A DNA stretch of 64,000 bases from Candidatus Brocadia sapporoensis (GTDB lineage: Bacteria > Planctomycetota > Brocadiia > Brocadiales > Brocadiaceae), in contig NZ_MJUW02000018.1 in assembly GCF_001753675.2 (NCBI RefSeq), positions 1 through 64,000 of the forward strand, in the 5' to 3' direction. Shown here piece by piece: positions 1 to 64,000 of this stretch. Every line of letters starts with the position of its first letter. Positions within the stretch are counted from its first letter, which is position 1. A program made the translations under genes and the position numbers. The notes beneath the pieces were generated by a model. The model was not told where the DNA came from and did no database searches. It saw only the letters and a list, made by a program, of their open reading frames with translations.

Positions 1-125
1 AATCATGTCATCCCTTCGGGATTTTCCCGTCTGCCCGTTTTCCCTATCGGCTCCTGACTATTCTGAGAAAATATTCTCTCTCACCATCCGTTTCGCTGAA
101 TAGTTACCATTTTAGAATATTTGTT

Positions 126-1658
126 TTATACCATTTTTCCTTGAATGATATTGATTAAGGATTTTTTTCCTTTCTCCATAATTTCTTGTGTTTTTCCTTC
201 CACATTTAAACGGAGCAGGGATTCCGTATTTGATTTTCTGACGTTGAACCACCAGTCAATATACTCTACGGTAACTCCATCCATATAGTCTACTTTTCCG
301 TTTGAAAATTTCTTGGCAATTTCAGTAATTTTTTCATCCGCATCCTCTACCTTGAAATTTATTTCACCCGTAGAATAATACCGTTTGAGGGGAGACACCA
401 TATTTGAGAAGGGTACGCGTTTTGAGCTCAGAATTTCCAGAACCATAAGGAAGGCAATCATTCCCGAATCAGAGTAGTAATTATTTTTAAAGTAGTAATG
501 TCCGGATAGTTCTCCGCCAAAGACAGCCTTCTTTTCCCGCATGGCCGCTTTCATATAAACATGGCCGACACGCTCGCGGTGCGGTATGCCGCCACTTGCC
601 TTTATTTCTTCGGGAACAATCCAACTTGAGCGGAGATCATAGAGAATGGTAGCTCCCTTTTCTCGTTCAAGAATCTGTTTTGCAATCAACGCTGTAATAA
701 TATCGCCTCCAATGATTCTTCCCATTTCATCTACAAAAAAACATCGGTCAGCATCTCCGTCAAAAGCTACTCCAAGATGAGACCTTGTCTCACGGACTTT
801 TTTTTGTAAATCAACCATGTTTTCAGATTTCAGTGGATTGGCCTCATGATTGGGAAATGTCCCGTCCAGTTCAAAATAAAGAGGAATAATTTCCATAGGA
901 AGCCCCGCGCAGACGACAGGAATTGTTTTCCCTGCCATTCCATTTCCTGCGTCAACAACGATACGGAGATGTCTGAGGTTACTGGCAAATTTCAGGACGT
1001 ACTTCTTATAATCTCCAAAAATATCGCGCAGGATAACCTTACCAAGTTGTTCACCACGCGGCGGGTGATACTGACTTGTCAGCTTTGAAATACGTTCGAT
1101 CCCCGTTTCAAAACCGACGGGAACGGCATCTTTTCTGCATATTTTAAATCCATTATATTCGGCAGGATTATGAGAAGCGGTAACCATTACCCCGCCATCG
1201 TACTGGTAGTGACCCACGGCAAAATACATCATCTCCGTAGAAACTACACCCAAATTTACGACGTTAAGCCCGGCCGTGCATAACCCTTCAATCAAGGCGT
1301 TGGCAAGTGATCGGGAAGAGGTTCTCATATCCCTTCCGACAACAATGTTTTTCACATCTGGTTCTTCTTCCTTAAAAAACTGGGCTATGGATGCCCCAAT
1401 CTTACGGGCCGTTGTTTCATTTAGCTCTGTGGGATATTTTCCGCGAATATCGTAGCTCTTAAATATATCCCGCGACAATTTGGATTCTTGCGGTGATTGG
1501 GTAAGATTTCCTGGTTCAACCCTTTCCAGACACACATTGCATTTAGGATAATTTACTCTCTGCCTTCCCTTACACACGGAATCGCTTATCGTGTAAGACT
1601 CACCGGGACAACGGCGTTGTCGTTCTTCAGCCTTTCCTCTTATAGGTCCTTGTTTCAT
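126..1658 (-). CDS. Phosphomannomutase/phosphoglucomutase with Cys-rich N-terminal extension
   Basis: Alpha-D-phosphohexomutase family, 510 aa: interconverts hexose 1- and 6-phosphates for sugar-nucleotide synthesis in the cytoplasm. Visible motifs: the substrate/ion start motif SYDIRGKYP near residue 68, the phosphoserine loop TASHNP (Ser162), the metal loop DGDADR, and a GGELSGHY sugar-binding segment. The family body starts near residue 62. The first 60 residues are an added segment with four cysteines (C17, C29, C40, C43). The ATG at 1658 has a GAGGAA ribosome site about 10 bases upstream in its own direction, so the extension is probably translated. The extension looks like a small metal-binding knuckle, but that is inference. 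The flavoprotein gene lies 25 bases upstream in the same direction, so the two may be co-transcribed with the decarboxylase beyond it. Confidence 0.93.
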   Translation of the reverse strand: MKQGPIRGKAEERQRRCPGESYTISDSVCKGRQRVNYPKCNVCLERVEPGNLTQSPQESKLSRDIFKSYDIRGKYPTELNETTARKIGASIAQFFKEEEPDVKNIVVGRDMRTSSRSLANALIEGLCTAGLNVVNLGVVSTEMMYFAVGHYQYDGGVMVTASHNPAEYNGFKICRKDAVPVGFETGIERISKLTSQYHPPRGEQLGKVILRDIFGDYKKYVLKFASNLRHLRIVVDAGNGMAGKTIPVVCAGLPMEIIPLYFELDGTFPNHEANPLKSENMVDLQKKVRETRSHLGVAFDGDADRCFFVDEMGRIIGGDIITALIAKQILEREKGATILYDLRSSWIVPEEIKASGGIPHRERVGHVYMKAAMREKKAVFGGELSGHYYFKNNYYSDSGMIAFLMVLEILSSKRVPFSNMVSPLKRYYSTGEINFKVEDADEKITEIAKKFSNGKVDYMDGVTVEYIDWWFNVRKSNTESLLRLNVEGKTQEIMEKGKKSLINIIQGKMV

Positions 1659-1683
1659 ACCAGATTATTTCCTCAAGAAGTCG

Positions 1684-2262
1684 TTACCATGTTAGCAACT
1701 GCTTGCCGGCATCAAATGCCCTTTGTAATAAGTCCCGTTTCATGTTTACCATACCTTTTTCTTCTACTCCACAACACAATATTTCCCCCGTGTATTTTAT
1801 GTCTAACACGTGAAAAAAGGCCTTTATTGTTTTTATAACACCAGCAAACAAGTCATCTCCCGCATTCCGTGCTGCGGTTGCAATCAGAAAACCATTCGCG
1901 CTTCCCATACCTTTCCTGACCGGAAGATGCAGGATATACTTTTTTGCCCAAAATGGCTGGCACCGGTCAATAAAAGCTTTCAGCTGCGCACTTACACTCA
2001 TAAAATAGACAGGCGAAGCGACGATAATGCCGTCAGCATCGACAAGGTGTGAGTAAATTTGTTGCACATCATCATAGATAACGCATGTACCTTTTTCAAA
2101 ACAACCGTCACAGGCATTGCACGGGGCGATTTGTAAATCGCGGATTACGATCTTTTCGACCTTGGCGCCACTTGCCTCTGCGCCCTTTATCGCCTGATTG
2201 AGCAATATATCAGAGTTTCCATTGACACGCGGACTGCCAAAAATGGCAACCACTTTTTTCAT
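1684..2262 (-). CDS. NADPH-dependent FMN reductase / iron-sulfur flavoprotein family
   Basis: A 192-aa flavodoxin-fold protein. The N-terminus [15 protein letters not shown] is the FMN phosphate-binding loop of the NADPH-dependent FMN reductase family. A cysteine cluster C-x2-C-x2-C-x4-C near residues 48-59 is typical of the iron-sulfur flavoprotein branch and could bind an Fe-S cluster. [18 protein letters not shown] is the family's second flavin-contact segment. The stop overlaps the start codon region of the upstream epimerase-type gene by four bases (ATGA), so the two genes are translationally coupled. The electron donor and the substrate cannot be told from sequence. Confidence 0.85.
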
Positions 2263-3209
2263 ACACGTTTTCCACCGGAAATTAACTCATCCCTGAAATA
2301 TGCCAGTGTCTTTCGCATTCCTTCTGCCCGCAGAACTTTTGGTTCCCATTTCAAGACGGTTCGTGCCTTGGAAATGTCCGGTTGCCGGATCTTCGGGTCA
2401 TCAACAGGAAGTTGCTTAAATACAATCTTGCTTTTGCTGTTGGTAAGCGCAATCATTTCTTGTGCTAACTGGCGGATGGTTATCTCTTCGGGGTTTCCGA
2501 TATTTACCGGATCATGCTCATGCGAAAGGAGCAGTTGATAAATGCCCTCCACAAGGTCGGAGATATAGCAGAAACTTCTTGTCTGCGAACCGTCTCCAAA
2601 TACCGTAATATCTTCATTCCTCAATGCCTGACACATAAAGTTCGGTAGTGCGCGGCCGTCATTCACCCGCATTCTTGGACCATACGTATTGAATATTCTC
2701 ACAATTCTGGTATCTATGCCGTGAAACCGGTGATATGCCATGGTCATTGCTTCTGCAAATCGTTTTGCTTCATCATAAACCCCTCTGGGCCCCACAGGAT
2801 TGACATGCCCCCAATAATCCTCCGGCTGCGGATGGATTTGCGGATCGCCATATACTTCAGAGGTAGAGGCTAAAAGAAACCTGGCTCTCTTTGCCTTGGC
2901 AAGCCCAAGGCTATGCAACGTACCGAGAGAACCAACCTTTAATGTTTGTATAGGAAATTCCAAATAATCGGAAGGGCTGGCTGGTGACGCAAAATGCAAT
3001 ACATTATCCACTTGCCCGTCAACATAAATATAATCACTTACGTTGTGTTTTATAAAACGGAATTGACAATTCCCTATCACGTGGACAATGTTATCCATTT
3101 TACCGGTTAACAAGTTGTCAATACATACTACTTCGTGCCCCTTTTCTATCAAATAATCGCATAGATGTGAACCAATAAAACCTGCACCGCCTGTAATTAT
3201 TGTTCTCAT
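2259..3209 (-). CDS. UDP-glucuronate decarboxylase (UDP-xylose synthase family, extended SDR)
   Basis: Extended short-chain dehydrogenase of 316 aa with the NAD-binding glycine motif [10 protein letters not shown] at the N-terminus and a YDEAKR (YxxxK) active site near residue 145. The segments [17 protein letters not shown] and [28 protein letters not shown] are characteristic of UDP-glucuronate decarboxylases rather than dTDP-glucose dehydratases, and [10 protein letters not shown] follows. Expected reaction: oxidative decarboxylation of UDP-glucuronate to UDP-xylose for cell-surface glycans. It is the first gene of a minus-strand run (decarboxylase, flavoprotein, phosphohexomutase) and is divergent from nadB across 89 bases. 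dTDP-glucose 4,6-dehydratase is the main alternative. Confidence 0.88.
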
Positions 3210-3298
3210 AAAGGAATATCTCTTTGAGTATTAATGAATTCCAAATATTTTAGGGGATTAGAGAGGGTTAGGGTGAATTTTACAACATTTTCATCAAT

Positions 3299-4987
3299 AT
3301 GCAAGTGGGAAATCTTGGTGAAAAGCAGTTTTCTTTGACAAATAAATTTATTAAAGATAGAATTCGTTCTGTGAAAAAACAAACAGAACCAAAAAGATAT
3401 CTCATTTCCTTTGATAGCCGTACGACTGCTCACGTTTTTACCGATGTCCTGGTGATTGGAAGCGGAGTCGCAGGGCTCAGCGCTGCTATACAGGCAGCAA
3501 GACATAATACCGTATTGGTTGTCACCAAAGAAAGGATGGATGAAAATAACACTGCCTATGCCCAGGGAGGCGTGGCGGTTGTTCTCTCCGCCGGAGACAC
3601 GGTATCGAAACATATCAAAGATACCCTGGATGCAGGGCAGGGTTTGTGTGACGCAGTGACAGTAAAAGCCATTATTGGCGAAGGTCCTAAGCGGATAAAT
3701 GAACTGATCGGATGGGGTGCATCATTCGACAAAGAAGATGACCTTTTGATTTTTACTCAGGAGGGCGGGCATCGCTTTCCTCGCATTATTCATGCCCAGG
3801 GCGACTCTACCGGAAAAGAAATAGAACAAACCCTCATCCGGGTTACAAAAGAAAACAAAAATATCAAGGTTTTTGAACATACCTTTATAATCGATTTGAT
3901 TACAGAAGATGAAGTTTGTCACGGTGCTATTGCCTGGCACGCAAAGAAAGGAAAGATGCTGATATGGGCGAAGCGAACCATTCTTGCAACGGGGGGATGC
4001 GGGCAAGTCTATCGTGAGACAACAAATCCGGGGGTAGCAACAGGAGATGGATTGGCAATAGCCTACCGGTCTGGCGCCACCCTTCAGGATATGGAATTTG
4101 TACAGTTTCATCCCACAACGCTTTACATTGCCGGGGCAGTGCGGTTTCTCATCACGGAGACGGTGAGAGGTGAAGGGGGTATATTAAAAAACAAAAAGGG
4201 CGAACGATTCATGCCAAAGTATCATCCGCAGGCCGAACTGGCGCCACGAGATGTCGTTAGCCAGAGTATCCTGAAAGAGATGCAGAAGACGGATCATACC
4301 CATGTATATATCGATATTCGTCATATTCCCAAGGAGCGGTTATACTCTCGTTTCCCCAAGATCAGGGAAATCTGCGCATCTTTTGGAATTGACATTGCCA
4401 GGGAACTCATACCGGTCCGTCCCAGTGCTCATTATATGATTGGCGGAGTTAAAGTCGACCGTTTTTCCAGAACAACCATCCGGCAGCTTTACGCTTGCGG
4501 CGAAGTGGCCTGTACCGGAATGCATGGGGCCAATCGGCTCGGCAGCAATTCGTTGCTTGAAGGCCTGGTGGCGGGCTCTGCTGCCGGGATAGATGCCAGC
4601 AGATCCATCCAAAGATCGAAACGGGAATTGTTTCCTTTCCCCATACAGGAGCTTGCAGGCGGATCAAAGATTAGCTGGCTGGATCTGAACGATATTGGAA
4701 ACTCCCTCAAGAGTCTTATGTGGAGGGATGCCGGGATAGAACGGGACGAAAAACACCTGCTTGAGGCGGAAGAGATGATTGAAATGTGGTGCCGGTATGT
4801 TATGGATAAAGAGTTTGCCAATCCAACGGGATGGGAGTTGCAGAACATGCTGCTGGTTTCCCGTCTCATTGTAGCCTCAGCCCGTAAACGCAAGGAATCC
4901 CGCGGTGTTCACCATCGGTCTGACTATCCTGAAACAGATAATACCCACTGGAAGAGACATATTGCCGTGAAAAGGCAGAAATCCTGA
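3299..4987 (+). CDS. nadB: L-aspartate oxidase
   Basis: First step of de novo NAD synthesis: oxidises L-aspartate to iminoaspartate with FAD. The FAD dinucleotide-binding motif DVLVIGSGVAGLSAAI sits near residue 50, followed by NNTAYAQGGVAVV, the active-site region FPRIIHAQGDSTG, and C-terminal ACGEVACTGMHGANRLGSNSLLE. All are hallmarks of NadB within the succinate dehydrogenase/fumarate reductase flavoprotein family. At 562 aa it is slightly long because of about 48 N-terminal residues before the flavin motif. No strong ribosome site precedes the ATG at 3299, so a GTG at 3371 is a possible alternative start. nadA and nadC are not nearby. Confidence 0.96.
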   Translation: MQVGNLGEKQFSLTNKFIKDRIRSVKKQTEPKRYLISFDSRTTAHVFTDVLVIGSGVAGLSAAIQAARHNTVLVVTKERMDENNTAYAQGGVAVVLSAGDTVSKHIKDTLDAGQGLCDAVTVKAIIGEGPKRINELIGWGASFDKEDDLLIFTQEGGHRFPRIIHAQGDSTGKEIEQTLIRVTKENKNIKVFEHTFIIDLITEDEVCHGAIAWHAKKGKMLIWAKRTILATGGCGQVYRETTNPGVATGDGLAIAYRSGATLQDMEFVQFHPTTLYIAGAVRFLITETVRGEGGILKNKKGERFMPKYHPQAELAPRDVVSQSILKEMQKTDHTHVYIDIRHIPKERLYSRFPKIREICASFGIDIARELIPVRPSAHYMIGGVKVDRFSRTTIRQLYACGEVACTGMHGANRLGSNSLLEGLVAGSAAGIDASRSIQRSKRELFPFPIQELAGGSKISWLDLNDIGNSLKSLMWRDAGIERDEKHLLEAEEMIEMWCRYVMDKEFANPTGWELQNMLLVSRLIVASARKRKESRGVHHRSDYPETDNTHWKRHIAVKRQKS

Positions 4988-5114
4988 TTCGAAATACAAA
5001 CGGGGGTATGTAACAGCCTCGTCCCTGTTCTCCCGACTTTTTCACCATAGTTTCCCACCATCCCACGTGCCTTTGAGCTACCCTCCCCGTTTTGTTCATG
5101 AGTGATATGCAGGC

Positions 5115-5972
5115 TCAGTAGAGAATCGAAGGCAGGAATGCGCCCGCGGGTTCATTGTAAAGACCCATGCTCATGAGCGTCATCGGTTGGACCACGCGGA
5201 GCCCATGGTCCAAACACCACCGGAACAACTCCCCGTTGCGGATTGGCAGGAGAAAGCCGGGACCCGGGAACGTGGGTGCCGCCCCGATGAGGGCTTTCAG
5301 CGCTTCGTTTGTCTCGCCAACGGCATGGCCAAAGAAAGCGACCGGTGTGGCATAGCCGGTGATACGTCCCCCGTGCTCGACGATGGTCGCAGTGCCCTGC
5401 CGGATCGCATCGCACAGCTCTCCACTACGGTCATGGCCATGGACTTGCACACAGATCCGATTGCAGGCGTCCAGATCATGTTCTGTAGCAGGGCGTACCG
5501 TGTAGCCGGGAATCTGCACGGCAAGGGGCTCTCCCTGCAGGTTGGACAAGGGCTCGCGGGCCACGAATCCCAGTCTGGTATACAAAGAAAGCGATCGGTT
5601 ATGATAAGCTGCCTGGATCAGCCGAACCCCCGGAAAACGCCGCTGCGCCGCCCGATCAAGAATATGTTGCATCAACTGGCGTCCGACCGTCCGATTTTGC
5701 ATGGCAGGGTCGACTGTAATCGGGCCGATGCCCGCCACGGTCGAGCGCTCGTCGAGGAAGTTGCTGCCGACAATCCGGCCATTAAACTCTGCGATCACTG
5801 CATAGACGCCTGGGTGCGCCAGCAGCCCTGACAGAAATTCCGTGGCGAACGCAGGCGAGGGAAAATCAGGCGGAAAGTTGTGCTGCCTGGCAATCGTCTT
5901 GAAGGCCTCATAACAGATCGCCCCGCAAGACAGTGCGTCTGCGGCATTGCCCGGACGGAGAGTGATATTCAT
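5115..5972 (-). CDS. Tandem GNAT-family N-acetyltransferase
   Basis: Predicted acyl-CoA-dependent N-acetyltransferase of 285 aa with two GNAT-like halves. The first (residues about 1-145) carries the acetyl-CoA loop region MQNRTVGRQLMQHIL and the C-terminal segment NRSLSLYTRLGFV. The second half begins at GYTVRPATEHD. The frame stays open upstream to 6230, but the ATG at 5972 has a GGAGGA ribosome site 7 bases upstream in its direction and begins right at the domain, so this start is chosen. The gene is clearly more GC-rich than its neighbours, and a long antisense frame exists only because of that composition. This suggests recent acquisition. The substrate is unknown. Confidence 0.85.
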   Translation of the reverse strand: MNITLRPGNAADALSCGAICYEAFKTIARQHNFPPDFPSPAFATEFLSGLLAHPGVYAVIAEFNGRIVGSNFLDERSTVAGIGPITVDPAMQNRTVGRQLMQHILDRAAQRRFPGVRLIQAAYHNRSLSLYTRLGFVAREPLSNLQGEPLAVQIPGYTVRPATEHDLDACNRICVQVHGHDRSGELCDAIRQGTATIVEHGGRITGYATPVAFFGHAVGETNEALKALIGAAPTFPGPGFLLPIRNGELFRWCLDHGLRVVQPMTLMSMGLYNEPAGAFLPSILY

Positions 5973-6094
5973 TCGCGCTTCCTCCATACGATATACATAT
6001 CCTATTGACCTCTGGTTGTTGTGACACCCAACATCAGTTTCAGCCGCAGCGGGAATTTGCAAGGTGTAATTTGGTTTCCACCCAGGGAAAATCT

Positions 6095-6328
6095 TTACGG
6101 TTTTTTGAACTCCTGGTCTTTTCTGATCTTTTCTGGCACATAAAGATGGTATTGAATGTCTTCTCGTGTGGCGTCTTCCGGCAAGGGATGAATCATTTTT
6201 GCAACGCCGTTTTTTAAACGTTCGTACCAATATAGTATAGGGAATTTTTTCTGAAGATTGAAGTAAAATCTAGCAGCAAAACTGTGCATCGGCCAAATAC
6301 ACGTCTGCGCGGATGATTTATCGGACAA
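6095..6328 (-). CDS. Small ORF with antitoxin-like segment
   Basis: Up to 77 aa from a TTG at 6328 that has an AAAGGA-like ribosome site; an internal ATG at 6196 would give 33 aa. The C-terminal part, around residues 44-65, reads LPEDATREDIQYHLYV. This resembles the short 'LPEDATWDDIMYEIYVRQKI' segment found in small antitoxin-like proteins of addiction modules, as I recall the family. The protein ends soon after that segment, earlier than usual, and no toxin gene is adjacent. It is either a degraded antitoxin or a chance resemblance. Confidence 0.35.
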   Translation of the reverse strand: MSDKSSAQTCIWPMHSFAARFYFNLQKKFPILYWYERLKNGVAKMIHPLPEDATREDIQYHLYVPEKIRKDQEFKKP

Positions 6329-6390
6329 TGCCCTTTTCCTTTAATGCGATGTAAAGGTTTTTTTGAGGACATCCAATATCCATTCTTCTT

Positions 6391-6729
6391 CTATAATTGT
6401 CCTGTCGGCGGTTTCTTAATCTTAGCCTGTTTTTCAAACGCAATATGATCAGGCGAAAATTTTGTCTTGTCCCGTTCCACGATGTACATACGAAGCTCTT
6501 TATGGAGGCACAGGAGTGCCCGGATTCTGCTTTTGGTGTTTAGAAGATCTTCGCAGGCATGGTACTCACCGGATTTGCCGCGAGGTGACAGTTCCGTTTT
6601 TAGCGCACGTAAGTCCGAAATAAGATGTTCGAGTTGAAAGGTTAATAAAAAAACCGACCCGGAATGGTTTGATATGGTTACCTTGGGAGACCCCGCTTCA
6701 TCAATCAAGCACACGAGTGATTTCTGCAT
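6391..6729 (-). CDS. Hypothetical protein, 112 aa
   Basis: No family recognised. The protein is soluble-looking and rich in Lys, Arg and Leu, with a predicted helical middle (residues about 30-85) that includes LEHLISDLRALKTEL. The ATG at 6729 has a GAGGA ribosome site 8 bases upstream in its direction, which favours a real gene. Its 5' end is about 40 bases from an attC-like inverted repeat (6770-6842) lying in the same orientation. That spacing is what one expects for a gene cassette, but no second attC was found after its stop. Confidence 0.5.
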   Translation of the reverse strand: MQKSLVCLIDEAGSPKVTISNHSGSVFLLTFQLEHLISDLRALKTELSPRGKSGEYHACEDLLNTKSRIRALLCLHKELRMYIVERDKTKFSPDHIAFEKQAKIKKPPTGQL

Positions 6730-6769
6730 AGACTATCCTCTTGCTTGTATTACACTTTCTCGCCGGCTT

Positions 6770-6842
6770 GCTAACGACGACGCTCACCTTTTGCTATGGA
6801 ACACAGCGGAATAGCGGTCTCAGATGCAGCGTCTTGTTAGAC
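6770..6842 (-). repeat. attC-like imperfect inverted repeat
   Basis: Read on the minus strand it begins GTCTAAC and ends GTTAGC. Just inside these ends are complementary blocks GACGCT and AGCGTC, separated by about 43 bases containing further short inverted segments (CCGCTATTCCGCT). The outer ends match the integron attC core pattern (RYYYAAC ... GTTRRRY) except at the last base, and the total length of 73 is typical. The spacers between outer and inner boxes are short (2-3 bases rather than about 5). No integrase or second site is seen in the window. Confidence 0.4.
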
Positions 6843-7368
6843 GTTTTGCTTGTTTTATTCACAGATTCGTTGAACATAAATTAGCCAGCGCTAATCGTTG
6901 TTTTATAAAACGTCTGTTAGTACGTATAATACGTTTACAGGGGCTTTTTATACGGCCATTTGGACATAATATAATAAGCCTTGTAAACTATTTGCCGGTA
7001 TAATACGTAATAGGCAAAATAATGTCAAGTTTTTCGAATGAAGTCTCATCTGTCAGAAGAGAGAATTACCGAAAAAAATAACAAGGTATCTCCTTTTCGC
7101 ATTACCAAATTATGGTTTGTGGATTTTTCCCCGATGCATAAGGGTTTGCGAGGGCCAGACAAGGCTGATGACCGGATGGCTAAGGGGTAACGGAAAAATA
7201 ATGAAATTTTCTTGAATAGCTTAAGATTGCTGGTAAAATTTACATTTTAGTAACTGGAACGGAGAGTAAAGTACAGGCATACGAATTCCAAGAGGTCTTA
7301 TGGAGGGGCAGGGTTCATACCTTGCACCTGCTTTAAAATTCTGAGCATTAAACGAATAAGGTTTTTCT
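6843..7368. other. Intergenic region upstream of yjbQ, no gene seen
   Basis: About 530 AT-rich bases between the divergent accessory patch and yjbQ. It contains several TATAAT-like hexamers (for example within 6915-6930 and 6990-7005) and short CGTATAATACGT-type near-palindromes. No convincing reading frame or structured RNA was recognised. A segment around 7130-7190 is G-rich and could fold, but it matches no riboswitch I know. Confidence 0.4.
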
Positions 7369-7782
7369 ATGAAATTTTTGACTGAATACTTGACATTTCA
7401 AACCAAAAAACGCCGTGAGTTTATTAACATTACACGTGAAATCGAACGGGTCTTGCAGAAGAGCGGTATTAAAGAAGGCATGATTCTGGTGTCTGCCATG
7501 CATATAACGTCGGGCATCTTCGTTAATGATGCAGAACCCGGACTCCATCGGGATATCGAAGAGTGGATGCTCAGACTGATTCCGGAAGGCCATGATTATT
7601 ACCACCATCGGACCGGTGAAGTGAATGGCGATGCACATCTCAGAAACCTCCTCCTTGGACATCAGGCAATTATACCGGTAACTGAGGGTAAATTAGACCT
7701 CGGGCAGTGGCAAAAGGTTTTTTACGCAGAATTTGACGGTCAGCGCAGCAAGCGCGTTATTATCAAAGTAATGGGAGAGTAG
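7369..7782 (+). CDS. YjbQ/UPF0047 family protein
   Basis: A 137-aa protein of the YjbQ (UPF0047, secondary thiamine-phosphate synthase-like) family. The conserved segments [33 protein letters not shown] and [13 protein letters not shown] match the family, including the histidines thought to line a metal or phosphate site. The length is normal. The cellular role is not established: E. coli YjbQ can weakly replace thiamine-phosphate synthase. It is followed 44 bases later by the large flavin/iron-sulfur fusion gene and may share its transcript. Confidence 0.93.
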
Positions 7783-7826
7783 AAGTTTTGCCGTGAATTT
7801 CTGATGATATGTAAAATCAGTGAAAT

Positions 7827-9959
7827 TTGGCTATGACAATAAATACCCGTACCATGTCTGACAAAAAAACAAATGAAGAGGCGCCCTGTATCCTGGCCTG
7901 TCCCATACGGCAGGATGCCCGTGATTATGTCCAGCTCATAGCCAGAGGGCGTTTCGGAGAGGCTTTTCGACTGGTGAGGGAAAGAAATCCTTTGCCAGCA
8001 GCCTGTGGCCGCATCTGCACCCATCCGTGTGAAACGAAATGCCGGAGAAACAGCATTGATACCCCGATTGCAATCGCATGGCTCAAGCGTTTTCTTGGTG
8101 ATAATTTTTCCGAAGAAACCAGGAAGACAACTGCTGAGAATTATCCGGAAAGGATCGCCATTATTGGCGCAGGCCCAGCCGGCCTTGCCGCGGCAAACGA
8201 TTTAGCCCTTCTGGGGTATTCCTGTACTATATTTGAATCAAATGCAACTCCTGGTGGGATGCTTCGTATGGGGGTTCCAACCTATCGTCTCCCAAGGACA
8301 TCTATTGATGATGACGTCGATTTTATTAAAAAGCTGGGCGTAGAATTTCGATATAATACAACATTTGGTACAGATATAACTTTCGACAGTCTGAAGAACG
8401 ATGGGTTTTCTGTGATTTTTCTTGGTGTGGGTTTGTTAGAAAGCCGCACATTAAACATTGAAGGGGTACAATTCGATGGCGTCATTAAAGGGATCCCCTT
8501 TTTGAATGAGGTGAATACGACGGGACGGGCTAAAATCGGAAAACGGGTGCTTGTAATAGGTGGAGGCGCTGTTGCTATGGACTGTGCACGGACGGCGCTA
8601 CGGTTGAAACCCGACAGAGTGTCTGTCGCCTGTCTCGAATCCCGGAGGGAAATGCCAACTACCGATTTTGAAATCGAGGAAGCTATCCATGAAGGTGCGG
8701 TGCTTCATAACTCGGTTGGACCAAAACGTATCATCGGAAAAGATGGGAGAGTAACAGGCCTGGAGACCCTTAAGGTGAAATATGTCTTTGATGAACAAAG
8801 GCGATTCAATCCAGCCTTTTATGAGGGGTCTGAATCAATTATCGAAGCGGATACAATTATTCTTGCAATAGGACAAGCATCAAGTCTTTTTTTCCTGCAA
8901 GGCCAGGAAGATATTCAGGTTACACGAGGTGGCACGATCATTGTTAATCCAACTACTTTCAGCGCCTCTGTTCGTAATATCTATGCCGGAGGTGATGTTG
9001 TACTTGGGCGGGGAACCATGACCGAAAGTATGGCCCATGGTAAAAGAGCGGCTATCGCTATTCATAATGCCTTGAGAAATACGTCGCTGAAAGATGAAAA
9101 ATGGGCACACAAACCTGCCGTGCCCGATGTGGCTGTATCCAAAATTGCGCTTATCAAAAAAGAGCAAAAACAAGAGATGCCTACCATGGCTTTGGATAAA
9201 AGGCTGAATAACTTTGATGAGGTAGAATTGGGATTCTCCAGGAATGTCGCGGTAAGAGAGGCGCAGCGGTGCATGAACTGCGGTGCGGGCGCCCTGGTGG
9301 ACGATCATCTTTGCGTCGGATGCCTTACCTGCGTTCGTGTGTGTCCTTTTGAAGTGCCAAAGATTGAAACAGGCAATACTACGGCTTATATCGACGGAGA
9401 TTGTCAATCCTGTGGTTTATGTGTTGTGGAATGCCCCGCAAAGGCAATCAGTTTTAAAACCCCTCTGGAAGATTGTGGGAAAGAAGCCCTTGAGTCGGTT
9501 TTCCAGGGAATATTTGTGCAGGACACAAAACCATGTATTGTTAATTTTTATTGCCAATATAGTGCTTATAAAGAGGACAAGGAAAGCGCAATAGATGACT
9601 TACCGGTTTTTCATTTCAAACGGGTAGGTGTTCTGGGTTTGGGCAAGGTGGAGCCTTCGTTATACCTCAGGGCATTTGAGTTAGGTGCTCATGGGGTATT
9701 GGTAACGGCGTGCAAGGACGTTACCTGCCATTTTTGTAAGGAACAGGAATGGATTGAAAGGCGGTCAAAGTTTACCAGCCAGCTTTTAAGTGGATTGGGG
9801 ATGGATATCCAAAGATTTCAAACCCGTTTTGTTTCTTCGCAGAACGGCAAAGAAATCCTTGAAATTGCTTTTAACATGGCTGATGAACTGAAAAATTTAT
9901 CGTACCGTACAAACCCCTCTATTAGTCCGTTTCTCACAAAGGACAATAGCGGGAAATAA
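7827..9959 (+). CDS. GltD-like FAD/NAD(P)H oxidoreductase fused to 2[4Fe-4S] ferredoxin and MvhD-like domain
   Basis: 710 aa with four modules. (1) An N-terminal Fe-S domain, residues about 15-75, has the cysteine set of glutamate synthase small subunits (CILACPIRQ, CGRICTHPCETKC). (2) A FAD/NAD(P)H reductase follows with two Rossmann motifs, IIGAGPAGLAAAND and VIGGGAVAMDCA. (3) A two-cluster ferredoxin spans about 490-545 (CVGCLTCVRVCP, CQSCGLCVVECP). (4) A C-terminal MvhD-type domain contains GKVEPSLYLRAFELGAHGVLV. In heterodisulfide reductase complexes MvhD links an electron donor to HdrA. Here some usual MvhD cysteines are absent (only one in the first motif, VGVLGLG instead of a Cys-containing loop), while the later C-x5-C remains. 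With metV and metF next, it probably feeds electrons to methylene-THF reductase (inference). The start may be TTG 7827 or ATG 7833. Confidence 0.85.
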   Translation: MAMTINTRTMSDKKTNEEAPCILACPIRQDARDYVQLIARGRFGEAFRLVRERNPLPAACGRICTHPCETKCRRNSIDTPIAIAWLKRFLGDNFSEETRKTTAENYPERIAIIGAGPAGLAAANDLALLGYSCTIFESNATPGGMLRMGVPTYRLPRTSIDDDVDFIKKLGVEFRYNTTFGTDITFDSLKNDGFSVIFLGVGLLESRTLNIEGVQFDGVIKGIPFLNEVNTTGRAKIGKRVLVIGGGAVAMDCARTALRLKPDRVSVACLESRREMPTTDFEIEEAIHEGAVLHNSVGPKRIIGKDGRVTGLETLKVKYVFDEQRRFNPAFYEGSESIIEADTIILAIGQASSLFFLQGQEDIQVTRGGTIIVNPTTFSASVRNIYAGGDVVLGRGTMTESMAHGKRAAIAIHNALRNTSLKDEKWAHKPAVPDVAVSKIALIKKEQKQEMPTMALDKRLNNFDEVELGFSRNVAVREAQRCMNCGAGALVDDHLCVGCLTCVRVCPFEVPKIETGNTTAYIDGDCQSCGLCVVECPAKAISFKTPLEDCGKEALESVFQGIFVQDTKPCIVNFYCQYSAYKEDKESAIDDLPVFHFKRVGVLGLGKVEPSLYLRAFELGAHGVLVTACKDVTCHFCKEQEWIERRSKFTSQLLSGLGMDIQRFQTRFVSSQNGKEILEIAFNMADELKNLSYRTNPSISPFLTKDNSGK

Positions 9960-10080
9960 AAGACGTTTAACTTAATGGTATCATTCTTGTCCGAATTAAA
10001 TTTTCAAAGAGCCAGAAAATCCTTGTTTTATAAGGTTTCTAGCGATTTTTGTAAATTGAAAAACCTGGGTTTTTAATGGA

Positions 10081-10199
10081 TTGCGGGATGGCACGGACAA
10101 ACTTTTTTTCCGTGTGATATGTTCCAAATCCATGTGTATATTCAAACAACATGGACAAACAAGTTTGTCCATGCACCCCTGTAGTCGAAGACATAACCT
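10081..10199 (+). repeat. Dispersed palindromic repeat, copy A
   Basis: A copy of a family also present at 12463-12567 and, inverted, at 33396-33554. Shared landmarks are GGGATGGCACGGACAAAC, a middle GTGTATATTCAAACA, and a closing half AAGTTTGTCCATGC followed by CGAAGACATAAC. The two halves are inverted complements of each other (GGACAAAC and GTTTGTCC), so the unit can fold into a long hairpin. This copy lacks the outer AT-rich flank seen in copies B and C. It sits between the MvhD-fusion gene and metV. Confidence 0.8.
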
Positions 10200-10266
10200 G
10201 ATTGTAGCTGTGCTGCGTTGAGATTCTTTCTTACAGTTTCGTGAAAATTCGTGGTGGTCTGTTATT

Positions 10267-10944
10267 ATGATCGTAGCGTCATCAAAACCGTTTCCAGAAA
10301 TCAAAAAGATGCTTTCCGGGTTTAAGAAGGTCTGCGTGCTGGGATGCGGTTCATGCGTAACCATATGCCATACCGGAGGCGAAAAACAGGTTACAGAGCT
10401 TGCTGCGCAACTCCGGCTTGCTGCCAAATTAGAAGGCAGACAGATTGAGGTCAAGGAAGATTCCACACTCAGACAGTGCGAATGGGAATTCATTGATGAT
10501 ATTAAAGAGGTGATTAAGGACTGTGATGCCGTTCTTTCCATTGCCTGCGGCGTAGGCGTGCAATACATGGCCGAGAAATTTCCTAAGATCAGGATATTCC
10601 CCGGCCTAAACACTACCTTTATGGGAGGACCTACCGAACAGGGCATTTTTTGGGAACGATGCGCTGGCTGCGGAAATTGTATTTTGGAAACCACGGGTGG
10701 CTTGTGCCCTATAAGCCGATGTGCAAAGAGTTTGTTAAATGGACCGTGTGGTGGTTCACAGAATGGAAAATGTGAAGTTTCTCAGGAAACCCCCTGTGTG
10801 TGGCATCAAATATATGATCAGCTCGATACCCAGCAACTATTAGCAACGATGGAAACGATTGTGCCACCCAAGGACTGGACAACTGGCATGGAAAACCATC
10901 CACGAAAGATGATCCTCGAACATTTGGTCATGAAAAAACAGTAA
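10267..10944 (+). CDS. metV: MetV: methylene-tetrahydrofolate reductase C-terminal-type Fe-S subunit
   Basis: A 225-aa zinc/iron-sulfur protein of the MetV family, the partner of short MetF in acetogens and related bacteria. The N-terminal half has GCGSCVTICHTGG near residue 25 and the repeated GVGVQYMAE region. The C-terminal half has the cysteine-rich signature CAGCGNCILETTGG, CPISRCAKSLLNGPCGG and CEV. MetV transfers electrons, from ferredoxin or from an associated flavoprotein, to MetF for reduction of methylene-THF to methyl-THF. Here it follows the GltD/ferredoxin/MvhD fusion. It is separated from metF by about 450 bases of decayed toxin-antitoxin and REP sequence, whereas the two usually adjoin. 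Confidence 0.9.
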   Translation: MIVASSKPFPEIKKMLSGFKKVCVLGCGSCVTICHTGGEKQVTELAAQLRLAAKLEGRQIEVKEDSTLRQCEWEFIDDIKEVIKDCDAVLSIACGVGVQYMAEKFPKIRIFPGLNTTFMGGPTEQGIFWERCAGCGNCILETTGGLCPISRCAKSLLNGPCGGSQNGKCEVSQETPCVWHQIYDQLDTQQLLATMETIVPPKDWTTGMENHPRKMILEHLVMKKQ

Positions 10945-11052
10945 AGACGGCCTATTTTTCGTTGAAGCTATTATGGAGGATGGACTGTGAAAGCACGTTG
11001 GCAAAAAATTGCTTTGTGAGAGAATGAAAGTTCATGTCTTTGCTACGTTTTT

Positions 11053-11183
11053 GAAGAAATTCCTCTATCAGAAGATAAGGCTTTAAAAGTAGCTAGAGAA
11101 ACATCCGGAATTTACAAAGGTATAGATGAAAAAACTGAGTCGAAAAACTAAGAGAAATGCGGGAGCAGAATGCTCACGGGTGA
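11053..11183 (+). pseudogene. Remnant of an antitoxin gene (VapB-like)
   Basis: In one frame bases 11053-11148 read EEIPLSEDKALKVARETSG and on to IYKGIDEKTE, then stop at 11149. Shifting frame at about 11139 gives VEKLREMREQNAHG, ending at 11181-11183. The two parts together look like the 3' end of a small antitoxin that has suffered a frameshift; in-frame stops upstream show the 5' end is also lost. The stop leads directly into a PIN-domain-like remnant, as in vapBC operons. Family identity rests on pattern memory only. Confidence 0.5.
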
Positions 11184-11264
11184 GTTCTGATAGATACCAA
11201 TATTCTTTTGCACCACACGAAAGGATCGAAAAACCGTATAGATTTTAGTAACAATTTAGTTTAA
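11184..11264 (+). pseudogene. Truncated PIN-domain (VapC-like) toxin start
   Basis: The frame reads VLIDTNILLHHTKGSKN and ends at a TAA at 11262. V-L-I-D-T-N-I-L-L is the first beta strand and first catalytic aspartate of PIN-domain RNase toxins. Only about 26 codons remain of a usual 130. It directly follows the antitoxin-like remnant and is followed by a REP-type palindrome at 11294, so the rest of the gene was probably deleted. Confidence 0.55.
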
Positions 11265-11293
11265 AAAACCCTCTGTATAAATAATGTCGACTT

Positions 11294-11322
11294 GTAGGGG
11301 AAGGTTTTAAACCTACCCCTAC
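11294..11322 (+). repeat. REP-type palindrome (GTAG head)
   Basis: A 29-base imperfect palindrome with arms GTAGGGGAAGGTTT and AAACCTACCCCTAC. It begins with GTAG, the tetranucleotide that marks REP elements recognised by RAYT transposases. The same architecture (GTAG, 14-base arms, central base) occurs at 17447-17475. It lies between the toxin remnant and metF. Confidence 0.7.
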
Positions 11323-11435
11323 ACGGCATGTAATACCCGGTTTTTATTGGAAATTTTCAAAAAACTGAATTGTTACAGATTTTGTAAGTTGTGCAATTAT
11401 TCAAATTGGCTTGCGGTCTTATTGTAGCGTACCCT

Positions 11436-12395
11436 ATGATCAAAAACAGTTCTGACGCAAAATCTGATAGCAACTTAGAAAAAATCCTCAGAAGCGGACA
11501 ATTCGCCGTAACAGCAGAGCTGGGACCGCCTCGTGGTTCTGACCGTTCTGCAATAGAAAAAAAGGCGGAGTTATTAAGAGGCTATGGTGATGCTTTCAAT
11601 ATTACCGATTGTCAGACCGCCGTGGTTCGTATGTCCAGCATTGCTGCCGGCCGTATAGTCCTTGATGCAGGATTAGAGCCTATCATTCAGATGACCTGCC
11701 GCGACAGGAACCGCATTGCCATCCAGAGCGATCTCCTGGGTGCTGCAGCACTGGGTGCAAAAAATCTGTTGTGCTTAACGGGTGACCATCAGAAATTTGG
11801 TGATCATCCCATGGCAAAAGGCGTCTTTGACATCGATTCCATCCAACTGATTCACATGGTGAAGACGCTCCGGGATGAAAGTAAGTTCCAGAGTGGACAA
11901 GAGTTGAAGACGGCCGGGCCACGGTTCTTCATTGGTGCCGCCGAGAATCCCTTTGCCGATCCCTTTAAATTCCGCGCGATCAGACTTGCCAAGAAAATTG
12001 CTGCCGGAGCCGATTTCATTCAGACACAGATCATTTATAATACCAAAAAATTCAAAGAATGGATGAAGATGGTTGCTGACATGGGTCTCCATGAAAAGGC
12101 GTTTATCCTGGCCGGTGTGGCTCCGCTCAAGTCTGTCGGCATGGCTAGACACATGAAGCATAACGTACCTGGCATGGATGTGTCCGACGAGATTATAAAT
12201 CGCATGACAGCCGCTTCTGCCGCTAAGAAAGGCAAGGAAGAGGGTATCAGAATATGTCTGGAGGTTATCGAACAGGTCAGGGAAGTTAAAGGTGTCGCCG
12301 GCGTCCATATCATGGCCGTTGAATGGGAAGAGGCCGTTCGTGAAATTGTCCAACAAGCCCAGTTATACCCCAGACCCAGACTGGAAAATTTGTAA
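11436..12395 (+). CDS. metF: Methylenetetrahydrofolate reductase, short MetF type
   Basis: Reduces 5,10-methylene-THF to 5-methyl-THF with FAD, the last methyl-branch step before transfer to the corrinoid protein. The TIM-barrel signatures are FAVTAELGPPRGSD at the N-terminus, NITDCQTAVVRMSS, IQMTCRDRNRIAIQSDL, NLLCLTGDH and a C-terminal GADFIQTQIIYN segment. At about 319 aa it is the short form that needs MetV. The frame opens at a GTG at 11391; the ATG at 11436 is closer to the usual N-terminus, although neither has a clear ribosome site. metV lies 490 bases upstream on the same strand. Confidence 0.93.
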   Translation: MIKNSSDAKSDSNLEKILRSGQFAVTAELGPPRGSDRSAIEKKAELLRGYGDAFNITDCQTAVVRMSSIAAGRIVLDAGLEPIIQMTCRDRNRIAIQSDLLGAAALGAKNLLCLTGDHQKFGDHPMAKGVFDIDSIQLIHMVKTLRDESKFQSGQELKTAGPRFFIGAAENPFADPFKFRAIRLAKKIAAGADFIQTQIIYNTKKFKEWMKMVADMGLHEKAFILAGVAPLKSVGMARHMKHNVPGMDVSDEIINRMTAASAAKKGKEEGIRICLEVIEQVREVKGVAGVHIMAVEWEEAVREIVQQAQLYPRPRLENL

Positions 12396-12462
12396 CAACT
12401 CAGAGACTTGAAAAGATTTCCGGTCTTGTAGTATCCCACGTATTGCATCTTATTATTTCCTT

Positions 12463-12567
12463 GATTCAATTGTATAGGAATTTTCATTTTATTTAAGCGG
12501 GTTACAGGGTGGCATGAACAAACTTGTTTGTCCATGCCGCCCGGTAACCGAAGATATACTTTGACAT
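12463..12567 (+). repeat. Dispersed palindromic repeat, copy B (short form)
   Basis: Same family as 10081-10199 and 33396-33554. It has the outer AT-rich flank (TTGTATAGGAATTTTCATTT), then GGGTTACAGGGTGGCATG, a short centre AACAAACTTGTTTGTCC, and the closing arm ATGCCGCCCGGTAACCGAAG. Compared with copy C it lacks about 55 bases in the middle, so it is a compact single hairpin. It lies between metF and the glucoamylase-ferredoxin gene, 22 bases before the latter's start. Confidence 0.82.
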
Positions 12568-12588
12568 CTATCAGGGGAGAAAAGAACT

Positions 12589-14925
12589 TTGCCCAGAGAT
12601 ATTCCCGTTGGAAATGGTTCATTGTTGATCGCATTTGACGTCGACTACAACATCAGGGATTTGTACTATCCACGGGTGGGAAAGGAAAACCAAACCCTCG
12701 GCTATCCCAACAGATTTGGTGTGTGGACGCACGAAGGCTTTTCGTGGGTCAACGCAAAGGAATGGAAGATTGTCGCGGGATATGTGAAAGAAACTCTTGT
12801 AACAGATACGCGGGCGTTAAACGAAAGGCTGGGCATTCAGCTTGTCTGCAACGATGTTGTTGACTTTGAGAAAAATATCTATGTCCGTAAGGTAATCGTC
12901 CGGAACCTCAAAAACTACGAAAGAGAAGTCCGGCTTTTTTTCCATCAGGATCTGAGCGTCATGGAGAACGAGATTGGCGATACCGTATTTTATGATGCAA
13001 AACTGAATTGCCTTATCCACTACAAGGGTCCCCGCTATTTTTTAATCAATTGCTCTGCCGGAGATGTGTGGGGGGTGCGAGAATATGCAACGGGGATCAA
13101 AAGACTCCGTGGCGCTGAGGGGACATGGCGTGACGCTGAGGACGGAATCCTGGGCGGAAATCCTATTGCACAAGGGTCTGTTGACTCGACCATTGGTATT
13201 GAACTGACTATTCCACCCCTTGAAGAGTCCGTCGTCTACTACTGGATCGCCGCTGGCAGAAATTATGGCGAGGTGGACTCCCTGAACGACATTCTTTTAC
13301 ACGACAAACCACAAAAAATAATCGACAGAACTGCATGTTACTGGCAATATTGGGTAAATAAAGAGGAGTTTAATTTTGGAAATCTGCCTGCAGACGTTGT
13401 GGATCTTTTTAAAAGAAGTCTGCTGGTCCTTATGACCCAGATAGACAGCGGAGGCGCCATTATTGCGGCAAATGATTCCGATATTAAGCAGTTTGCAAAA
13501 GATACGTATAGTTATATGTGGCCAAGAGACGGAGCTTTGGTCGCCTATGCATTGATGAAAGCAGGATATACGACTACCTGTAGAAATTTTTTCAACTTCT
13601 GTGCAAACACCATCACACCGTACAACTTCTGTGCAAGCGTTATGGTGGAAGATGGGTTTTTATTGCATAAATACAACCCTGACGGTTCTTTCGGAAGTTC
13701 CTGGCATCCCTGGGTAAAAGGAGAGGAGATACATGTGCCCATACAGGAAGATGAAACAGCCCTGATCCTTTGGGCCATGGGGCGTTACTATGATCTGTAC
13801 AGAAGAACGGATGAGATTCGTCCTCTTTATCACGGCTTTATCGAGAAGGCAGCGGACTTTCTGGTAAGCTACCGGGATGAACAGACAGGATTGCCACTCC
13901 CTTCCTACGACTTATGGGAAGAAAGGCGCGGCATACTCTCCTTTACGGCGGCGACGGTATATGGCGGACTCCTGGCCGCCGCAAACCTTTCCGATATCTT
14001 TTACCATACGGAAAAGGCATTGTTATACCGGCAGACTGCAATGCAGGTTAAAAAGGCAATAGATCAATATCTCTACAGTGAAAAGCATCAGAGATTTCTG
14101 CGCATGATCTATCCAAAGAAAGACGGTGGGTATGAAATTGATGCAACAATTGACGCCAGTTTGTATGGGATGTTTGCCTTTGGTGTATATGCCCCGGATG
14201 ATATCAAGGTACAAAATACCATGAAAGCGATTGAAGATACCTTATGGGTCAAGACAAAAATCGGGGGTATTGCACGCTATGAGCGCGACTTCTATCAGCG
14301 GGTCGGGAGTGACGACACGATTCCGGGAAATCCCTGGATAATCTGTACCATGTGGCTGGCGCAATACTATGTAGCGATTGCCAAGTCTATCGAAGACCTT
14401 GAACGTGTCGTAAATTATCTCAGATGGACCGTGTCCCGTGCGTTGCCCTCCGGTGTGCTTGCAGAACAAATAAACCCGTTTACCGGTGAACCAATTTCCG
14501 TTTCTCCCCTGACATGGAGCCATGCCATGGTGGTACAAACGGTTATGGATTACCTGGAAAAATTGCAGGAGTTGCATACGTGCGAGCGATGTGGCCGGTC
14601 AATATTCCATTACGACCGTGCAGGTCGGCAACAGATAAAAAAACACTCCCTGACATATTCGGGTATAATTCCAGAACAAAAGTCTATTCATTACCTTGAT
14701 CAGGTAAATATAAAAAAAGATGATGACCTCACTACGGTGAGTATAGACCCGACGCGATGTGTGGGATGTGGAATTTGCGTTGAAAATGCAAAGGGGGTTA
14801 TGGATCTGGTTGAAGATAAGGCAAAGATTATTGCCGGGAAGGCAACAAGCTGGAATATCCCGCCGGGGTTTGAAAAATGCTGTCCGATGGATGCAATTAC
14901 GGTGGAAAATGATAAAAGGGGATGA
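12589..14925 (+). CDS. GH15 glucoamylase-like glycosidase fused to a C-terminal ferredoxin domain
   Basis: 778 aa. Residues 1-270 form the N-terminal beta-sandwich of bacterial GH15 enzymes (DVDYNIRDLYYPRVGKEN). Residues about 280-640 are the (alpha/alpha)6 barrel, with YMWPRDGALVAYALMKAGY, the general-acid motif YDLWEER and the general-base region LAEQINPFTGEP. Such enzymes release glucose from alpha-glucans or trehalose-type sugars. The frame then continues through CERCGRS (C665, C668), a zinc-knuckle-like pair, into a single-cluster ferredoxin near 718-772 (CVGCGIC at 724-730; CCPMDAI from 764). The ferredoxin part has no stop before it and its own domain signature, so the fusion is real in this sequence. 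The start is a TTG with AGGGGAG upstream. There is no signal peptide, so it is cytoplasmic, possibly acting on glycogen. Confidence 0.88.
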   Translation: MPRDIPVGNGSLLIAFDVDYNIRDLYYPRVGKENQTLGYPNRFGVWTHEGFSWVNAKEWKIVAGYVKETLVTDTRALNERLGIQLVCNDVVDFEKNIYVRKVIVRNLKNYEREVRLFFHQDLSVMENEIGDTVFYDAKLNCLIHYKGPRYFLINCSAGDVWGVREYATGIKRLRGAEGTWRDAEDGILGGNPIAQGSVDSTIGIELTIPPLEESVVYYWIAAGRNYGEVDSLNDILLHDKPQKIIDRTACYWQYWVNKEEFNFGNLPADVVDLFKRSLLVLMTQIDSGGAIIAANDSDIKQFAKDTYSYMWPRDGALVAYALMKAGYTTTCRNFFNFCANTITPYNFCASVMVEDGFLLHKYNPDGSFGSSWHPWVKGEEIHVPIQEDETALILWAMGRYYDLYRRTDEIRPLYHGFIEKAADFLVSYRDEQTGLPLPSYDLWEERRGILSFTAATVYGGLLAAANLSDIFYHTEKALLYRQTAMQVKKAIDQYLYSEKHQRFLRMIYPKKDGGYEIDATIDASLYGMFAFGVYAPDDIKVQNTMKAIEDTLWVKTKIGGIARYERDFYQRVGSDDTIPGNPWIICTMWLAQYYVAIAKSIEDLERVVNYLRWTVSRALPSGVLAEQINPFTGEPISVSPLTWSHAMVVQTVMDYLEKLQELHTCERCGRSIFHYDRAGRQQIKKHSLTYSGIIPEQKSIHYLDQVNIKKDDDLTTVSIDPTRCVGCGICVENAKGVMDLVEDKAKIIAGKATSWNIPPGFEKCCPMDAITVENDKRG

Positions 14926-15479
14926 CACCTGCCTTTATCTTTTTACAATCCCACGCCCCTGCCGTATGACAAAATGTACCTGGCTTAGACTTTCCATGCT
15001 CAGGGTGATTTCAAATTACCTTATGCCTAAACCATAACATTCATGGCATGCTTACGCCACTTCTGCCACGCAACTTCGGTTATGCTTATATGACGGGGCG
15101 ATTTCACCTTCTCCATCTTCTCCAACGCTAATTCCCTTAACAGCCCCTTTACTCACACTGCCGTATTTTATATCTTGGAATTCATAGTAACTCTGTGATA
15201 ATATTTAACCGCATTGAATTTCCCTATTTTACCATATGATCCTGTTCTCGAACAAAACCATAGCATGTATACCGTGGTTTGGATGGGGGAAGTGGCAGTA
15301 GTGCAGACACAGCGCACGGGTAATTTTTCAAATTCTCGCGGTAGAGGTCAAGAAATGCCGAATAGAATTGCAAATATTGAAAATACCCTTAAAATCTGTG
15401 GAAAATAAAAAGAAGAGAAATCATGTATGAGAGAGTATAAGGGTCGGTAACAAGCTCCGAAGGAGTATCACAATCACCT
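14926..15479. other. Intergenic region before murJ
   Basis: About 550 bases with no convincing gene. A short minus-strand frame (roughly 15027-15150, ending HISITEVAWQKWRKHAM) has protein-like composition but is only about 40 codons and was not recognised. A plus-strand 64-codon frame at 15214-15408 has no ribosome site and low-complexity content. An AAGGAGT ribosome-like site at 15460 lies 14 bases before the murJ GTG. Confidence 0.4.
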
Positions 15480-17099
15480 GTGTCTGAATCAAAAAATCTG
15501 CTCCGCTCTGTGCAGACTATCAGCGTTTGCACCTTTTTAAGCCGCATCCTGGGCCTTGCAAGGGATATGATCTGCGCCAGCATCTTTGGAACAAGTATGG
15601 TGTGGGATGCCTTCACGGTTGCCTTTAAGATTCCAAATTTATTTCGCCGGCTCTTCGGTGAAGGCGCACTCAGTGCAGCTTTTATCCCTATCTTTACAGA
15701 ACGGATCGAAAAGCACGGCAGAGAAGAAGCCCTGGTATTTTTTAACGTTGTAGCTACAGCGCTCATTATTATCTTAGGTGGTATTGTCCTGGTGGGTGAA
15801 GGGTCTTTTTTTATTATTCCGAGGGCATTTCAGATACAGGAAAAATGGCAACTCGTCCTGAAACTGCTTATCATCATGTTTCCATATGTCTTCTTCATCT
15901 GCCTGGTCGCTTTTATGGGTGCGGTGCTGAACACCCTTCGTCATTTTTTTATGCCCGCCATTGCGCCGGTTATTATGAACATATGCTGGATCATCGGGGC
16001 AGTCGTTGCTCCCTACACAGGGAAGACGTTGGGCACCATGATCTATGCTGTGGCCATCTCGACCTTCCTTTCAGGTCTTGTTCAGGTGATCATTCAGATT
16101 CCTGCGTTTCGTAAAAAAGAGCTATACTATCAGTTTATTCCCAGATTTACGGATCCGGGCTTAAAATTGGTATTAATCCGCATGGCTCCCATTGTCTTTG
16201 GGCTTGGTATTGTTCAGGTCAACGTTTTACTCGATAGCATCATTGCCGTTGGGTTTTCCTCGCCGCAAGGCGGGCCGGATCACTTTACCCTGGGAGGAAT
16301 GACCATCCCTTTTCCCATGAAGGCCGGTGCCGCATCCGTACTCTATTACAGCGACCGGTTGATCCAATTTCCTTTGGGGGTATTCGGGATTGCCATGGCT
16401 ACCGCTGTGTTTCCACTCTTTTCCACCCATGCAGTCCGGGAAGATTGGAGTAATTTTTCGACGGCCTTTAACAGGGCGTTAAAATTTATTCTTTTCATCG
16501 GGATTCCGGCGTCGCTGAGTCTTATCGTCTTTCGGGAACCGATCATCGATCTCCTTTACCGGCGAAATCAGTTTGATGCAGAATCGGCTTACCGGACATC
16601 ACGCGTTATCCTCTTTTATGCCATTGGGGTATGGGCCTACTGCGGGTTGCATGTCTTAATCCGGGCATTTTACTCCGTGAAAGATACCGTTACTCCGGTA
16701 AAAATCGGGGCAACCTGTGTTGGGCTAAATCTCGTGTTAAATCTTTCACTTATCTGGGTATTAAAGGAAGGCGGCCTTGCGCTCTCCACCGCCATCAGTT
16801 CTATTGTACAGATAGTTATTTTGACCCTGAGCTTGCAAAAAAGACTTCAAATTAAGATAAAAAAAGAGGTTTTTGCCTCATTATTAAAAACGATAGTTGC
16901 CTCATTAGCGATGGCAGTGACTGGCTGGTTCGCCCTCAGGATGTTTCCTGGTTTAAACGGTGGCGGAAGCCTTTATGCCAAAGGGCTTCGGCTGTTTATC
17001 CCTATGCTTTTGGCATTTGCTGCATTTGCAGCGACCTCTTTGCTGCTTAAACTGGAAGAGTTTGGGTATCTTGTCAAACTGTCCTTGAGAAAAGGTTAA
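15480..17099 (+). CDS. murJ: Lipid II flippase MurJ (MviN family)
   Basis: Polytopic membrane protein of 539 aa in the MOP superfamily that moves the lipid II peptidoglycan precursor across the cytoplasmic membrane. The N-terminus has the conserved TFLSRILGLARDMICASIFG and RRLFGEGALSAAFIPIF segments. About 14 hydrophobic helices follow, and GASVLYYSDRLIQFPLGVFG plus AFYSVKDTVTP are diagnostic. The predicted start is GTG. Its presence fits a peptidoglycan-making planctomycete. It stands alone on the plus strand; the defence operon converges on it from the other side. Confidence 0.96.
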   Translation: MSESKNLLRSVQTISVCTFLSRILGLARDMICASIFGTSMVWDAFTVAFKIPNLFRRLFGEGALSAAFIPIFTERIEKHGREEALVFFNVVATALIIILGGIVLVGEGSFFIIPRAFQIQEKWQLVLKLLIIMFPYVFFICLVAFMGAVLNTLRHFFMPAIAPVIMNICWIIGAVVAPYTGKTLGTMIYAVAISTFLSGLVQVIIQIPAFRKKELYYQFIPRFTDPGLKLVLIRMAPIVFGLGIVQVNVLLDSIIAVGFSSPQGGPDHFTLGGMTIPFPMKAGAASVLYYSDRLIQFPLGVFGIAMATAVFPLFSTHAVREDWSNFSTAFNRALKFILFIGIPASLSLIVFREPIIDLLYRRNQFDAESAYRTSRVILFYAIGVWAYCGLHVLIRAFYSVKDTVTPVKIGATCVGLNLVLNLSLIWVLKEGGLALSTAISSIVQIVILTLSLQKRLQIKIKKEVFASLLKTIVASLAMAVTGWFALRMFPGLNGGGSLYAKGLRLFIPMLLAFAAFAATSLLLKLEEFGYLVKLSLRKG

Positions 17100-17121
17100 A
17101 AGTTTTAAGACGCAATTTTGC

Positions 17122-17370
17122 TCATATCAAGGTTTCATCTTCTCTCGCAATTCTCTCCCATGCTTTTTGCCCGATTTTTGGGAGGAATATTGAATTGCAG
17201 AAGTGTTTGGGGCGCGACGGCGCTGGTAAAGTGAGATAAAAAGGCCTGTCGTCCAGCGCTTTATGCGCAACTGCTTGTGCACCCTGCCGTTTTACAAGCC
17301 TGGTGATATCGCGGTAAACCTCAAATTTTTACCCATCTGTCTGGAAGTCTGCTGTACGAGAGATATGCAT
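17122..17370 (-). pseudogene. Small degraded ORF with internal stop
   Basis: On the minus strand an ATG at 17370 opens MHISRTADFQTDG, then a TAA. The same frame continues open for about 68 further codons (KFEVYRDITRLVKRQG ... GQKAWERIARED) to a TGA at 17122. The two parts are in one frame with protein-like composition, as if one nonsense mutation interrupted a gene of about 82 residues. No family was recognised. It lies between murJ and the 3' end of the methylase gene. Confidence 0.35.
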
Positions 17371-17446
17371 GATAAAAATCTTCTTAACCATCTATGTGCC
17401 GACTGATCTGCGTTTTTGAGTAATGTCATCTGTTTTGAAACCCTGC

Positions 17447-17475
17447 GTAGAGACAGGTTTGAAACCTGTCTCTAC
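17447..17475 (+). repeat. REP-type perfect palindrome (GTAG head)
   Basis: A perfect 29-base palindrome: arms GTAGAGACAGGTTT and AAACCTGTCTCTAC around a single G. The GTAG head and the AGGTTT/AAACCT core match the element at 11294. The core is also shared with the in-frame palindromes of the methylase gene (GGGTTTGAAACCC). It lies 19 bases after the methylase stop, so it could also act as a transcription end, but no T run follows on the minus strand. Confidence 0.75.
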
Positions 17476-18601
17476 AATAAAAAATGGAAAAAATCATGCC
17501 TTCCCCTCTACGATCTCAATTTCCTCAGGTGTGAGACCGTAAAGTTTGTAAACCATTTGGTCAATCTGGCGTTCAAGAACAGCGGTGTCGGCATTGGGGT
17601 CTTTTTGCTTTGCGGCGAGGATTTGGTCAACGAGATCAATAACCGGACGCTGATCCCGATGAGAAATTCTCGGAACGGGGATTTTACCAACATAATAATT
17701 ATCGAAATCCATTGTTCTAATTGCGGCACAAAAAATAAACTTGTAGGTATACCAGCTTGTAAATGTCGAATTTAATAATGCTAATATATATCGATAATCA
17801 TACTGTTTATCATTGATTATAGTATTTTCAACTGTATCAACACTTAAAACGTTACCTTGAGAGTCGTAAGCTGACATAATCATAATGCGCGGTACAGGAT
17901 TCTGAATGTGGGCTACAAGCCTTTGTGAAATAATTTTCGGTTGTTGCATGAAGGATAATTTGTTCCGTTCACCTCTAAGAACATCTTTTGATAAATATCC
18001 TTTTACACCGTTACATCCGTATCTAAAAATGTTTTTCCCACCTATAACAGGATAATCCCCTTCTGGAGAAAGATATTTTTGAAGTCCAACACCTCTTTTC
18101 GTTTCTGAAATATCCTTCATGTAAACGCAAGCTGTTTTTAGATTTTCTACGATTTTTAATTCTTTTTGAGTTACGTCGCATATCCATGCTTTGTATCTCA
18201 GAACAAGATCATTGGGAACATTTGTCGAGCGGACAAATTCATTGTCTAAAAGTTTTCTTGCTAAATATTTTTTCATATGGATTGACTTGCTATAAACGAA
18301 TACTACCTGTTCCAGTTTTACGTTTTCAAAGGCTTTTTCAACGTCCACAAGGATACTGACGTTTCCGAGCATTGATTTAACAAGACTAAACCAGTTTTCT
18401 GAATAGAGAAGCGATTTAGGTACGATAAAAGTAAGCGTTCCTTTTTCTCCTATTAATCTGTTCTTGCCATAATCGATAAAAATTGCAGCACTGTTTGAAT
18501 TAGTCGTATCTGAAAGATTCTGTTTTGTCTTTTTTAGCGCGACTCCATCAATTTTGGCTCCATATGGTGGATTTGCAATAACCACATCAAATCCCCAACA
18601 A

Positions 18602-18630
18602 CCCCCTGTATCCCCTTTTGCTAAGGGGGA
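18602..18630. repeat. In-frame palindromic insert in methylase gene
   Basis: CCCCC and GGGGG arms with a CCCCTTTTG centre form an imperfect palindrome that reads in the methylase frame as NSPLAKGDTGG. This peptide is what the widespread non-coding repeat with a CCCCTTTTGC core encodes when translated. It sits between a predicted helix and the NPPY-containing segment GFDVVIANPPY, where a loop would be expected. Confidence 0.6.
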
Positions 18631-19019
18631 ATTGGAGGAGGCATGAAACACTTCGGAAAAATAAATCTCAAAATCAAATTCTTTATGACCATTGGTGATC
18701 TGGCTTATCAGTTCATCAATCTGCTTTTTATAGTCTTGCTTTTTTGTGGGGTTGGTTTCGTTGAAGTAGAGTGGTTTGATTTTTTCCAGTTTAGAGAAAA
18801 GATGACTGTTAAACAGGTTTTTCTTCACTCCCAAAAGCGAATTCCCGCAGACAATCTTGTAATCCAGATTGGGCAGGGGCTTGATGTTTTTTATGTCATC
18901 TTCATCTACCACAAGCGATAACCACAGCCGGAGTTTTGCAATCTCCACGGCGCCGGGGTCGATATCGACACCGTAAAGGGAGTGTTCGATGCAGTGGCGT
19001 TTGAAGTTGTAGGTTGAGC

Positions 19020-19752
19020 GTAGCACAGACATTCTTGTCTGTGGTCTATCTGGCTCGGACATTATTGTCTGTGTATCTTTGGGCTGATCACTGGCAGGAA
19101 TGCCTGTGCTACCGTGATATAACCAATACTTATCCTCTGATAAATTGGCTTTAACTGGATTTTCAGCAATGTAACGGATAAAGCGCTGATATTGGGCTTC
19201 ACTGCGAACGATATGATCATAGGATTCATCCATCCAAAATTTGCTGCCCGTTGTTCCTAACATCTGATTTATTTTTCTTGCACTCGCGCCTTTGATTCCT
19301 TTTAGCAATTCAGAAAGTGAATTGCCTGCCAATGGTTCAAGAAGGAGATGAACATGATTCGGCATGATGACCGCTGCATGAAGTTGCAGCCTTTCCTCAT
19401 TGAACCGCAAGAGACATTCCTGAACAATCCTTCGAACTTCCGGTTGTGCCAGTACACATGAACCGTAGCCTGAATCAAGCCAACTTTCCAATCTCTTTTC
19501 AAATTGTTCACCGTATTCTTTCCATTCTGTTTCACTCCAGGGCTCACGATGTTTGCTTATCCAGAGATCGCGTTCGTCTTTCCATGTATTGAGTTTTTCC
19601 TGAGGTAGTGAATCGGCAAGGCGAAAGGTGATCCAGTAAATAGAGCCTTCCTTTGTCCAATGAGGCAAGTTGCGACGGGTTATGGTGGTGACACAGACAT
19701 TCCTGTCTGTGGTAGTATCATTATTATCACAGACAGGAATGTCTGTGTCACC
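19020..19752 (-). mobile_element. REP-associated tyrosine transposase (RAYT) unit inserted in frame in the methylase
   Basis: About 733 bases. The coding part reads as a Y1-type HUH transposase (TnpA_REP family): WITFRLADSLPQEKL, then the HUH motif MPNHVHLLLEP, then KFWMDESYDHIVRSEAQY and FIRYIAENPVKANL, with a candidate catalytic tyrosine in the latter half. Both flanks are structured. At 19687-19752 there is a perfect 25-base inverted repeat (arms start GGTGACACAGACATTCCTG). At 19020-19112 an inverted pair of GTAG-headed hairpins shares the ACAGACATTC core. These are the REP/BIME elements that RAYTs recognise. The whole unit, REPs included, has no stop in the methylase frame. Confidence 0.88.
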
Positions 19753-20046
19753 ATCACCCTTAAAATAAACCATAAGTGCATTTCTTGCCTTTACAATTTC
19801 ATTCATCATGCCCACGGGAAAGGCGCCAGAACCTACCGCCGGGTCGCAGACGGTGATGTCTGCCAGCTTTTGATCGATCAATATGGCATTCTTGCGAATG
19901 CTTTCAGGCAGTTTTACTTTGTAATCCGAAGATTTCTGTTTTCCCTCTAAGATTTTTTGTTCTTTGATTAATGCGGTTTCTTCATTCTCACTAACCTGCT
20001 CGCCGACATGTATAAGGGTTTCAATGTCCTCTTTGCTTACCTTATT

Positions 20047-20079
20047 AACCCTGACAGGGTTTGAAACCCTGTCAGGGTT
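20047..20079. repeat. In-frame 33-base perfect palindrome, copy 1
   Basis: Arms AACCCTGACAGGGTTT and its complement around a single G, 33 bases (11 codons), encoding DRVSNPVRV on the methylase strand. It lies in a loop-like, low-conservation stretch before SKEDIETLIHVGEQ. It is identical in design to the copy at 20185 and related to that at 23596 in the helicase gene. Confidence 0.88.
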
Positions 20080-20184
20080 GGGATCAATCCTTAAGTCCAA
20101 CTGCCTCTGTTTGTCTTCTTTGGCAAATATAGACAACTGTTTTCCGCCTAATATTTGATTGGAGGCAATGCCGTTTTTTGACTT

Positions 20185-20217
20185 AACTCTGACAGGGTTT
20201 GAAACCCTGTCAGAGTT
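20185..20217. repeat. In-frame 33-base perfect palindrome, copy 2
   Basis: Arms AACTCTGACAGGGTTT and its complement around a single G. It differs from copy 1 by one base in each arm, and the two changes compensate (C to T in the left arm, G to A in the right), so the perfect hairpin is kept. It encodes DRVSNPVRV like copy 1. Confidence 0.88.
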
Positions 20218-20750
20218 GGAATTAGAATCGGCCAATTCTGTATGCAGGTAATTTATCAGGCTCTGCTGGCACATATAGTGGACAATCTCACGGGGTGTGT
20301 AATAGACGCCATATTGCTTGTTGAATTTGCTTTCTTCGCCTTTTTTCCCGCTCTTTAATGCCTTCTTGTATTCTTCAAAGTTATCAGGGCGGATAGCGTT
20401 GAACTTTTCATACGCCTTGCCCAAAAGTTCTGGGTCAATGGCAACTTCCTTTTCCAGCGGCTCGTCTTCTCTGACGGTAAAGTTGTAGCGGTCAAAAATA
20501 TCCAGAATGCCATCACCCTTGTCACCTTCTTTGGTCTTGTTTTTATTAGAGAACAGGCTGTCCGGTATACAGATATCGGTATGCACCCAGTCGTAGCCGC
20601 CGTTGCTGCCGATGGGGTCAAAGAGGCCACCGTTTAAGAAGGGGATTTTGCAGTTAAAACGGCTGTAATAGTGATCATCATGGCTGCGGTCGATGCGCAG
20701 GGCTTCGTAAAAGAGCGGCTCCAGGATATCATTGAAGAAATTTATAGTAT

Positions 20751-20769
20751 CGCAAGCATCCTGCTTGCG
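20751..20769. repeat. In-frame short palindrome
   Basis: A perfect 8-base inverted repeat (CGCAAGCA / TGCTTGCG) with a 3-base loop, translated as RKQDACD in the methylase frame. It is 16 bases from the next palindrome at 20786; the pair forms a small cluster in the segment before NFFNDILEPLFYEAL. Confidence 0.65.
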
Positions 20770-20785
20770 GTTTGTATTGGTTGAG

Positions 20786-20804
20786 CTCAGGCTAAAAGCC
20801 TGAG
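20786..20804. repeat. In-frame short palindrome
   Basis: A perfect 8-base inverted repeat (CTCAGGCT / AGCCTGAG) with a 3-base loop, translated as TQAFSLSS on the methylase strand. The core AGGCT..AGCCT is shared with the palindrome at 20978, which suggests the same REP family. Confidence 0.65.
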
Positions 20805-21650
20805 TTACTCTTTTCTCAAAAAGCTCACGCAAAAAGCGTTTGGAGCCTGTGCCCCATGCGGCATCACGGGCAACGCCGAACCAGCCTTTTTCTGTAAAAA
20901 ATAGAGAAAGACAATTTGGCCAAAGAGTTTCTTGGCGAAGTTTACGGTATCAACCCCCTTCGATTTAAATTCATTCTGCAGGCTGGAAGCCTGCGCTACT
21001 ATCTTGTCCAGTTCTTCTTTTGTGCGGATGAAAAGTTCACGGTATTTGATGAAAAATTCTTTGGTAACGGTCTCAATATCAAATGCCTGTTCCAGTTCGG
21101 CAAGGGTTGGACTATGTTCATCATTTGCGAGGATGTCCACCAGTCTGCTCTGGGCGGTATGGCTGTTTTCATTTACGCCAACCAGGAATGACCACCGACG
21201 TGCAGGGGTGAACTCTTCCTTTACCTTCATCCTACCGGTTTGAGCTTGTTCAAACTTATAGTCCATCTTGACCAGTGAAAATCGCCAGTCTTTCGCATCG
21301 GGGGATACAAAGGCAACCAGCGCCGCATCCTTCAGTTCACCGCCACGGCTGCCGTTCAGATACCATGCAACAAAATTGCGCTGCATGGTGCGGGCGCGTT
21401 CAAGGGAGGTCTCTTTCTGGAGTTTTACGATAAGCATATCAATCCTGTTTTCACCATCATTGAATTTACCAATTCGCTCCAGACTGCTGATATATGCCTT
21501 GTAGGCATCGGGGACGAACTGACCCTGGTAAGTAAACGAGGCTTCTTCAATTCGCTTCAAAAGGTTTTTGATAAAACCGACAAACCTCTCTTTATCAAAA
21601 GTACTTTCAAAGGTTTCTCTGATAATGTTTTGTGCCTGATGTTTATCCAT
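20805..21650 (-). pseudogene. Eco57I-type restriction/DNA methylase, N-terminal part (frameshifted)
   Basis: 281 codons that form the N-terminus of the methylase at 17494-20832. They run from MDKHQAQNIIRETFESTF through a predicted helical/nuclease-like region (ENRIDMLIVKLQKE, then RARTMQRNFVAWYLN) to KKLFGQIVFLYFLQKK, where the frame is lost. Adding one A to the five-A run at 20887-20891 (coding strand) would continue as GWFGVARDAAWGTGSKRFL into the downstream frame, which looks like the expected family sequence. The IDMLIVKLQKE stretch could be a PD-(D/E)xK-like nuclease core, but that is uncertain. The start lies 3 bases after the AlbA_2 gene's stop. Type IIG-like enzymes combine cutting and methylation in one chain. 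Confidence 0.8.
20978..20994. repeat. In-frame short palindrome (GTAG head on minus strand)
   Basis: A 7-base inverted repeat (GCAGGCT / AGCCTGC) with a 3-base loop. On the minus strand it is preceded by GTAGC, the REP head. It is translated as AQASSLQ in the N-terminal methylase frame, between KEELDKIV and NEFKSKGVD. Confidence 0.65.
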
Positions 21651-21653
21651 AAT

Positions 21654-23051
21654 CTATTTTTCCGGCAGTCTCATGAGGTACTTTTTGCCTTTACCCGTCA
21701 GCCGGTATCTCTGAAGCCTGCTCTGCGGCTTTTCCGGGATAGTCATTTCTATTAGCCGGTAATGTATCGCTGGTCGTATATAGCTGTATAGAAATGTAGG
21801 GCGGTGTGACAGACCAAGCCTTCGCATAAGTTCGCTGCCACTCAATGTTTCTCCCCGCAGCGATAACAACAGCCTTTCTACTTGTTCGGTGACTTGTTCG
21901 GTGACTTGTTCGGTGACTTGTTCGGTCTTCTTGAAAACAGTGACCATAAAGCCGCCGCTCATTTCCTTGAATTCAGGAGTTGGAAGTCCGTATTCCTTAA
22001 ATCCATTAAGTATTCTTTTAATGCCTGAGCCGTATTTCTCTATCAAACCAGCAGATTTAAAGGCTTCTGCAATCTTCTTGTTGCGGGCGATTGAAACATA
22101 ATCACCCTTTAAAAGCTTGGCTATAGTAAGCCCGTTGGGCAGCTTGCCGGCGTTAAAAAATTCGATTTTATTATCATAAACCTTGATTATAGAGTCCGCC
22201 GGACTTGTGTAGTCCCTGTGTATAATTGCATTAATGACTATTTCACGGATTGCATTAAGCGGATAATCCCATCGTTCTTCCCGCTGCGGCTTGCCGGTAA
22301 TAATGTATGCCTTGTTGATATGTTTTTTAATAAAATCCATAACGCCCTCTACCTCTGAAAAGAGGTCGGCTTTGAGAGTGGCGCCATCCTTGATAATGGT
22401 ATCTGTCTGAAACCTGCCGAGTTCTATGGTGCTGATACCCGATTCTCCTGCCATAAAAAGGAGAAAGCCGGCGTAGGTTATTTTGCCTTCGCGCATCAAT
22501 TCAAATTTTTGTAATACTGTCAACGGGTCATCCAGAATAGGATTCTCTCTGTTTGTATTGGTACGTTCAATGAATTTTTGAATCTTATCAAGCGAAATGT
22601 CTTTTTCGGAGTGATGCTCATCAATATGAAAGTCCCAGCTTGAGTTGAATGTCCTGAGGTGTAAATTTACCACTTCTGACACAGACAACTGGTGGTTTGC
22701 ATTTTTGAAGCGTTTGTAATATCTCCCCTTGCACGCAACAGGCTTTATCGGTGATTCCTGCACAGAAAAGATTACAATATTTTTCTTTTTGATTGTTCCA
22801 ATCTCAACATCAGGTATTATTGCATGTGATGTGTCTTGTTTGACATGATTAATCCAGTTTTGAATAGTCTCTTTGCCGACTTCCGTTCCTTTTATCTCTC
22901 CTTTATCGGATACGCCAATAAAAACCTTGCCGCCGCTGGTATTGGCAAAGGCTACAAGGGTTTCTATAGCTTCCCGGTCAAAGCTGAGTTTGAATTCAAC
23001 TGTCTCAGACTCTCCGACATTAAGCATCTTTTTAGTTTTTGTATCTATCAT
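21654..23051 (-). CDS. AlbA_2 (Schlafen-like) ATP-binding protein with winged-helix C-terminus
   Basis: 465 aa. The N-terminal AlbA_2 domain (ESETVEFKLSFDREAIETLVAFANTSGG, then VFIGVSDKGEI) is the divergent AAA_4/Schlafen-type domain seen in many defence and regulatory proteins. The middle NAIREIVINAIIHRDY with GSGIKRI is the GHKL-like HATPase_c_4 region. A linker of four TEQV repeats leads to a winged-helix end (SGSELMRRLGLSHRPTFLYSY). The gene is sandwiched between the helicase (0 bases apart) and the methylase (3 bases), so it belongs to that operon. It may be its regulator or an accessory effector; the sequence does not decide. Confidence 0.85.
   Translation of the reverse strand: MIDTKTKKMLNVGESETVEFKLSFDREAIETLVAFANTSGGKVFIGVSDKGEIKGTEVGKETIQNWINHVKQDTSHAIIPDVEIGTIKKKNIVIFSVQESPIKPVACKGRYYKRFKNANHQLSVSEVVNLHLRTFNSSWDFHIDEHHSEKDISLDKIQKFIERTNTNRENPILDDPLTVLQKFELMREGKITYAGFLLFMAGESGISTIELGRFQTDTIIKDGATLKADLFSEVEGVMDFIKKHINKAYIITGKPQREERWDYPLNAIREIVINAIIHRDYTSPADSIIKVYDNKIEFFNAGKLPNGLTIAKLLKGDYVSIARNKKIAEAFKSAGLIEKYGSGIKRILNGFKEYGLPTPEFKEMSGGFMVTVFKKTEQVTEQVTEQVTEQVERLLLSLRGETLSGSELMRRLGLSHRPTFLYSYIRPAIHYRLIEMTIPEKPQSRLQRYRLTGKGKKYLMRLPEK
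21880..21927 (-). repeat. 12-base tandem repeat, four copies, coding TEQV
   Basis: Four head-to-tail 12-base units (ACTTGTTCGGTG on the plus strand, the last with one change) inside the AlbA_2 gene, giving (TEQV)4 in the protein. They form the linker between the ATPase-like part and the winged helix. Copy number at such repeats can change by slippage without breaking the frame. Confidence 0.9.
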
Positions 23052-26000
23052 TTATTTCCCCGTCAGATACATAGACAAAATAACTTCCCGCTTGCCAAAT
23101 ACCACAGGGTTCTGTTCTGCGTAATGTTCTTCCAGGAGTCTTGCCGGGATGTGGGTCTGAAGCACTGCCAACACCTTGAACGGGTTAACGATTTCATTCG
23201 TAAGTGCATTCAGGGCCTTCAGCGTTTGGATTGCCGTCTGTTTGGGCAGTCCCCCTTCCTCAAGTTGTATCAGGACTTTTTTCAGGTACAGTTCCTGGTC
23301 TTCTGTCAGTTTTTGTGTATTCTTCAGGGTCGCTTTTAAAATTCTCAGGATATTTGCAGCGCTGTCACGTCCGCCCTTTTGCCCGTGATGCGGCATTTCC
23401 TCCGTTGTCGCCAAAATAAATGCCTCTTTATTTTTTTCCAGGAGTTCGTAAAAATGTTCGGGGAGTTTTTCCTTCGTTTCATCAGGACTGCTCTCCAGCA
23501 GTTTTGCCGCAGACAGGAAATCCATTTCTTCCCCCATATTTTTAATGTCGGCTTTAAAAAACTTCTGCAGCTTTCCCCGTCTGAAGTAAGTAATTAACCC
23601 TGACAGGGTTCCCAACCCTGTCAGGGTTTTGGCGGTGCGCGCCTTTTTGGGAAGACGTTTTATCCTTTCAAAGAGGTCGGGGGCTTTATCGCGAATCTCT
23701 TTTATCACCTGGAGGTACTTCAATTCGCTTTCCCCAGATTCTTCCTCACCTTCCAGTGTCTGTTTGGAAATCAACCGGTTAAAGAGTTCGTGCGAGCCAA
23801 TCGGCTCTCCTTCGGTCAAAAGCTCTGCGTCTCCGCCAAGCAAGGTTAAAAAGGCATTGATTTTCACCTCTGCCGCTTCTTTCAGTTTTATCTGGTCATT
23901 TGATTGTTTGGTCGGGAAAAAATTAAAGGTATGGATCTTGTCAAATGGCGTATCAACACGGTTAACACGTCCTACCCGCTGCATCATGCGGGTAGGATTC
24001 CAGGGGATGTCGTAATTGATCACGGTATTTGAGCGGTGCAGGTTAACACCCTCAGCCAATACTTCAGTAGAGACCAGTATCCGATAATCTTCTTTCGGAT
24101 GACGTGCCCGGGCGTCAAAATTTTCAATGACCTTGTCGCGGGTTGTCTCACCAGAATCTCCGGTAAAACACAACACCCTATCAGGATATTGCTGGTTTAT
24201 GTTTTTAAAGAGATAGTTTGCGGTTTCCCTTGATTCGGTAAAGATAATCAGATGATTTTCTTTCAAAACAGGATTTTTGGATAGTTCCCCCAAAAATCTT
24301 AAAAGCTTTGGGTCTCGGTCAACGTGATGCCATAGTTGTTTAATCTCGAGGAGAAGGTCATGGTCGTGTTGCAGGTCTGCCCTTAAGCCTTCCTTAAATT
24401 CACTGCTTGCATATCTTTCCGCCTTGCCTTCGTCTATCAATCGCTGGACGGCTTCATCGTCATCGTTCTCAAGGAGTTCAAAAATTTTATTCGTGTGCTT
24501 TTTACTTACATACACATTGCCGTTATCAAACTCTTTTATAAACATCTCGTAAGAGCGCAGGAATCTGTCCACCGAATTTTTAAAGGCGAAAAAACTGCTT
24601 TCAAGACGCTTCACCAGCAGGATTTTCATAAACTTGCCCATATTTCTCTGGGACTGCTGTTCAAGCTGGCCAACTTTACCTTCATAATAAAGCATGGGCA
24701 TATAACGGGCGTATTTGAATTTTTGCGCTATCAATTCTATGGTTTTGTTGAATATCTCGTCCTCCCTATCATTGAGTTCGTAAAAAAGGGGGACTGGCCT
24801 TTCAACATCAGGGAATTTAAGGTTTTGGCTCTTTATGTCTTCACCGAAATATTTTTCGATCTCTGTTCGGGTACGTCGAACCATTAAATATTTGAGGACT
24901 TTTTCTCGTATTTCCCGCGCATTTTCTTTTACCGTATTTATGTATTTGGCATAATCCTTCTGCCGGTCCAGTTTTTTCAACTTTTTATCCAGGCCATGAA
25001 AGAAGCCTTCAAGGTCAGGAAGATTTGGGATAGTGCTTTTTCTGGCCTTTTGAAATAGTTTTAAAAGGCTCAAAATATCTTTTGGCGCATTGTTATAAGG
25101 CGTAGCCGTTACAAGAACAACCCTTTTACCGCGGCAGATTTCCGCCAATTTTTCATAGGTAACCGTTGTTTCGGTTCTAAAACGGTGCGCCTCATCAATG
25201 ATAATATTGGTGTATTTCTCTGTCCCTCTGTCAACAAGGTCATCCAGTTTGCCCAGAGATTCAAAGTCTGCCGGCATCCTGAAATCAGAAAAGACATTGG
25301 GCCATGAACCGGGGTTTGATTTTTCGAGAAGCACGGGCGGGGCAATGACAAGGGTTCTGCCGTCAAGCTGACCCGCCAGCATTGCCGATATGTACGTCTT
25401 GCCTAAGCCAACAACATCAGAAATGAAGACACCTCCATATTCCAGAAGTATTTTACGCGCATTTAAAACGGCCTGTTCCTGATATTCCAGTTTTTTAAAT
25501 TTTTCGGGAAGATATTTTAAAAACACTTCATCTGTCTGACCGAGTTCGTCTTTGAAATACTCATATAAAAATTTCAGATACAATTCATAAGGAGTAATCG
25601 TATGGTTCAACCAGGTTTTTATTTGAATGGTGTCAATATATCGTTCCCTTACATCAACTGCGTCTTTCCATAATTCATTAAATTTTTGTAATGCGAATTC
25701 ATAGTCTGCCCTGTTTTTTAACTCGACATTAAACTCAAAGTTATCGATAAGACCTGATTGGGTAAAATTGCTCGACCCGGTAATCACCCTACCAATATCC
25801 CTGTCGCCTGCAACGAAGGTCATGATGTAAAGCTTTGCGTGAATATTTTCCGTCGGATACGCCCTGATTTCCAACCTTCCACTTTTAAGCCATTCCGTAA
25901 ACTTAAGGATACCTTCTTCAACAGGGGAATTATCTTCAGAATTCTCTACTTCTTCAGCGACAGATTGTTCGAATTGTTCTTTTACTTCAGAGTGAGAGTA

Positions 26001-26249
26001 TTGGGGGATTGGCCGATCATCGATTTTTGCTTTTTGGATGAGTTCTGTTGCTCGTTTGTTTGTGCTTATTCCGATAAGAATCCGGATCTTTTCGGTATTA
26101 TCCAGAGATTTGTAGATGGCATGAAACCCGCTGGTATAGAAATAACCAACAAGCACATCAAAAAATTGGGTGTCTTGAATGAGCACCCTGAATCTTTCTT
26201 GCAGGTTTTTATTTTCTTCGTTGGTGATAAAGGTGAGGTCAGAGTTCAT
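23052..26249 (-). CDS. PLD-nuclease/SF2 helicase fusion of a restriction-type defence operon
   Basis: 1065 aa. Residues about 1-200 form a phospholipase-D-like domain with a HAKLY ... GSSNFTQSGL (HKD-type) motif. A SNF2/superfamily-2 helicase core follows: Walker A VVGLGKTYISAM, DEAH box IIIDEAHRF, TATPYNNAP, and the C-terminal lobe with STEVLAEGVNL and QRVGRVNRVDT. The last 250 residues are helical. Such proteins translocate on DNA and act with methylases in phage defence. It is first in the operon helicase - AlbA_2 - methylase. A 33-base palindrome is inserted in frame near residue 875 (KTLTGLGTLSGLI). The start ATG at 26249 overlaps a short upstream ORF. Confidence 0.9.
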   Translation of the reverse strand: MNSDLTFITNEENKNLQERFRVLIQDTQFFDVLVGYFYTSGFHAIYKSLDNTEKIRILIGISTNKRATELIQKAKIDDRPIPQYSHSEVKEQFEQSVAEEVENSEDNSPVEEGILKFTEWLKSGRLEIRAYPTENIHAKLYIMTFVAGDRDIGRVITGSSNFTQSGLIDNFEFNVELKNRADYEFALQKFNELWKDAVDVRERYIDTIQIKTWLNHTITPYELYLKFLYEYFKDELGQTDEVFLKYLPEKFKKLEYQEQAVLNARKILLEYGGVFISDVVGLGKTYISAMLAGQLDGRTLVIAPPVLLEKSNPGSWPNVFSDFRMPADFESLGKLDDLVDRGTEKYTNIIIDEAHRFRTETTVTYEKLAEICRGKRVVLVTATPYNNAPKDILSLLKLFQKARKSTIPNLPDLEGFFHGLDKKLKKLDRQKDYAKYINTVKENAREIREKVLKYLMVRRTRTEIEKYFGEDIKSQNLKFPDVERPVPLFYELNDREDEIFNKTIELIAQKFKYARYMPMLYYEGKVGQLEQQSQRNMGKFMKILLVKRLESSFFAFKNSVDRFLRSYEMFIKEFDNGNVYVSKKHTNKIFELLENDDDEAVQRLIDEGKAERYASSEFKEGLRADLQHDHDLLLEIKQLWHHVDRDPKLLRFLGELSKNPVLKENHLIIFTESRETANYLFKNINQQYPDRVLCFTGDSGETTRDKVIENFDARARHPKEDYRILVSTEVLAEGVNLHRSNTVINYDIPWNPTRMMQRVGRVNRVDTPFDKIHTFNFFPTKQSNDQIKLKEAAEVKINAFLTLLGGDAELLTEGEPIGSHELFNRLISKQTLEGEEESGESELKYLQVIKEIRDKAPDLFERIKRLPKKARTAKTLTGLGTLSGLITYFRRGKLQKFFKADIKNMGEEMDFLSAAKLLESSPDETKEKLPEHFYELLEKNKEAFILATTEEMPHHGQKGGRDSAANILRILKATLKNTQKLTEDQELYLKKVLIQLEEGGLPKQTAIQTLKALNALTNEIVNPFKVLAVLQTHIPARLLEEHYAEQNPVVFGKREVILSMYLTGK
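23596..23628. repeat. In-frame 33-base palindrome in helicase gene, copy 3
   Basis: Arms AACCCTGACAGGGTT and AACCCTGTCAGGGTT around CCC, 15+3+15 bases. It is the same family as 20047 and 20185 but read in a different codon phase, giving TLTGLGTLSGL. It lies between KKARTA and YFRRGKLQKFF in a likely loop of the C-terminal region. Confidence 0.88.
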
Positions 26250-26349
26250 GGCTGCTTACATACTCTTTTGATGTATAAGCAATTACCTGCGAGTAACGTG
26301 CATATGTATTGATGGCAATTTTACCCTTTTCCGTGTCTAAAATCTCCAT
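26239..26349 (-). CDS. Short ORF overlapping helicase start
   Basis: A 36-codon frame (MEILDTEKGKIAINTYARY ... EYVSSHEL) that ends 11 bases inside the helicase gene, which it precedes. The composition is protein-like. No ribosome site is visible. It may be a leader peptide that couples translation, the 5' stub of a lost gene, or chance. Confidence 0.3.
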   Translation of the reverse strand: MEILDTEKGKIAINTYARYSQVIAYTSKEYVSSHEL

Positions 26350-26361
26350 AATTTTGCATGC

Positions 26362-28164
26362 TTACCCATGTTCTGTCAGGTTCTCTTTCCTATACATCTT
26401 ATATAACTGGCTGTAAAGCCCTCCGAAACGAAGGAGTTCTTCATGGCTGCCCTCTTCCACCTTCTCGCCTCTGCTTAATACTATGATCTTGTCACAATGA
26501 AGAATGGTGGACAATCGGTGGGCAATGAAGATAGAAGTCCGGTCTCTGGTGGCTTTAAGAAGGGCATTCTGGATCAAGACCTCGGAGATTGTGTCCATGC
26601 TGGACGTTGCCTCGTCAAGGATTATTACCTGTGGGTCGTACAGGATGATCCTGGAAAGTGAGATAAATTGGCGTTCGCCTACCGAGAGATTTGCGCCACG
26701 CTCGGCAATTTCCATGTCGAGCCCGCCGGGCATGCGATCAATAAAGGGCATCAGCCCCAATACCTCAATGGTTTCTAACACCTTTGTGTCGGACATGGGA
26801 TTAAATAAGGTGATATTGTCCCGCAAGGTGCCTGCAAATAAAAAGACATCCTGGCTTACCAATCCAACAACGTATCGCAATCCTATCTTTTCTATATTCC
26901 GTATATCAATCCGGTCCAGCAGAATAGTTCCTTTTTGAGTTTCATAGAGCCGCGTCAGGATGCTTGCAATCGACGTCTTTCCGCTGCCAGTTACTCCTAC
27001 CAGCGCAACCGATTGTCCGGGTTTAATATGAAAAGAAATATCTTTCAACACATAATCATTTTTATGATAAGCAAACCAGATATTTTGGAATTCTATTTCT
27101 CCTTTAAAATCCTTCAGAGGGACTTCTCTGGCGGGATTAGAAATGGCATAATCTATTTCGGCTGGTTCCTGCATGAGACCAAACACCCGTTCTGATGACG
27201 CCATGGCCCCCTGAAAAATATTATATTTCTCGACAATATCACGGATGGGGTCAAATAAGTCATGAATATACGCCAGGAACGACACTAAGACGCCAAGGGT
27301 AAGAAAACCATGCATGTATCTCGCTGCGCCATACCATATCACCAGGCCTACCGCCAATGCATTTACCATGTTAATTGCCGGCTGGAATATCGCAAAATAG
27401 CGGATATATTTGACCTGTTCTTTTAAATAGTCATCATTGATTGCGTCAAATTTGGCGTAATTTCTTTTCTCCCGGTTAAAAAGCTGGATGACCTTCATCC
27501 CGGTGATATTTTCATTGAGATATGCGTTAATACTTGCCAGCTTGCGCCGTATTTCACGGAAAGAACTCTTCATGTGTTTTCCGAACCAGAGGGCAATTAT
27601 CACGATTATGGGGAAGACGGAAAGGGTGATGGCAGCAAGCTTCCAGTTAAGAATTATCATGGCCACAAATATCCCAATGATGATGAAGATATCTCCGATT
27701 ACCACAATAACACCGGCGGAAAAAAGCTCTCCAATGGCTGCAATATCGTTGGTCAGACGTGTAACAACTCTCCCAACAGGATTTTTATCAAAAAAAGAAA
27801 CGGGGAGTGATTGAACATGGCGAAAAAGTTCCATGCGTATATCCAGCATAACCTTCTGTCCAATGGCCTGAATGTTATAGCTTTGAACCACGACTAATAG
27901 GAGCCTTAAAGTTTCGATCCCGAGGATGGCGAATGCCGTTTTGTAGAGTAACGCCGTATCACCCTTACCGATTCCATGATCAATTGCATATCCAAAGAGA
28001 TACGGGCACAGTAAAAATAAAACGGTAGTAATAAGCACAATAAAGACAGATAACAAACCTGATGCCTTATACCGCAATACATGCGACAGCAGCTTTCTGA
28101 TAACCGCCTTATCATATATTTTATCTGCTAAAACGTCTTCGGTGAAAAATTCTTCTTTATCCAT
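26362..28164 (-). CDS. ABC transporter, fused permease/ATPase (MsbA/multidrug exporter type)
   Basis: 600 aa: a six-helix transmembrane domain (residues about 40-330) with the coupling region RLTNDIAAIGELFSAG, then a nucleotide-binding domain with Walker A GVTGSGKTSIASIL, signature LSVGERQFISLSRI and Walker B VIILDEATSSMDT. Expected to export lipids or hydrophobic compounds as a homodimer or with a partner. Neighbours include lptB and lepB, so a lipid A/LPS-related role like MsbA is plausible, but the C-loop variant LSVGE and sequence style are also those of generic exporters. Last gene of the ROK-lepA-lepB-lptB run, 86 bases after lptB. Confidence 0.92.
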   Translation of the reverse strand: MDKEEFFTEDVLADKIYDKAVIRKLLSHVLRYKASGLLSVFIVLITTVLFLLCPYLFGYAIDHGIGKGDTALLYKTAFAILGIETLRLLLVVVQSYNIQAIGQKVMLDIRMELFRHVQSLPVSFFDKNPVGRVVTRLTNDIAAIGELFSAGVIVVIGDIFIIIGIFVAMIILNWKLAAITLSVFPIIVIIALWFGKHMKSSFREIRRKLASINAYLNENITGMKVIQLFNREKRNYAKFDAINDDYLKEQVKYIRYFAIFQPAINMVNALAVGLVIWYGAARYMHGFLTLGVLVSFLAYIHDLFDPIRDIVEKYNIFQGAMASSERVFGLMQEPAEIDYAISNPAREVPLKDFKGEIEFQNIWFAYHKNDYVLKDISFHIKPGQSVALVGVTGSGKTSIASILTRLYETQKGTILLDRIDIRNIEKIGLRYVVGLVSQDVFLFAGTLRDNITLFNPMSDTKVLETIEVLGLMPFIDRMPGGLDMEIAERGANLSVGERQFISLSRIILYDPQVIILDEATSSMDTISEVLIQNALLKATRDRTSIFIAHRLSTILHCDKIIVLSRGEKVEEGSHEELLRFGGLYSQLYKMYRKENLTEHG

Positions 28165-28250
28165 AAGGTAAGTGGGAACGACAGCAAAGCTGAACCATAC
28201 TTTTCATTTGCGGGGAAGCTTCGTTCTTAAAAAATGCAGAATGACGACGA

Positions 28251-29069
28251 TTACCTGGTCTTGGTATCTTTGCGAATGATGGGCTTTTGGTCAGAGTCAT
28301 TTGGCTTCTTGCTATGGACGTCTTTGAAGTCGGCTAGCCGATGTTCGCTGGTAGGGAAATTATCTCCTAAATAGGATTGGCGCGCAATGGGGTTATTCAG
28401 GATTTCCTGGGTGGTGCCTTTGGCAACGACGGTGCCTTCACTGATTATATACGAGTGATTTGTAATACTCAGCGCCTCGCGGACATTGTGGTCGGTAATC
28501 AGGAGCCCAATCCCCTTATTCTTCAGTTTCAGGAGGATGTCCTGCACCTCGCCAACAGCAATAGGGTCGACTCCGGTAAATGGCTCGTCGAGGAGGATCA
28601 TGGTAGGAGAGCTGGCAAGCGCCCGCGCGATTTCAAGCCGTCGCCTTTCTCCACCCGAAAGGGTAAAAGCCTTGTTTTTCGCCAAGGATGCCAGGTTAAA
28701 TTCGTTTAGTAGCCCGATCAGTCGTTTATATTTCTCGTCGGAATTATACCGGTGGGTCTCCAGGATTGCCAGAATGTTTTCCTCGACCGTCAGACGCTGA
28801 AAGACGGATGGTTCCTGGCACAGGTATCCCATCCCTTTCCGTGCACGCATGTAAATGGGAAGATCTGTAATATCCTCATTTTGAAAGATTACACGGCCGC
28901 TGTCGGGACGGACAGCGCCAATAATCATACTGAAGGAGGTGCTTTTCCCTGCCCCATTTTGACCGAGTATTCCTACAATCTCTCCATCATTGACCTCAAA
29001 ACTGACATGATTTACAACGGTACGCTTGCCGTATGACTTGGTTAATCCCTCTGCTCTTAGCAAATTCAT
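28251..29069 (-). CDS. lptB: LPS export ABC transporter ATPase LptB
   Basis: 272 aa, a stand-alone ABC ATPase with Walker A GQNGAGKSTSFSMI, Q-loop in GYLCQEPSVFQRLTVEENI, signature LSGGERRRLEIARAL and Walker B MILLDEPFTGVDPIAV. The LCQEPSVFQ...VEEN and FTGVDPIAVGEVQDI stretches are the LptB fingerprint. It powers LPS transport from the inner membrane with LptFG and LptC, which are not in the window. The last 25 residues form a charged tail (residues about 248-272) beyond the usual 240. Starts 4 bases after lepB stops. Confidence 0.94.
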   Translation of the reverse strand: MNLLRAEGLTKSYGKRTVVNHVSFEVNDGEIVGILGQNGAGKSTSFSMIIGAVRPDSGRVIFQNEDITDLPIYMRARKGMGYLCQEPSVFQRLTVEENILAILETHRYNSDEKYKRLIGLLNEFNLASLAKNKAFTLSGGERRRLEIARALASSPTMILLDEPFTGVDPIAVGEVQDILLKLKNKGIGLLITDHNVREALSITNHSYIISEGTVVAKGTTQEILNNPIARQSYLGDNFPTSEHRLADFKDVHSKKPNDSDQKPIIRKDTKTR

Positions 29070-29073
29070 AACG

Positions 29074-30591
29074 TTATTTTATAAATTTAATTGTGTTCAG
29101 AGGCCAGAAAACAAAAAATGCCTTGCCAACAATGTTCTTTTTCGGGACAAATTTCCATACGCGGCTATCGTTGCTGTTTCTGCTATTGTCTCCAAGCATA
29201 AAATAATCCTTTTCTCCCAACTGTACCGGCTTAGTGGTGCCCCACGTACCCGACGAGAGACTGGTATAATAAAGATCATGAAATATTTTAATATTCTCAA
29301 AGGTGGCATGAATACGGGTGCCGCCAAAGCAAATTTTACTTGTTTCAAAGGAACGCTGATCAGGGACCGTTCCATCGTCATAGTCAAATGCAAAGACCTC
29401 TTTATTGTCTATGGTGAGGGGTACCATACGATCCACATTGGAGAATTCAATCTTATGCGAATGTCCGGTTTGCAAACCGATATCCTTTTCCACCACAATC
29501 GTTCCATTCCTCAGGAGACGAGTTTTTTTATCAGCGTTGTCTGCGGGAATAAGGGCGGTAAATATGTCATTATTTTTTTCCAGGACAAGTGTCAGGAGTT
29601 GAGAACCTTTTAAGAGGGTAACGTCAAAGCTGATCTTTGTATCGCCCATTTCCGTATGTCCGGTCCGGCTATTATACCCGTTTTGATCGGAAATACTTCG
29701 TCCAAATGTCGCGAGAGATGCGTTTGGATTTGCTCTGGACAGGGTATCCAGTGTAATTGACTTGTCGTGGGTCTGCCATGCATCGCCGTCGGTTATCCAT
29801 ACCGGGGCATCCTCTTCTTTCGCCGGATAATTACTGTCGTAGACCGGAAGCCATAACGTTTCCTGCACAGGAGCCGGCTTCCTTTGTATCTTGTCGTTGA
29901 TATAAAGATCGCCATTAACAATCTGAAGCTTTTCACCAGGTAATCCAACAAGTCGTTTAATATAATTTTTCTTCTGCTTTGAAAATTTCGTTAAACCACA
30001 CCGTGGACACCGGATTCCTTCGTGCCACTCCGTGTCGGGAAGTTGTGTGGAACAATTTTTACACGTGAGATCGTACAACGGATAAATAAACACCACAACG
30101 TCCCACCGCTGTGGGCCTTTAAATTTATACCAGAATTTATTCACCACGATTCTGTTCCCACCATGAATTATCCGGTTCGCCAGGTCTGGCCAGCTAACTG
30201 CAACTTGACACTTTGGACAATATCCTTTCCTCCATAACCATGCAGGCCAGTTATACCGGATCCTGGAGCCGCAAACGTCGCAATAAGCGGAGAGGCGTAT
30301 CTCGAATTGACAATTAGGGCATTGGGCATTTTCACTCTGACGATCGGCATAAAAAAACCAGCTGCAATTCGGGCATTTCACATTCTTGTGCTCGCCTAAC
30401 AAGGTGGGCGCCATCGAGCCCGTGGGGATTTTGAATGCCTCCACGACAAAATAACGGATAGCAAAGGCCACGGCTACGGCGATAATTATCGATTCGATAT
30501 TTTCACGTAACTTACCCTTCTTCTTTTTCTCCCCCTCATTTCCTCTGATAATTGCTTGTTTTTCTTTTATATCAGCCACTTTACACCTCAT
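29074..30591 (-). CDS. lepB: Signal peptidase I with inserted zinc-ribbon region
   Basis: Cleaves signal peptides of exported proteins; catalytic Ser59 in PTGSMAPT and Lys212 in [12 protein letters not shown], with the [11 protein letters not shown] box near the C-terminus. One N-terminal transmembrane helix ([16 protein letters not shown]) precedes Ser59. At 505 aa it is far longer than the usual 200-320. Between Ser59 and Lys212 are six CxxC pairs (C73/76, C91/94, C104/107, C125/128, C177/180, C195/198), enough for three zinc ribbons. A further beta-rich insert of about 200 residues lies before the last box. Overlaps lepA by four bases (ATGA). The start could also be a GTG four codons later. 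Confidence 0.93.
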
Positions 30592-32384
30592 TCATCAACA
30601 GATAATACCGACAAGAAGGCCTTTTGCGGAATCTCCACATTTCCGACGGACTTCATTCTCTTTTTGCCTTCTTTTTGTTTTTCCAAAAGCTTTCGTTTCC
30701 GTGTAATATCACCGCCATAACACTTGGCCGTTACGTTTTTAGCAATCGGCCGTATAGTTTCTCTGGCAATAACCCTGCTTCCAATTGCTGCTTGTAAAAC
30801 CACCTCAAAGAGGTGTCGTGAAATTTCATTCTTGAGTTTTTTAACCAGCCTTCGTCCTTTTGTCTCTGCATCTTTCCTGTGGACAATGGTTGAAAGTGCA
30901 TCCACACGTTTGCCCGACACCAAAATGTCCAGTTTTACCAGGTCGGCAGGCTCATAACCCACAAAATCATAATCCAGCGTTCCATAGCCCCGTGTAGCAG
31001 ATTTCAGCTTATCAAAAAAATCAAAGATAATTTCAGCTAATGGCATTTCATAAATAAGTATTGCACGCCTTTCACTGAGGTACTCAGTGCCTTTATATCT
31101 TCCCCTGCGCCCTTCGGCAAATTGCATAATAGTGCCGACATATTCTGTGGGCAAAACAAAGCTGGCGCGGACCAACGGTTCTCTGAATTCATCAATTTCA
31201 TTTACCGGCGGAACCTTTTCCGGATTATCGACCTTAATTACCTCTTTGTTGGTTTTCAATATCTCATAGGTCACGTTGGGGGCGGTTTGTACAATATTGA
31301 TGTTGCTTTCACGCTCCAGACGTTCCTGTACAATTTCCATATGCAGGAGACCGAGGAATCCACACCGGAACCCAAACCCAAGCGCCTGGGAAGTCTCCGG
31401 TTCAAAGGTAAATGACGAATCGTTCAGTCTCAACCGTTCCAGTGCCTCGCGCAATACGTGAAAATCAGCATTATCCGCCGGATATACACCACAGTATACC
31501 ATGGGCATGGGCGGACGATATCCCGGCAACGCCTCGGCAGCCCTTTCCCTATTGTGAGTTACCGTATCTCCCACCTTGACATCATGAATGGATTTAATAT
31601 TGGCAATGCAGTAACCTACCTCGCCCGCTGAAAGACAATTTTTGGCTGCCATCTTAGGTTTAAAGACACCGACCTCTTCTACTTTAAACGAACGGTTTGT
31701 CTTCATCATGTATATCTCGTCACCCACTTTAACAGAGCCGTCAAAGATACGCAGGTACACAATGACGCCCCGATACGCATCATACATGGAATCAAAGATC
31801 AGGGATTTTAACGGTGCGCTGGGACTCCCCTTAGGCGGAGGGATGCGTCTGATTATAGCTCCAAAGATTTCATCAACACCTTCTCCGGTCTTTGCGCTTG
31901 CCATTAATGCATCTGCAGGATCGATGCCCAGGGTTTTTTCCATTTCGGTAAGCACTTCGTAAGGACGGGACTGTGGCAGGTCGATCTTGCTAATGACGGG
32001 AATAATCGTCAAGTTGTGCTCCATGGCAAGATAGGTGTTGGCAACGGTCTGCGCCTCGACGCCCTGTGATGCATCCACAAGCAATAATGCCCCTTCGCAG
32101 GCGCCAAGGCTCCGCGATACTTCGTAACTGAAATCCACATGGCCGGGCGTATCGATTAAATTGAGATTATACTCCTCACCATTCCGCACCAGTTTCAAAG
32201 CAACCGCGCTCGCCTTGATCGTAATGCCACGTTCCCGCTCCAGATCCATATCGTCCAGCATCTGGTTGCGGAATTCCCGGGACGAAATGGTATGGGTCTT
32301 TTCCAGCAAGCGGTCTGCCAGGGTAGATTTCCCGTGATCAATGTGTGCAATTATGCAGAAATTTCTAATTCTTTCAGTAGACAT
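30588..32384 (-). CDS. lepA: Elongation factor 4 (LepA)
   Basis: Ribosomal back-translocating GTPase of 598 aa. The G1 motif [15 protein letters not shown]2 region [14 protein letters not shown]3 DTPGHVDF and G4 SKIDL appear in order. The LepA-specific C-terminal domain follows ([17 protein letters not shown], then [16 protein letters not shown]). Full length. The gene starts inside the end of the ROK kinase gene (34-base overlap) and its stop overlaps the lepB start, so translation is coupled along the operon. Confidence 0.98.
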
Positions 32385-33310
32385 CCGGCCGCTCCTATAA
32401 TCCCTGCATCATTTCCAAGTTCTGAAAACACAATTTTCGTATCTTGATATGATGCCTCAAATGCCCTTTGAGTAGTAACTCGCCTGATAGGGCCCATCAA
32501 TAATTCTCCGGCGCCAGCCATGCCACCAGCCAATACAATCATCTCCGGGTTTAATACATGCATGATATTGGTAAGGGTAATTCCGAGGTAGCGACCTGTC
32601 TCTTCAATAACATCCAATGACACCTTGTCACCTTGAATGGCGGCATCGTTAATCATTCTTGCCGTAATCTCACCAGAACCTTTCAGTGAAGATAAGGCGC
32701 CGTTATCTAGCAATTCTTTAAAACGTCGCACCATGCCTGTTGCTGATGCAAACACCTCAACGCACCCCCGGTTCCCGCAATTGCATAGTGGTCCATCTAT
32801 TTGTATCACCATGTGGCCAATCTCTGCAGCCACGTTATTGGCGCCCCGCCACAGCTTGTTGTCGATAACGATACCACCTCCCACCCCTGTTCCTAACGTC
32901 AACATTACCAACGATTTTACTTTCTTGCCCGCACCCACCCATTTCTCACCCCAGGCGGCAGCATTGGCATCATTTTCCAGCACGCAGGGTTTTGAAAACC
33001 GTTCTGACACGATGTGTTTTATAGGTATATTGCGCCAACGGGGTAGGTTGGGAGAAAAGAGAATCGTTTCGCCTGCTTTATCAACGAGGCCTGGTGATCC
33101 CAGCCCGATACCGAGAATGTCGGATTCTTTTATCTGAGCGCCCCGAATCGTTTCTGCGATGAGTTCGAGGATTTGATTCGAAATGGTCTGAGTGTCTGAA
33201 TCAGAATCGGTTTTTGTGGAAAGGCGATGGAGAACTCCCCCATCCGTATCAACGATGCCTGCTTTTAAATTTGTTCCCCCCAGGTCAATGCCAACAATCC
33301 AATTACTCAA
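32351..33310 (-). CDS. ROK-family sugar kinase (glucokinase-like)
   Basis: 319 aa with phosphate-binding motif [15 protein letters not shown] at the N-terminus, the catalytic-aspartate segment [12 protein letters not shown], the phosphate-2/adenosine region [12 protein letters not shown] and the ROK zinc motif in [16 protein letters not shown]. Likely phosphorylates glucose or another hexose with ATP. First gene of the minus-strand operon that continues with lepA. A promoter was not clearly identified in the 80 bases before its start. Confidence 0.93.
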
Positions 33311-33395
33311 TAATATAAATCCTTATTCCAAAAAATACGATATTTATTTTAAAAAACGAGAGAACTTACCGGTGAATTCCAATTTGTAATCCGTA

Positions 33396-33554
33396 TGTCA
33401 AGTTATGTCTTCGGTTACAGGGTGGCATGGACAAACTTGATTGTCCATGGTGTTTGAATATACACACGGATTTGAAATATATCACACAGACAAACAGAGT
33501 TTGCCAGTGCTACCCTGTGACCCGCTTAAATAAAATGAAAATTCCTATACAATC
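33396..33554 (-). repeat. Dispersed palindromic repeat, copy C (long form)
   Basis: Read on the minus strand it has the same outer flank as copy B (TTGTATAGGAATTTTCATTT, then TATTTAAGCGGGT), ACAGGGTAGC, the long middle GTGTATATTCAAACACCATGG also in copy A, and the closing arm TTTGTCCATGCCACCCTGTAACCG, then AAGACATAACTTGAC. It is the fullest copy (about 159 bases) and shows that copies A and B are different partial forms of one element. It lies between the ROK gene and porGD. Confidence 0.85.
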
Positions 33555-33636
33555 AGGATAATCTCTGCAATCTTAGTAGCATTATTACGTAAAATCTTTT
33601 TTGACAAGTTTTCTGCTCCCTCCTTGATAGGGGAGA

Positions 33637-33755
33637 TTTGGTTGCGGCCTTGCTGTGCGATATAATATGAAGAGCGAATTTTAACAAATGCCTTATCTTA
33701 AGTCAAATTTTATACTTGGCATTGACATGCCTGTTGTGATGTAGCCGCAACCAAA
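33637..33755. repeat. 119-base element with 12-base perfect terminal inverted repeats
   Basis: TTTGGTTGCGGC at 33637-33648 is the exact reverse complement of GCCGCAACCAAA at 33744-33755. The enclosed 95 bases are AT-rich with no gene. The size and clean terminal repeats resemble a small non-autonomous mobile element (MITE). No target-site duplication was evident by eye. Confidence 0.55.
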
Positions 33756-33795
33756 TAAATTACCTGTTGTACCGCCCGTATTCAAAAACCGTCTC

Positions 33796-33825
33796 TTGTC
33801 TTATCAAGAATGGATGTGGTATAAT
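33796..33825 (+). promoter_or_regulatory. Sigma-70-type promoter for porGD
   Basis: TTGTCT at 33796-33801 and TATAAT at 33820-33825, 18 bases apart. It lies about 110 bases before the porGD ATG. Confidence 0.5.
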
Positions 33826-33934
33826 GCTAATCCATCATATCCGATTGAAATGTCTTAACACAAAAACTCCCACAGGATAAAAGTGCAGAAAGGGGGTTTT
33901 CGTAATCCTCTCATACGTTTCTGGAGCTGAATAG

Positions 33935-34825
33935 ATGCTCAGGGTCAGATTCCACGGCAGGGGTGGGCAAGGGGTAAAGGTCGCAAGCAGGGTACTTGGT
34001 ACCGCCGCCTTTTTTGAAGGCTACCATGCTCAAGACTTCCCTCTTTACGGCGCTGAGAGGCGGGGTGCGCCAATAACAGCCTTTACACGTATATCTCACG
34101 TACCCATTCTGGAACGAGGGGTAATTTCTGAACCCGACATAATAATCATTCTGGATGAAACCATCCTGAATGACCCCTTGGCAAATCCCCTATCAAGGCT
34201 TAAAGAGGGCGGCGTTGTCTTTATAAACACTACCCATAGCCCTGCAGACGCAAAAGAAAAATATAAAATCGCTGAACAGGTTATTGCCTTAGATATAACG
34301 AAAATCAGTCTTGAAATACTAGGACTGCCTGTCCTGAGCACCCTGGCCGGTGGCGTTGCCTCAAGGATTGCCGGCCTCAGAGAGGATTCCTTAAAAAAGG
34401 CAGTTGAAAAGGAGGCATCGGAGATACTGACCGACAAAGAGCTTGTAGCGAAAAATAGGGAGGCGGCGCTCTCTTGTTTTTATGCGATTCAACCTATAGA
34501 AGTAAAGACATCAGAGGCCGTTTTTTTAGGAAGTCCGGTTGCAAATGTCCCCTTCGAGCCGGCCATGATTTCCAGTCCTGCCATAAATACTACGGGGAAT
34601 ACACCCCTGAGAAGGACCGGCAACTGGCGGGTGTTCAAGCCTGTCTGGAATTATGAATCCTGTACCCGGTGTATGACCTGTGTTGCCAGATGTCCTGATG
34701 GTTGCATTGCAGTGAATGAAGACGGTTTCCCCTTTACGGATTACGACAATTGCAAGGGATGCCTCATATGTGTTGAGGAATGCCCCGTAGGGGCTATAGA
34801 GAAGGTGCGGGAGGTTCATGCGTGA
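33935..34825 (+). CDS. 2-oxoacid (pyruvate):ferredoxin oxidoreductase, fused gamma and delta subunits
   Basis: 296 aa. Residues 1-185 are the gamma subunit (MLRVRFHGRGGQGVKVASRVLG; GAERRGAPITAFTRIS). Residues about 215-296 are the delta subunit, a two-[4Fe-4S] ferredoxin (CTRCMTCVARCP and CKGCLICVEECP). Together they couple 2-oxoacid decarboxylation, or in reverse acetyl-CoA carboxylation to pyruvate, to ferredoxin. The catalytic alpha and beta subunits, which hold thiamine diphosphate, are not in the adjacent genes, so either they lie elsewhere or this is an orphan. Next to CODH/ACS genes the reductive direction makes sense. The pairing with pyruvate rather than another 2-oxoacid is inferred. 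Confidence 0.9.
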   Translation: MLRVRFHGRGGQGVKVASRVLGTAAFFEGYHAQDFPLYGAERRGAPITAFTRISHVPILERGVISEPDIIIILDETILNDPLANPLSRLKEGGVVFINTTHSPADAKEKYKIAEQVIALDITKISLEILGLPVLSTLAGGVASRIAGLREDSLKKAVEKEASEILTDKELVAKNREAALSCFYAIQPIEVKTSEAVFLGSPVANVPFEPAMISSPAINTTGNTPLRRTGNWRVFKPVWNYESCTRCMTCVARCPDGCIAVNEDGFPFTDYDNCKGCLICVEECPVGAIEKVREVHA

Positions 34826-35057
34826 CAGGGCGCTATAGAATATTTGAGGGAGAGTGGAATGTTTGAGAGAATTCAATATGTTTTGGAATGTCTTGCCGTC
34901 AGAAATGCAGGGTTGTATACTGGATCCATAATATAGTAGATGCTGTGTTGCGTAAACCGAAATATGCAGTAAAAACGCAACAGAGGCGAAAACCGTAAAG
35001 CGGAAAAGGTGAAACATTCGAAGAAAATAAACTCGAACGGGCTATTTGAAAATGAAA

Positions 35058-35085
35058 TTGAAAAGAGACAGGAGTTTGTTATAAT
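35058..35085 (+). promoter_or_regulatory. Promoter for the CAT-anticodon tRNA
   Basis: TTGAAA at 35058-35063, a 16-base spacer and TATAAT at 35080-35085, ending 17 bases before the tRNA's first base. Confidence 0.6.
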
Positions 35086-35102
35086 TTTTCTTTGTCATAC
35101 AG

Positions 35103-35176
35103 GGGCCCATAGCTCAGCTGGTTAGAGCAGCGGACTCATAATCCGCGTGTCCAAGGTTCGAATCCTTGTGGGCCCA
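35103..35176 (+). tRNA. tRNA with CAT anticodon (elongator Met or Ile2)
   Basis: A 74-base cloverleaf. The seven-base acceptor arms GGGCCCA (35103-35109) and TGGGCCC (35169-35175) pair fully, with A as discriminator. The D arm begins AGCTCAGCTGG, the anticodon loop is CTCATAA, and the T arm is CAAGG-TTCGAAT-CCTTG. No CCA is encoded. A CAT anticodon in this context may be elongator methionine or the lysidine-modified isoleucine tRNA that reads AUA; the sequence alone does not settle it. Confidence 0.95.
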
Positions 35177-35220
35177 TCTTTTCCCCTGAATTGGTATTTG
35201 CCTAAGATACCTTTTCCTCA

Positions 35221-37050
35221 TCACCGTAGCTGGTCCAAGGCTTGCTGGATATCTTCTTTTTGTGCCTGTGCAGGGTCTATTTTTAACAATTTCTTCAGAT
35301 AATGACGGGCCACTTCCTTGTCATTTTTTTTGTTAAGATAGATAAAAATAAGGTTTTTATAACTATCGATCATATCGGGATTCAGAAAAATTGTTTTCTG
35401 GTATACCTCTATAGCTTTATCTGTCAGGTCTGCGCCCTGGTATAAACTTCCAAGCGCATAATACGTGTCAAGGTTATGGGGATTCAGGCGGATTACAATA
35501 TTATATTCATCAATTGCCTCGTGGTGTTTCCCCAACTTTTCATAAACACGTGCCAGATTGTAATGACCTTGCAGTTGGCTGGGATCCAATTTAACGGCTT
35601 TTTTGAATTCCACTATCGCCTTGTCGGGATCGCCTATGCTATTGCCAATATTGCCGAGTCCATTATGGGCCAGGGCATAGTCAGGTTTTATCCTTAACGC
35701 CTCTTCATACTCTATTCTTGCCTTATCGAGAGACCCCTGATTGAAATAGATATTGCCGAGATTGTTGTGGGCGCGATAGCTGTTCGGGTAGTCGGCAATG
35801 GTTTTTGTCCACAGCGTAAGTTCATCCCGCCAATTCCCGTTCTTCCGGATAATGGTAAATCCGTAGCCCCCAATCATGAGGATAACCAGGGTTCGTTGTA
35901 CTATCTGTCTCGTTGGGATGGCGCGTGGAGACAGGGTGCGATCGGTGATCCGGTAAATGAGGATTCCTTTTGCCACACAAAACCCCATTGCCGGAATATA
36001 AAGATACCTCTCAGCCATGATATTGTCTATCGGATTGATGATCATGACGGGCAGGAGTGTGACAAAAAACCACGACATCCAAAGGGCAAATATGTTCCTT
36101 GTTCTGCACAGGATCGCAAATATGATAAAAATTGAGCATACGAAGGTTACGGCAAGAATCCATGATGCTTCCCACGGATGCGTTACCCTGGGAACCACAT
36201 AGTCTGCATTAAGATGAAGCGGAAAGAATGACAGTTTGATGTAAGATGCAAGAATCTTTATCATGGTGGAGGCATTGACCCAAAAACTGCCTGGTTGGTA
36301 GCCAGATTGGAATGCAGGGTTGCCGAACATCATATACCGAATGATGAGATAGAACAGGGAAATAGCAAGGAATCCTGTATAAATTCCTTTCAGTCTTCTT
36401 GTAAGGGATGACCACGGTTTTTGATGAAAAAACACCGTAAATAACATCAGCAGAATGGGAAGGGTTATTGCCGTTTCTTTTGAAAAAAGGGCACAGAGAT
36501 AGGAAATCAGAGAGACGGCATAATAAATGACACAACGGAATATTTGCCTGTGTTCTCCGTAAAAAAGTGAGTCAGATTTTATAAAGTAAATAAACGAGAC
36601 GAGGAGAAAGGTTGCGGACAGGAGGTCTTCCCGATAGCCAATGGCGTTTACGGTCTCTACGAGGACAGGATGACTAACAAAGAACAAAATTGAAAGAAAA
36701 ATGATCTTGTTATTAGATAAAATAGCACGGAGCAAACGATAAAATAGCACCGTATTAATGATATGCAAAACAACGTTTGTGGTGTGAAATCCAAAGGGAT
36801 TTGTCTGCCATATGGCATAATCAATGAAATATGAAACGATGACCAGGGGACGATAGCCCATTTCTCCGGAGAGGGAGAAATAATCTTTCGTAAAGATTTT
36901 TGGGAGGTATCGCCATTCCCTGATAAATGAGTTTTCTGCAACAATCTTAAAATCATCGCAGATAAAATTACCGCAGGTTGCGTTTAAGTAAAGCGCCGTG
37001 GAAAACAGGGGTATTACAATAAGAATAAAGGCACCAATTGATAGTCTCAT
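35221..37050 (-). CDS. TMTC/GT-C-like membrane protein with TPR C-terminus
   Basis: 609 aa. The first 400 residues have about ten hydrophobic helices and an N-terminal loop with DDFKIV and a YRPLVIVSYFIDYAIW segment, as in the TMTC/DUF1736-type glycosyltransferases (GT-C fold). The last 200 residues are tetratricopeptide repeats (NLGNIYFNQGSLDKARIEYE, HNGLGNIGNSIGDPDKAIVE, and two or three more). By analogy the protein could move sugars from lipid carriers to exported proteins, or may only scaffold. Divergent in orientation from the tRNA and followed by the porin gene, which it shares orientation with. Confidence 0.82.
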   Translation of the reverse strand: MRLSIGAFILIVIPLFSTALYLNATCGNFICDDFKIVAENSFIREWRYLPKIFTKDYFSLSGEMGYRPLVIVSYFIDYAIWQTNPFGFHTTNVVLHIINTVLFYRLLRAILSNNKIIFLSILFFVSHPVLVETVNAIGYREDLLSATFLLVSFIYFIKSDSLFYGEHRQIFRCVIYYAVSLISYLCALFSKETAITLPILLMLFTVFFHQKPWSSLTRRLKGIYTGFLAISLFYLIIRYMMFGNPAFQSGYQPGSFWVNASTMIKILASYIKLSFFPLHLNADYVVPRVTHPWEASWILAVTFVCSIFIIFAILCRTRNIFALWMSWFFVTLLPVMIINPIDNIMAERYLYIPAMGFCVAKGILIYRITDRTLSPRAIPTRQIVQRTLVILMIGGYGFTIIRKNGNWRDELTLWTKTIADYPNSYRAHNNLGNIYFNQGSLDKARIEYEEALRIKPDYALAHNGLGNIGNSIGDPDKAIVEFKKAVKLDPSQLQGHYNLARVYEKLGKHHEAIDEYNIVIRLNPHNLDTYYALGSLYQGADLTDKAIEVYQKTIFLNPDMIDSYKNLIFIYLNKKNDKEVARHYLKKLLKIDPAQAQKEDIQQALDQLR

Positions 37051-37051
37051 A

Positions 37052-37101
37052 TAAATAAAAATCCCCCCATACCTTTGTTTTTTATGCGATATAGGGGGAT
37101 T
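37052..37101 (-). terminator. Rho-independent terminator after the porin gene
   Basis: On the minus strand the AATCCCCC arm (37093-37100) pairs with GGGGGGATT (37060-37068) across a 24-base loop, and the following bases read ATTTTTATTT. It lies between the porin stop and the TMTC-like gene start, so the two are probably separate units. Confidence 0.55.
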
Positions 37102-37162
37102 ATATCATTTTGGCATTTCACGGTAAATGATGAATGCCAAAAGTAATTTGATAATAGCATGA

Positions 37163-38395
37163 TCAGAACAGATACGCTACATCAATTGCTGTGGTAAGTT
37201 CATTGTCGTGACCTCCGAATATATCCCGACTTCCTTCGTCATAACGGACTTCTGGTCTGACCAGGAGGTTTTCCATAATCTTAAAATTGACGGTAAGGGT
37301 GATTTCCCAGAGATGAAGGGCTGAAACTCCCAATCTTGCCCCGTCATGGTCATCGAAATATTCACCCCTCAGGGCCAGCCCAAAATAATCCGTAATGTCC
37401 CGGCTAACAATACCAGAGAATCCCCACCATTTGCCATTGCCATGCCCCGCCACGGAACCGCCGGCTGACCCTGCGGCATCAGCTTCGGTGCCAAAATCAA
37501 AGTTAAGGTTAAACGCAGTCTTTTCAAAAGGTTTAAATACCATGATTACATCCCAGAAATGCCTCAAGTTATTGTCGGCGCCTGGTGCAATATCCTCATT
37601 TTGTTCCGCTCCGTGAACGCCATTCAAAATGAAGCTCGTATTTTCGCTTACCTTCCAGTTAAACTGATATCCTAATGTTTTGCTGTCATTGTTATCCACA
37701 AAGGTATCCCAACCATTTACAAGATAAAAGGAAGTCGTTAGCTGGTCAAGAAGAGGATAGCTAATTACCAGACCGGTATTGGTAAATGGGATCGCATTCT
37801 GATAAAGGAGTGAACGGGAAAAGTTGGGATTGTCTACGCTTTCCCAGAGCTCAGCGCCGATCCAGGTGGCGAATTTGCCAAATTTAAAGTCAAGCCCCTT
37901 CCCCACGGGCGCCTTATAGGTTATGAACCCCTGGCTAACAGTAAAATCCTGACTGCTCAATGGATCTGATCCATCCCGCCGACCATCGCTATCCACAAAT
38001 GTTATTCTCTGTGCAATTTCACCATAATTTGTCGTAAAGCCAAATCCAATGGGGTCTTTTTCTGTTGATGGTTTAAAGACAGAGATTTCGATGTTGTCTA
38101 AAGTAAAGGAATTGTTTTCCCTGTCGAATGCCCTCACGTCTATCCAGTCCCCCTCTGCAGCATCCCGGGTAAATCCTCCGGCGGATCCCCGCTGATCATC
38201 CGGCTTTGAAAAGTTATAGCTATAATAGGTATCGATGAACCCACTTATTTCTACACTTTTAAAGAAACTGGCTATCTTACTTTCTTCCGATGGTGCAGAT
38301 AGTGGTGCAGTTTCTTGGGCAAAAACGGATGCAGCGAAACATATCATTGCGCTGCATACAATACCCGGCAAACCACCGTGGTATAAATTCTTCAT
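37163..38395 (-). CDS. Outer-membrane beta-barrel porin (OmpL-like)
   Basis: 410 aa with a signal peptide (hydrophobic IVCSAMICFAASVFA, cut before QETAPLS) and then alternating beta strands such as SGFIDTYYSYNFSKP, GLDFKFGKFATWIGAELW and TSFYLVNGWDTF, ending in an aromatic residue (VAYLF), the usual assembly signal of outer-membrane barrels. It matches putative beta-barrel porin-2 (OmpL-like) proteins. The substrate is not visible. Abundant porins of this kind occur in anammox bacteria as I recall. The start has a GGAGGAG-like ribosome site upstream. An AT-rich region of about 700 bases separates it from fhs. Confidence 0.85.
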   Translation of the reverse strand: MKNLYHGGLPGIVCSAMICFAASVFAQETAPLSAPSEESKIASFFKSVEISGFIDTYYSYNFSKPDDQRGSAGGFTRDAAEGDWIDVRAFDRENNSFTLDNIEISVFKPSTEKDPIGFGFTTNYGEIAQRITFVDSDGRRDGSDPLSSQDFTVSQGFITYKAPVGKGLDFKFGKFATWIGAELWESVDNPNFSRSLLYQNAIPFTNTGLVISYPLLDQLTTSFYLVNGWDTFVDNNDSKTLGYQFNWKVSENTSFILNGVHGAEQNEDIAPGADNNLRHFWDVIMVFKPFEKTAFNLNFDFGTEADAAGSAGGSVAGHGNGKWWGFSGIVSRDITDYFGLALRGEYFDDHDGARLGVSALHLWEITLTVNFKIMENLLVRPEVRYDEGSRDIFGGHDNELTTAIDVAYLF

Positions 38396-38669
38396 TAAAA
38401 ACCTCCTCCTTTTCGCAGTAAAAGGAACTACTAAATAAATTCACGGGTTGTTCAAAAGAGCGAAGGAACTACAAAATCAGCCACAAATAAATTACGGCAA
38501 TTAATTATGTATTGATTCCTCCTTTCTTAAGCAACGGGCGAATTTTGAAACGAAAATAATGCACAAGTGTAGGTATGGTGCAGATGAAATATTCATGGTA
38601 AAGATGATGATAAGGGTGCAGAAACTATATTTTAAAAATATTTAGTGTCTGAATAAAAACTACCAAAAA

Positions 38670-38750
38670 TGTCATTTTGAGCGGAGCGAGAAATCTTTTG
38701 AGCATTGAAATTGCAGGGTTTGAAGATTTCTTCCTTCGGTCGAAATGACA
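38670..38750. repeat. Imperfect palindromic repeat in the porin-fhs gap
   Basis: The two 28-base arms (left begins TGTCATTTTGAGCGGAGCG, right ends TCGGTCGAAATGACA) match at 23 of 28 positions when reversed. They enclose 25 bases. This is the widely seen TGTCATTTTGAGCGGAGCGA-type element. The remaining bases of the 38396-39094 gap hold the fhs promoter and no gene. Confidence 0.7.
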
Positions 38751-38954
38751 AAAGCATGTGTTTTCGTTCAGGCGCTATTTAAATAAACTAATAATCCCGT
38801 GTGGTTTTCTATTGCCTGGAATCTAACCGTAAAATTGCCTATATGAGGCACGTGTTGGATAGCCATCCGATGGGCATTTTATTTTTATAAAAGCCCGTGT
38901 CAATAAAATTTTAAATATGGTAATGATAATCTTTATGCTTGTGAGTCATTTTTC

Positions 38955-38982
38955 TTGACCTTAAAAATTTTATTTGTATAAT
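38955..38982 (+). promoter_or_regulatory. Sigma-70-type promoter for fhs
   Basis: TTGACC at 38955-38960, a 16-base spacer and a perfect TATAAT at 38977-38982, followed by about 110 bases before the fhs ATG. Confidence 0.65.
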
Positions 38983-39094
38983 CCACGGACTTGGTGTCTT
39001 GATGCATAAATGTATGATTTTTAATATCTGGCAGCGACAATTTTAATGAATTTGGATTTTATTCTAACAGAAATCTATTTTTAGGAGGTGAAAT

Positions 39095-40858
39095 ATGGTA
39101 TTGGACCCCACCAAGCATGCAGATTGGGAAATAGCTGAAGATGCTGAAAATCGAATGAAAACGGTGTATCAACTGGCCGATGAGTTAGGTCTGGAGAAAG
39201 AAGAACTGCTTCCTCATGGACATTATGTCGCAAAGGTTGATTTCGATAAGGTTTTGAAACGGGTCGGGAATAAACCCGATGGGAAATTTATTGATGTAAC
39301 TGCCATTACCCCAACGCCACTGGGCGAGGGGAAATCCACCACCACCATGGGACTGGTGCAGGGTTTAGGCAAAAGGAATAAAAGGGTTATCGGCGCCATC
39401 CGTCAGCCATCAGGGGGGCCAACGATGAACATCAAGGGGTCTGCTGCAGGTGGCGGACTTTCCCAATGCATTCCATTGACTCCTTTTTCATTGGGTTTAA
39501 CAGGGGATATTAATGCCATTATAAATGCCCATAACCTGGCTATGGTTGCTATTACCTCCAGAATACAACATGAATTCAACTACGACGACGAAAGGCTTGC
39601 AAAAAGCAATTTAAGACGTCTTGATATCGATCCCGACAGGGTTGAACTCAAGTGGATTATTGACTTTTGCGCCCAGACGCTGAGAAAAATAATAATTGGT
39701 ATTGGCAGCAGGATGGATGGTTTCATGATGGAATCCGGATTTGCTATAGCGGTATCCTCGGAACTCATGGCAATCCTTTCAGTTGCAAAAGATTTAAAAG
39801 ACATGAGGGAACGGATCGGCAGGATGGTTGTTGCTTATGATAAAAAAGGCAAACCCATAACGACTACCGATCTTGAAGTGGCTGGCGCCATGACTGCATG
39901 GATGGTCTCAACCATTAATCCAAACCTCATGCAAACCATAGAAGGGCAACCGGTTTTTGTCCATGCAGGACCTTTTGCTAATATAGCTATTGGTCAATCA
40001 TCCGTTATTGCCGACAGGATTGGCTTAAAGTTGGGGGATTACCACGTAACCGAGTCTGGTTTCGGGGCTGATATTGGATTTGAAAAATTCTGGAATTTAA
40101 AATGCCGTTACTCGGGTCAAAGGCCCAATGCGGCTGTGGTTGTTACCACCATCAGGGCGCTGAAATGTCACGGTGGCGCTCCGATTCCTGTGCCTGGTCG
40201 TCCACTTGATCCTGCTTATAAAGAGGAAAATGTTGCGTGGGTGGAAAAAGGAACGGAAAATCTTGTTCATCATATTGAAACGGTAAGGAAAGCCGGTATT
40301 AATCCGGTGGTTTGTATCAATCACTTCCATACGGATACCGATGAAGAAATTAAAGTGGTTCGTAAAATTGCAGATGCGGCTGGGTCCCGTGTTGCCGTAT
40401 CTCAACACTGGCTGAAAGGTGGAGAGGGCGCATTGGAACTGGCCGATGCAGTAATTGACGCGTGTAATCACCCAACGAATTTTAAATTTCTTTATGACTT
40501 AAGTGCACCGTTAAAGACGCGTATTGAACTGATTGCAAAGGAAGTTTATGGCGCTGATGGGGTTGATTTCACACCGGATGCCCTAACAAAAATCAAGGCA
40601 TTGGATAATGACCCGGATATTTCAAAAATGGGAACGTGTATGGTAAAAACCCATCTTTCTGTCACCGACAATCCTCAATTAAAAGGTGCACCGAAGGGGT
40701 GGAGATTACGCATCCGTGATATATTGACGTTCAAAGGAGCCGGGTTTGTAGTGCCTATGGCGGGCGATATTAAACTGATGCCCGGAACGAGTTCCGACCC
40801 GGCATTCCGGCGCGTGGATGTCGATGTTGATTCGGGGAAGGTAAAGGGGCTTTTCTAG
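39095..40858 (+). CDS. fhs: Formate-tetrahydrofolate ligase
   Basis: ATP-dependent formation of 10-formyl-THF from formate, the entry to the methyl branch of the Wood-Ljungdahl pathway. 587 aa with the P-loop-like [18 protein letters not shown] near residue 75 and the family segment [36 protein letters not shown] and the C-terminal [14 protein letters not shown] are also typical. The ATG is preceded by TAGGAGGTG. It is a single-gene unit with its own promoter and a strong terminator. Together with acs genes 10 kb downstream it gives the pathway's C1 arm. Confidence 0.98.
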
Positions 40859-40907
40859 CCCGTGTTCCGTACGTATTTCAATCTGTACACAGAATATTGC
40901 ACTTCTT

Positions 40908-40950
40908 GGAAGGCTGTTGATCAAGGATAGCTCAACAGCCTTCCTTTTTT
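40908..40950 (+). terminator. Strong Rho-independent terminator after fhs
   Basis: A 13-base perfect stem (GGAAGGCTGTTGA / TCAACAGCCTTCC) with an 11-base loop and a run of six T. Confidence 0.93.
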
Positions 40951-40969
40951 GTTGTCCATAAACATTACC

Positions 40970-40999
40970 TTGACATATATATCGGCATTTGCTTAAAAT
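40970..40999 (+). promoter_or_regulatory. Promoter for secA
   Basis: TTGACA at 40970-40975 and TAAAAT at 40994-40999, 18 bases apart, about 144 bases before the secA ATG. Confidence 0.55.
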
Positions 41000-41142
41000 A
41001 ACCAGCTAATTTCATTCATTTTAACTTTGAAATTCTTGGGCAATGAATATTAAAAGTACCAAGAAATTCGATTTGGTTTAATGCAGCGGGCATGAAAGAC
41101 CCCCGTGCTTCTCTTAAAAAAACACAAAAGGCATAATTACCT

Positions 41143-43761
41143 ATGAGTTTCCTAACAAAACTATTTGGAACATCTAACGAGAGAATGATCAAAAAGATAA
41201 TGCCCATGGTGGTGCATATCAATGCTCTCGAAACTCAAATGATGTCGCTTACGGATGCGGAGCTTCGTCAAAAAACGGACAAATTTAAGGAAAGATTGTC
41301 TAACGGTGAAACCATAGATGATCTTCTGCCAGAGGCATTTGCTACAACAAGGGAAGCGAGTCGCCGGGTGCTTGTTGCCCCTAATCCCGACAGCCCCAAT
41401 CGCACCATGCGGCACTTTGATGTGCAACTCATTGGTGGAATTGTCTTACATCAGGGAAAGATTGCCGAAATGGCAACCGGAGAAGGTAAGACTCTTGTGG
41501 CTACCCTGCCGGCTTACCTGAATGCATTGTCGGAAAAAGGTGTCCACGTGGTTACCGTCAACGATTATCTGGCAAAGCGCGATAGGGATTGGATGAATCC
41601 TTTGTATGAATTTTTAGGACTAAGAGCAGGCGCCATTCAATCAAACCAGGCATACGACGATAAGAAGGCAGCGTATTTATGCGATATTACCTACGGAACA
41701 AATAACGAATTTGGTTTTGATTATCTCCGTGATAATATGAGGGTAAGAACGGAAGAACAGGTACAGATTAGCCGTGGCCTCAATTATGCCATTGTTGATG
41801 AAGTTGACAGCATATTGATTGATGAGGCTCGCACTCCTTTAATCATATCTGGTCCCGCAGAGGAGTCTACAGAAAAATATTATTTAGCTGATAAAGCCGC
41901 CAGACGTTTAAAAACAGGGAAACACTTTGAGATAAAAGAGAAGGAACGAATGGCGCATCTTACCGAAGAGGGTATTGAAGAAGTTGAGAAATTACTGAAT
42001 GTTGAAAGTATTTATACCGATAAAAATATGGAGTGGCCGCATTATATAGAACAGGCGCTCCGTGCTCACCATCTGTTTAAAAATGACAGAGATTATATTG
42101 TTAAGGGTGGTGAGGTAATTATTGTAGATGAATTTACCGGGCGTTTGATGGAAGGTCGTGTGTGGAGTGATGGGCTGCATCAGGCCGTTCAGGCGAAGGA
42201 GCATCAACGCATTAAAGAGGAAAACCAGACCCTTGCTACGATTACTCTTCAGAATTTCTTTCGATTATATAAAAAACTTGCCGGGATGACAGGAACGGCA
42301 ATGACGGAGGCTGCAGAGTTTGACAAAATATATAAACTGGAAGTCGTTATAGTTCCCACCAACAAACCCATGCGTCGTACAAACTTTCCCGATCGGGTCT
42401 ATCGGACCGAAAAAGAAAAGTTTGATGCCATCATTCAAGAGATTGTAGAGGTGCATAAAACAGGCAGACCAATACTGGTGGGAACGGTTTCAATTGAAAG
42501 GTCAGAATTGCTGAGTGAGAAACTCATGCGGGAGGGTATTGAGCACGAGGTATTAAATGCCAAGCAGCATGAAAAAGAAGCACACATTGTTGCAAAAGCC
42601 GGGCAGCGGGGGAACGTTACTATTGCAACGAATATGGCCGGAAGAGGTACCGACATTGTGTTAGGGGAAGGCATTGCGGCTATCGGAGGCCTTCATATTG
42701 TTGGTTCTGAGAGACATGAAGCGCGGCGTATTGATAACCAGCTTCGCGGACGCTCAGGCCGCCAGGGCGATCCTGGTTCTTCCCGTTTCTATGTATCGCT
42801 TCAGGATGATTTAATGCGCATTTTCGCCTCTGATCGAGTTAGTTCTCTGCTGAAAACCTTCGGGATGGAAGAAGGCATGGCAATTGAACACTCGATGGTT
42901 AGTAAGTCCATTGAAAGGGCGCAGAAAAAGGTTGAAGAACATAATTTTGAAATACGAAAACACCTGCTTGAGTATGATGAGGTTATGGATCAGCAGAGAA
43001 AAGCGGTTTATGCACTGCGTCAGGATGTCTTGGAGGGCAGGAATATCCGGGATTATGTTTACCGAATGATGGAGGACAGCATCCGGGAGACAACAGCTTT
43101 TGCTTACGATACAAAGAATGGGAGAGGAGTGGAAGACCCCTTCGATCTTGCAGCTTGGTTTCAGCAAAAGTTTGGCTTGCCTATTGATTTAGATGAGATT
43201 AAAGAAAAGACGCGCGGAAATGTGGAAAGTTTTTTCATAAGAAAAGCAGAAGAGGCATACGAAACCAAAGAAAATACCATGGGCAAAGAAGAGATGGAAA
43301 AGATTGCACAGATTCTCTTGCTGGAAAAGATCGACACAAAATGGAAAGATCATCTTTATGCCATGGACCATTTGAGATCGGGCATTGGTCTTCGAGGATA
43401 TGCCCAGATTGATCCAAGAATAGAATACAAAAGAGAAGCCTTGGGTATGTATGAGAGTATGAATTTGTCAATTCGGGACGAGGTGACGGATCTTATCTTT
43501 AAATTACAATTGGGTAAGGAAGCAGAGCGAAGAGATGTATGGCACCCCGATCATTATGTCCATCAGGAGGTTTCCGGGTTGAAAACGATGCAAGAGTCGT
43601 CAGTGCCTGCCAGTGTTCCCCAGGATGCCACCGCGGACTCAGAGGAACGGGCTGGGCGTAAGATAGAGCCTCTCAAAGTTAGTATCAAGACAGGAAGAAA
43701 TCAGCCTTGTCCGTGTGGTAGTGGCAAAAAGTTTAAACAGTGTTGTGGCAGAGTAAATTAG
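41143..43761 (+). CDS. secA: Preprotein translocase ATPase SecA
   Basis: 872 aa. The motor of the Sec secretion channel, cytoplasmic and membrane-associated. Walker A MATGEGKTLVATLPAYL, the DEVDSILIDEARTPLIISGP helicase motif II, TNMAGRGTDI and GRSGRQGDPGSSRFY appear in the expected order. The C-terminus has the zinc-binding tail PCPCGSGKKFKQCCG that contacts SecB/ribosomes. The start MSFLTKLFGTSNER is typical. Followed at 70 bases by waaA, probably on the same transcript. Confidence 0.98.
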   Translation: MSFLTKLFGTSNERMIKKIMPMVVHINALETQMMSLTDAELRQKTDKFKERLSNGETIDDLLPEAFATTREASRRVLVAPNPDSPNRTMRHFDVQLIGGIVLHQGKIAEMATGEGKTLVATLPAYLNALSEKGVHVVTVNDYLAKRDRDWMNPLYEFLGLRAGAIQSNQAYDDKKAAYLCDITYGTNNEFGFDYLRDNMRVRTEEQVQISRGLNYAIVDEVDSILIDEARTPLIISGPAEESTEKYYLADKAARRLKTGKHFEIKEKERMAHLTEEGIEEVEKLLNVESIYTDKNMEWPHYIEQALRAHHLFKNDRDYIVKGGEVIIVDEFTGRLMEGRVWSDGLHQAVQAKEHQRIKEENQTLATITLQNFFRLYKKLAGMTGTAMTEAAEFDKIYKLEVVIVPTNKPMRRTNFPDRVYRTEKEKFDAIIQEIVEVHKTGRPILVGTVSIERSELLSEKLMREGIEHEVLNAKQHEKEAHIVAKAGQRGNVTIATNMAGRGTDIVLGEGIAAIGGLHIVGSERHEARRIDNQLRGRSGRQGDPGSSRFYVSLQDDLMRIFASDRVSSLLKTFGMEEGMAIEHSMVSKSIERAQKKVEEHNFEIRKHLLEYDEVMDQQRKAVYALRQDVLEGRNIRDYVYRMMEDSIRETTAFAYDTKNGRGVEDPFDLAAWFQQKFGLPIDLDEIKEKTRGNVESFFIRKAEEAYETKENTMGKEEMEKIAQILLLEKIDTKWKDHLYAMDHLRSGIGLRGYAQIDPRIEYKREALGMYESMNLSIRDEVTDLIFKLQLGKEAERRDVWHPDHYVHQEVSGLKTMQESSVPASVPQDATADSEERAGRKIEPLKVSIKTGRNQPCPCGSGKKFKQCCGRVN

Positions 43762-43830
43762 TTTTTATGTTGTCGCACTCTGAGTACGATTAACAAAACA
43801 AATAACAACCGGAAAGTCCATTCTCCACAC

Positions 43831-45147
43831 ATGTCGAAACTGTTTGATGCTGCATATGTAACAGCGCTTACCATAGGATTGCCATATTTTTTTTTGAAAT
43901 TTGCAAGCAGCGAACGTTATCGGTCTGGTTTCATGCAACGTTTGGGTTGGATTGGCAGAAGGAAAGGCGGGAAATCTTGCATATGGATCCATTGTGCCTC
44001 TGTTGGAGAGGTTCTAATGGTAAAAACACTTGTAAAATCCATTGAAAAAGAGTTTAATAATTTGGATATTGTTCTTTCTACCAATACAAACACGGGAAGG
44101 TCTGTTGCAAAAAGGTGTTTTAATGGTAAGAAGATTTTTTATTTTCCGCTCGATTTGAGCTGGGTGGTCAATAAGGCGCTGAATGCCATACAACCTTGTT
44201 GTGTGATATTGGTTGAGCTTGAGATATGGCCTAATTTCCTGATAAGCACGGCAAAAATGCGTATTCCGGTAGTGTTACTGAATGCCAGAATATCTGAAAG
44301 ATCGCTGAAATGGTACCGCGTGCTCAGAAAGATTTCGAAAGAGTTCTTTGCGGGTTTGACTAAAAAGGAAAATGTTTTTTGCGCAAGGACGGAGATTGAC
44401 GCCTCCCGTCTTATGAATTTAGGTATTCCGGAATCCCAGGTAGGTATTACCGGGAATATGAAATATGATAATGTTGTGACTGATATCACAGAAGACATCA
44501 AAAAGCGGTTATTGTCCCTTTTTGGAATTGGCAAAGGGGAAAAAGTAATCGTCTGTGGCAGTACTCATAAAGGTGAAGAGGACGTTATATTAAGAATTTT
44601 CCAGCATCTTAGGGAGAAGATTCAGAACGTAAGACTCATTTTGGTGCCGCGGCATATTGAAAGAGTGAATGAGGTTGTTACACTCATTGAATCTTTACGA
44701 TTTCGGTGTGTCAGAAAAACTTCTCTCGATAAGGGGGAAAAGATAAGCGAACCGAAAGCAGAAACGGTTATCCTCGTCGATACTATGGGGGATTTACAAA
44801 TTACATATAGCATTGCTGATTGTGTGTTTGTGGGGAAGAGCCTTGTCCCTCAGGGCGGGCAGAACATGATGGAGCCGGCGGGACTGGCTAAACCAGTTAT
44901 TGTTGGTCCGCATACGTTTAATTTTCGCGAGGAGGTTCAGTTATTAAAGGAGGCCGATGCCATAGAGATTGTTCAGGATGAATCGGCACTCTTAAATGCG
45001 ATGATGTATATATTGGAGTGTCCGGACGTAGCCAGGGAAATGGGCAAGAGGGCGCAATTGGTTGTGATAAATCAAAGGGGTGCTACCGATCGTAATGTAG
45101 AGGCACTAAGAAAAATTTTATTGAAGGAGAGGACAGTATCAGTATGA
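43831..45147 (+). CDS. waaA: 3-deoxy-D-manno-octulosonic acid transferase (Kdo transferase)
   Basis: 438 aa GT30/GT-B enzyme that adds Kdo to lipid A precursors. N-terminal membrane-anchor helix ([13 protein letters not shown]), then [10 protein letters not shown] with its catalytic glutamate, [20 protein letters not shown], and the C-terminal [31 protein letters not shown]. Its presence shows a lipid A-based outer membrane. The stop overlaps the metK start by four bases. Confidence 0.96.
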
Positions 45148-46313
45148 AGAAAGGAAGGTATTTATTTACCTCGGAATCAGTATCTATGGGGCATCCGGAT
45201 AAGGTCGCTGACCAGATATCTGATGCCGTATTGGATGCAATGCTTGAGCAAGACCCAATGAGCCGGGTAGCATGTGAAACATTGGTAACGACAGGTGTTG
45301 CCTTTGTGGCGGGAGAATTTACCACAAAGGCGAATGTGAACATTCCTGATATTGTAAGAAACACAATAAAAGAAATTGGTTATATTGATGCGTCGATAGG
45401 ATTCGATTACAACACCTGTGCAGTTATTACCAGCATTGGAAAACAGTCCCCCGATATTTCGCAGGGTGTATCCGAAGGCGAAGGTTTACATAAGGAACAG
45501 GGTGCTGGTGATCAGGGTATGATGTTTGGTTATGCCTGCAATGATACGCCGGAACTGATGCCGCTTCCTATTATGCTGGCCAACAGGATTATCATAAAAC
45601 ACGCCGAATTGAGACAGGGCGGAAAACTGAAATATCTCCGCCCCGATGCGAAATCCCAGGTAACGGTAGAATATGAGGATCATAAACCTGTCCGGGTACA
45701 TACGGTGGTTGTTTCAACCCAGCATGCACCTGATGTAAAATATGAAACGATCAAAGAGGATATGATTGAAAAGGTTGTAAAACAGGTAATTCCAGCTAAT
45801 TTATTGGATGATAAAACAATTTATCATATAAATCCAACGGGACGTTTTGTGGTCGGTGGTCCGCAGGGTGACTGCGGGCTAACCGGGCGAAAGATTATCG
45901 TGGATACTTACGGAGGATGGGGACGCCACGGCGGAGGTGCTTTTTCAGGAAAGGATCCGACGAAGGTCGATCGAAGTGCCTGCTATGCGGCACGACATAT
46001 TGCAAAGAATGTGGTAGCCTCTGGCCTGGCAGACCGATGCGAAGCACAGGTGGCCTATGCTATTGGTGTGGCAAAACCGCTTGCTGTTCACATTACTACA
46101 GAAGGTACAGGCAAGATTCCTGACGAAAAACTTACTCAAATTTGTGAAAAGGTTTTTGATATGACACCGAAAGGTATAATCGATCGGCTAAAACTCAGAA
46201 GGCCTATATATAAGATTACCGCCCGTCACGGCCATTTTGGTCGCCCGGAAGATACGTTTACGTGGGAAAAGACAGACATGGTGGACGCCTTGCGAAAAGC
46301 TGCGGGCGTTTAA
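45144..46313 (+). CDS. metK: S-adenosylmethionine synthetase
   Basis: 389 aa, makes SAM from methionine and ATP. N-terminal [25 protein letters not shown] (ATP/methionine site), [21 protein letters not shown], the P-loop-like [21 protein letters not shown] and [16 protein letters not shown]. Full length. Translation is coupled to waaA (ATGA overlap). The next gene, ahcY, recycles the SAH formed by SAM use. Confidence 0.98.
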
Positions 46314-46370
46314 TTGGTGGAATAAAGGGGCGCGTTACAACGTGCCCCTTGCTATTTACAGCGGAGCTAA

Positions 46371-47702
<1,332 letters not shown>

Positions 47703-47877
47703 ATCTGTCATTCTTCGTTAAATCTTATTCTGAAATGAAGCCGAAGAATCTTAATGCCCCAGGATGGCATTTGAACGAAGTGGGGAATTTCTTACTTCAG
47801 ACTTACGATTTTGGACTTTGTCGTAAACACACAGGTGAACGACATGGAATATAAAGATCAAAAATCATAAATTTACT
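47703..47877. other. ahcY-DUF1015 gap with degraded repeat
   Basis: The first 60 bases (CTGTCATTCTTCG ... CCGAAGAATCTTAA) resemble a decayed copy of the TGTCATT...AAGAATCT element seen at 38670. No gene. Confidence 0.4.
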
Positions 47878-49194
47878 ATGGCTATTATAAAACCGTTTCG
47901 GGGATTGCGGTATAATCAAGATGTCATTACGGGCATGGCGTCCGTTGTGACGCCACCGTATGATGTAATTTCGCCTCAGGAACAAGAGAGATTTTATCAG
48001 ATTCACCCGAATAATATCATCCGCCTGGATTTGGGAAAGGATTTTCCCGGCGATACCGAAGAATCCAACAAATATACCCGCGCTGCTGAATTTCTCAAGA
48101 GTTGGAGGGAAAATGGTATCCTTAAACAGGAAGACGCCCCTGCGATTTATATTTATGATCAGGAATTTTTGTCTGGTAACAAGTGGCTGGTCCGGAGAGG
48201 CTTTGTTGCGCTGGTAAAGCTGGAACCTTTTGATAAAGGAGATATTTATCCCCATGAGCAGACACTCCCTGGCCCAAAGGCTGACCGCTTGAAACTTACC
48301 CAGTCATGCCGGGCAAATCTCAGCTCTATCTTTGCCCTTTTTCCCGATGAGAATAATGAGATCGATAGTTATTTGTCTACTATATCATCTACAAAATCCG
48401 ATGTGGATTTTGTAGATGATACCGGGGTGAAAAATAAACTTTGGGTAATCAAGGAAAAGCACACGATTAACAGATTGGTTGCCCTTATGAAGGAGAAACC
48501 GCTTTTTATTGCAGACGGACACCACCGGTATGAGACTGCGTTGGTCTATAAAGAACAGATGCGGAAAGAAAATGGCGGAACCGGGGCGGAACTGCCTTCG
48601 GATTATGTGATGATGGTATGCGTGTCAATGAATAATAATGGGCTGAAGATATTGCCTGCCCATAGGCTTGTACGGAATATAAAGGATTATCGCTTTGACC
48701 GGATTCTACAATCGATACAAGAGTCTTTTAAAGTCGAGCGGTTAGGCAGGGGGTGCAGCGTAGAGGATTTCATGTCAAGCCTCAGCAATGAGACCAAAGG
48801 CCACGCTTTTATCATGTATGTCGGTCAGGACGATACCTATTATAAATTGCAACTGAGCAACGAAAAACTCCTTGACGCGGTATTTGCCAAAGACCATCCC
48901 GAGTGGCGACATTTGGATGCGGGTATCCTTCACGGTGCGATAATAAACAAGGTGTTGGGTATAGATTCCAACGACGTAACCTTGAAAGATTATGTGAAAT
49001 ATGTGAAGGAGGAGACAGAAGCCGTATCGCTCGTGAAGTCTGGACAGTATCAACTGGCATTCTTTCTTAGGCCTACCCGTATTGAACAAGTCAGAGAAAT
49101 TGCTACAGCACGTAAGGTCATGCCCCCTAAGTCAACATATTTTTATCCGAAATTAATAACAGGCATTGTGATAAATAGCCTGAATTCTATCTAA
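47878..49194 (+). CDS. DUF1015 family protein
   Basis: 438 aa, full length for the family. Recognised by the N-terminus AIIKPFRGLRYN, VVTPPYDVISPQEQERFY, then YPHEQTLPGPKADRLKL and IADGHHRYETALVYKEQ. The family is thought to contain a serine-dependent or ParB-like nucleotide fold, but no activity is established that I can name. It follows ahcY on the same strand after 175 bases; a link to SAM metabolism is not shown by the sequence. Confidence 0.92.
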   Translation: MAIIKPFRGLRYNQDVITGMASVVTPPYDVISPQEQERFYQIHPNNIIRLDLGKDFPGDTEESNKYTRAAEFLKSWRENGILKQEDAPAIYIYDQEFLSGNKWLVRRGFVALVKLEPFDKGDIYPHEQTLPGPKADRLKLTQSCRANLSSIFALFPDENNEIDSYLSTISSTKSDVDFVDDTGVKNKLWVIKEKHTINRLVALMKEKPLFIADGHHRYETALVYKEQMRKENGGTGAELPSDYVMMVCVSMNNNGLKILPAHRLVRNIKDYRFDRILQSIQESFKVERLGRGCSVEDFMSSLSNETKGHAFIMYVGQDDTYYKLQLSNEKLLDAVFAKDHPEWRHLDAGILHGAIINKVLGIDSNDVTLKDYVKYVKEETEAVSLVKSGQYQLAFFLRPTRIEQVREIATARKVMPPKSTYFYPKLITGIVINSLNSI

Positions 49195-49595
49195 TGCTTT
49201 AAAGGGCAACATGAATTTGTAACTGCACGGCTTCAGTAAATCATGCCTAAAATGAGAATAGAGCCTATCTTGTTTAACAAGACGGACCCCTTTTGTTCAA
49301 TTGCACTGCAAAGTTCATAGACAAATATCTTTTCTGTCGCTGGTCGCGAAACCTTTATTTCTCGCCACAAGTGCATCTCTTCTGTTTCATTTATTCAATT
49401 CTTTTTTGCCTTCTTCGTATTATCCGTCTTCATCTGGTTTTCGTGCAAGCACCAGAATCATGCCTTGCCGAACTTTTATGGACAAAAAATAATTTCTTGA
49501 AATTTTTCTTATATAAATATTTTGAAATCATGATATAATTACTACTAATTTGTAATGATTACATAAATCAACAGAGAGATAAAGGTGATGATATT
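49195..49595 (+). promoter_or_regulatory. CODH/ACS operon leader with extended -10 promoter
   Basis: 400 bases without a gene. An extended -10 box, TGATATAAT, is at 49531-49539, 57 bases before the first cooC start; the -35 position has only a weak match. This is the most probable promoter of the operon. The small frames in the region (for example 49293-49538) lack ribosome sites and are AT-driven. Confidence 0.5.
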
Positions 49596-50369
49596 ATGAA
49601 GATCGCAGTTTCAGGGAAAGGCGGTGTTGGGAAGACAACTTTTGTTGCTGCTCTGGCAAGGGTTTTTGCGGAAAACGGGAAAAAGGTCATTGCAATAGAT
49701 GCAGACCCGGTAGCCAATTTGGCAGTAACGTTGGGTATGAAAAATGTATCAGAAATTGTTCCGATTAGCCAGATGAAAGACTTAATCAAGGAGCGTACCG
49801 GTGCCTCTGATGAGTATGGAAAGTTTTTTTCATTAAACCCCAAGGTTACAGATTTGCCTGAAAAACTCTCTCTGGAACATGAAGGCATAAGGCTGCTGGT
49901 GTTAGGGGCAATAAAGCGGGGAGGCGGCGGGTGTGCTTGCCCCGAAAGCGCTTTTTTGAGGGCATTGCTGAGTCACCTTATCGTGCAAAGAGATGAGGTG
50001 GTAATCGTGGATATGGAAGCTGGAGTAGAACACCTTGGCCGTGCTACCGTGCGTGCGGTAAATGCGTTGATTGTCATAGTAGAGCCGGGTTCCAAGAGTA
50101 TCCAGACGGCTTTTCAGGTAAAAAAACTCGCTGACGATATAGGCCTTAAGTCGATTTACGCCGTTGGAAATAAGGTGGCATCCGATGAACATAAATCGCT
50201 GATTAAAAATGGACTCAATAATATCCCTGTCTTAGGGTTTATTTCTTACAATGATAAGATTCTTGAATCGGACATTGTGGGGAGGGCGGTCTTCGCAGAA
50301 AATGATCAGTTGCTGTCAGAAGTAAGACAAATAAAAGAGAATTTGGTGCAGAGTACAAAAGGAACGTAA
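49596..50369 (+). CDS. cooC: CooC-type nickel-insertion ATPase (copy 1)
   Basis: 257 aa MinD/CooC-family ATPase that helps load Ni into CO dehydrogenase (C-cluster) or acetyl-CoA synthase. Deviant Walker A GKGGVGKTTFVAAL, switch DADPVANLAVTLGM, a CxC motif (GGGGCACPES) that binds Ni in CooC dimers, Walker B VVIVDMEAGVEHLGR. First gene of the acs operon, 163 bases before acsA, with a second promoter in between. A second CooC-like gene lies at 59080. Which one serves CODH and which ACS (AcsF) is not decided by the sequence. Confidence 0.93.
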   Translation: MKIAVSGKGGVGKTTFVAALARVFAENGKKVIAIDADPVANLAVTLGMKNVSEIVPISQMKDLIKERTGASDEYGKFFSLNPKVTDLPEKLSLEHEGIRLLVLGAIKRGGGGCACPESAFLRALLSHLIVQRDEVVIVDMEAGVEHLGRATVRAVNALIVIVEPGSKSIQTAFQVKKLADDIGLKSIYAVGNKVASDEHKSLIKNGLNNIPVLGFISYNDKILESDIVGRAVFAENDQLLSEVRQIKENLVQSTKGT

Positions 50370-50385
50370 AAGTTTCTATTTTCTC

Positions 50386-50413
50386 TTGATTTCGATGTGT
50401 ATATTTTTATAAT
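50386..50413 (+). promoter_or_regulatory. Internal promoter before acsA
   Basis: TTGATT at 50386-50391 and TATAAT at 50408-50413 with a 16-base spacer, 120 bases before the acsA ATG. Confidence 0.5.
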
Positions 50414-50532
50414 GTATTGTTCTATATTGCTACACATGAGAGTGCTGGATATGTAATCTGGCGCACTGGCAGATTACGTCTTAATGCAGTCGGAGTGGTA
50501 TTCGCGGATATAGCAAAGGAGGGTTATAAATT

Positions 50533-52500
50533 ATGGAAGAAAAACAGAAAAACATAGATCAGGTGATGCATGATAGAATGAAAGAAATGAAAGTGGAAAC
50601 AATGTATGATAGGTATCAGGCTCAGCTTCCGCAATGTGGATATGGTAGTCTGGCGTTATGCTGTCGGCATTGTAACTATGGACCTTGTAATATCGACCCT
50701 TTCGGCAAGGGGCCAAAGAAGGGTATTTGTGGCGCTGATGCCAATACCTTTGCTGCAAGGCACTTTCTGAGAATGAGCGGTGCGGGGACTGCCTGCCACT
50801 CAGATCACGGGCGTGCGGTGGCGCATCTTTTGGTTGCTACAGCGCGAGGAGAAGCTCCTGGCTACAGGATCAAAGACGTCGATAAGCTGATGATGGTTGC
50901 TGAGTGTTTCGGGATAAAGACGAAGGATCGAAAGATTAATGAAATTGCTGAAGAGGTAGGCGAGATGGCGCTGATGGAGTTTGGAAAACCCTATGGCACT
51001 CTGTTGTTTCTAAAAAGAGCGCCAGAGGCGCGCCAAAAAATATGGGAAAAAATTGGTATTGCGTCCAGGGCTATAGATAGGGAGGTGTGTGAAAGTTTCC
51101 ATAGAACAGGAATAGGCGGCGATCAGGACTATAGAAATCTGACGAAACAGGCCATGCGTGTTGCGCTGGCGGATGGCTGGGGCGGCAGTATGATAGCGAC
51201 GGAATTACAGGACATCCTGTTCGGCACTCCCAAGCCCGTTCAGGGAAGATCAAGTATGGGTGTTCTTAAGAAAGATTTTGTGAATCTGATTGTTCATGGT
51301 CACGAACCACAACTTGCAGAGGCGGTAGTTTTGGCTTCCAGCGATCCGGAGGTTACCAAGGCAGTTCTTGCAACAGGAGCCAAAGGGGTGGTGGTTGCAG
51401 GTCTGTGTTGTACGGCAAATGAACTCCTTGTCAGGCATGGAATTCCTATGGCTGGGCATATGACAATGCAGGAGCCAGCGATTTCTACAGGTGTGGTGGA
51501 GTTAATGGTCGTGGATATACAATGTGTAATGCAGGCAATTGTAGAGACGGCAAAACATTTCCATACGAAGATAGTAACGACGCTGTCGAAAGCGAAAATA
51601 TTTGGCGCAGAGCACGTAGAGTTTAGTGATGAGCATGCCATTGAGGCAGCAAAGAAGATTCTGTTTATGGCTATTGAGAACTACAAAAATCGTGACAATA
51701 AGAAGGTGTTTATCCCCGGTGGCGCAGAGCCTAATATTGTTGCTGGTTTTAGTCATGAAACAATTAAGTATATGCTGGGTGGAAGGTTTAGGGCGAGTTA
51801 CAGGCCTCTAAACGACAATATAATAAATGGAAGAATCCGGGGGGTCGTTGGTATTGCCGGTTGTACGAGTCCCAAAATTGGATTGGGTGAAACTTCGTAT
51901 GTAAATCTGGCAAAGGAGTTGATAGCAAATGATATATTGGTGGTAGCGACAGGTTGTGCTGCTGGACAATGTGCTGATGGGGGATTAATGATCCCTGAAA
52001 TGAAAGATGTGTGCGGTGCGGGGCTCAAAGAGGTTTGTGAGGCAGTAGGCATACCGCCCGTACTGCATTCCGGCGCTTGTGTCGATAACAGTCGTATTCT
52101 TATAGCAGTGTCGGAAATGGCAAAAGAGGGAGGCTTGGGAAATGATATAAGCGATTTGCCTGTCGCAGGGGTATGCCTTGAATGGATGAGCGAAAAGGCA
52201 ATAGCCATTGGCCAGTATTTTGTTGCTTCGGGCGTATACACGGTTTTTGGTACAAATTCTCCGGTAGCAGGTGCGCCTGATATGCAAAGGCTGTTAACCA
52301 GTGAAATGGAAGAGTTGGTTGGCGCCACGTGGGATTTTGAAAAGGATTTCAAAAAAATCGCCAGAATGGTGATGGATCATATAGAAAAGAAGAGAGATGC
52401 GCTCGGTATAAACGTGAAAAAGGAAAGAAAACTTTACGATATGGCTGAAAGAAGAGCGTTGGAAAGGGAGTGTAAGCCTACTCCAGGTGGACATCATTAA
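50533..52500 (+). CDS. acsA: Ni-containing CO dehydrogenase catalytic subunit
   Basis: 655 aa. Interconverts CO2 and CO at the Ni-Fe-S C-cluster and passes CO to AcsB. The N-terminal cysteines (CGYGSLALCCRHCNYGPC, then GICGAD) build the D and B clusters. Later ACSNE-like GLCCTANELLVRHG, IPGGAEPNI, VGIAGCTSPK and ATGCAAGQCADGG segments hold C-cluster ligands. The AGGAGGG ribosome site is perfect. It precedes acsB by 26 bases, so the bifunctional CODH/ACS complex is made from one message. Confidence 0.97.
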   Translation: MEEKQKNIDQVMHDRMKEMKVETMYDRYQAQLPQCGYGSLALCCRHCNYGPCNIDPFGKGPKKGICGADANTFAARHFLRMSGAGTACHSDHGRAVAHLLVATARGEAPGYRIKDVDKLMMVAECFGIKTKDRKINEIAEEVGEMALMEFGKPYGTLLFLKRAPEARQKIWEKIGIASRAIDREVCESFHRTGIGGDQDYRNLTKQAMRVALADGWGGSMIATELQDILFGTPKPVQGRSSMGVLKKDFVNLIVHGHEPQLAEAVVLASSDPEVTKAVLATGAKGVVVAGLCCTANELLVRHGIPMAGHMTMQEPAISTGVVELMVVDIQCVMQAIVETAKHFHTKIVTTLSKAKIFGAEHVEFSDEHAIEAAKKILFMAIENYKNRDNKKVFIPGGAEPNIVAGFSHETIKYMLGGRFRASYRPLNDNIINGRIRGVVGIAGCTSPKIGLGETSYVNLAKELIANDILVVATGCAAGQCADGGLMIPEMKDVCGAGLKEVCEAVGIPPVLHSGACVDNSRILIAVSEMAKEGGLGNDISDLPVAGVCLEWMSEKAIAIGQYFVASGVYTVFGTNSPVAGAPDMQRLLTSEMEELVGATWDFEKDFKKIARMVMDHIEKKRDALGINVKKERKLYDMAERRALERECKPTPGGHH

Positions 52501-52526
52501 TGGGAAATTAAGAGGGGATAATTTTT

Positions 52527-54710
52527 ATGTCAAAAATTATATGTTCCGCCGCTATTCGCGGTGCATATCAGATTGTTGATAAAGCTGATAAAAAACTGGC
52601 TGAAGCAATTGAGCAAAAAGGGCGTGATTGTAAAGTTGAATTTCCTAATACGGCCTATTACTTACCTATTATTTATTCAATGACAGGTATTGCTGTAAAA
52701 ACCCTGGAAGATTGTGCTCAAGTGCTGGGTATGGCTCGGAGCATGCTGCCCCCGCTTCCCGTGGAACACCACTGGGTGCCATATCTGGGGCATACCTTGG
52801 ATGCAGGTATGGCCACTCTTTTTGCCGAGGAGGTGTATGAGGCGTGTAAATATTTGATTGGGCCCCATCCGGTTGACGGGATATGGTTGGGAGCGGCAAG
52901 CGATGTTATTATGCGCGAACGTGGAATTGAGTTCGTGGATGGTACTGCGCCGGGATTTGCCGCTATTGTTGGATGTGCACCTGACGCGGACGCAGCTGTA
53001 AAAATTGCAAGAGAGTTACAGCAAAAGAACCTTTACGTTTTTATACAGTCAGACAACCTTGGGATATCTTTTGCCGAGCAGTTGGCTGAAAAGGGCGTCC
53101 AGATGGGTTGGGACACAAGGCTCGTGCCATTCGGGAAAGAAACTTCCGCAGCGGTGTATGCCCTCGGTTTTGCAAATAGGGCAGCACTTTCTTTTGGAAA
53201 TGTACCACCGGGCGATTTTAGAAGAAACCTCTTATACAATAAGAACCGTATTTTTGCCTTTGTCATGGCAATAGGGACTGCAGTAACCGATGAACAGTAT
53301 GCCAATGCTGCTGGTGCCATAAATTACGGGTTTCCTACAATTTCGAACATTGACATCCCGGAGATATTGCCGACGGGTGTTTGTACCTATGAACATGTTG
53401 TCTCCCGAGTGCCGGTTGATAAGATTGTGGATAAATGTGTTGAAGTTCGCGGCTTGAAGGTTTCTATCCATAAAATGGATATTCCTGTGCCTTACGGTCC
53501 GGCCTTCGAAGGTGAGCGTATTAGAAAAGAGGATATGCAGATTGAGATTGGCGGCCCCGGCGTCCCAGCCTTTGAATATGTGTGCACCAAAGAAATTGAC
53601 GAGATAGAGGACGGTAAGATACAGGTTATTGGACCCGATCTTGACGAAATTAAGCCTGGTCCTGGGGTATCAATTGGCATTATGGTTGAAGTGGCTGGAA
53701 GAAAGATGCAGCCCGATTTCGAACCAATCTTTGAACGACAGATGCATCGGTTTCTCGGTGAAGCCCAGGGGTTGTTTCACATGGGGCAAAGGGATATCAT
53801 TCGTCATCGTATCAGCAAAGAAGCCTTTAAGTCAGGGTTCAGGATCAAGCACATCGGCAGTATTATTCACTCTCAGTTCCATAACAATTTCGGGGCTATT
53901 GTTGATAAGGTTCAGGTTACTTTTTACACAAAAAGAGAAGATGTGGAAAAGGTATTAAATGATGTGCGTGCTGCCTATGCAGAACGTGATGCGCGGTTAA
54001 AGGGTATGACGGATGACTCGGTAAATTTATTTTATAGCTGTACGCTCTGTCAAAGTTTTGCTCCCACCCATATTTGTGTTGTTACTCCGGAACGCTCCGG
54101 CCTTTGTGGCTCCGTCAGTTGGCTCGATGGCAAGGCGGGTTACGAGATAAATCCAACGGGGCCAAACCAGCCTATAGAAAGAGGAAAAACCGTTGACGAA
54201 AGACTTGGTCAGTGGGAAGGCACAAATTCGTTTATTTTCAATGGTTCAAACCGGTCTCTGGAGAAGGTGAGTTTGTATAGTATTATGACAGACCCGATGA
54301 CTAGTTGCGGCTGTTTTGAATGTATTTCAGCTATGTTGCCCGCAACTAATGGTATCATGGTGGTAGACCGCGACTTTACCGAAATGACCCCATGCGGCAT
54401 GAAATTTTCTACGCTTGCCGGAACGGTTGGCGGTGGTTTGCAGACCCCTGGCTTTATGGGCCACAGCAAGTTTTATTTGGGCAGCAGAAAGTTTATTTCG
54501 GCAGACGGTGGGTTGGGCCGTGTTGTATGGATGCCCAAGGCTCTGAAGGAAGAGCTGACAGAGACACTGGTCAAGACTGCGGAGGAACTAGGCCTCGATG
54601 ATTTTCTCAATAAAATAGCCGATGAAACAGTTGCCCAGACCGAAGATGAAGTGCTGGCATATATGCAAAAAGTGAATCATCCGGCGCTTGCTATGGCGCC
54701 AATGTTTTAG
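52527..54710 (+). CDS. acsB: CO-methylating acetyl-CoA synthase
   Basis: 727 aa, full-length bacterial form (about 729 in Moorella, with the N-terminal CODH-binding domain). Joins methyl from the corrinoid protein, CO and CoA to acetyl-CoA at the Ni-Ni-[4Fe-4S] A-cluster. The cluster ligands lie in YSCTLCQSFAPTHICVVTPE and GLCGS, plus the CysGlyCys motif SCGCFECI that binds the distal Ni. GYEINPTGPNQPIERG is typical. It follows acsA; a partial hairpin with a run of seven T at about 54788-54837 may end some transcripts after it. Confidence 0.97.
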   Translation: MSKIICSAAIRGAYQIVDKADKKLAEAIEQKGRDCKVEFPNTAYYLPIIYSMTGIAVKTLEDCAQVLGMARSMLPPLPVEHHWVPYLGHTLDAGMATLFAEEVYEACKYLIGPHPVDGIWLGAASDVIMRERGIEFVDGTAPGFAAIVGCAPDADAAVKIARELQQKNLYVFIQSDNLGISFAEQLAEKGVQMGWDTRLVPFGKETSAAVYALGFANRAALSFGNVPPGDFRRNLLYNKNRIFAFVMAIGTAVTDEQYANAAGAINYGFPTISNIDIPEILPTGVCTYEHVVSRVPVDKIVDKCVEVRGLKVSIHKMDIPVPYGPAFEGERIRKEDMQIEIGGPGVPAFEYVCTKEIDEIEDGKIQVIGPDLDEIKPGPGVSIGIMVEVAGRKMQPDFEPIFERQMHRFLGEAQGLFHMGQRDIIRHRISKEAFKSGFRIKHIGSIIHSQFHNNFGAIVDKVQVTFYTKREDVEKVLNDVRAAYAERDARLKGMTDDSVNLFYSCTLCQSFAPTHICVVTPERSGLCGSVSWLDGKAGYEINPTGPNQPIERGKTVDERLGQWEGTNSFIFNGSNRSLEKVSLYSIMTDPMTSCGCFECISAMLPATNGIMVVDRDFTEMTPCGMKFSTLAGTVGGGLQTPGFMGHSKFYLGSRKFISADGGLGRVVWMPKALKEELTETLVKTAEELGLDDFLNKIADETVAQTEDEVLAYMQKVNHPALAMAPMF

Positions 54711-54888
54711 GGAATAATGGGGTATCCCGTTTACAAGACGACACCGGAAAAGGAAAAACAGGATTTGGATGATGCCGATTATTATCTCCCTTCTACTCTT
54801 TTCTATAAAAGAGAAAAGGGCAAAGGCTGATTTTTTTCGGCTGTGTGGATGACTAAATTTATCTATTTTTAATTTGTGGAGTCGATAC

Positions 54889-55527
54889 ATGATCTTTGAT
54901 ATGCCAATACCCTTCGCAGGAAAGAGGCAGGTGGTGCGTATGCAGGATGAAAGTGGTGGTGAAGAAAAGGAAAAACGCTCCGGAGGCGATCTGATTGCAA
55001 GATTGCTAAAGACGCGCACGGTCATGGTTTCAGACGAGGTGAGTAAGAAAATGGCGCAACAGATCATGACCCAGCTTATCCTTCTTGAAGGAGAAAGCGA
55101 TGAAGACATTAAAATGTTCATTAATTCTCCGGGAGGAGATGCTGATGCTGGTTTTGCAATCTATGATATGATGCGATTTATAAAACCCAAAGTAAAAGCG
55201 ATCTGTGCAGGTGTCGCCGCCAGCGCAGCAGTGATTATCTTGCTTGGTGCAAAAAAGGAAAATCGTTTTAGTTTGCCCAACGCCCGTGTGCTTATTCATC
55301 AGCCTTCCACAGGTATCCATGGTACTGCAGCCGACATTCAAATAGAGGCTAGCGAAATCCTTAAATGTCGTGAAAAGATTAACCGTTTGATTTCTGTTGA
55401 GACGGGACAGCCTCTGGAAAAGGTGGAGACAGATACCAAGAGAAATTTCTGGATGTCTGCTGAAGAGGCTTTCAAATATGGATTAGTCAGGAAAATTATA
55501 CAGACAAGCGACGATTTAAAAGCATAA
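54889..55527 (+). CDS. clpP: ClpP-family protease inside the CODH/ACS operon
   Basis: 212 aa from the ATG at 54889, which has GGAG 7 bases upstream (the frame opens earlier at a TTG, 54874). Catalytic Ser112 in GVAASAAVI, His137 in VLIHQPSTG and Asp182 in TDTKRN are at the usual spacing, and FINSPGGDADAGFAIYDMM is conserved. So it should be an active peptidase of a Clp machine. Its N-terminal 45 residues are charged and differ from the usual short propeptide. It sits between acsB and acsC with no other proteolysis gene near; a role in turnover of the complex is possible but unproven. Confidence 0.93.
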   Translation: MIFDMPIPFAGKRQVVRMQDESGGEEKEKRSGGDLIARLLKTRTVMVSDEVSKKMAQQIMTQLILLEGESDEDIKMFINSPGGDADAGFAIYDMMRFIKPKVKAICAGVAASAAVIILLGAKKENRFSLPNARVLIHQPSTGIHGTAADIQIEASEILKCREKINRLISVETGQPLEKVETDTKRNFWMSAEEAFKYGLVRKIIQTSDDLKA

Positions 55528-55666
55528 TTCTATGGTGATTGCGCAATATCATATGAAGATTTTTTTGTGTTATCAAATTGACATCCTTCTTTTGCGATTA
55601 AGGACGAATGGATGTTTCTTTGTTTGATACTGCGCAAGTTTCTTTAATTTGAAAGGATAGTAGAGA

Positions 55667-57007
55667 ATGGCACTAACAGGATTAGACATTTACAAACTCC
55701 TTCCAAAAACAAATTGCAAAAAGTGTGGAAGGCCTACCTGTCTGGCATTTGCAATGCAATTGGCACAGAAAAAGGCAAACCTGTCAGATTGTCCGGATGT
55801 AAGTGAAGAGGCGAAGAAGGTACTGGGAGCTGCTGCAGCCCCTCCCATTAAACTCGTGACGGTTGGCACCGGAGCGAGGCAGGTTCAGATTGGTGAGGAA
55901 AATGTCCTGTTCAGGCACGAAGAGAAATTTTATCATCCCACGGGCGTTGCCGTTACTATTCATGATGACTTGGATGAAGCTGCTTTTAACGATCGTTTGA
56001 AAAAAATTAACAGCTTAAAGATGGCGCGTGTTGGTACAGAAATCGAGATCGATCTGATTGTCATCATAAATAAGAGTAATACAGCAGATAAATTTGCTGA
56101 TACGGCAAAAAAGGTAAGCGATGGGTCTCACCTGAATATTATTTTAAGTAGTTCATCCGTCGACAACATGAAAGCTGCCTTGCAAAAATGCGCAGAAAAG
56201 AGGCCTCTGATTCATGGAGCCAGTGCAGGGAATTGTGAGGCGATGGCAGCTCTTGCACATGAAAAGAAGTGCCCGATGACTATAGCGGCTCAGACCCTTG
56301 AGGAGTTTGTTGATCTTGCAGAACGTGCTAAGAAGGCGGGTGTTGAAGAAATTGTGTTAGATGTAAGTGGTAATAATCCCAAAGAGGTGCTGCAAAAACT
56401 GACCAAAGTGAGACGTCTTGCCTTGAAGAAGAACTTCCGTGACCTTGGATTCCCCATGATTACCTTTGTAAATGATGAAGATGCATTCCAGGAAATTGCG
56501 CTGGCGAGCACCTATCTGCTGAAGTACGCCGGCATTGTTGCGGTGAATGTATGCGAACCATGGGCAATTATGCCCTTGCTTACCGCCAGGACTAATATCT
56601 TTACAGACCCGCAAAAGCCTATACAGGTGGAGCCACGATTGTATGCCGTTGGTGATGTCAAGGACGATTCTCCTGTATTATTTACCACGAATTTTTCGCT
56701 TACCTATTACACGGTTGAGGGAGAGGTTGAATCGAGCCGGATCCCTGCATATATTTTATCGGTCGATACGGGCGGGACTTCTGTATTAACTGCGTACTCA
56801 GGGGATAAATTAAACGATAAGGCTGTAGCAAAGGCTATGACGGACGCGCAGGTTGATACCAAGGTAAAGCACAAGAAGCTGATAATTCCAGGCCTCGTTG
56901 CAGTAATGTCCGGAAAACTTCAGGAGACCCTTGGGTGGGAAATTCTGGTAGGCCCCAGGGAGGCATCCGGACTCCCTTCATATCTGAAAACGGTATGGAA
57001 ATCGTAA
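55667..57007 (+). CDS. acsC: Corrinoid iron-sulfur protein large (gamma) subunit
   Basis: 446 aa. Carries the [4Fe-4S] cluster and, with AcsD, the cobamide that shuttles the methyl group to AcsB. The N-terminal cluster motif is C-x2-C-x4-C...C (NCKKCGRPTCLAFAMQL, then LSDCPD). The TIM-barrel and C-terminal B12-contact segments (EILVGPREASGLPSYLKT) follow. Length fits the family. Preceded by GAAAGGATAG. RACo follows 131 bases later. Confidence 0.96.
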   Translation: MALTGLDIYKLLPKTNCKKCGRPTCLAFAMQLAQKKANLSDCPDVSEEAKKVLGAAAAPPIKLVTVGTGARQVQIGEENVLFRHEEKFYHPTGVAVTIHDDLDEAAFNDRLKKINSLKMARVGTEIEIDLIVIINKSNTADKFADTAKKVSDGSHLNIILSSSSVDNMKAALQKCAEKRPLIHGASAGNCEAMAALAHEKKCPMTIAAQTLEEFVDLAERAKKAGVEEIVLDVSGNNPKEVLQKLTKVRRLALKKNFRDLGFPMITFVNDEDAFQEIALASTYLLKYAGIVAVNVCEPWAIMPLLTARTNIFTDPQKPIQVEPRLYAVGDVKDDSPVLFTTNFSLTYYTVEGEVESSRIPAYILSVDTGGTSVLTAYSGDKLNDKAVAKAMTDAQVDTKVKHKKLIIPGLVAVMSGKLQETLGWEILVGPREASGLPSYLKTVWKS

Positions 57008-57138
57008 CATACGTCAAAAATCTGCAAATAAGTCTCTCTCGAAAAGTGCGAAGAGAGAGGTCAACTATAGGTTAAAAAGAGAAGGTTATACGAGTTAAAC
57101 AATAAGCTGTTTACGGATTTTCACTTCAGGTCCAACAT

Positions 57139-59067
57139 ATGGAAAACTCACACAGTAAAGTACATTTCTTTCCCGTTGATGTTACCGTAGAGATTGAAAA
57201 GGGGAAAACAATCCTCGATGCTGCGTATAAGGGGGATTTGTTTATAAACGCCCTCTGCGGTGGCGACGGCACGTGTGGTAAGTGTAAGGTGATTCTTGGT
57301 TCCGGCATGATTGAAAGCATGCCCACGACACATATCTCAGTATCGGAAGCGCAAAAGGGGTTTGTCCTTGCATGTAGTACGAAGGTAATGGGCAACCTGG
57401 AAGTAATTATTCCCGAAGAATCGAAGCTTGATAAAAGTCAAATCCTTGCTGGTGAATTTCCGCAATTTTCAGGATCCCTGGCTGCAGCCACCTCTCGAGT
57501 AGAACATTTCCGGCGAGAACCTTTGGTAAATAAAGTGTATCTTGAACTGCCGCAGCCAACGTTGGATGATAGTATGGCAGATTATGAGCGACTCTGCAGA
57601 GGGATTATGATGAAAACCGATGTCTCTCTGGAAAAGTTAACTATAAATTTTGATGTCCTCAAATGCCTTCCGGGTATTTTAAGGAGTAGCGACTGGAAGG
57701 TTACAGTAACGCTGGGATACAGAGGCTCTTCGGTTGAGATTATTGAAATACAAGGTGGCGATACCAGGGAAGGAAACTATGGTGTTGCGGTTGACGTGGG
57801 AACAACCACGGTAGTCGCTCATCTTCTGAATCTTTCCCGTGGAGAGACGATAGATATTGAAGCGACTTATAATTCTCAGATTAAATACGGAGACGATTAC
57901 ATTCAGAGGATTATCTATGCTGCTGAAAACACCGCCATGGATATCATGCAGGAGGTGTTGATTGAAGATATTAACCATCTTGTTTTCACCTTGGTCAAAA
58001 GAAATCATCTCACGATTCATGATATTAATGCGGTAGTTTGTGCGGGAAACACGGTAATGACCCACTTCCTGATAGGATTGGACCCTACAAATATCAGGAA
58101 AGAGCCATATCTTCCAGCGGCGAGCTTTGTACCACCTTTGAGAGCGCATGAAGTGGGAATGAAAATCAACAACAATGGCTTGCTCTATAATCTTCCGTGT
58201 GTTGGAGCTTATGTGGGCGGGGATATTTCTTCCGGCGCTTTGGCAATCCGGCTGGACAAAGCGGAGATGTTATCATTGCTTATCGATATCGGCACGAATG
58301 GCGAGATCGTGCTGGGTAATAAAGATTGGATGGTGTGCTGTTCTGCATCGGCCGGCCCTTCCTTTGAAGGCAGTGGTATCTCCTGTGGTACCCGTGCGGC
58401 GAAGGGCGCTATAGAAAAGTTGACGATCAGGAAAAATTATGATGTTTCTTACAAAACCATTGGAGACGCTCCGGCGAGCGGTATTTGTGGCTCAGGGCTT
58501 TTAGACTGTCTTGCTAATCTTGTCAGAAGCGGAGTCATAGACCGGACTGGTAATTTTCAAAAAGGGATAAACTCAGACCGTTTAAGAAGAACGGATAATG
58601 GATACGAATTTATTCTCGTTGACAGAAGTGAAACCTCTACAAAACGGGATATTGTTATTACCCAGGCTGATATTCAGAATCTCTTGCGGTCAAAAGCTGC
58701 GATCTATTCGGCAATTTCTACCTTACTTGAATCCATGGGAATGGAGCCTAATAACATTGAACAACTCTACCTTGCCGGAGGATTCGGAAATTATCTGGAT
58801 GTGCGGAGTGCAATCACGATTGGGATGCTCCCTGACGTATCTGCCTCAAAGGTGCAATTTGTGGGGAATACTTCAGTGCTTGGTGCAAAAATGGCTCTCC
58901 TTGCAAAAGATGCTTATGAGGTTGCCAGAGTCATTGCGTCGAGAATGACATATTTTGACCTCATGTGCAATAATAAATATATGGAGGAGTATGTATCGGC
59001 AAATTTTCTGCCGCATACGGATATAGAAAAATTTCCATCTGTTGCAGAGGAACTGATGGTTTCATAA
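57139..59067 (+). CDS. Reductive activator of the corrinoid iron-sulfur protein (RACo, ASKHA family)
   Basis: 642 aa. Residues about 10-90 form a [2Fe-2S] ferredoxin (ALCGGDGTCGKCKVILGSG, then FVLACSTKV). The C-terminal two thirds is a DUF4445/ASKHA ATPase with phosphate motif GVAVDVGTTTVVAHLL, INIGTNGEI-like SLLIDIGTNGEIVLG and LAGGFGNYLD. It uses ATP and low-potential electrons to return oxidised Co(II) corrinoid to the active Co(I) state. The gene lies directly between the CFeSP subunit acsC and the second cooC, as in other acs operons. Confidence 0.93.
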   Translation: MENSHSKVHFFPVDVTVEIEKGKTILDAAYKGDLFINALCGGDGTCGKCKVILGSGMIESMPTTHISVSEAQKGFVLACSTKVMGNLEVIIPEESKLDKSQILAGEFPQFSGSLAAATSRVEHFRREPLVNKVYLELPQPTLDDSMADYERLCRGIMMKTDVSLEKLTINFDVLKCLPGILRSSDWKVTVTLGYRGSSVEIIEIQGGDTREGNYGVAVDVGTTTVVAHLLNLSRGETIDIEATYNSQIKYGDDYIQRIIYAAENTAMDIMQEVLIEDINHLVFTLVKRNHLTIHDINAVVCAGNTVMTHFLIGLDPTNIRKEPYLPAASFVPPLRAHEVGMKINNNGLLYNLPCVGAYVGGDISSGALAIRLDKAEMLSLLIDIGTNGEIVLGNKDWMVCCSASAGPSFEGSGISCGTRAAKGAIEKLTIRKNYDVSYKTIGDAPASGICGSGLLDCLANLVRSGVIDRTGNFQKGINSDRLRRTDNGYEFILVDRSETSTKRDIVITQADIQNLLRSKAAIYSAISTLLESMGMEPNNIEQLYLAGGFGNYLDVRSAITIGMLPDVSASKVQFVGNTSVLGAKMALLAKDAYEVARVIASRMTYFDLMCNNKYMEEYVSANFLPHTDIEKFPSVAEELMVS

Positions 59068-59079
59068 AGAGGAATTTGT

Positions 59080-59871
59080 ATGGCTTTTCACATTGCAGTT
59101 GCAGGAAAGGGAGGAACAGGGAAATCAACCCTTTCAGCCCTTATTATCCGATATATTACTGAAGAGGTTGGCAAGCCGGTGTCTGCAGTAGACGCTGATC
59201 CGAATGCGTCCCTCGGCTCATTGCTTGGTCTTCATGTGCAAAGCACCGTTGCTGATCTCCGTGAAGACATTGTGGAGAAAAAAGTTGATTTTTCCGGGAT
59301 GTCAAAGGATCGGTATATTGAGTATGCCATTGAGGAATCTATCATTGAAAAGGAAAAATTCGATCTTTTAACAATGGGCAGGCCGGAAGGGCCGAAGTGT
59401 TATTGCTATGTGAATAATCTCCTTCGTAAATACCTGGATAAAGTGGGAACAACGTATCCATTTGTTATTACGGACAATGAGGCTGGAATGGAGCATCTCT
59501 CGCGCAGGACAACGAATAATGTGGATCTCCTGCTGATCGTAAGTGAACCAACGATTGTTGGTGCGCTGACCTTACAAAGGATCCTCGCATTAGCCGATTC
59601 ACTTCCTGTTACGATCAGGCAAAAGTGCTGTATCTTAAACCGGGTGCCCAGGAATGGTATTCATGAAAATCTTCAGCAGAAGCTGGATAGCATGGGGATT
59701 GAAATATCTGCAATACTTCCCTTTGACCAGGAGGTTTATGATACTGCGGCGTGCGGAGCCTCGGTGTTTGAAATTTCCCGTGAAAATGAGTTATATCAAA
59801 AACTAGGGAAGTTTCTGCAGAAACATTTGCCGGCAAGTATGCTCGGGAAAATAGCGACTGGCCATACATAG
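59080..59871 (+). CDS. CooC/AcsF-type nickel-insertion ATPase (copy 2)
   Basis: 263 aa with Walker A GKGGTGKSTLSALI, DADPNASLGSLLGL, and a CxC motif (GPKCYCYVNN). TDNEAGMEHLSRRTTNNVD is the Walker B region shared with copy 1. The differing CxC setting (KCYC against GCAC) suggests the two paralogues have separate clients, for example CODH and acetyl-CoA synthase. It is 12 bases after RACo and 96 before acsD, within the same operon. Confidence 0.93.
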   Translation: MAFHIAVAGKGGTGKSTLSALIIRYITEEVGKPVSAVDADPNASLGSLLGLHVQSTVADLREDIVEKKVDFSGMSKDRYIEYAIEESIIEKEKFDLLTMGRPEGPKCYCYVNNLLRKYLDKVGTTYPFVITDNEAGMEHLSRRTTNNVDLLLIVSEPTIVGALTLQRILALADSLPVTIRQKCCILNRVPRNGIHENLQQKLDSMGIEISAILPFDQEVYDTAACGASVFEISRENELYQKLGKFLQKHLPASMLGKIATGHT

Positions 59872-59967
59872 TGCAAAAAAGGAGAATTTTTGTTTGTGTA
59901 TTCGCCGCCGCCAGGATGGGCGTAGTGAGATTTTTAGATATTAAACGGATTGGCAGGAGATAATTGA

Positions 59968-60927
59968 ATGGAAATACCAAATGTAGCTGACAAGTGGTCT
60001 GGTGCTGTCAATGAGATTACCCTTGGAGCCACAAAGGATAAAGGAGGTAGCAGGACAAAAACCATTACGATAGGTGGCGCAAAGAGTATTCCTTTTATGG
60101 ATTTTGAAGGGAGTCCCGGCCAAAAACCCGTGGTTGCCATGGATGTCTATGATGTACCGCCGGAAGACTGGCCGGAAACATTGTCCAAGCCCTTTGCAGA
60201 CGTTCTTCACGATCCCGCACAATGGGCAAAAAAATGTGTAGAACAGTATGGCGCAGATTTAATCTGTCTTAAACTGGAGGGAATTCATCCTGATAAAGGC
60301 AATAAAACCGCAGAAGAGACAGCGACAACGGTAAAGTCGATTCTTGCTGCAGTAGGTGTCCCTCTGATTATTTGGGGGTGTGAGCATGATGAAAAGGATA
60401 ATGATGTTATGACCAAGGTGAGTCAGGCTGCAAAAGGAGAGTGTTGCCTGCTGGGAGTTGTTACTCAGGATAATTACAAAACGCTTACCGCTACTTGCCT
60501 GGCAGACGGACATGCGCTTATTACGTTGGCACCGGTAGACATCAATATAGCAAAACAGGTCAATATTCTTGTATCCGAAATGGACTTTCCGCTCAACCGA
60601 ATCGTTATGTTCCAGTCAACTGGCGCCTTAGGTTACGGCCTGGAGTACACCTATTCTATTCAGGAACGTGAACGGCTGGCCGCACTTACGGGAGATAAAA
60701 TGATGTCTATGCCCGTGATCTGCGATGTTGGACATGAGGCGTGGAGAACCAAGGAGTCAAAATCGGACGACAAAGAAGTTCCTCAATGGGGAGCACGGGA
60801 TGAAAGAGGCCCCATGTGGGAGACCATTACGGCTGTTAGTTTGTTGCAATCGGGTGTTGATATTATCCGTATGAGCCATCCGAAGGCCGTTGCTGCGGTA
60901 AAAAAGTGTATTGATCGTTTATATTAA
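59968..60927 (+). CDS. acsD: Corrinoid iron-sulfur protein small (delta) subunit
   Basis: 319 aa, TIM-barrel partner of AcsC that closes over the corrinoid. Recognised by the N-terminal IPNVADKWSGAVNEITLGATKD stretch, FEGSPGQKPVVAMDVYD, LICLKLEGIHPD and SMPVICDVGHEAWRTKES. AGGAG sits well before its ATG. The gene precedes acsE by 34 bases, an order typical of acs operons. Confidence 0.95.
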   Translation: MEIPNVADKWSGAVNEITLGATKDKGGSRTKTITIGGAKSIPFMDFEGSPGQKPVVAMDVYDVPPEDWPETLSKPFADVLHDPAQWAKKCVEQYGADLICLKLEGIHPDKGNKTAEETATTVKSILAAVGVPLIIWGCEHDEKDNDVMTKVSQAAKGECCLLGVVTQDNYKTLTATCLADGHALITLAPVDINIAKQVNILVSEMDFPLNRIVMFQSTGALGYGLEYTYSIQERERLAALTGDKMMSMPVICDVGHEAWRTKESKSDDKEVPQWGARDERGPMWETITAVSLLQSGVDIIRMSHPKAVAAVKKCIDRLY

Positions 60928-60961
60928 AGAGGAAGAATTTTCAAGAAAGGATAAACATACA

Positions 60962-61747
60962 ATGATTTCTATCGGCGAGCGTATTAATGGTATGTTTAAA
61001 GACGTACGAGAGGCGATAAAAAATAAAGATCCGAAGGCGGTAAGGGAACTTGCAATAAAACAGACAGAGGCAGGGGCAAGCTTTCTGGATGTAAATGTTG
61101 GCACTGCTGCTGCTGACCCCGCCGAAGCAATGAAATGGTTGGTTGAGGTTGTTCAGGACACGGTAAAGACACCGATTGCTATTGATAGCCAGAAATTTGA
61201 TGTGGTAAAGGCAGGATTGTCGGTTGCAAAGAACGAGATTTTAATCAATTCCTCGAAAGGGGATCCGGAAGAATTGGATAAATTCATGACCCTGGCGAAG
61301 GAATACAATGCATCACTGATATGTCTGACTATGGACAAAACCGGTATTCCGCAGGATGTTGCACGGCGCATGGAATTTGCTATGAAAATCGTCGAAAAGG
61401 CCGTGGAGCACGAATTCGAGTTGTCAAAGGTATATATCGATCCCGTACTCTTTCCTATTAATGTCGACCAGAAGCAACCAGCGCTTATGTTCGATATCTT
61501 TAATCAGATCAAAATGATTTCCGACCCTCCGCCGCATAGGAACGTGGGACTGAGCAATTTTTCACAGGGAACGAAGGAAAAAAGGCTTTTGGCGAGGGTG
61601 TTCCTGACGATGGGGATTTCCTACGGATTGGATGCCGCAGTAATGGATGTGCTCGACAAGGACCTAATGGACGCCGCAATAACTGCAGAGATTATCATGA
61701 ATCAACACCTTTACAGTGATTCCTATCTAACGGCATGCAGAAAGTAA
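60962..61747 (+). CDS. acsE: 5-methyltetrahydrofolate:corrinoid/iron-sulfur protein methyltransferase
   Basis: 261 aa. Moves the methyl group from methyl-THF to Co(I) of the CFeSP, linking metF to acsC/acsD. Pterin-binding TIM barrel with ISIGERINGMFKDV, GASFLDVNVGTAA, IAIDSQKFDVV, ILINSSKG, YIDPVLFPI and GLSNFSQG. The frame stays open from 60911, but the ATG at 60962 has AAAGGA upstream and begins the domain. Last gene of the operon. Confidence 0.95.
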   Translation: MISIGERINGMFKDVREAIKNKDPKAVRELAIKQTEAGASFLDVNVGTAAADPAEAMKWLVEVVQDTVKTPIAIDSQKFDVVKAGLSVAKNEILINSSKGDPEELDKFMTLAKEYNASLICLTMDKTGIPQDVARRMEFAMKIVEKAVEHEFELSKVYIDPVLFPINVDQKQPALMFDIFNQIKMISDPPPHRNVGLSNFSQGTKEKRLLARVFLTMGISYGLDAAVMDVLDKDLMDAAITAEIIMNQHLYSDSYLTACRK

Positions 61748-62453
61748 TGGGTTCTTTAAGCGTTGCTCTTCTTAGGAAAGTCACGGTATTATTTTCTATG
61801 ACAAAGCGCAATTGAATCCTCCATAAGTGGGTGTGTCAATCGTTTAAAAGATTTGATTATCCAAAGGTATAGAAGATTACGTTAACGCAGATGGCTTGGT
61901 ACGGGTATGTGATGAATTCGTTGCGGCGCCAGAATTGAAGTATTTCGGTATCCAGACCGCTTACCTGTAAAGTAGACAACAGAGAGGATGGTCTTAAAGC
62001 GACGCTCAAATTGTTTATATTTTATTATTCTTACGGGCAAGCGGAATCTTAACAAAAATAGGAGCGAGCACGGTATCATGATTTGTCATGTATCTTGCTT
62101 GCGAGGCAGTTTGTTGCATTACAAAGTCAAGGGTTCGTCTCATATGTATTTATTCTCAATAGTATGATGAGATTACATGGTTTCGCAACAGATACTGATT
62201 ATGCGTTTCGTCTTGAACTTTTTTTCCTGGGCGCGGGAAAAGAGTACCGTCTTTTTGTAACTACGATACAGCCTGCCAATCTCAAAATCCTATCTTAAGT
62301 TTTGTGTTCAAAATAGTAACATCCCGGCGCAAGTTTTTCTTGAAATCGTCTTTAAAATTTGCTATTTTGTGATTTTCATAACGTTATGATAACCGTCTAC
62401 TTAATAAGTCAATAATATTAATACCGTGGGTGTTGTCGGGGGACTATTGTGGC
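61748..62453. other. Intergenic region with ORF fragments, upstream of squalene-hopene cyclase
   Basis: About 700 bases. The plus-strand frame 61857-61970 ends GLVRVCDEFVAAPELKYFG then IQTAYL and stop, with protein-like composition but no start; it may be the tail of a lost gene. A promoter-like pair TTGAAA (62340-62345) and TATTTT (62363-62368), 17 bases apart, lies about 85 bases before the cyclase ATG. Short frames at 61882-62079 (minus) and 62083-62298 (plus) are not convincing. Confidence 0.4.
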
Positions 62454-64000
62454 ATGAGAAATTTTTTGTTAAATCTTTTTGAACGACTGGAAACAAGTAT
62501 TTATAAGTTTAATGGGAATGGGAATGGGAATGGAAAGCATCCTGTTCCTGAATTATCGAAAGATAATTTACTGTTTGAAAGTTTGCCGATACAAACAGGT
62601 TTCCATGCTTTATCAGCGGTAAAAAATCCTTTGGAGATCGGAATACACAGATCACAGCAATATCTTCTTAAGAGCCAAAACCCGCTTGATGGGCATTGGG
62701 TGGGAATTTTAGAAGCAGACACAACCATAACTGCAGAATATATCATGGTTATGCATTTTCTTGGGAAAATAGATCACAAGAAACAGAAAATGGCTGCGAA
62801 TCTCCTCCGTGATCATCAGCTTTCTGACGGTGGCTGGAATATCTATTACGGAGGGCCCAGTGAAATTAGCGCTTCGGTGAAGGCTTATTTTGCTTTGAAA
62901 TTGGCAGGATATACTGCGGACGAACCTTTCATGCAGAGGGCAAGGAAATGCATCCTCGAGAAGGGGGGCATTATGAAGGCTAATTGCTTCACGAAGATTT
63001 ATCTTGCTATGTTTGGGCAGGTTGACTGGCAGGCAGTGCCAGCCGTTCCTGCGGAAATGATTCTGTTTCCGCCTGGATTTTTCTTTAGCATCTATGAGAT
63101 GTCTTACTGGTCAAGATGTATCGTGGTACCTCTTTCTATTGCGATAGCAAAAAAACCTCATATTCCTGTTGGGGACGATCTGCTGAAAGAGATCTACTTG
63201 ATACCGCGTGAAAAAGTTGTTTATCGTATCAAACGCGATCAACCAAGTTTAAGCTGGCGTAATTTCTTTATTGATGCCGATAGTATTTTCAGGCGCTACG
63301 AACGGCAGCCCATTCAATGTATTCGGAGAATTGCCCTTCGCAAGGCAGAAAAATGGATGCTGGATCATTTGGAGAAATCTGGCGGACTTGGTGCCATTTG
63401 GCCTGCAATTGTTAATTCGATTTTTGCTATGAAGTGCCTTGGCTATCCGGATGATCATCCGGCATTGGTAAAACAGATTCAAGAGATGGAAAATCTGATT
63501 GTCTACGATGGAGACCGTCTCTATTTACAACCATGCGTATCACCGGTATGGGATACCGCATGGGCAGTCATAGCACTTCACGAGTCTGGGATATCCAGTG
63601 CCGATCCTGTATTACAAAGGGCTGGGCAGTGGCTTCTCAGCAAGGAAATAAGGAATTTTGGCGATTGGTCTTTAAAATGCAAGGTAGATGAGCCAAGCGG
63701 CTGGTACTTTCAATATGCAAATGAGTTTTATCCCGACACGGATGATAGTGCTGCTGTGCTTATGGCGTTGCAACGGATATCACTGCCGGAGACAGCTCAT
63801 AAGGAGGCTGCTTTTTTACGGGGGATACGATGGCTCCTGGCTATGCAATGTGATGACGGAGGATGGGGCGCTTTCGATCGTAATAACAACAAAACTATTT
63901 TAAATCATATTCCTTTTGCAGACTTTAATGCCCTATTAGATCCCAGCACGAGTGATGTTACTGCCAGATGTCTCGACTTTTTGGGCCGTACCGGGTTTGG
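62454..64000 (+). CDS. shc: Squalene-hopene cyclase (3' end beyond window)
   Basis: First 515 codons of a terpene cyclase of usual length about 630-720; the frame is open to the window edge. QW-type repeats appear as SQNPLDGHWVG, QLSDGGWNIYYGG, NFGDWSLK and QCDDGGWGAFDRNN. The catalytic acid motif is DTDDSAAV (DxDD class II cyclase). It converts squalene to hopene at the membrane, giving hopanoids. The N-terminus has a (GN)4-like run from four AATGGG units at 62511-62534, and GGGGGA 11 bases upstream as ribosome site. Confidence 0.95.
   Translation, partial: MRNFLLNLFERLETSIYKFNGNGNGNGKHPVPELSKDNLLFESLPIQTGFHALSAVKNPLEIGIHRSQQYLLKSQNPLDGHWVGILEADTTITAEYIMVMHFLGKIDHKKQKMAANLLRDHQLSDGGWNIYYGGPSEISASVKAYFALKLAGYTADEPFMQRARKCILEKGGIMKANCFTKIYLAMFGQVDWQAVPAVPAEMILFPPGFFFSIYEMSYWSRCIVVPLSIAIAKKPHIPVGDDLLKEIYLIPREKVVYRIKRDQPSLSWRNFFIDADSIFRRYERQPIQCIRRIALRKAEKWMLDHLEKSGGLGAIWPAIVNSIFAMKCLGYPDDHPALVKQIQEMENLIVYDGDRLYLQPCVSPVWDTAWAVIALHESGISSADPVLQRAGQWLLSKEIRNFGDWSLKCKVDEPSGWYFQYANEFYPDTDDSAAVLMALQRISLPETAHKEAAFLRGIRWLLAMQCDDGGWGAFDRNNNKTILNHIPFADFNALLDPSTSDVTARCLDFLGRTGF

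Follow-up and report, generated by a model that had tools for sequence, protein, structure and literature searches.

A REP-associated tyrosine transposase nested in frame within a type IIG methylase gene of an anammox bacterium, and recurrence of such nesting in unrelated host genes

REP-associated tyrosine transposases (RAYTs, or TnpA_REP) cleave and join the single-stranded DNA of REPs. They are typically free-standing genes with a start and a stop of their own, and a dispersed family of cognate REPs is typical of them, though not universal. Inteins and homing elements are known for in-frame or same-site residence. To our knowledge, selfish DNA in protein genes has been thought to need either splicing (inteins, introns) or great shortness (Rickettsia palindromic elements, or RPEs, and REPs). 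REPs lying inside tnpAREP genes with the frame kept have already been published (Quentin et al. 2018, PMC6006769), and unexpectedly long proteins were left out of that RAYT survey as fusions or annotation errors (PMC6006769). Intragenic REPs, or GTAG repeats, are palindromes in coding regions, including those of many DNA-repair genes and some tRNA-synthetase genes (Di Nocera et al. 2013, PMC3733652); the described cases extend to Opitutus terrae of the Verrucomicrobiota (PMC3733652). RPEs are selfish palindromic DNA found in frame within ORFs that likely encode functional proteins (PMC3733652). In the open-access literature searched, we came across no report of a complete RAYT lying within another gene, in line with the original prediction for this locus, whose author knew of no description of the nested form.

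The window, by which we mean the whole analyzed stretch of 64,000 nucleotides, comes from the genome of an anammox bacterium (2.93 Mb in 123 contigs, encoding hydrazine synthase alpha). It contains a RAYT nested in a type IIG methylase gene, with the following features.

17494-20832, minus strand: ORF of 1112 aa without a stop; C-terminal ~80% of a type IIG/Eco57I-type methylase, including the nested RAYT
20805-21650, minus strand: N-terminal part of the type IIG enzyme in another frame (PDLC03596 profile positions 1-257)
20887-20891, minus strand: A-run of 5, where relatives have a six-base run or AAGAAA; this difference of one base parts the two ORFs
19114-19677, minus strand: nested RAYT (TnpA_REP) domain of 188 aa, with HUH (HVH) and tyrosine (YIAENP) motifs intact
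19683-19756: REP-like inverted pair on the 5' side of the RAYT, in-frame reading DTDIPVCDNNDTTTDRNVCVT
19020-19112: REP-like inverted pair on the 3' side of the RAYT, with GTAG/CTAC feet, in-frame reading GSTGIPAS...TRMSVL
20047-20079: short palindrome in site A (see below), in-frame reading DRVSNPVRV
20185-20217: second copy of the site-A palindrome (DRVSNPVRV)
About 18600-18630, 20740-20805, and about 20975-20995: further in-frame short palindromes of the methylase

The window element has the core features of a RAYT. Its Y1_Tnp match (Pfam, 1.8e-9) lies between the host matches of the ORF (Eco57I, 1.9e-24; N6_Mtase; TaqI_C), and the Y1 core, with its HUH motif and single catalytic tyrosine, is flanked by GTAG-type REP hairpins, the foot of the 5'-side pair being a GTGA-like variant. 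Folded as single-stranded DNA, positions 19675-19765 reach -35.2 kcal/mol (z = -11.9), and positions 19000-19125 have a z of -3.9. An open frame, hairpins on both flanks, and a domain match of 188 aa are together far beyond chance. The element is not a free-standing gene, as it has neither a stop of its own nor an ATG near the RAYT start. These observations bear out the original prediction of a complete RAYT in frame, with structured REP flanks on both sides. The same prediction proposed that the element could bring the REPs it controls, which finds no support here: a pattern search of its own genome placed the exact palindrome at this locus alone, giving no dispersed REP family, and the two one-mismatch sites elsewhere equal the control level.

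The host gene is a type IIG enzyme broken upstream of the RAYT. PADLOC assigns it to this class (PDLC03596), and it combines an Eco57I/N6 methylase with a TaqI-like specificity domain and matches PDLC03596 lengthwise, but over two frames. The upstream ORF encodes the first ~256 residues because the A-run at 20887-20891 is one base short: the window reads CAGAAAAAGG, four relatives (L066, L073, L075, and L076) read CAGAAAAAAGG, and L072 reads CAGAAGAAAGG, so that the run is one base shorter than in every relative checked. Either one base has been lost, or the assembly is in error, or the run is a slippage site. The methylase frame originally described is indeed stop-free through the RAYT and its flanks, but this ORF covers less than the full enzyme, owing to the frameshift upstream. 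Because of this frameshift, the gene that holds the RAYT of the window may be decaying or wrongly assembled. The element could even be just a transposon within a methylase that has lost its function and is decaying, its open frame a recent coincidence, as the upstream break and the two-frame homologues of relatives (G010, G025, G012, and G018) would allow. We consider this explanation fairly unlikely, since 1112 aa stay open with the hairpin ends included, one homologue has its RAYT at the same site with no break in the frame, and the same nesting is found in apparently sole-copy essential genes (both described below).

Several further features accompany the gene. The upstream neighbors on the same strand (21654-26249, minus) encode a Schlafen/AlbA_2 + Fic-like_C protein and a PLD-SNF2 helicase, and look like a defence operon; a 12-bp tandem repeat in a neighbor gene (21880-21926) codes EQVTEQVT. 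Besides the two copies of DRVSNPVRV, the methylase contains more, unrelated short palindromes in frame (NSPLAKGDTGG, QAFSL...KQDACD, and QASSLQN), and part of its short palindromes sit in loops where other homologues have RAYTs. The type IIG homologues L077, L078, L079, and L081 each occupy two overlapping frames, with split positions that differ; these splits may reflect decay, phase variation, or assembly errors.

Alignment of type IIG homologues reveals two insertion-prone loops, site A and site B, the latter being that of the window RAYT. The aligned insertion point (DPAVGSGAF...KARNALMVYF / RAYT / RSTYNFKRH...YGVDIDPG) agrees with the one first proposed, between SAM motif I and YGVDIDPG. 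Site B is empty in L072, L074, L115, and L117, and carries short, mostly palindrome-coded inserts in L066, L073, L075, L076, and L080. These empty or short-palindrome sites are the uninterrupted homologues expected if, as had been supposed, the RAYT is an insertion. They also reveal an RPE-like pattern, in which a frame-keeping palindromic insert at site B is absent from L072 and L074. RAYTs occupy site A in L066, L115, L117, and L119. The nearest RAYT to that of the window is L115's, about 76% identical, and it lies at site A. In an Ignavibacteria MAG (L118), site B holds a RAYT 65% identical to that of the window, in a frame unbroken from the protein N-terminus, on a contig that stops just past the RAYT. 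In the 3' flank of the L117 RAYT, QTQTGMSVLP is repeated about nine times in frame, which is a tandem expansion of REP units within the coding frame.

Two simpler accounts of the architecture can be set aside. Empty homologues and RAYTs at two different sites rule out the RAYT as an ordinary part of the methylase family, and host halves on both sides of it rule out a gene fusion at one end.

Nesting of the kind first noted in the window is not a one-off, but recurs in many hosts and phyla. We searched 392 genomes of the phylum and the genome_contigs collection with a profile of six nested RAYTs and, after removing duplicates, compared 118 distinct full-length RAYT peptides. Nesting in frame within long ORFs was found for 47/118, a frequency biased by a search profile itself built from nested RAYTs; the other 71 are not nested or are cut by contig ends. 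Nesting was defined as an open frame with at least 75-90 aa per side, which makes the stop-codon contrast partly a matter of definition. Pfam analysis of the nested frames indicates that the RAYT often splits a domain of its host. DNA methylases (Eco57I/type IIG, MmeI-like, DUF1156, and N6_N4) make up 19 of the 47 hosts, counting L125 on a sub-cutoff Pfam match. The others include FabZ-like proteins (n=6, with L102 and L103 assigned by sequence), class I/II tRNA synthetases (n=4, LeuRS and AlaRS among them), and HsdR (n=2). PriA, CCA/polyA polymerase, CarB, and an ADH-GFO oxidoreductase are each represented twice, and ExoVII, UDG, a DinG-like helicase, MetH, UxaC, adenosine deaminase, a radical SAM protein, and a flavoprotein once each. 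According to record titles, the hosts span at least eight phyla: Planctomycetota, Verrucomicrobiota, Kiritimatiellota, Ignavibacteriota, Bacteroidota, Chlorobiota, Chloroflexota, and Pseudomonadota. In the anammox relative G009, three different methylases each hold an in-frame RAYT (L066, L067, and L068), with differing REP flanks.

In several genera of one family, FabZ-like dehydratases share the position of their nested RAYT (L043, L096, L097, L101, L102, L103, and L098).

Many of the genomes with nested RAYTs are MAGs, and REP repeats break contigs, as at L118, L116, and L070, which stop within the RAYT or close to it. Assembly chimeras of metagenome bins might on these grounds account for the nesting. 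This is scarcely credible, however, given that nesting also occurs in a 4.1-Mb assembly of 4 contigs (G015) and in records without a MAG label (L131, Chloroflexales ZM16-3; L150, Pontiellaceae B12227), and that orthologous nested forms are present in independent assemblies.

Several features suggest that nested RAYTs have adapted to lying within coding sequence. An ATG near the RAYT start is present in only 5/47 nested RAYTs versus 47/70 others (Fisher p = 5e-10). Catalytic motifs are retained: HUH is intact in 47/47, and 45/47 keep the Tyr motif. Flank hairpins accompany 38/47, and left and right flanks have common 11-mers in 42/47, versus 3/44 host controls. Wherever dS is estimable, pairwise dN is well under dS in the compared nested pairs. 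A check within the nested host families found no antisense RAYT insertion, and one sense RAYT with a broken frame (L123).

Some nested RAYTs reside in essential enzymes. The sole AlaRS match of one genome (G121) is a 1209-aa frame (L208) with its RAYT in the editing domain, just ahead of ELCGGTHV (KVRVLTMG / RAYT / FSMELCGGTHV). Similarly, the sole strong LeuRS match of G429 is a 1102-aa frame with a RAYT in the editing domain (L209), and in both proteins the host sequence runs on normally either side of the RAYT. The sole two-ATP-grasp CPSase (CarB) frame found in G433, of 1380 aa, also bears a RAYT. These RAYT-bearing AlaRS, LeuRS, and CarB enzymes are apparently sole copies, within the bounds set by the completeness of the three genomes.

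Tolerance in essential enzymes would be readily explained if the RAYT were removed after transcription, by protein splicing, an intron, or ribosome bypass, leaving host proteins without it; inteins and homing elements behave alike in their in-frame or same-site residence. We regard such removal as very improbable. No intein- or intron-related domain appeared in any Pfam scan, the flanks are REP hairpins instead of splicing domains, and removal from RNA or bypass would need no open frame across the whole element. An intein in particular is ruled out, as the splicing (Hint) domain is absent from Pfam scans of the window and the scanned nested relatives.

Both spread and vertical descent appear to have shaped the distribution of nested RAYTs. 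On the RAYT tree, nested and other labels interleave, with at least 9 changes on well-supported branches and 25 by parsimony. Some same-site RAYTs are far closer than their hosts: dS is 0.08 for the RAYT versus 0.87 for the host in L069/L070, and 0.15 versus 1.40 in L115/L117. Host identity in L069/L070 climbs toward the insert, which suggests recombination that carried flanks along. Three other pairs (L128/L136, L129/L152, and L153/L157) have RAYT divergence similar to that of the host, a pattern indicative of vertical descent rather than mobility. With some same-site RAYTs closer than their hosts and other pairs diverging with them, the sequences indicate that nested RAYTs probably undergo both.

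The nesting might also reflect domestication, with hosts, methylases above all, having taken up the RAYT as a module for DNA binding or regulation and keeping it for their own benefit. The share of DNA methylases among hosts, the low dN relative to dS, and the FabZ-RAYT architecture in several genera of family f31 are consistent with this. Domestication is nonetheless unlikely, because hosts are unrelated (FabZ, MetH, UxaC, and CarB), sites vary within one gene (A and B), empty homologues are common, and REP-like ends are retained.

By sequence profile and by fold, the best PDB match of the nested RAYTs is 4er8 (TnpArep in a RAYT-REP complex). AlphaFold models the RAYT domain confidently in a CCA-RAYT protein (blocks mostly 75-97) and with moderate confidence in the window protein (pLDDT mostly ~60-87); with shallow alignments, the models of the host parts were uninformative in both. 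The nested RAYTs share with RAYT/TnpA_REP proteins the HUH and Tyr core, the NHVH and YIxxNP motifs, and GT[AG]G-type hairpin flanks, and are nearest to RAYT subclass 2.4 by its description (Quentin et al. 2018, PMC6006769). Unlike published RAYTs, they are nested whole in other genes, lack a stop of their own, and usually lack a nearby ATG. Intragenic REPs are short, coding for at most 82 aa (PMC3733652), whereas nested RAYTs include a complete transposase. RPEs resemble nested RAYTs as selfish palindromic DNA placed in frame inside ORFs, but are short and have no transposase inside. Inteins and homing elements are comparable in that they too reside in frame within essential and nucleic-acid enzymes, with same-site copies closer than the hosts; nested RAYTs differ from them in lacking a splicing domain and in having REP hairpin flanks and a single-strand HUH transposase.

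Taken together, we think it quite probable that the REP-RAYT element is compatible with coding sequence, inserts in frame, and is translated as an internal domain of its host. A HUH/tyrosine single-strand transposase with hairpin REP ends would enter the type IIG gene in frame, at an insertion-prone segment resembling a surface loop. Across the nested set, the full length, including the palindromic ends, is open in the host frame. Because the whole element is open in that frame and has no stop of its own, it would be carried and expressed, without splicing, as part of a single polypeptide. We propose that the insert is tolerated because the host folds around the RAYT, in which case host and transposase may both be active; a methylase that may still work had been part of the original prediction. 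The element would spread through REP-guided single-strand transposition, through same-site recombination, or through both. More tentatively, and with some doubt on our part, a transposon lineage could live as unspliced internal host domains, spreading into the same loops in a homing-like manner, with essential enzymes expressing a transposase mid-protein.

If true, selfish DNA in protein genes would have a further solution, in which a whole transposase with no splicing domain is tolerated as a domain of proteins such as AlaRS, LeuRS, or CarB. This would explain how REP-RAYT elements persist without a promoter of their own, with their survival tied to indispensable genes. It would also warn annotators that long “fusion” proteins dropped from surveys may be real, and nested RAYTs would mark natural insertion-tolerant loops in enzymes.
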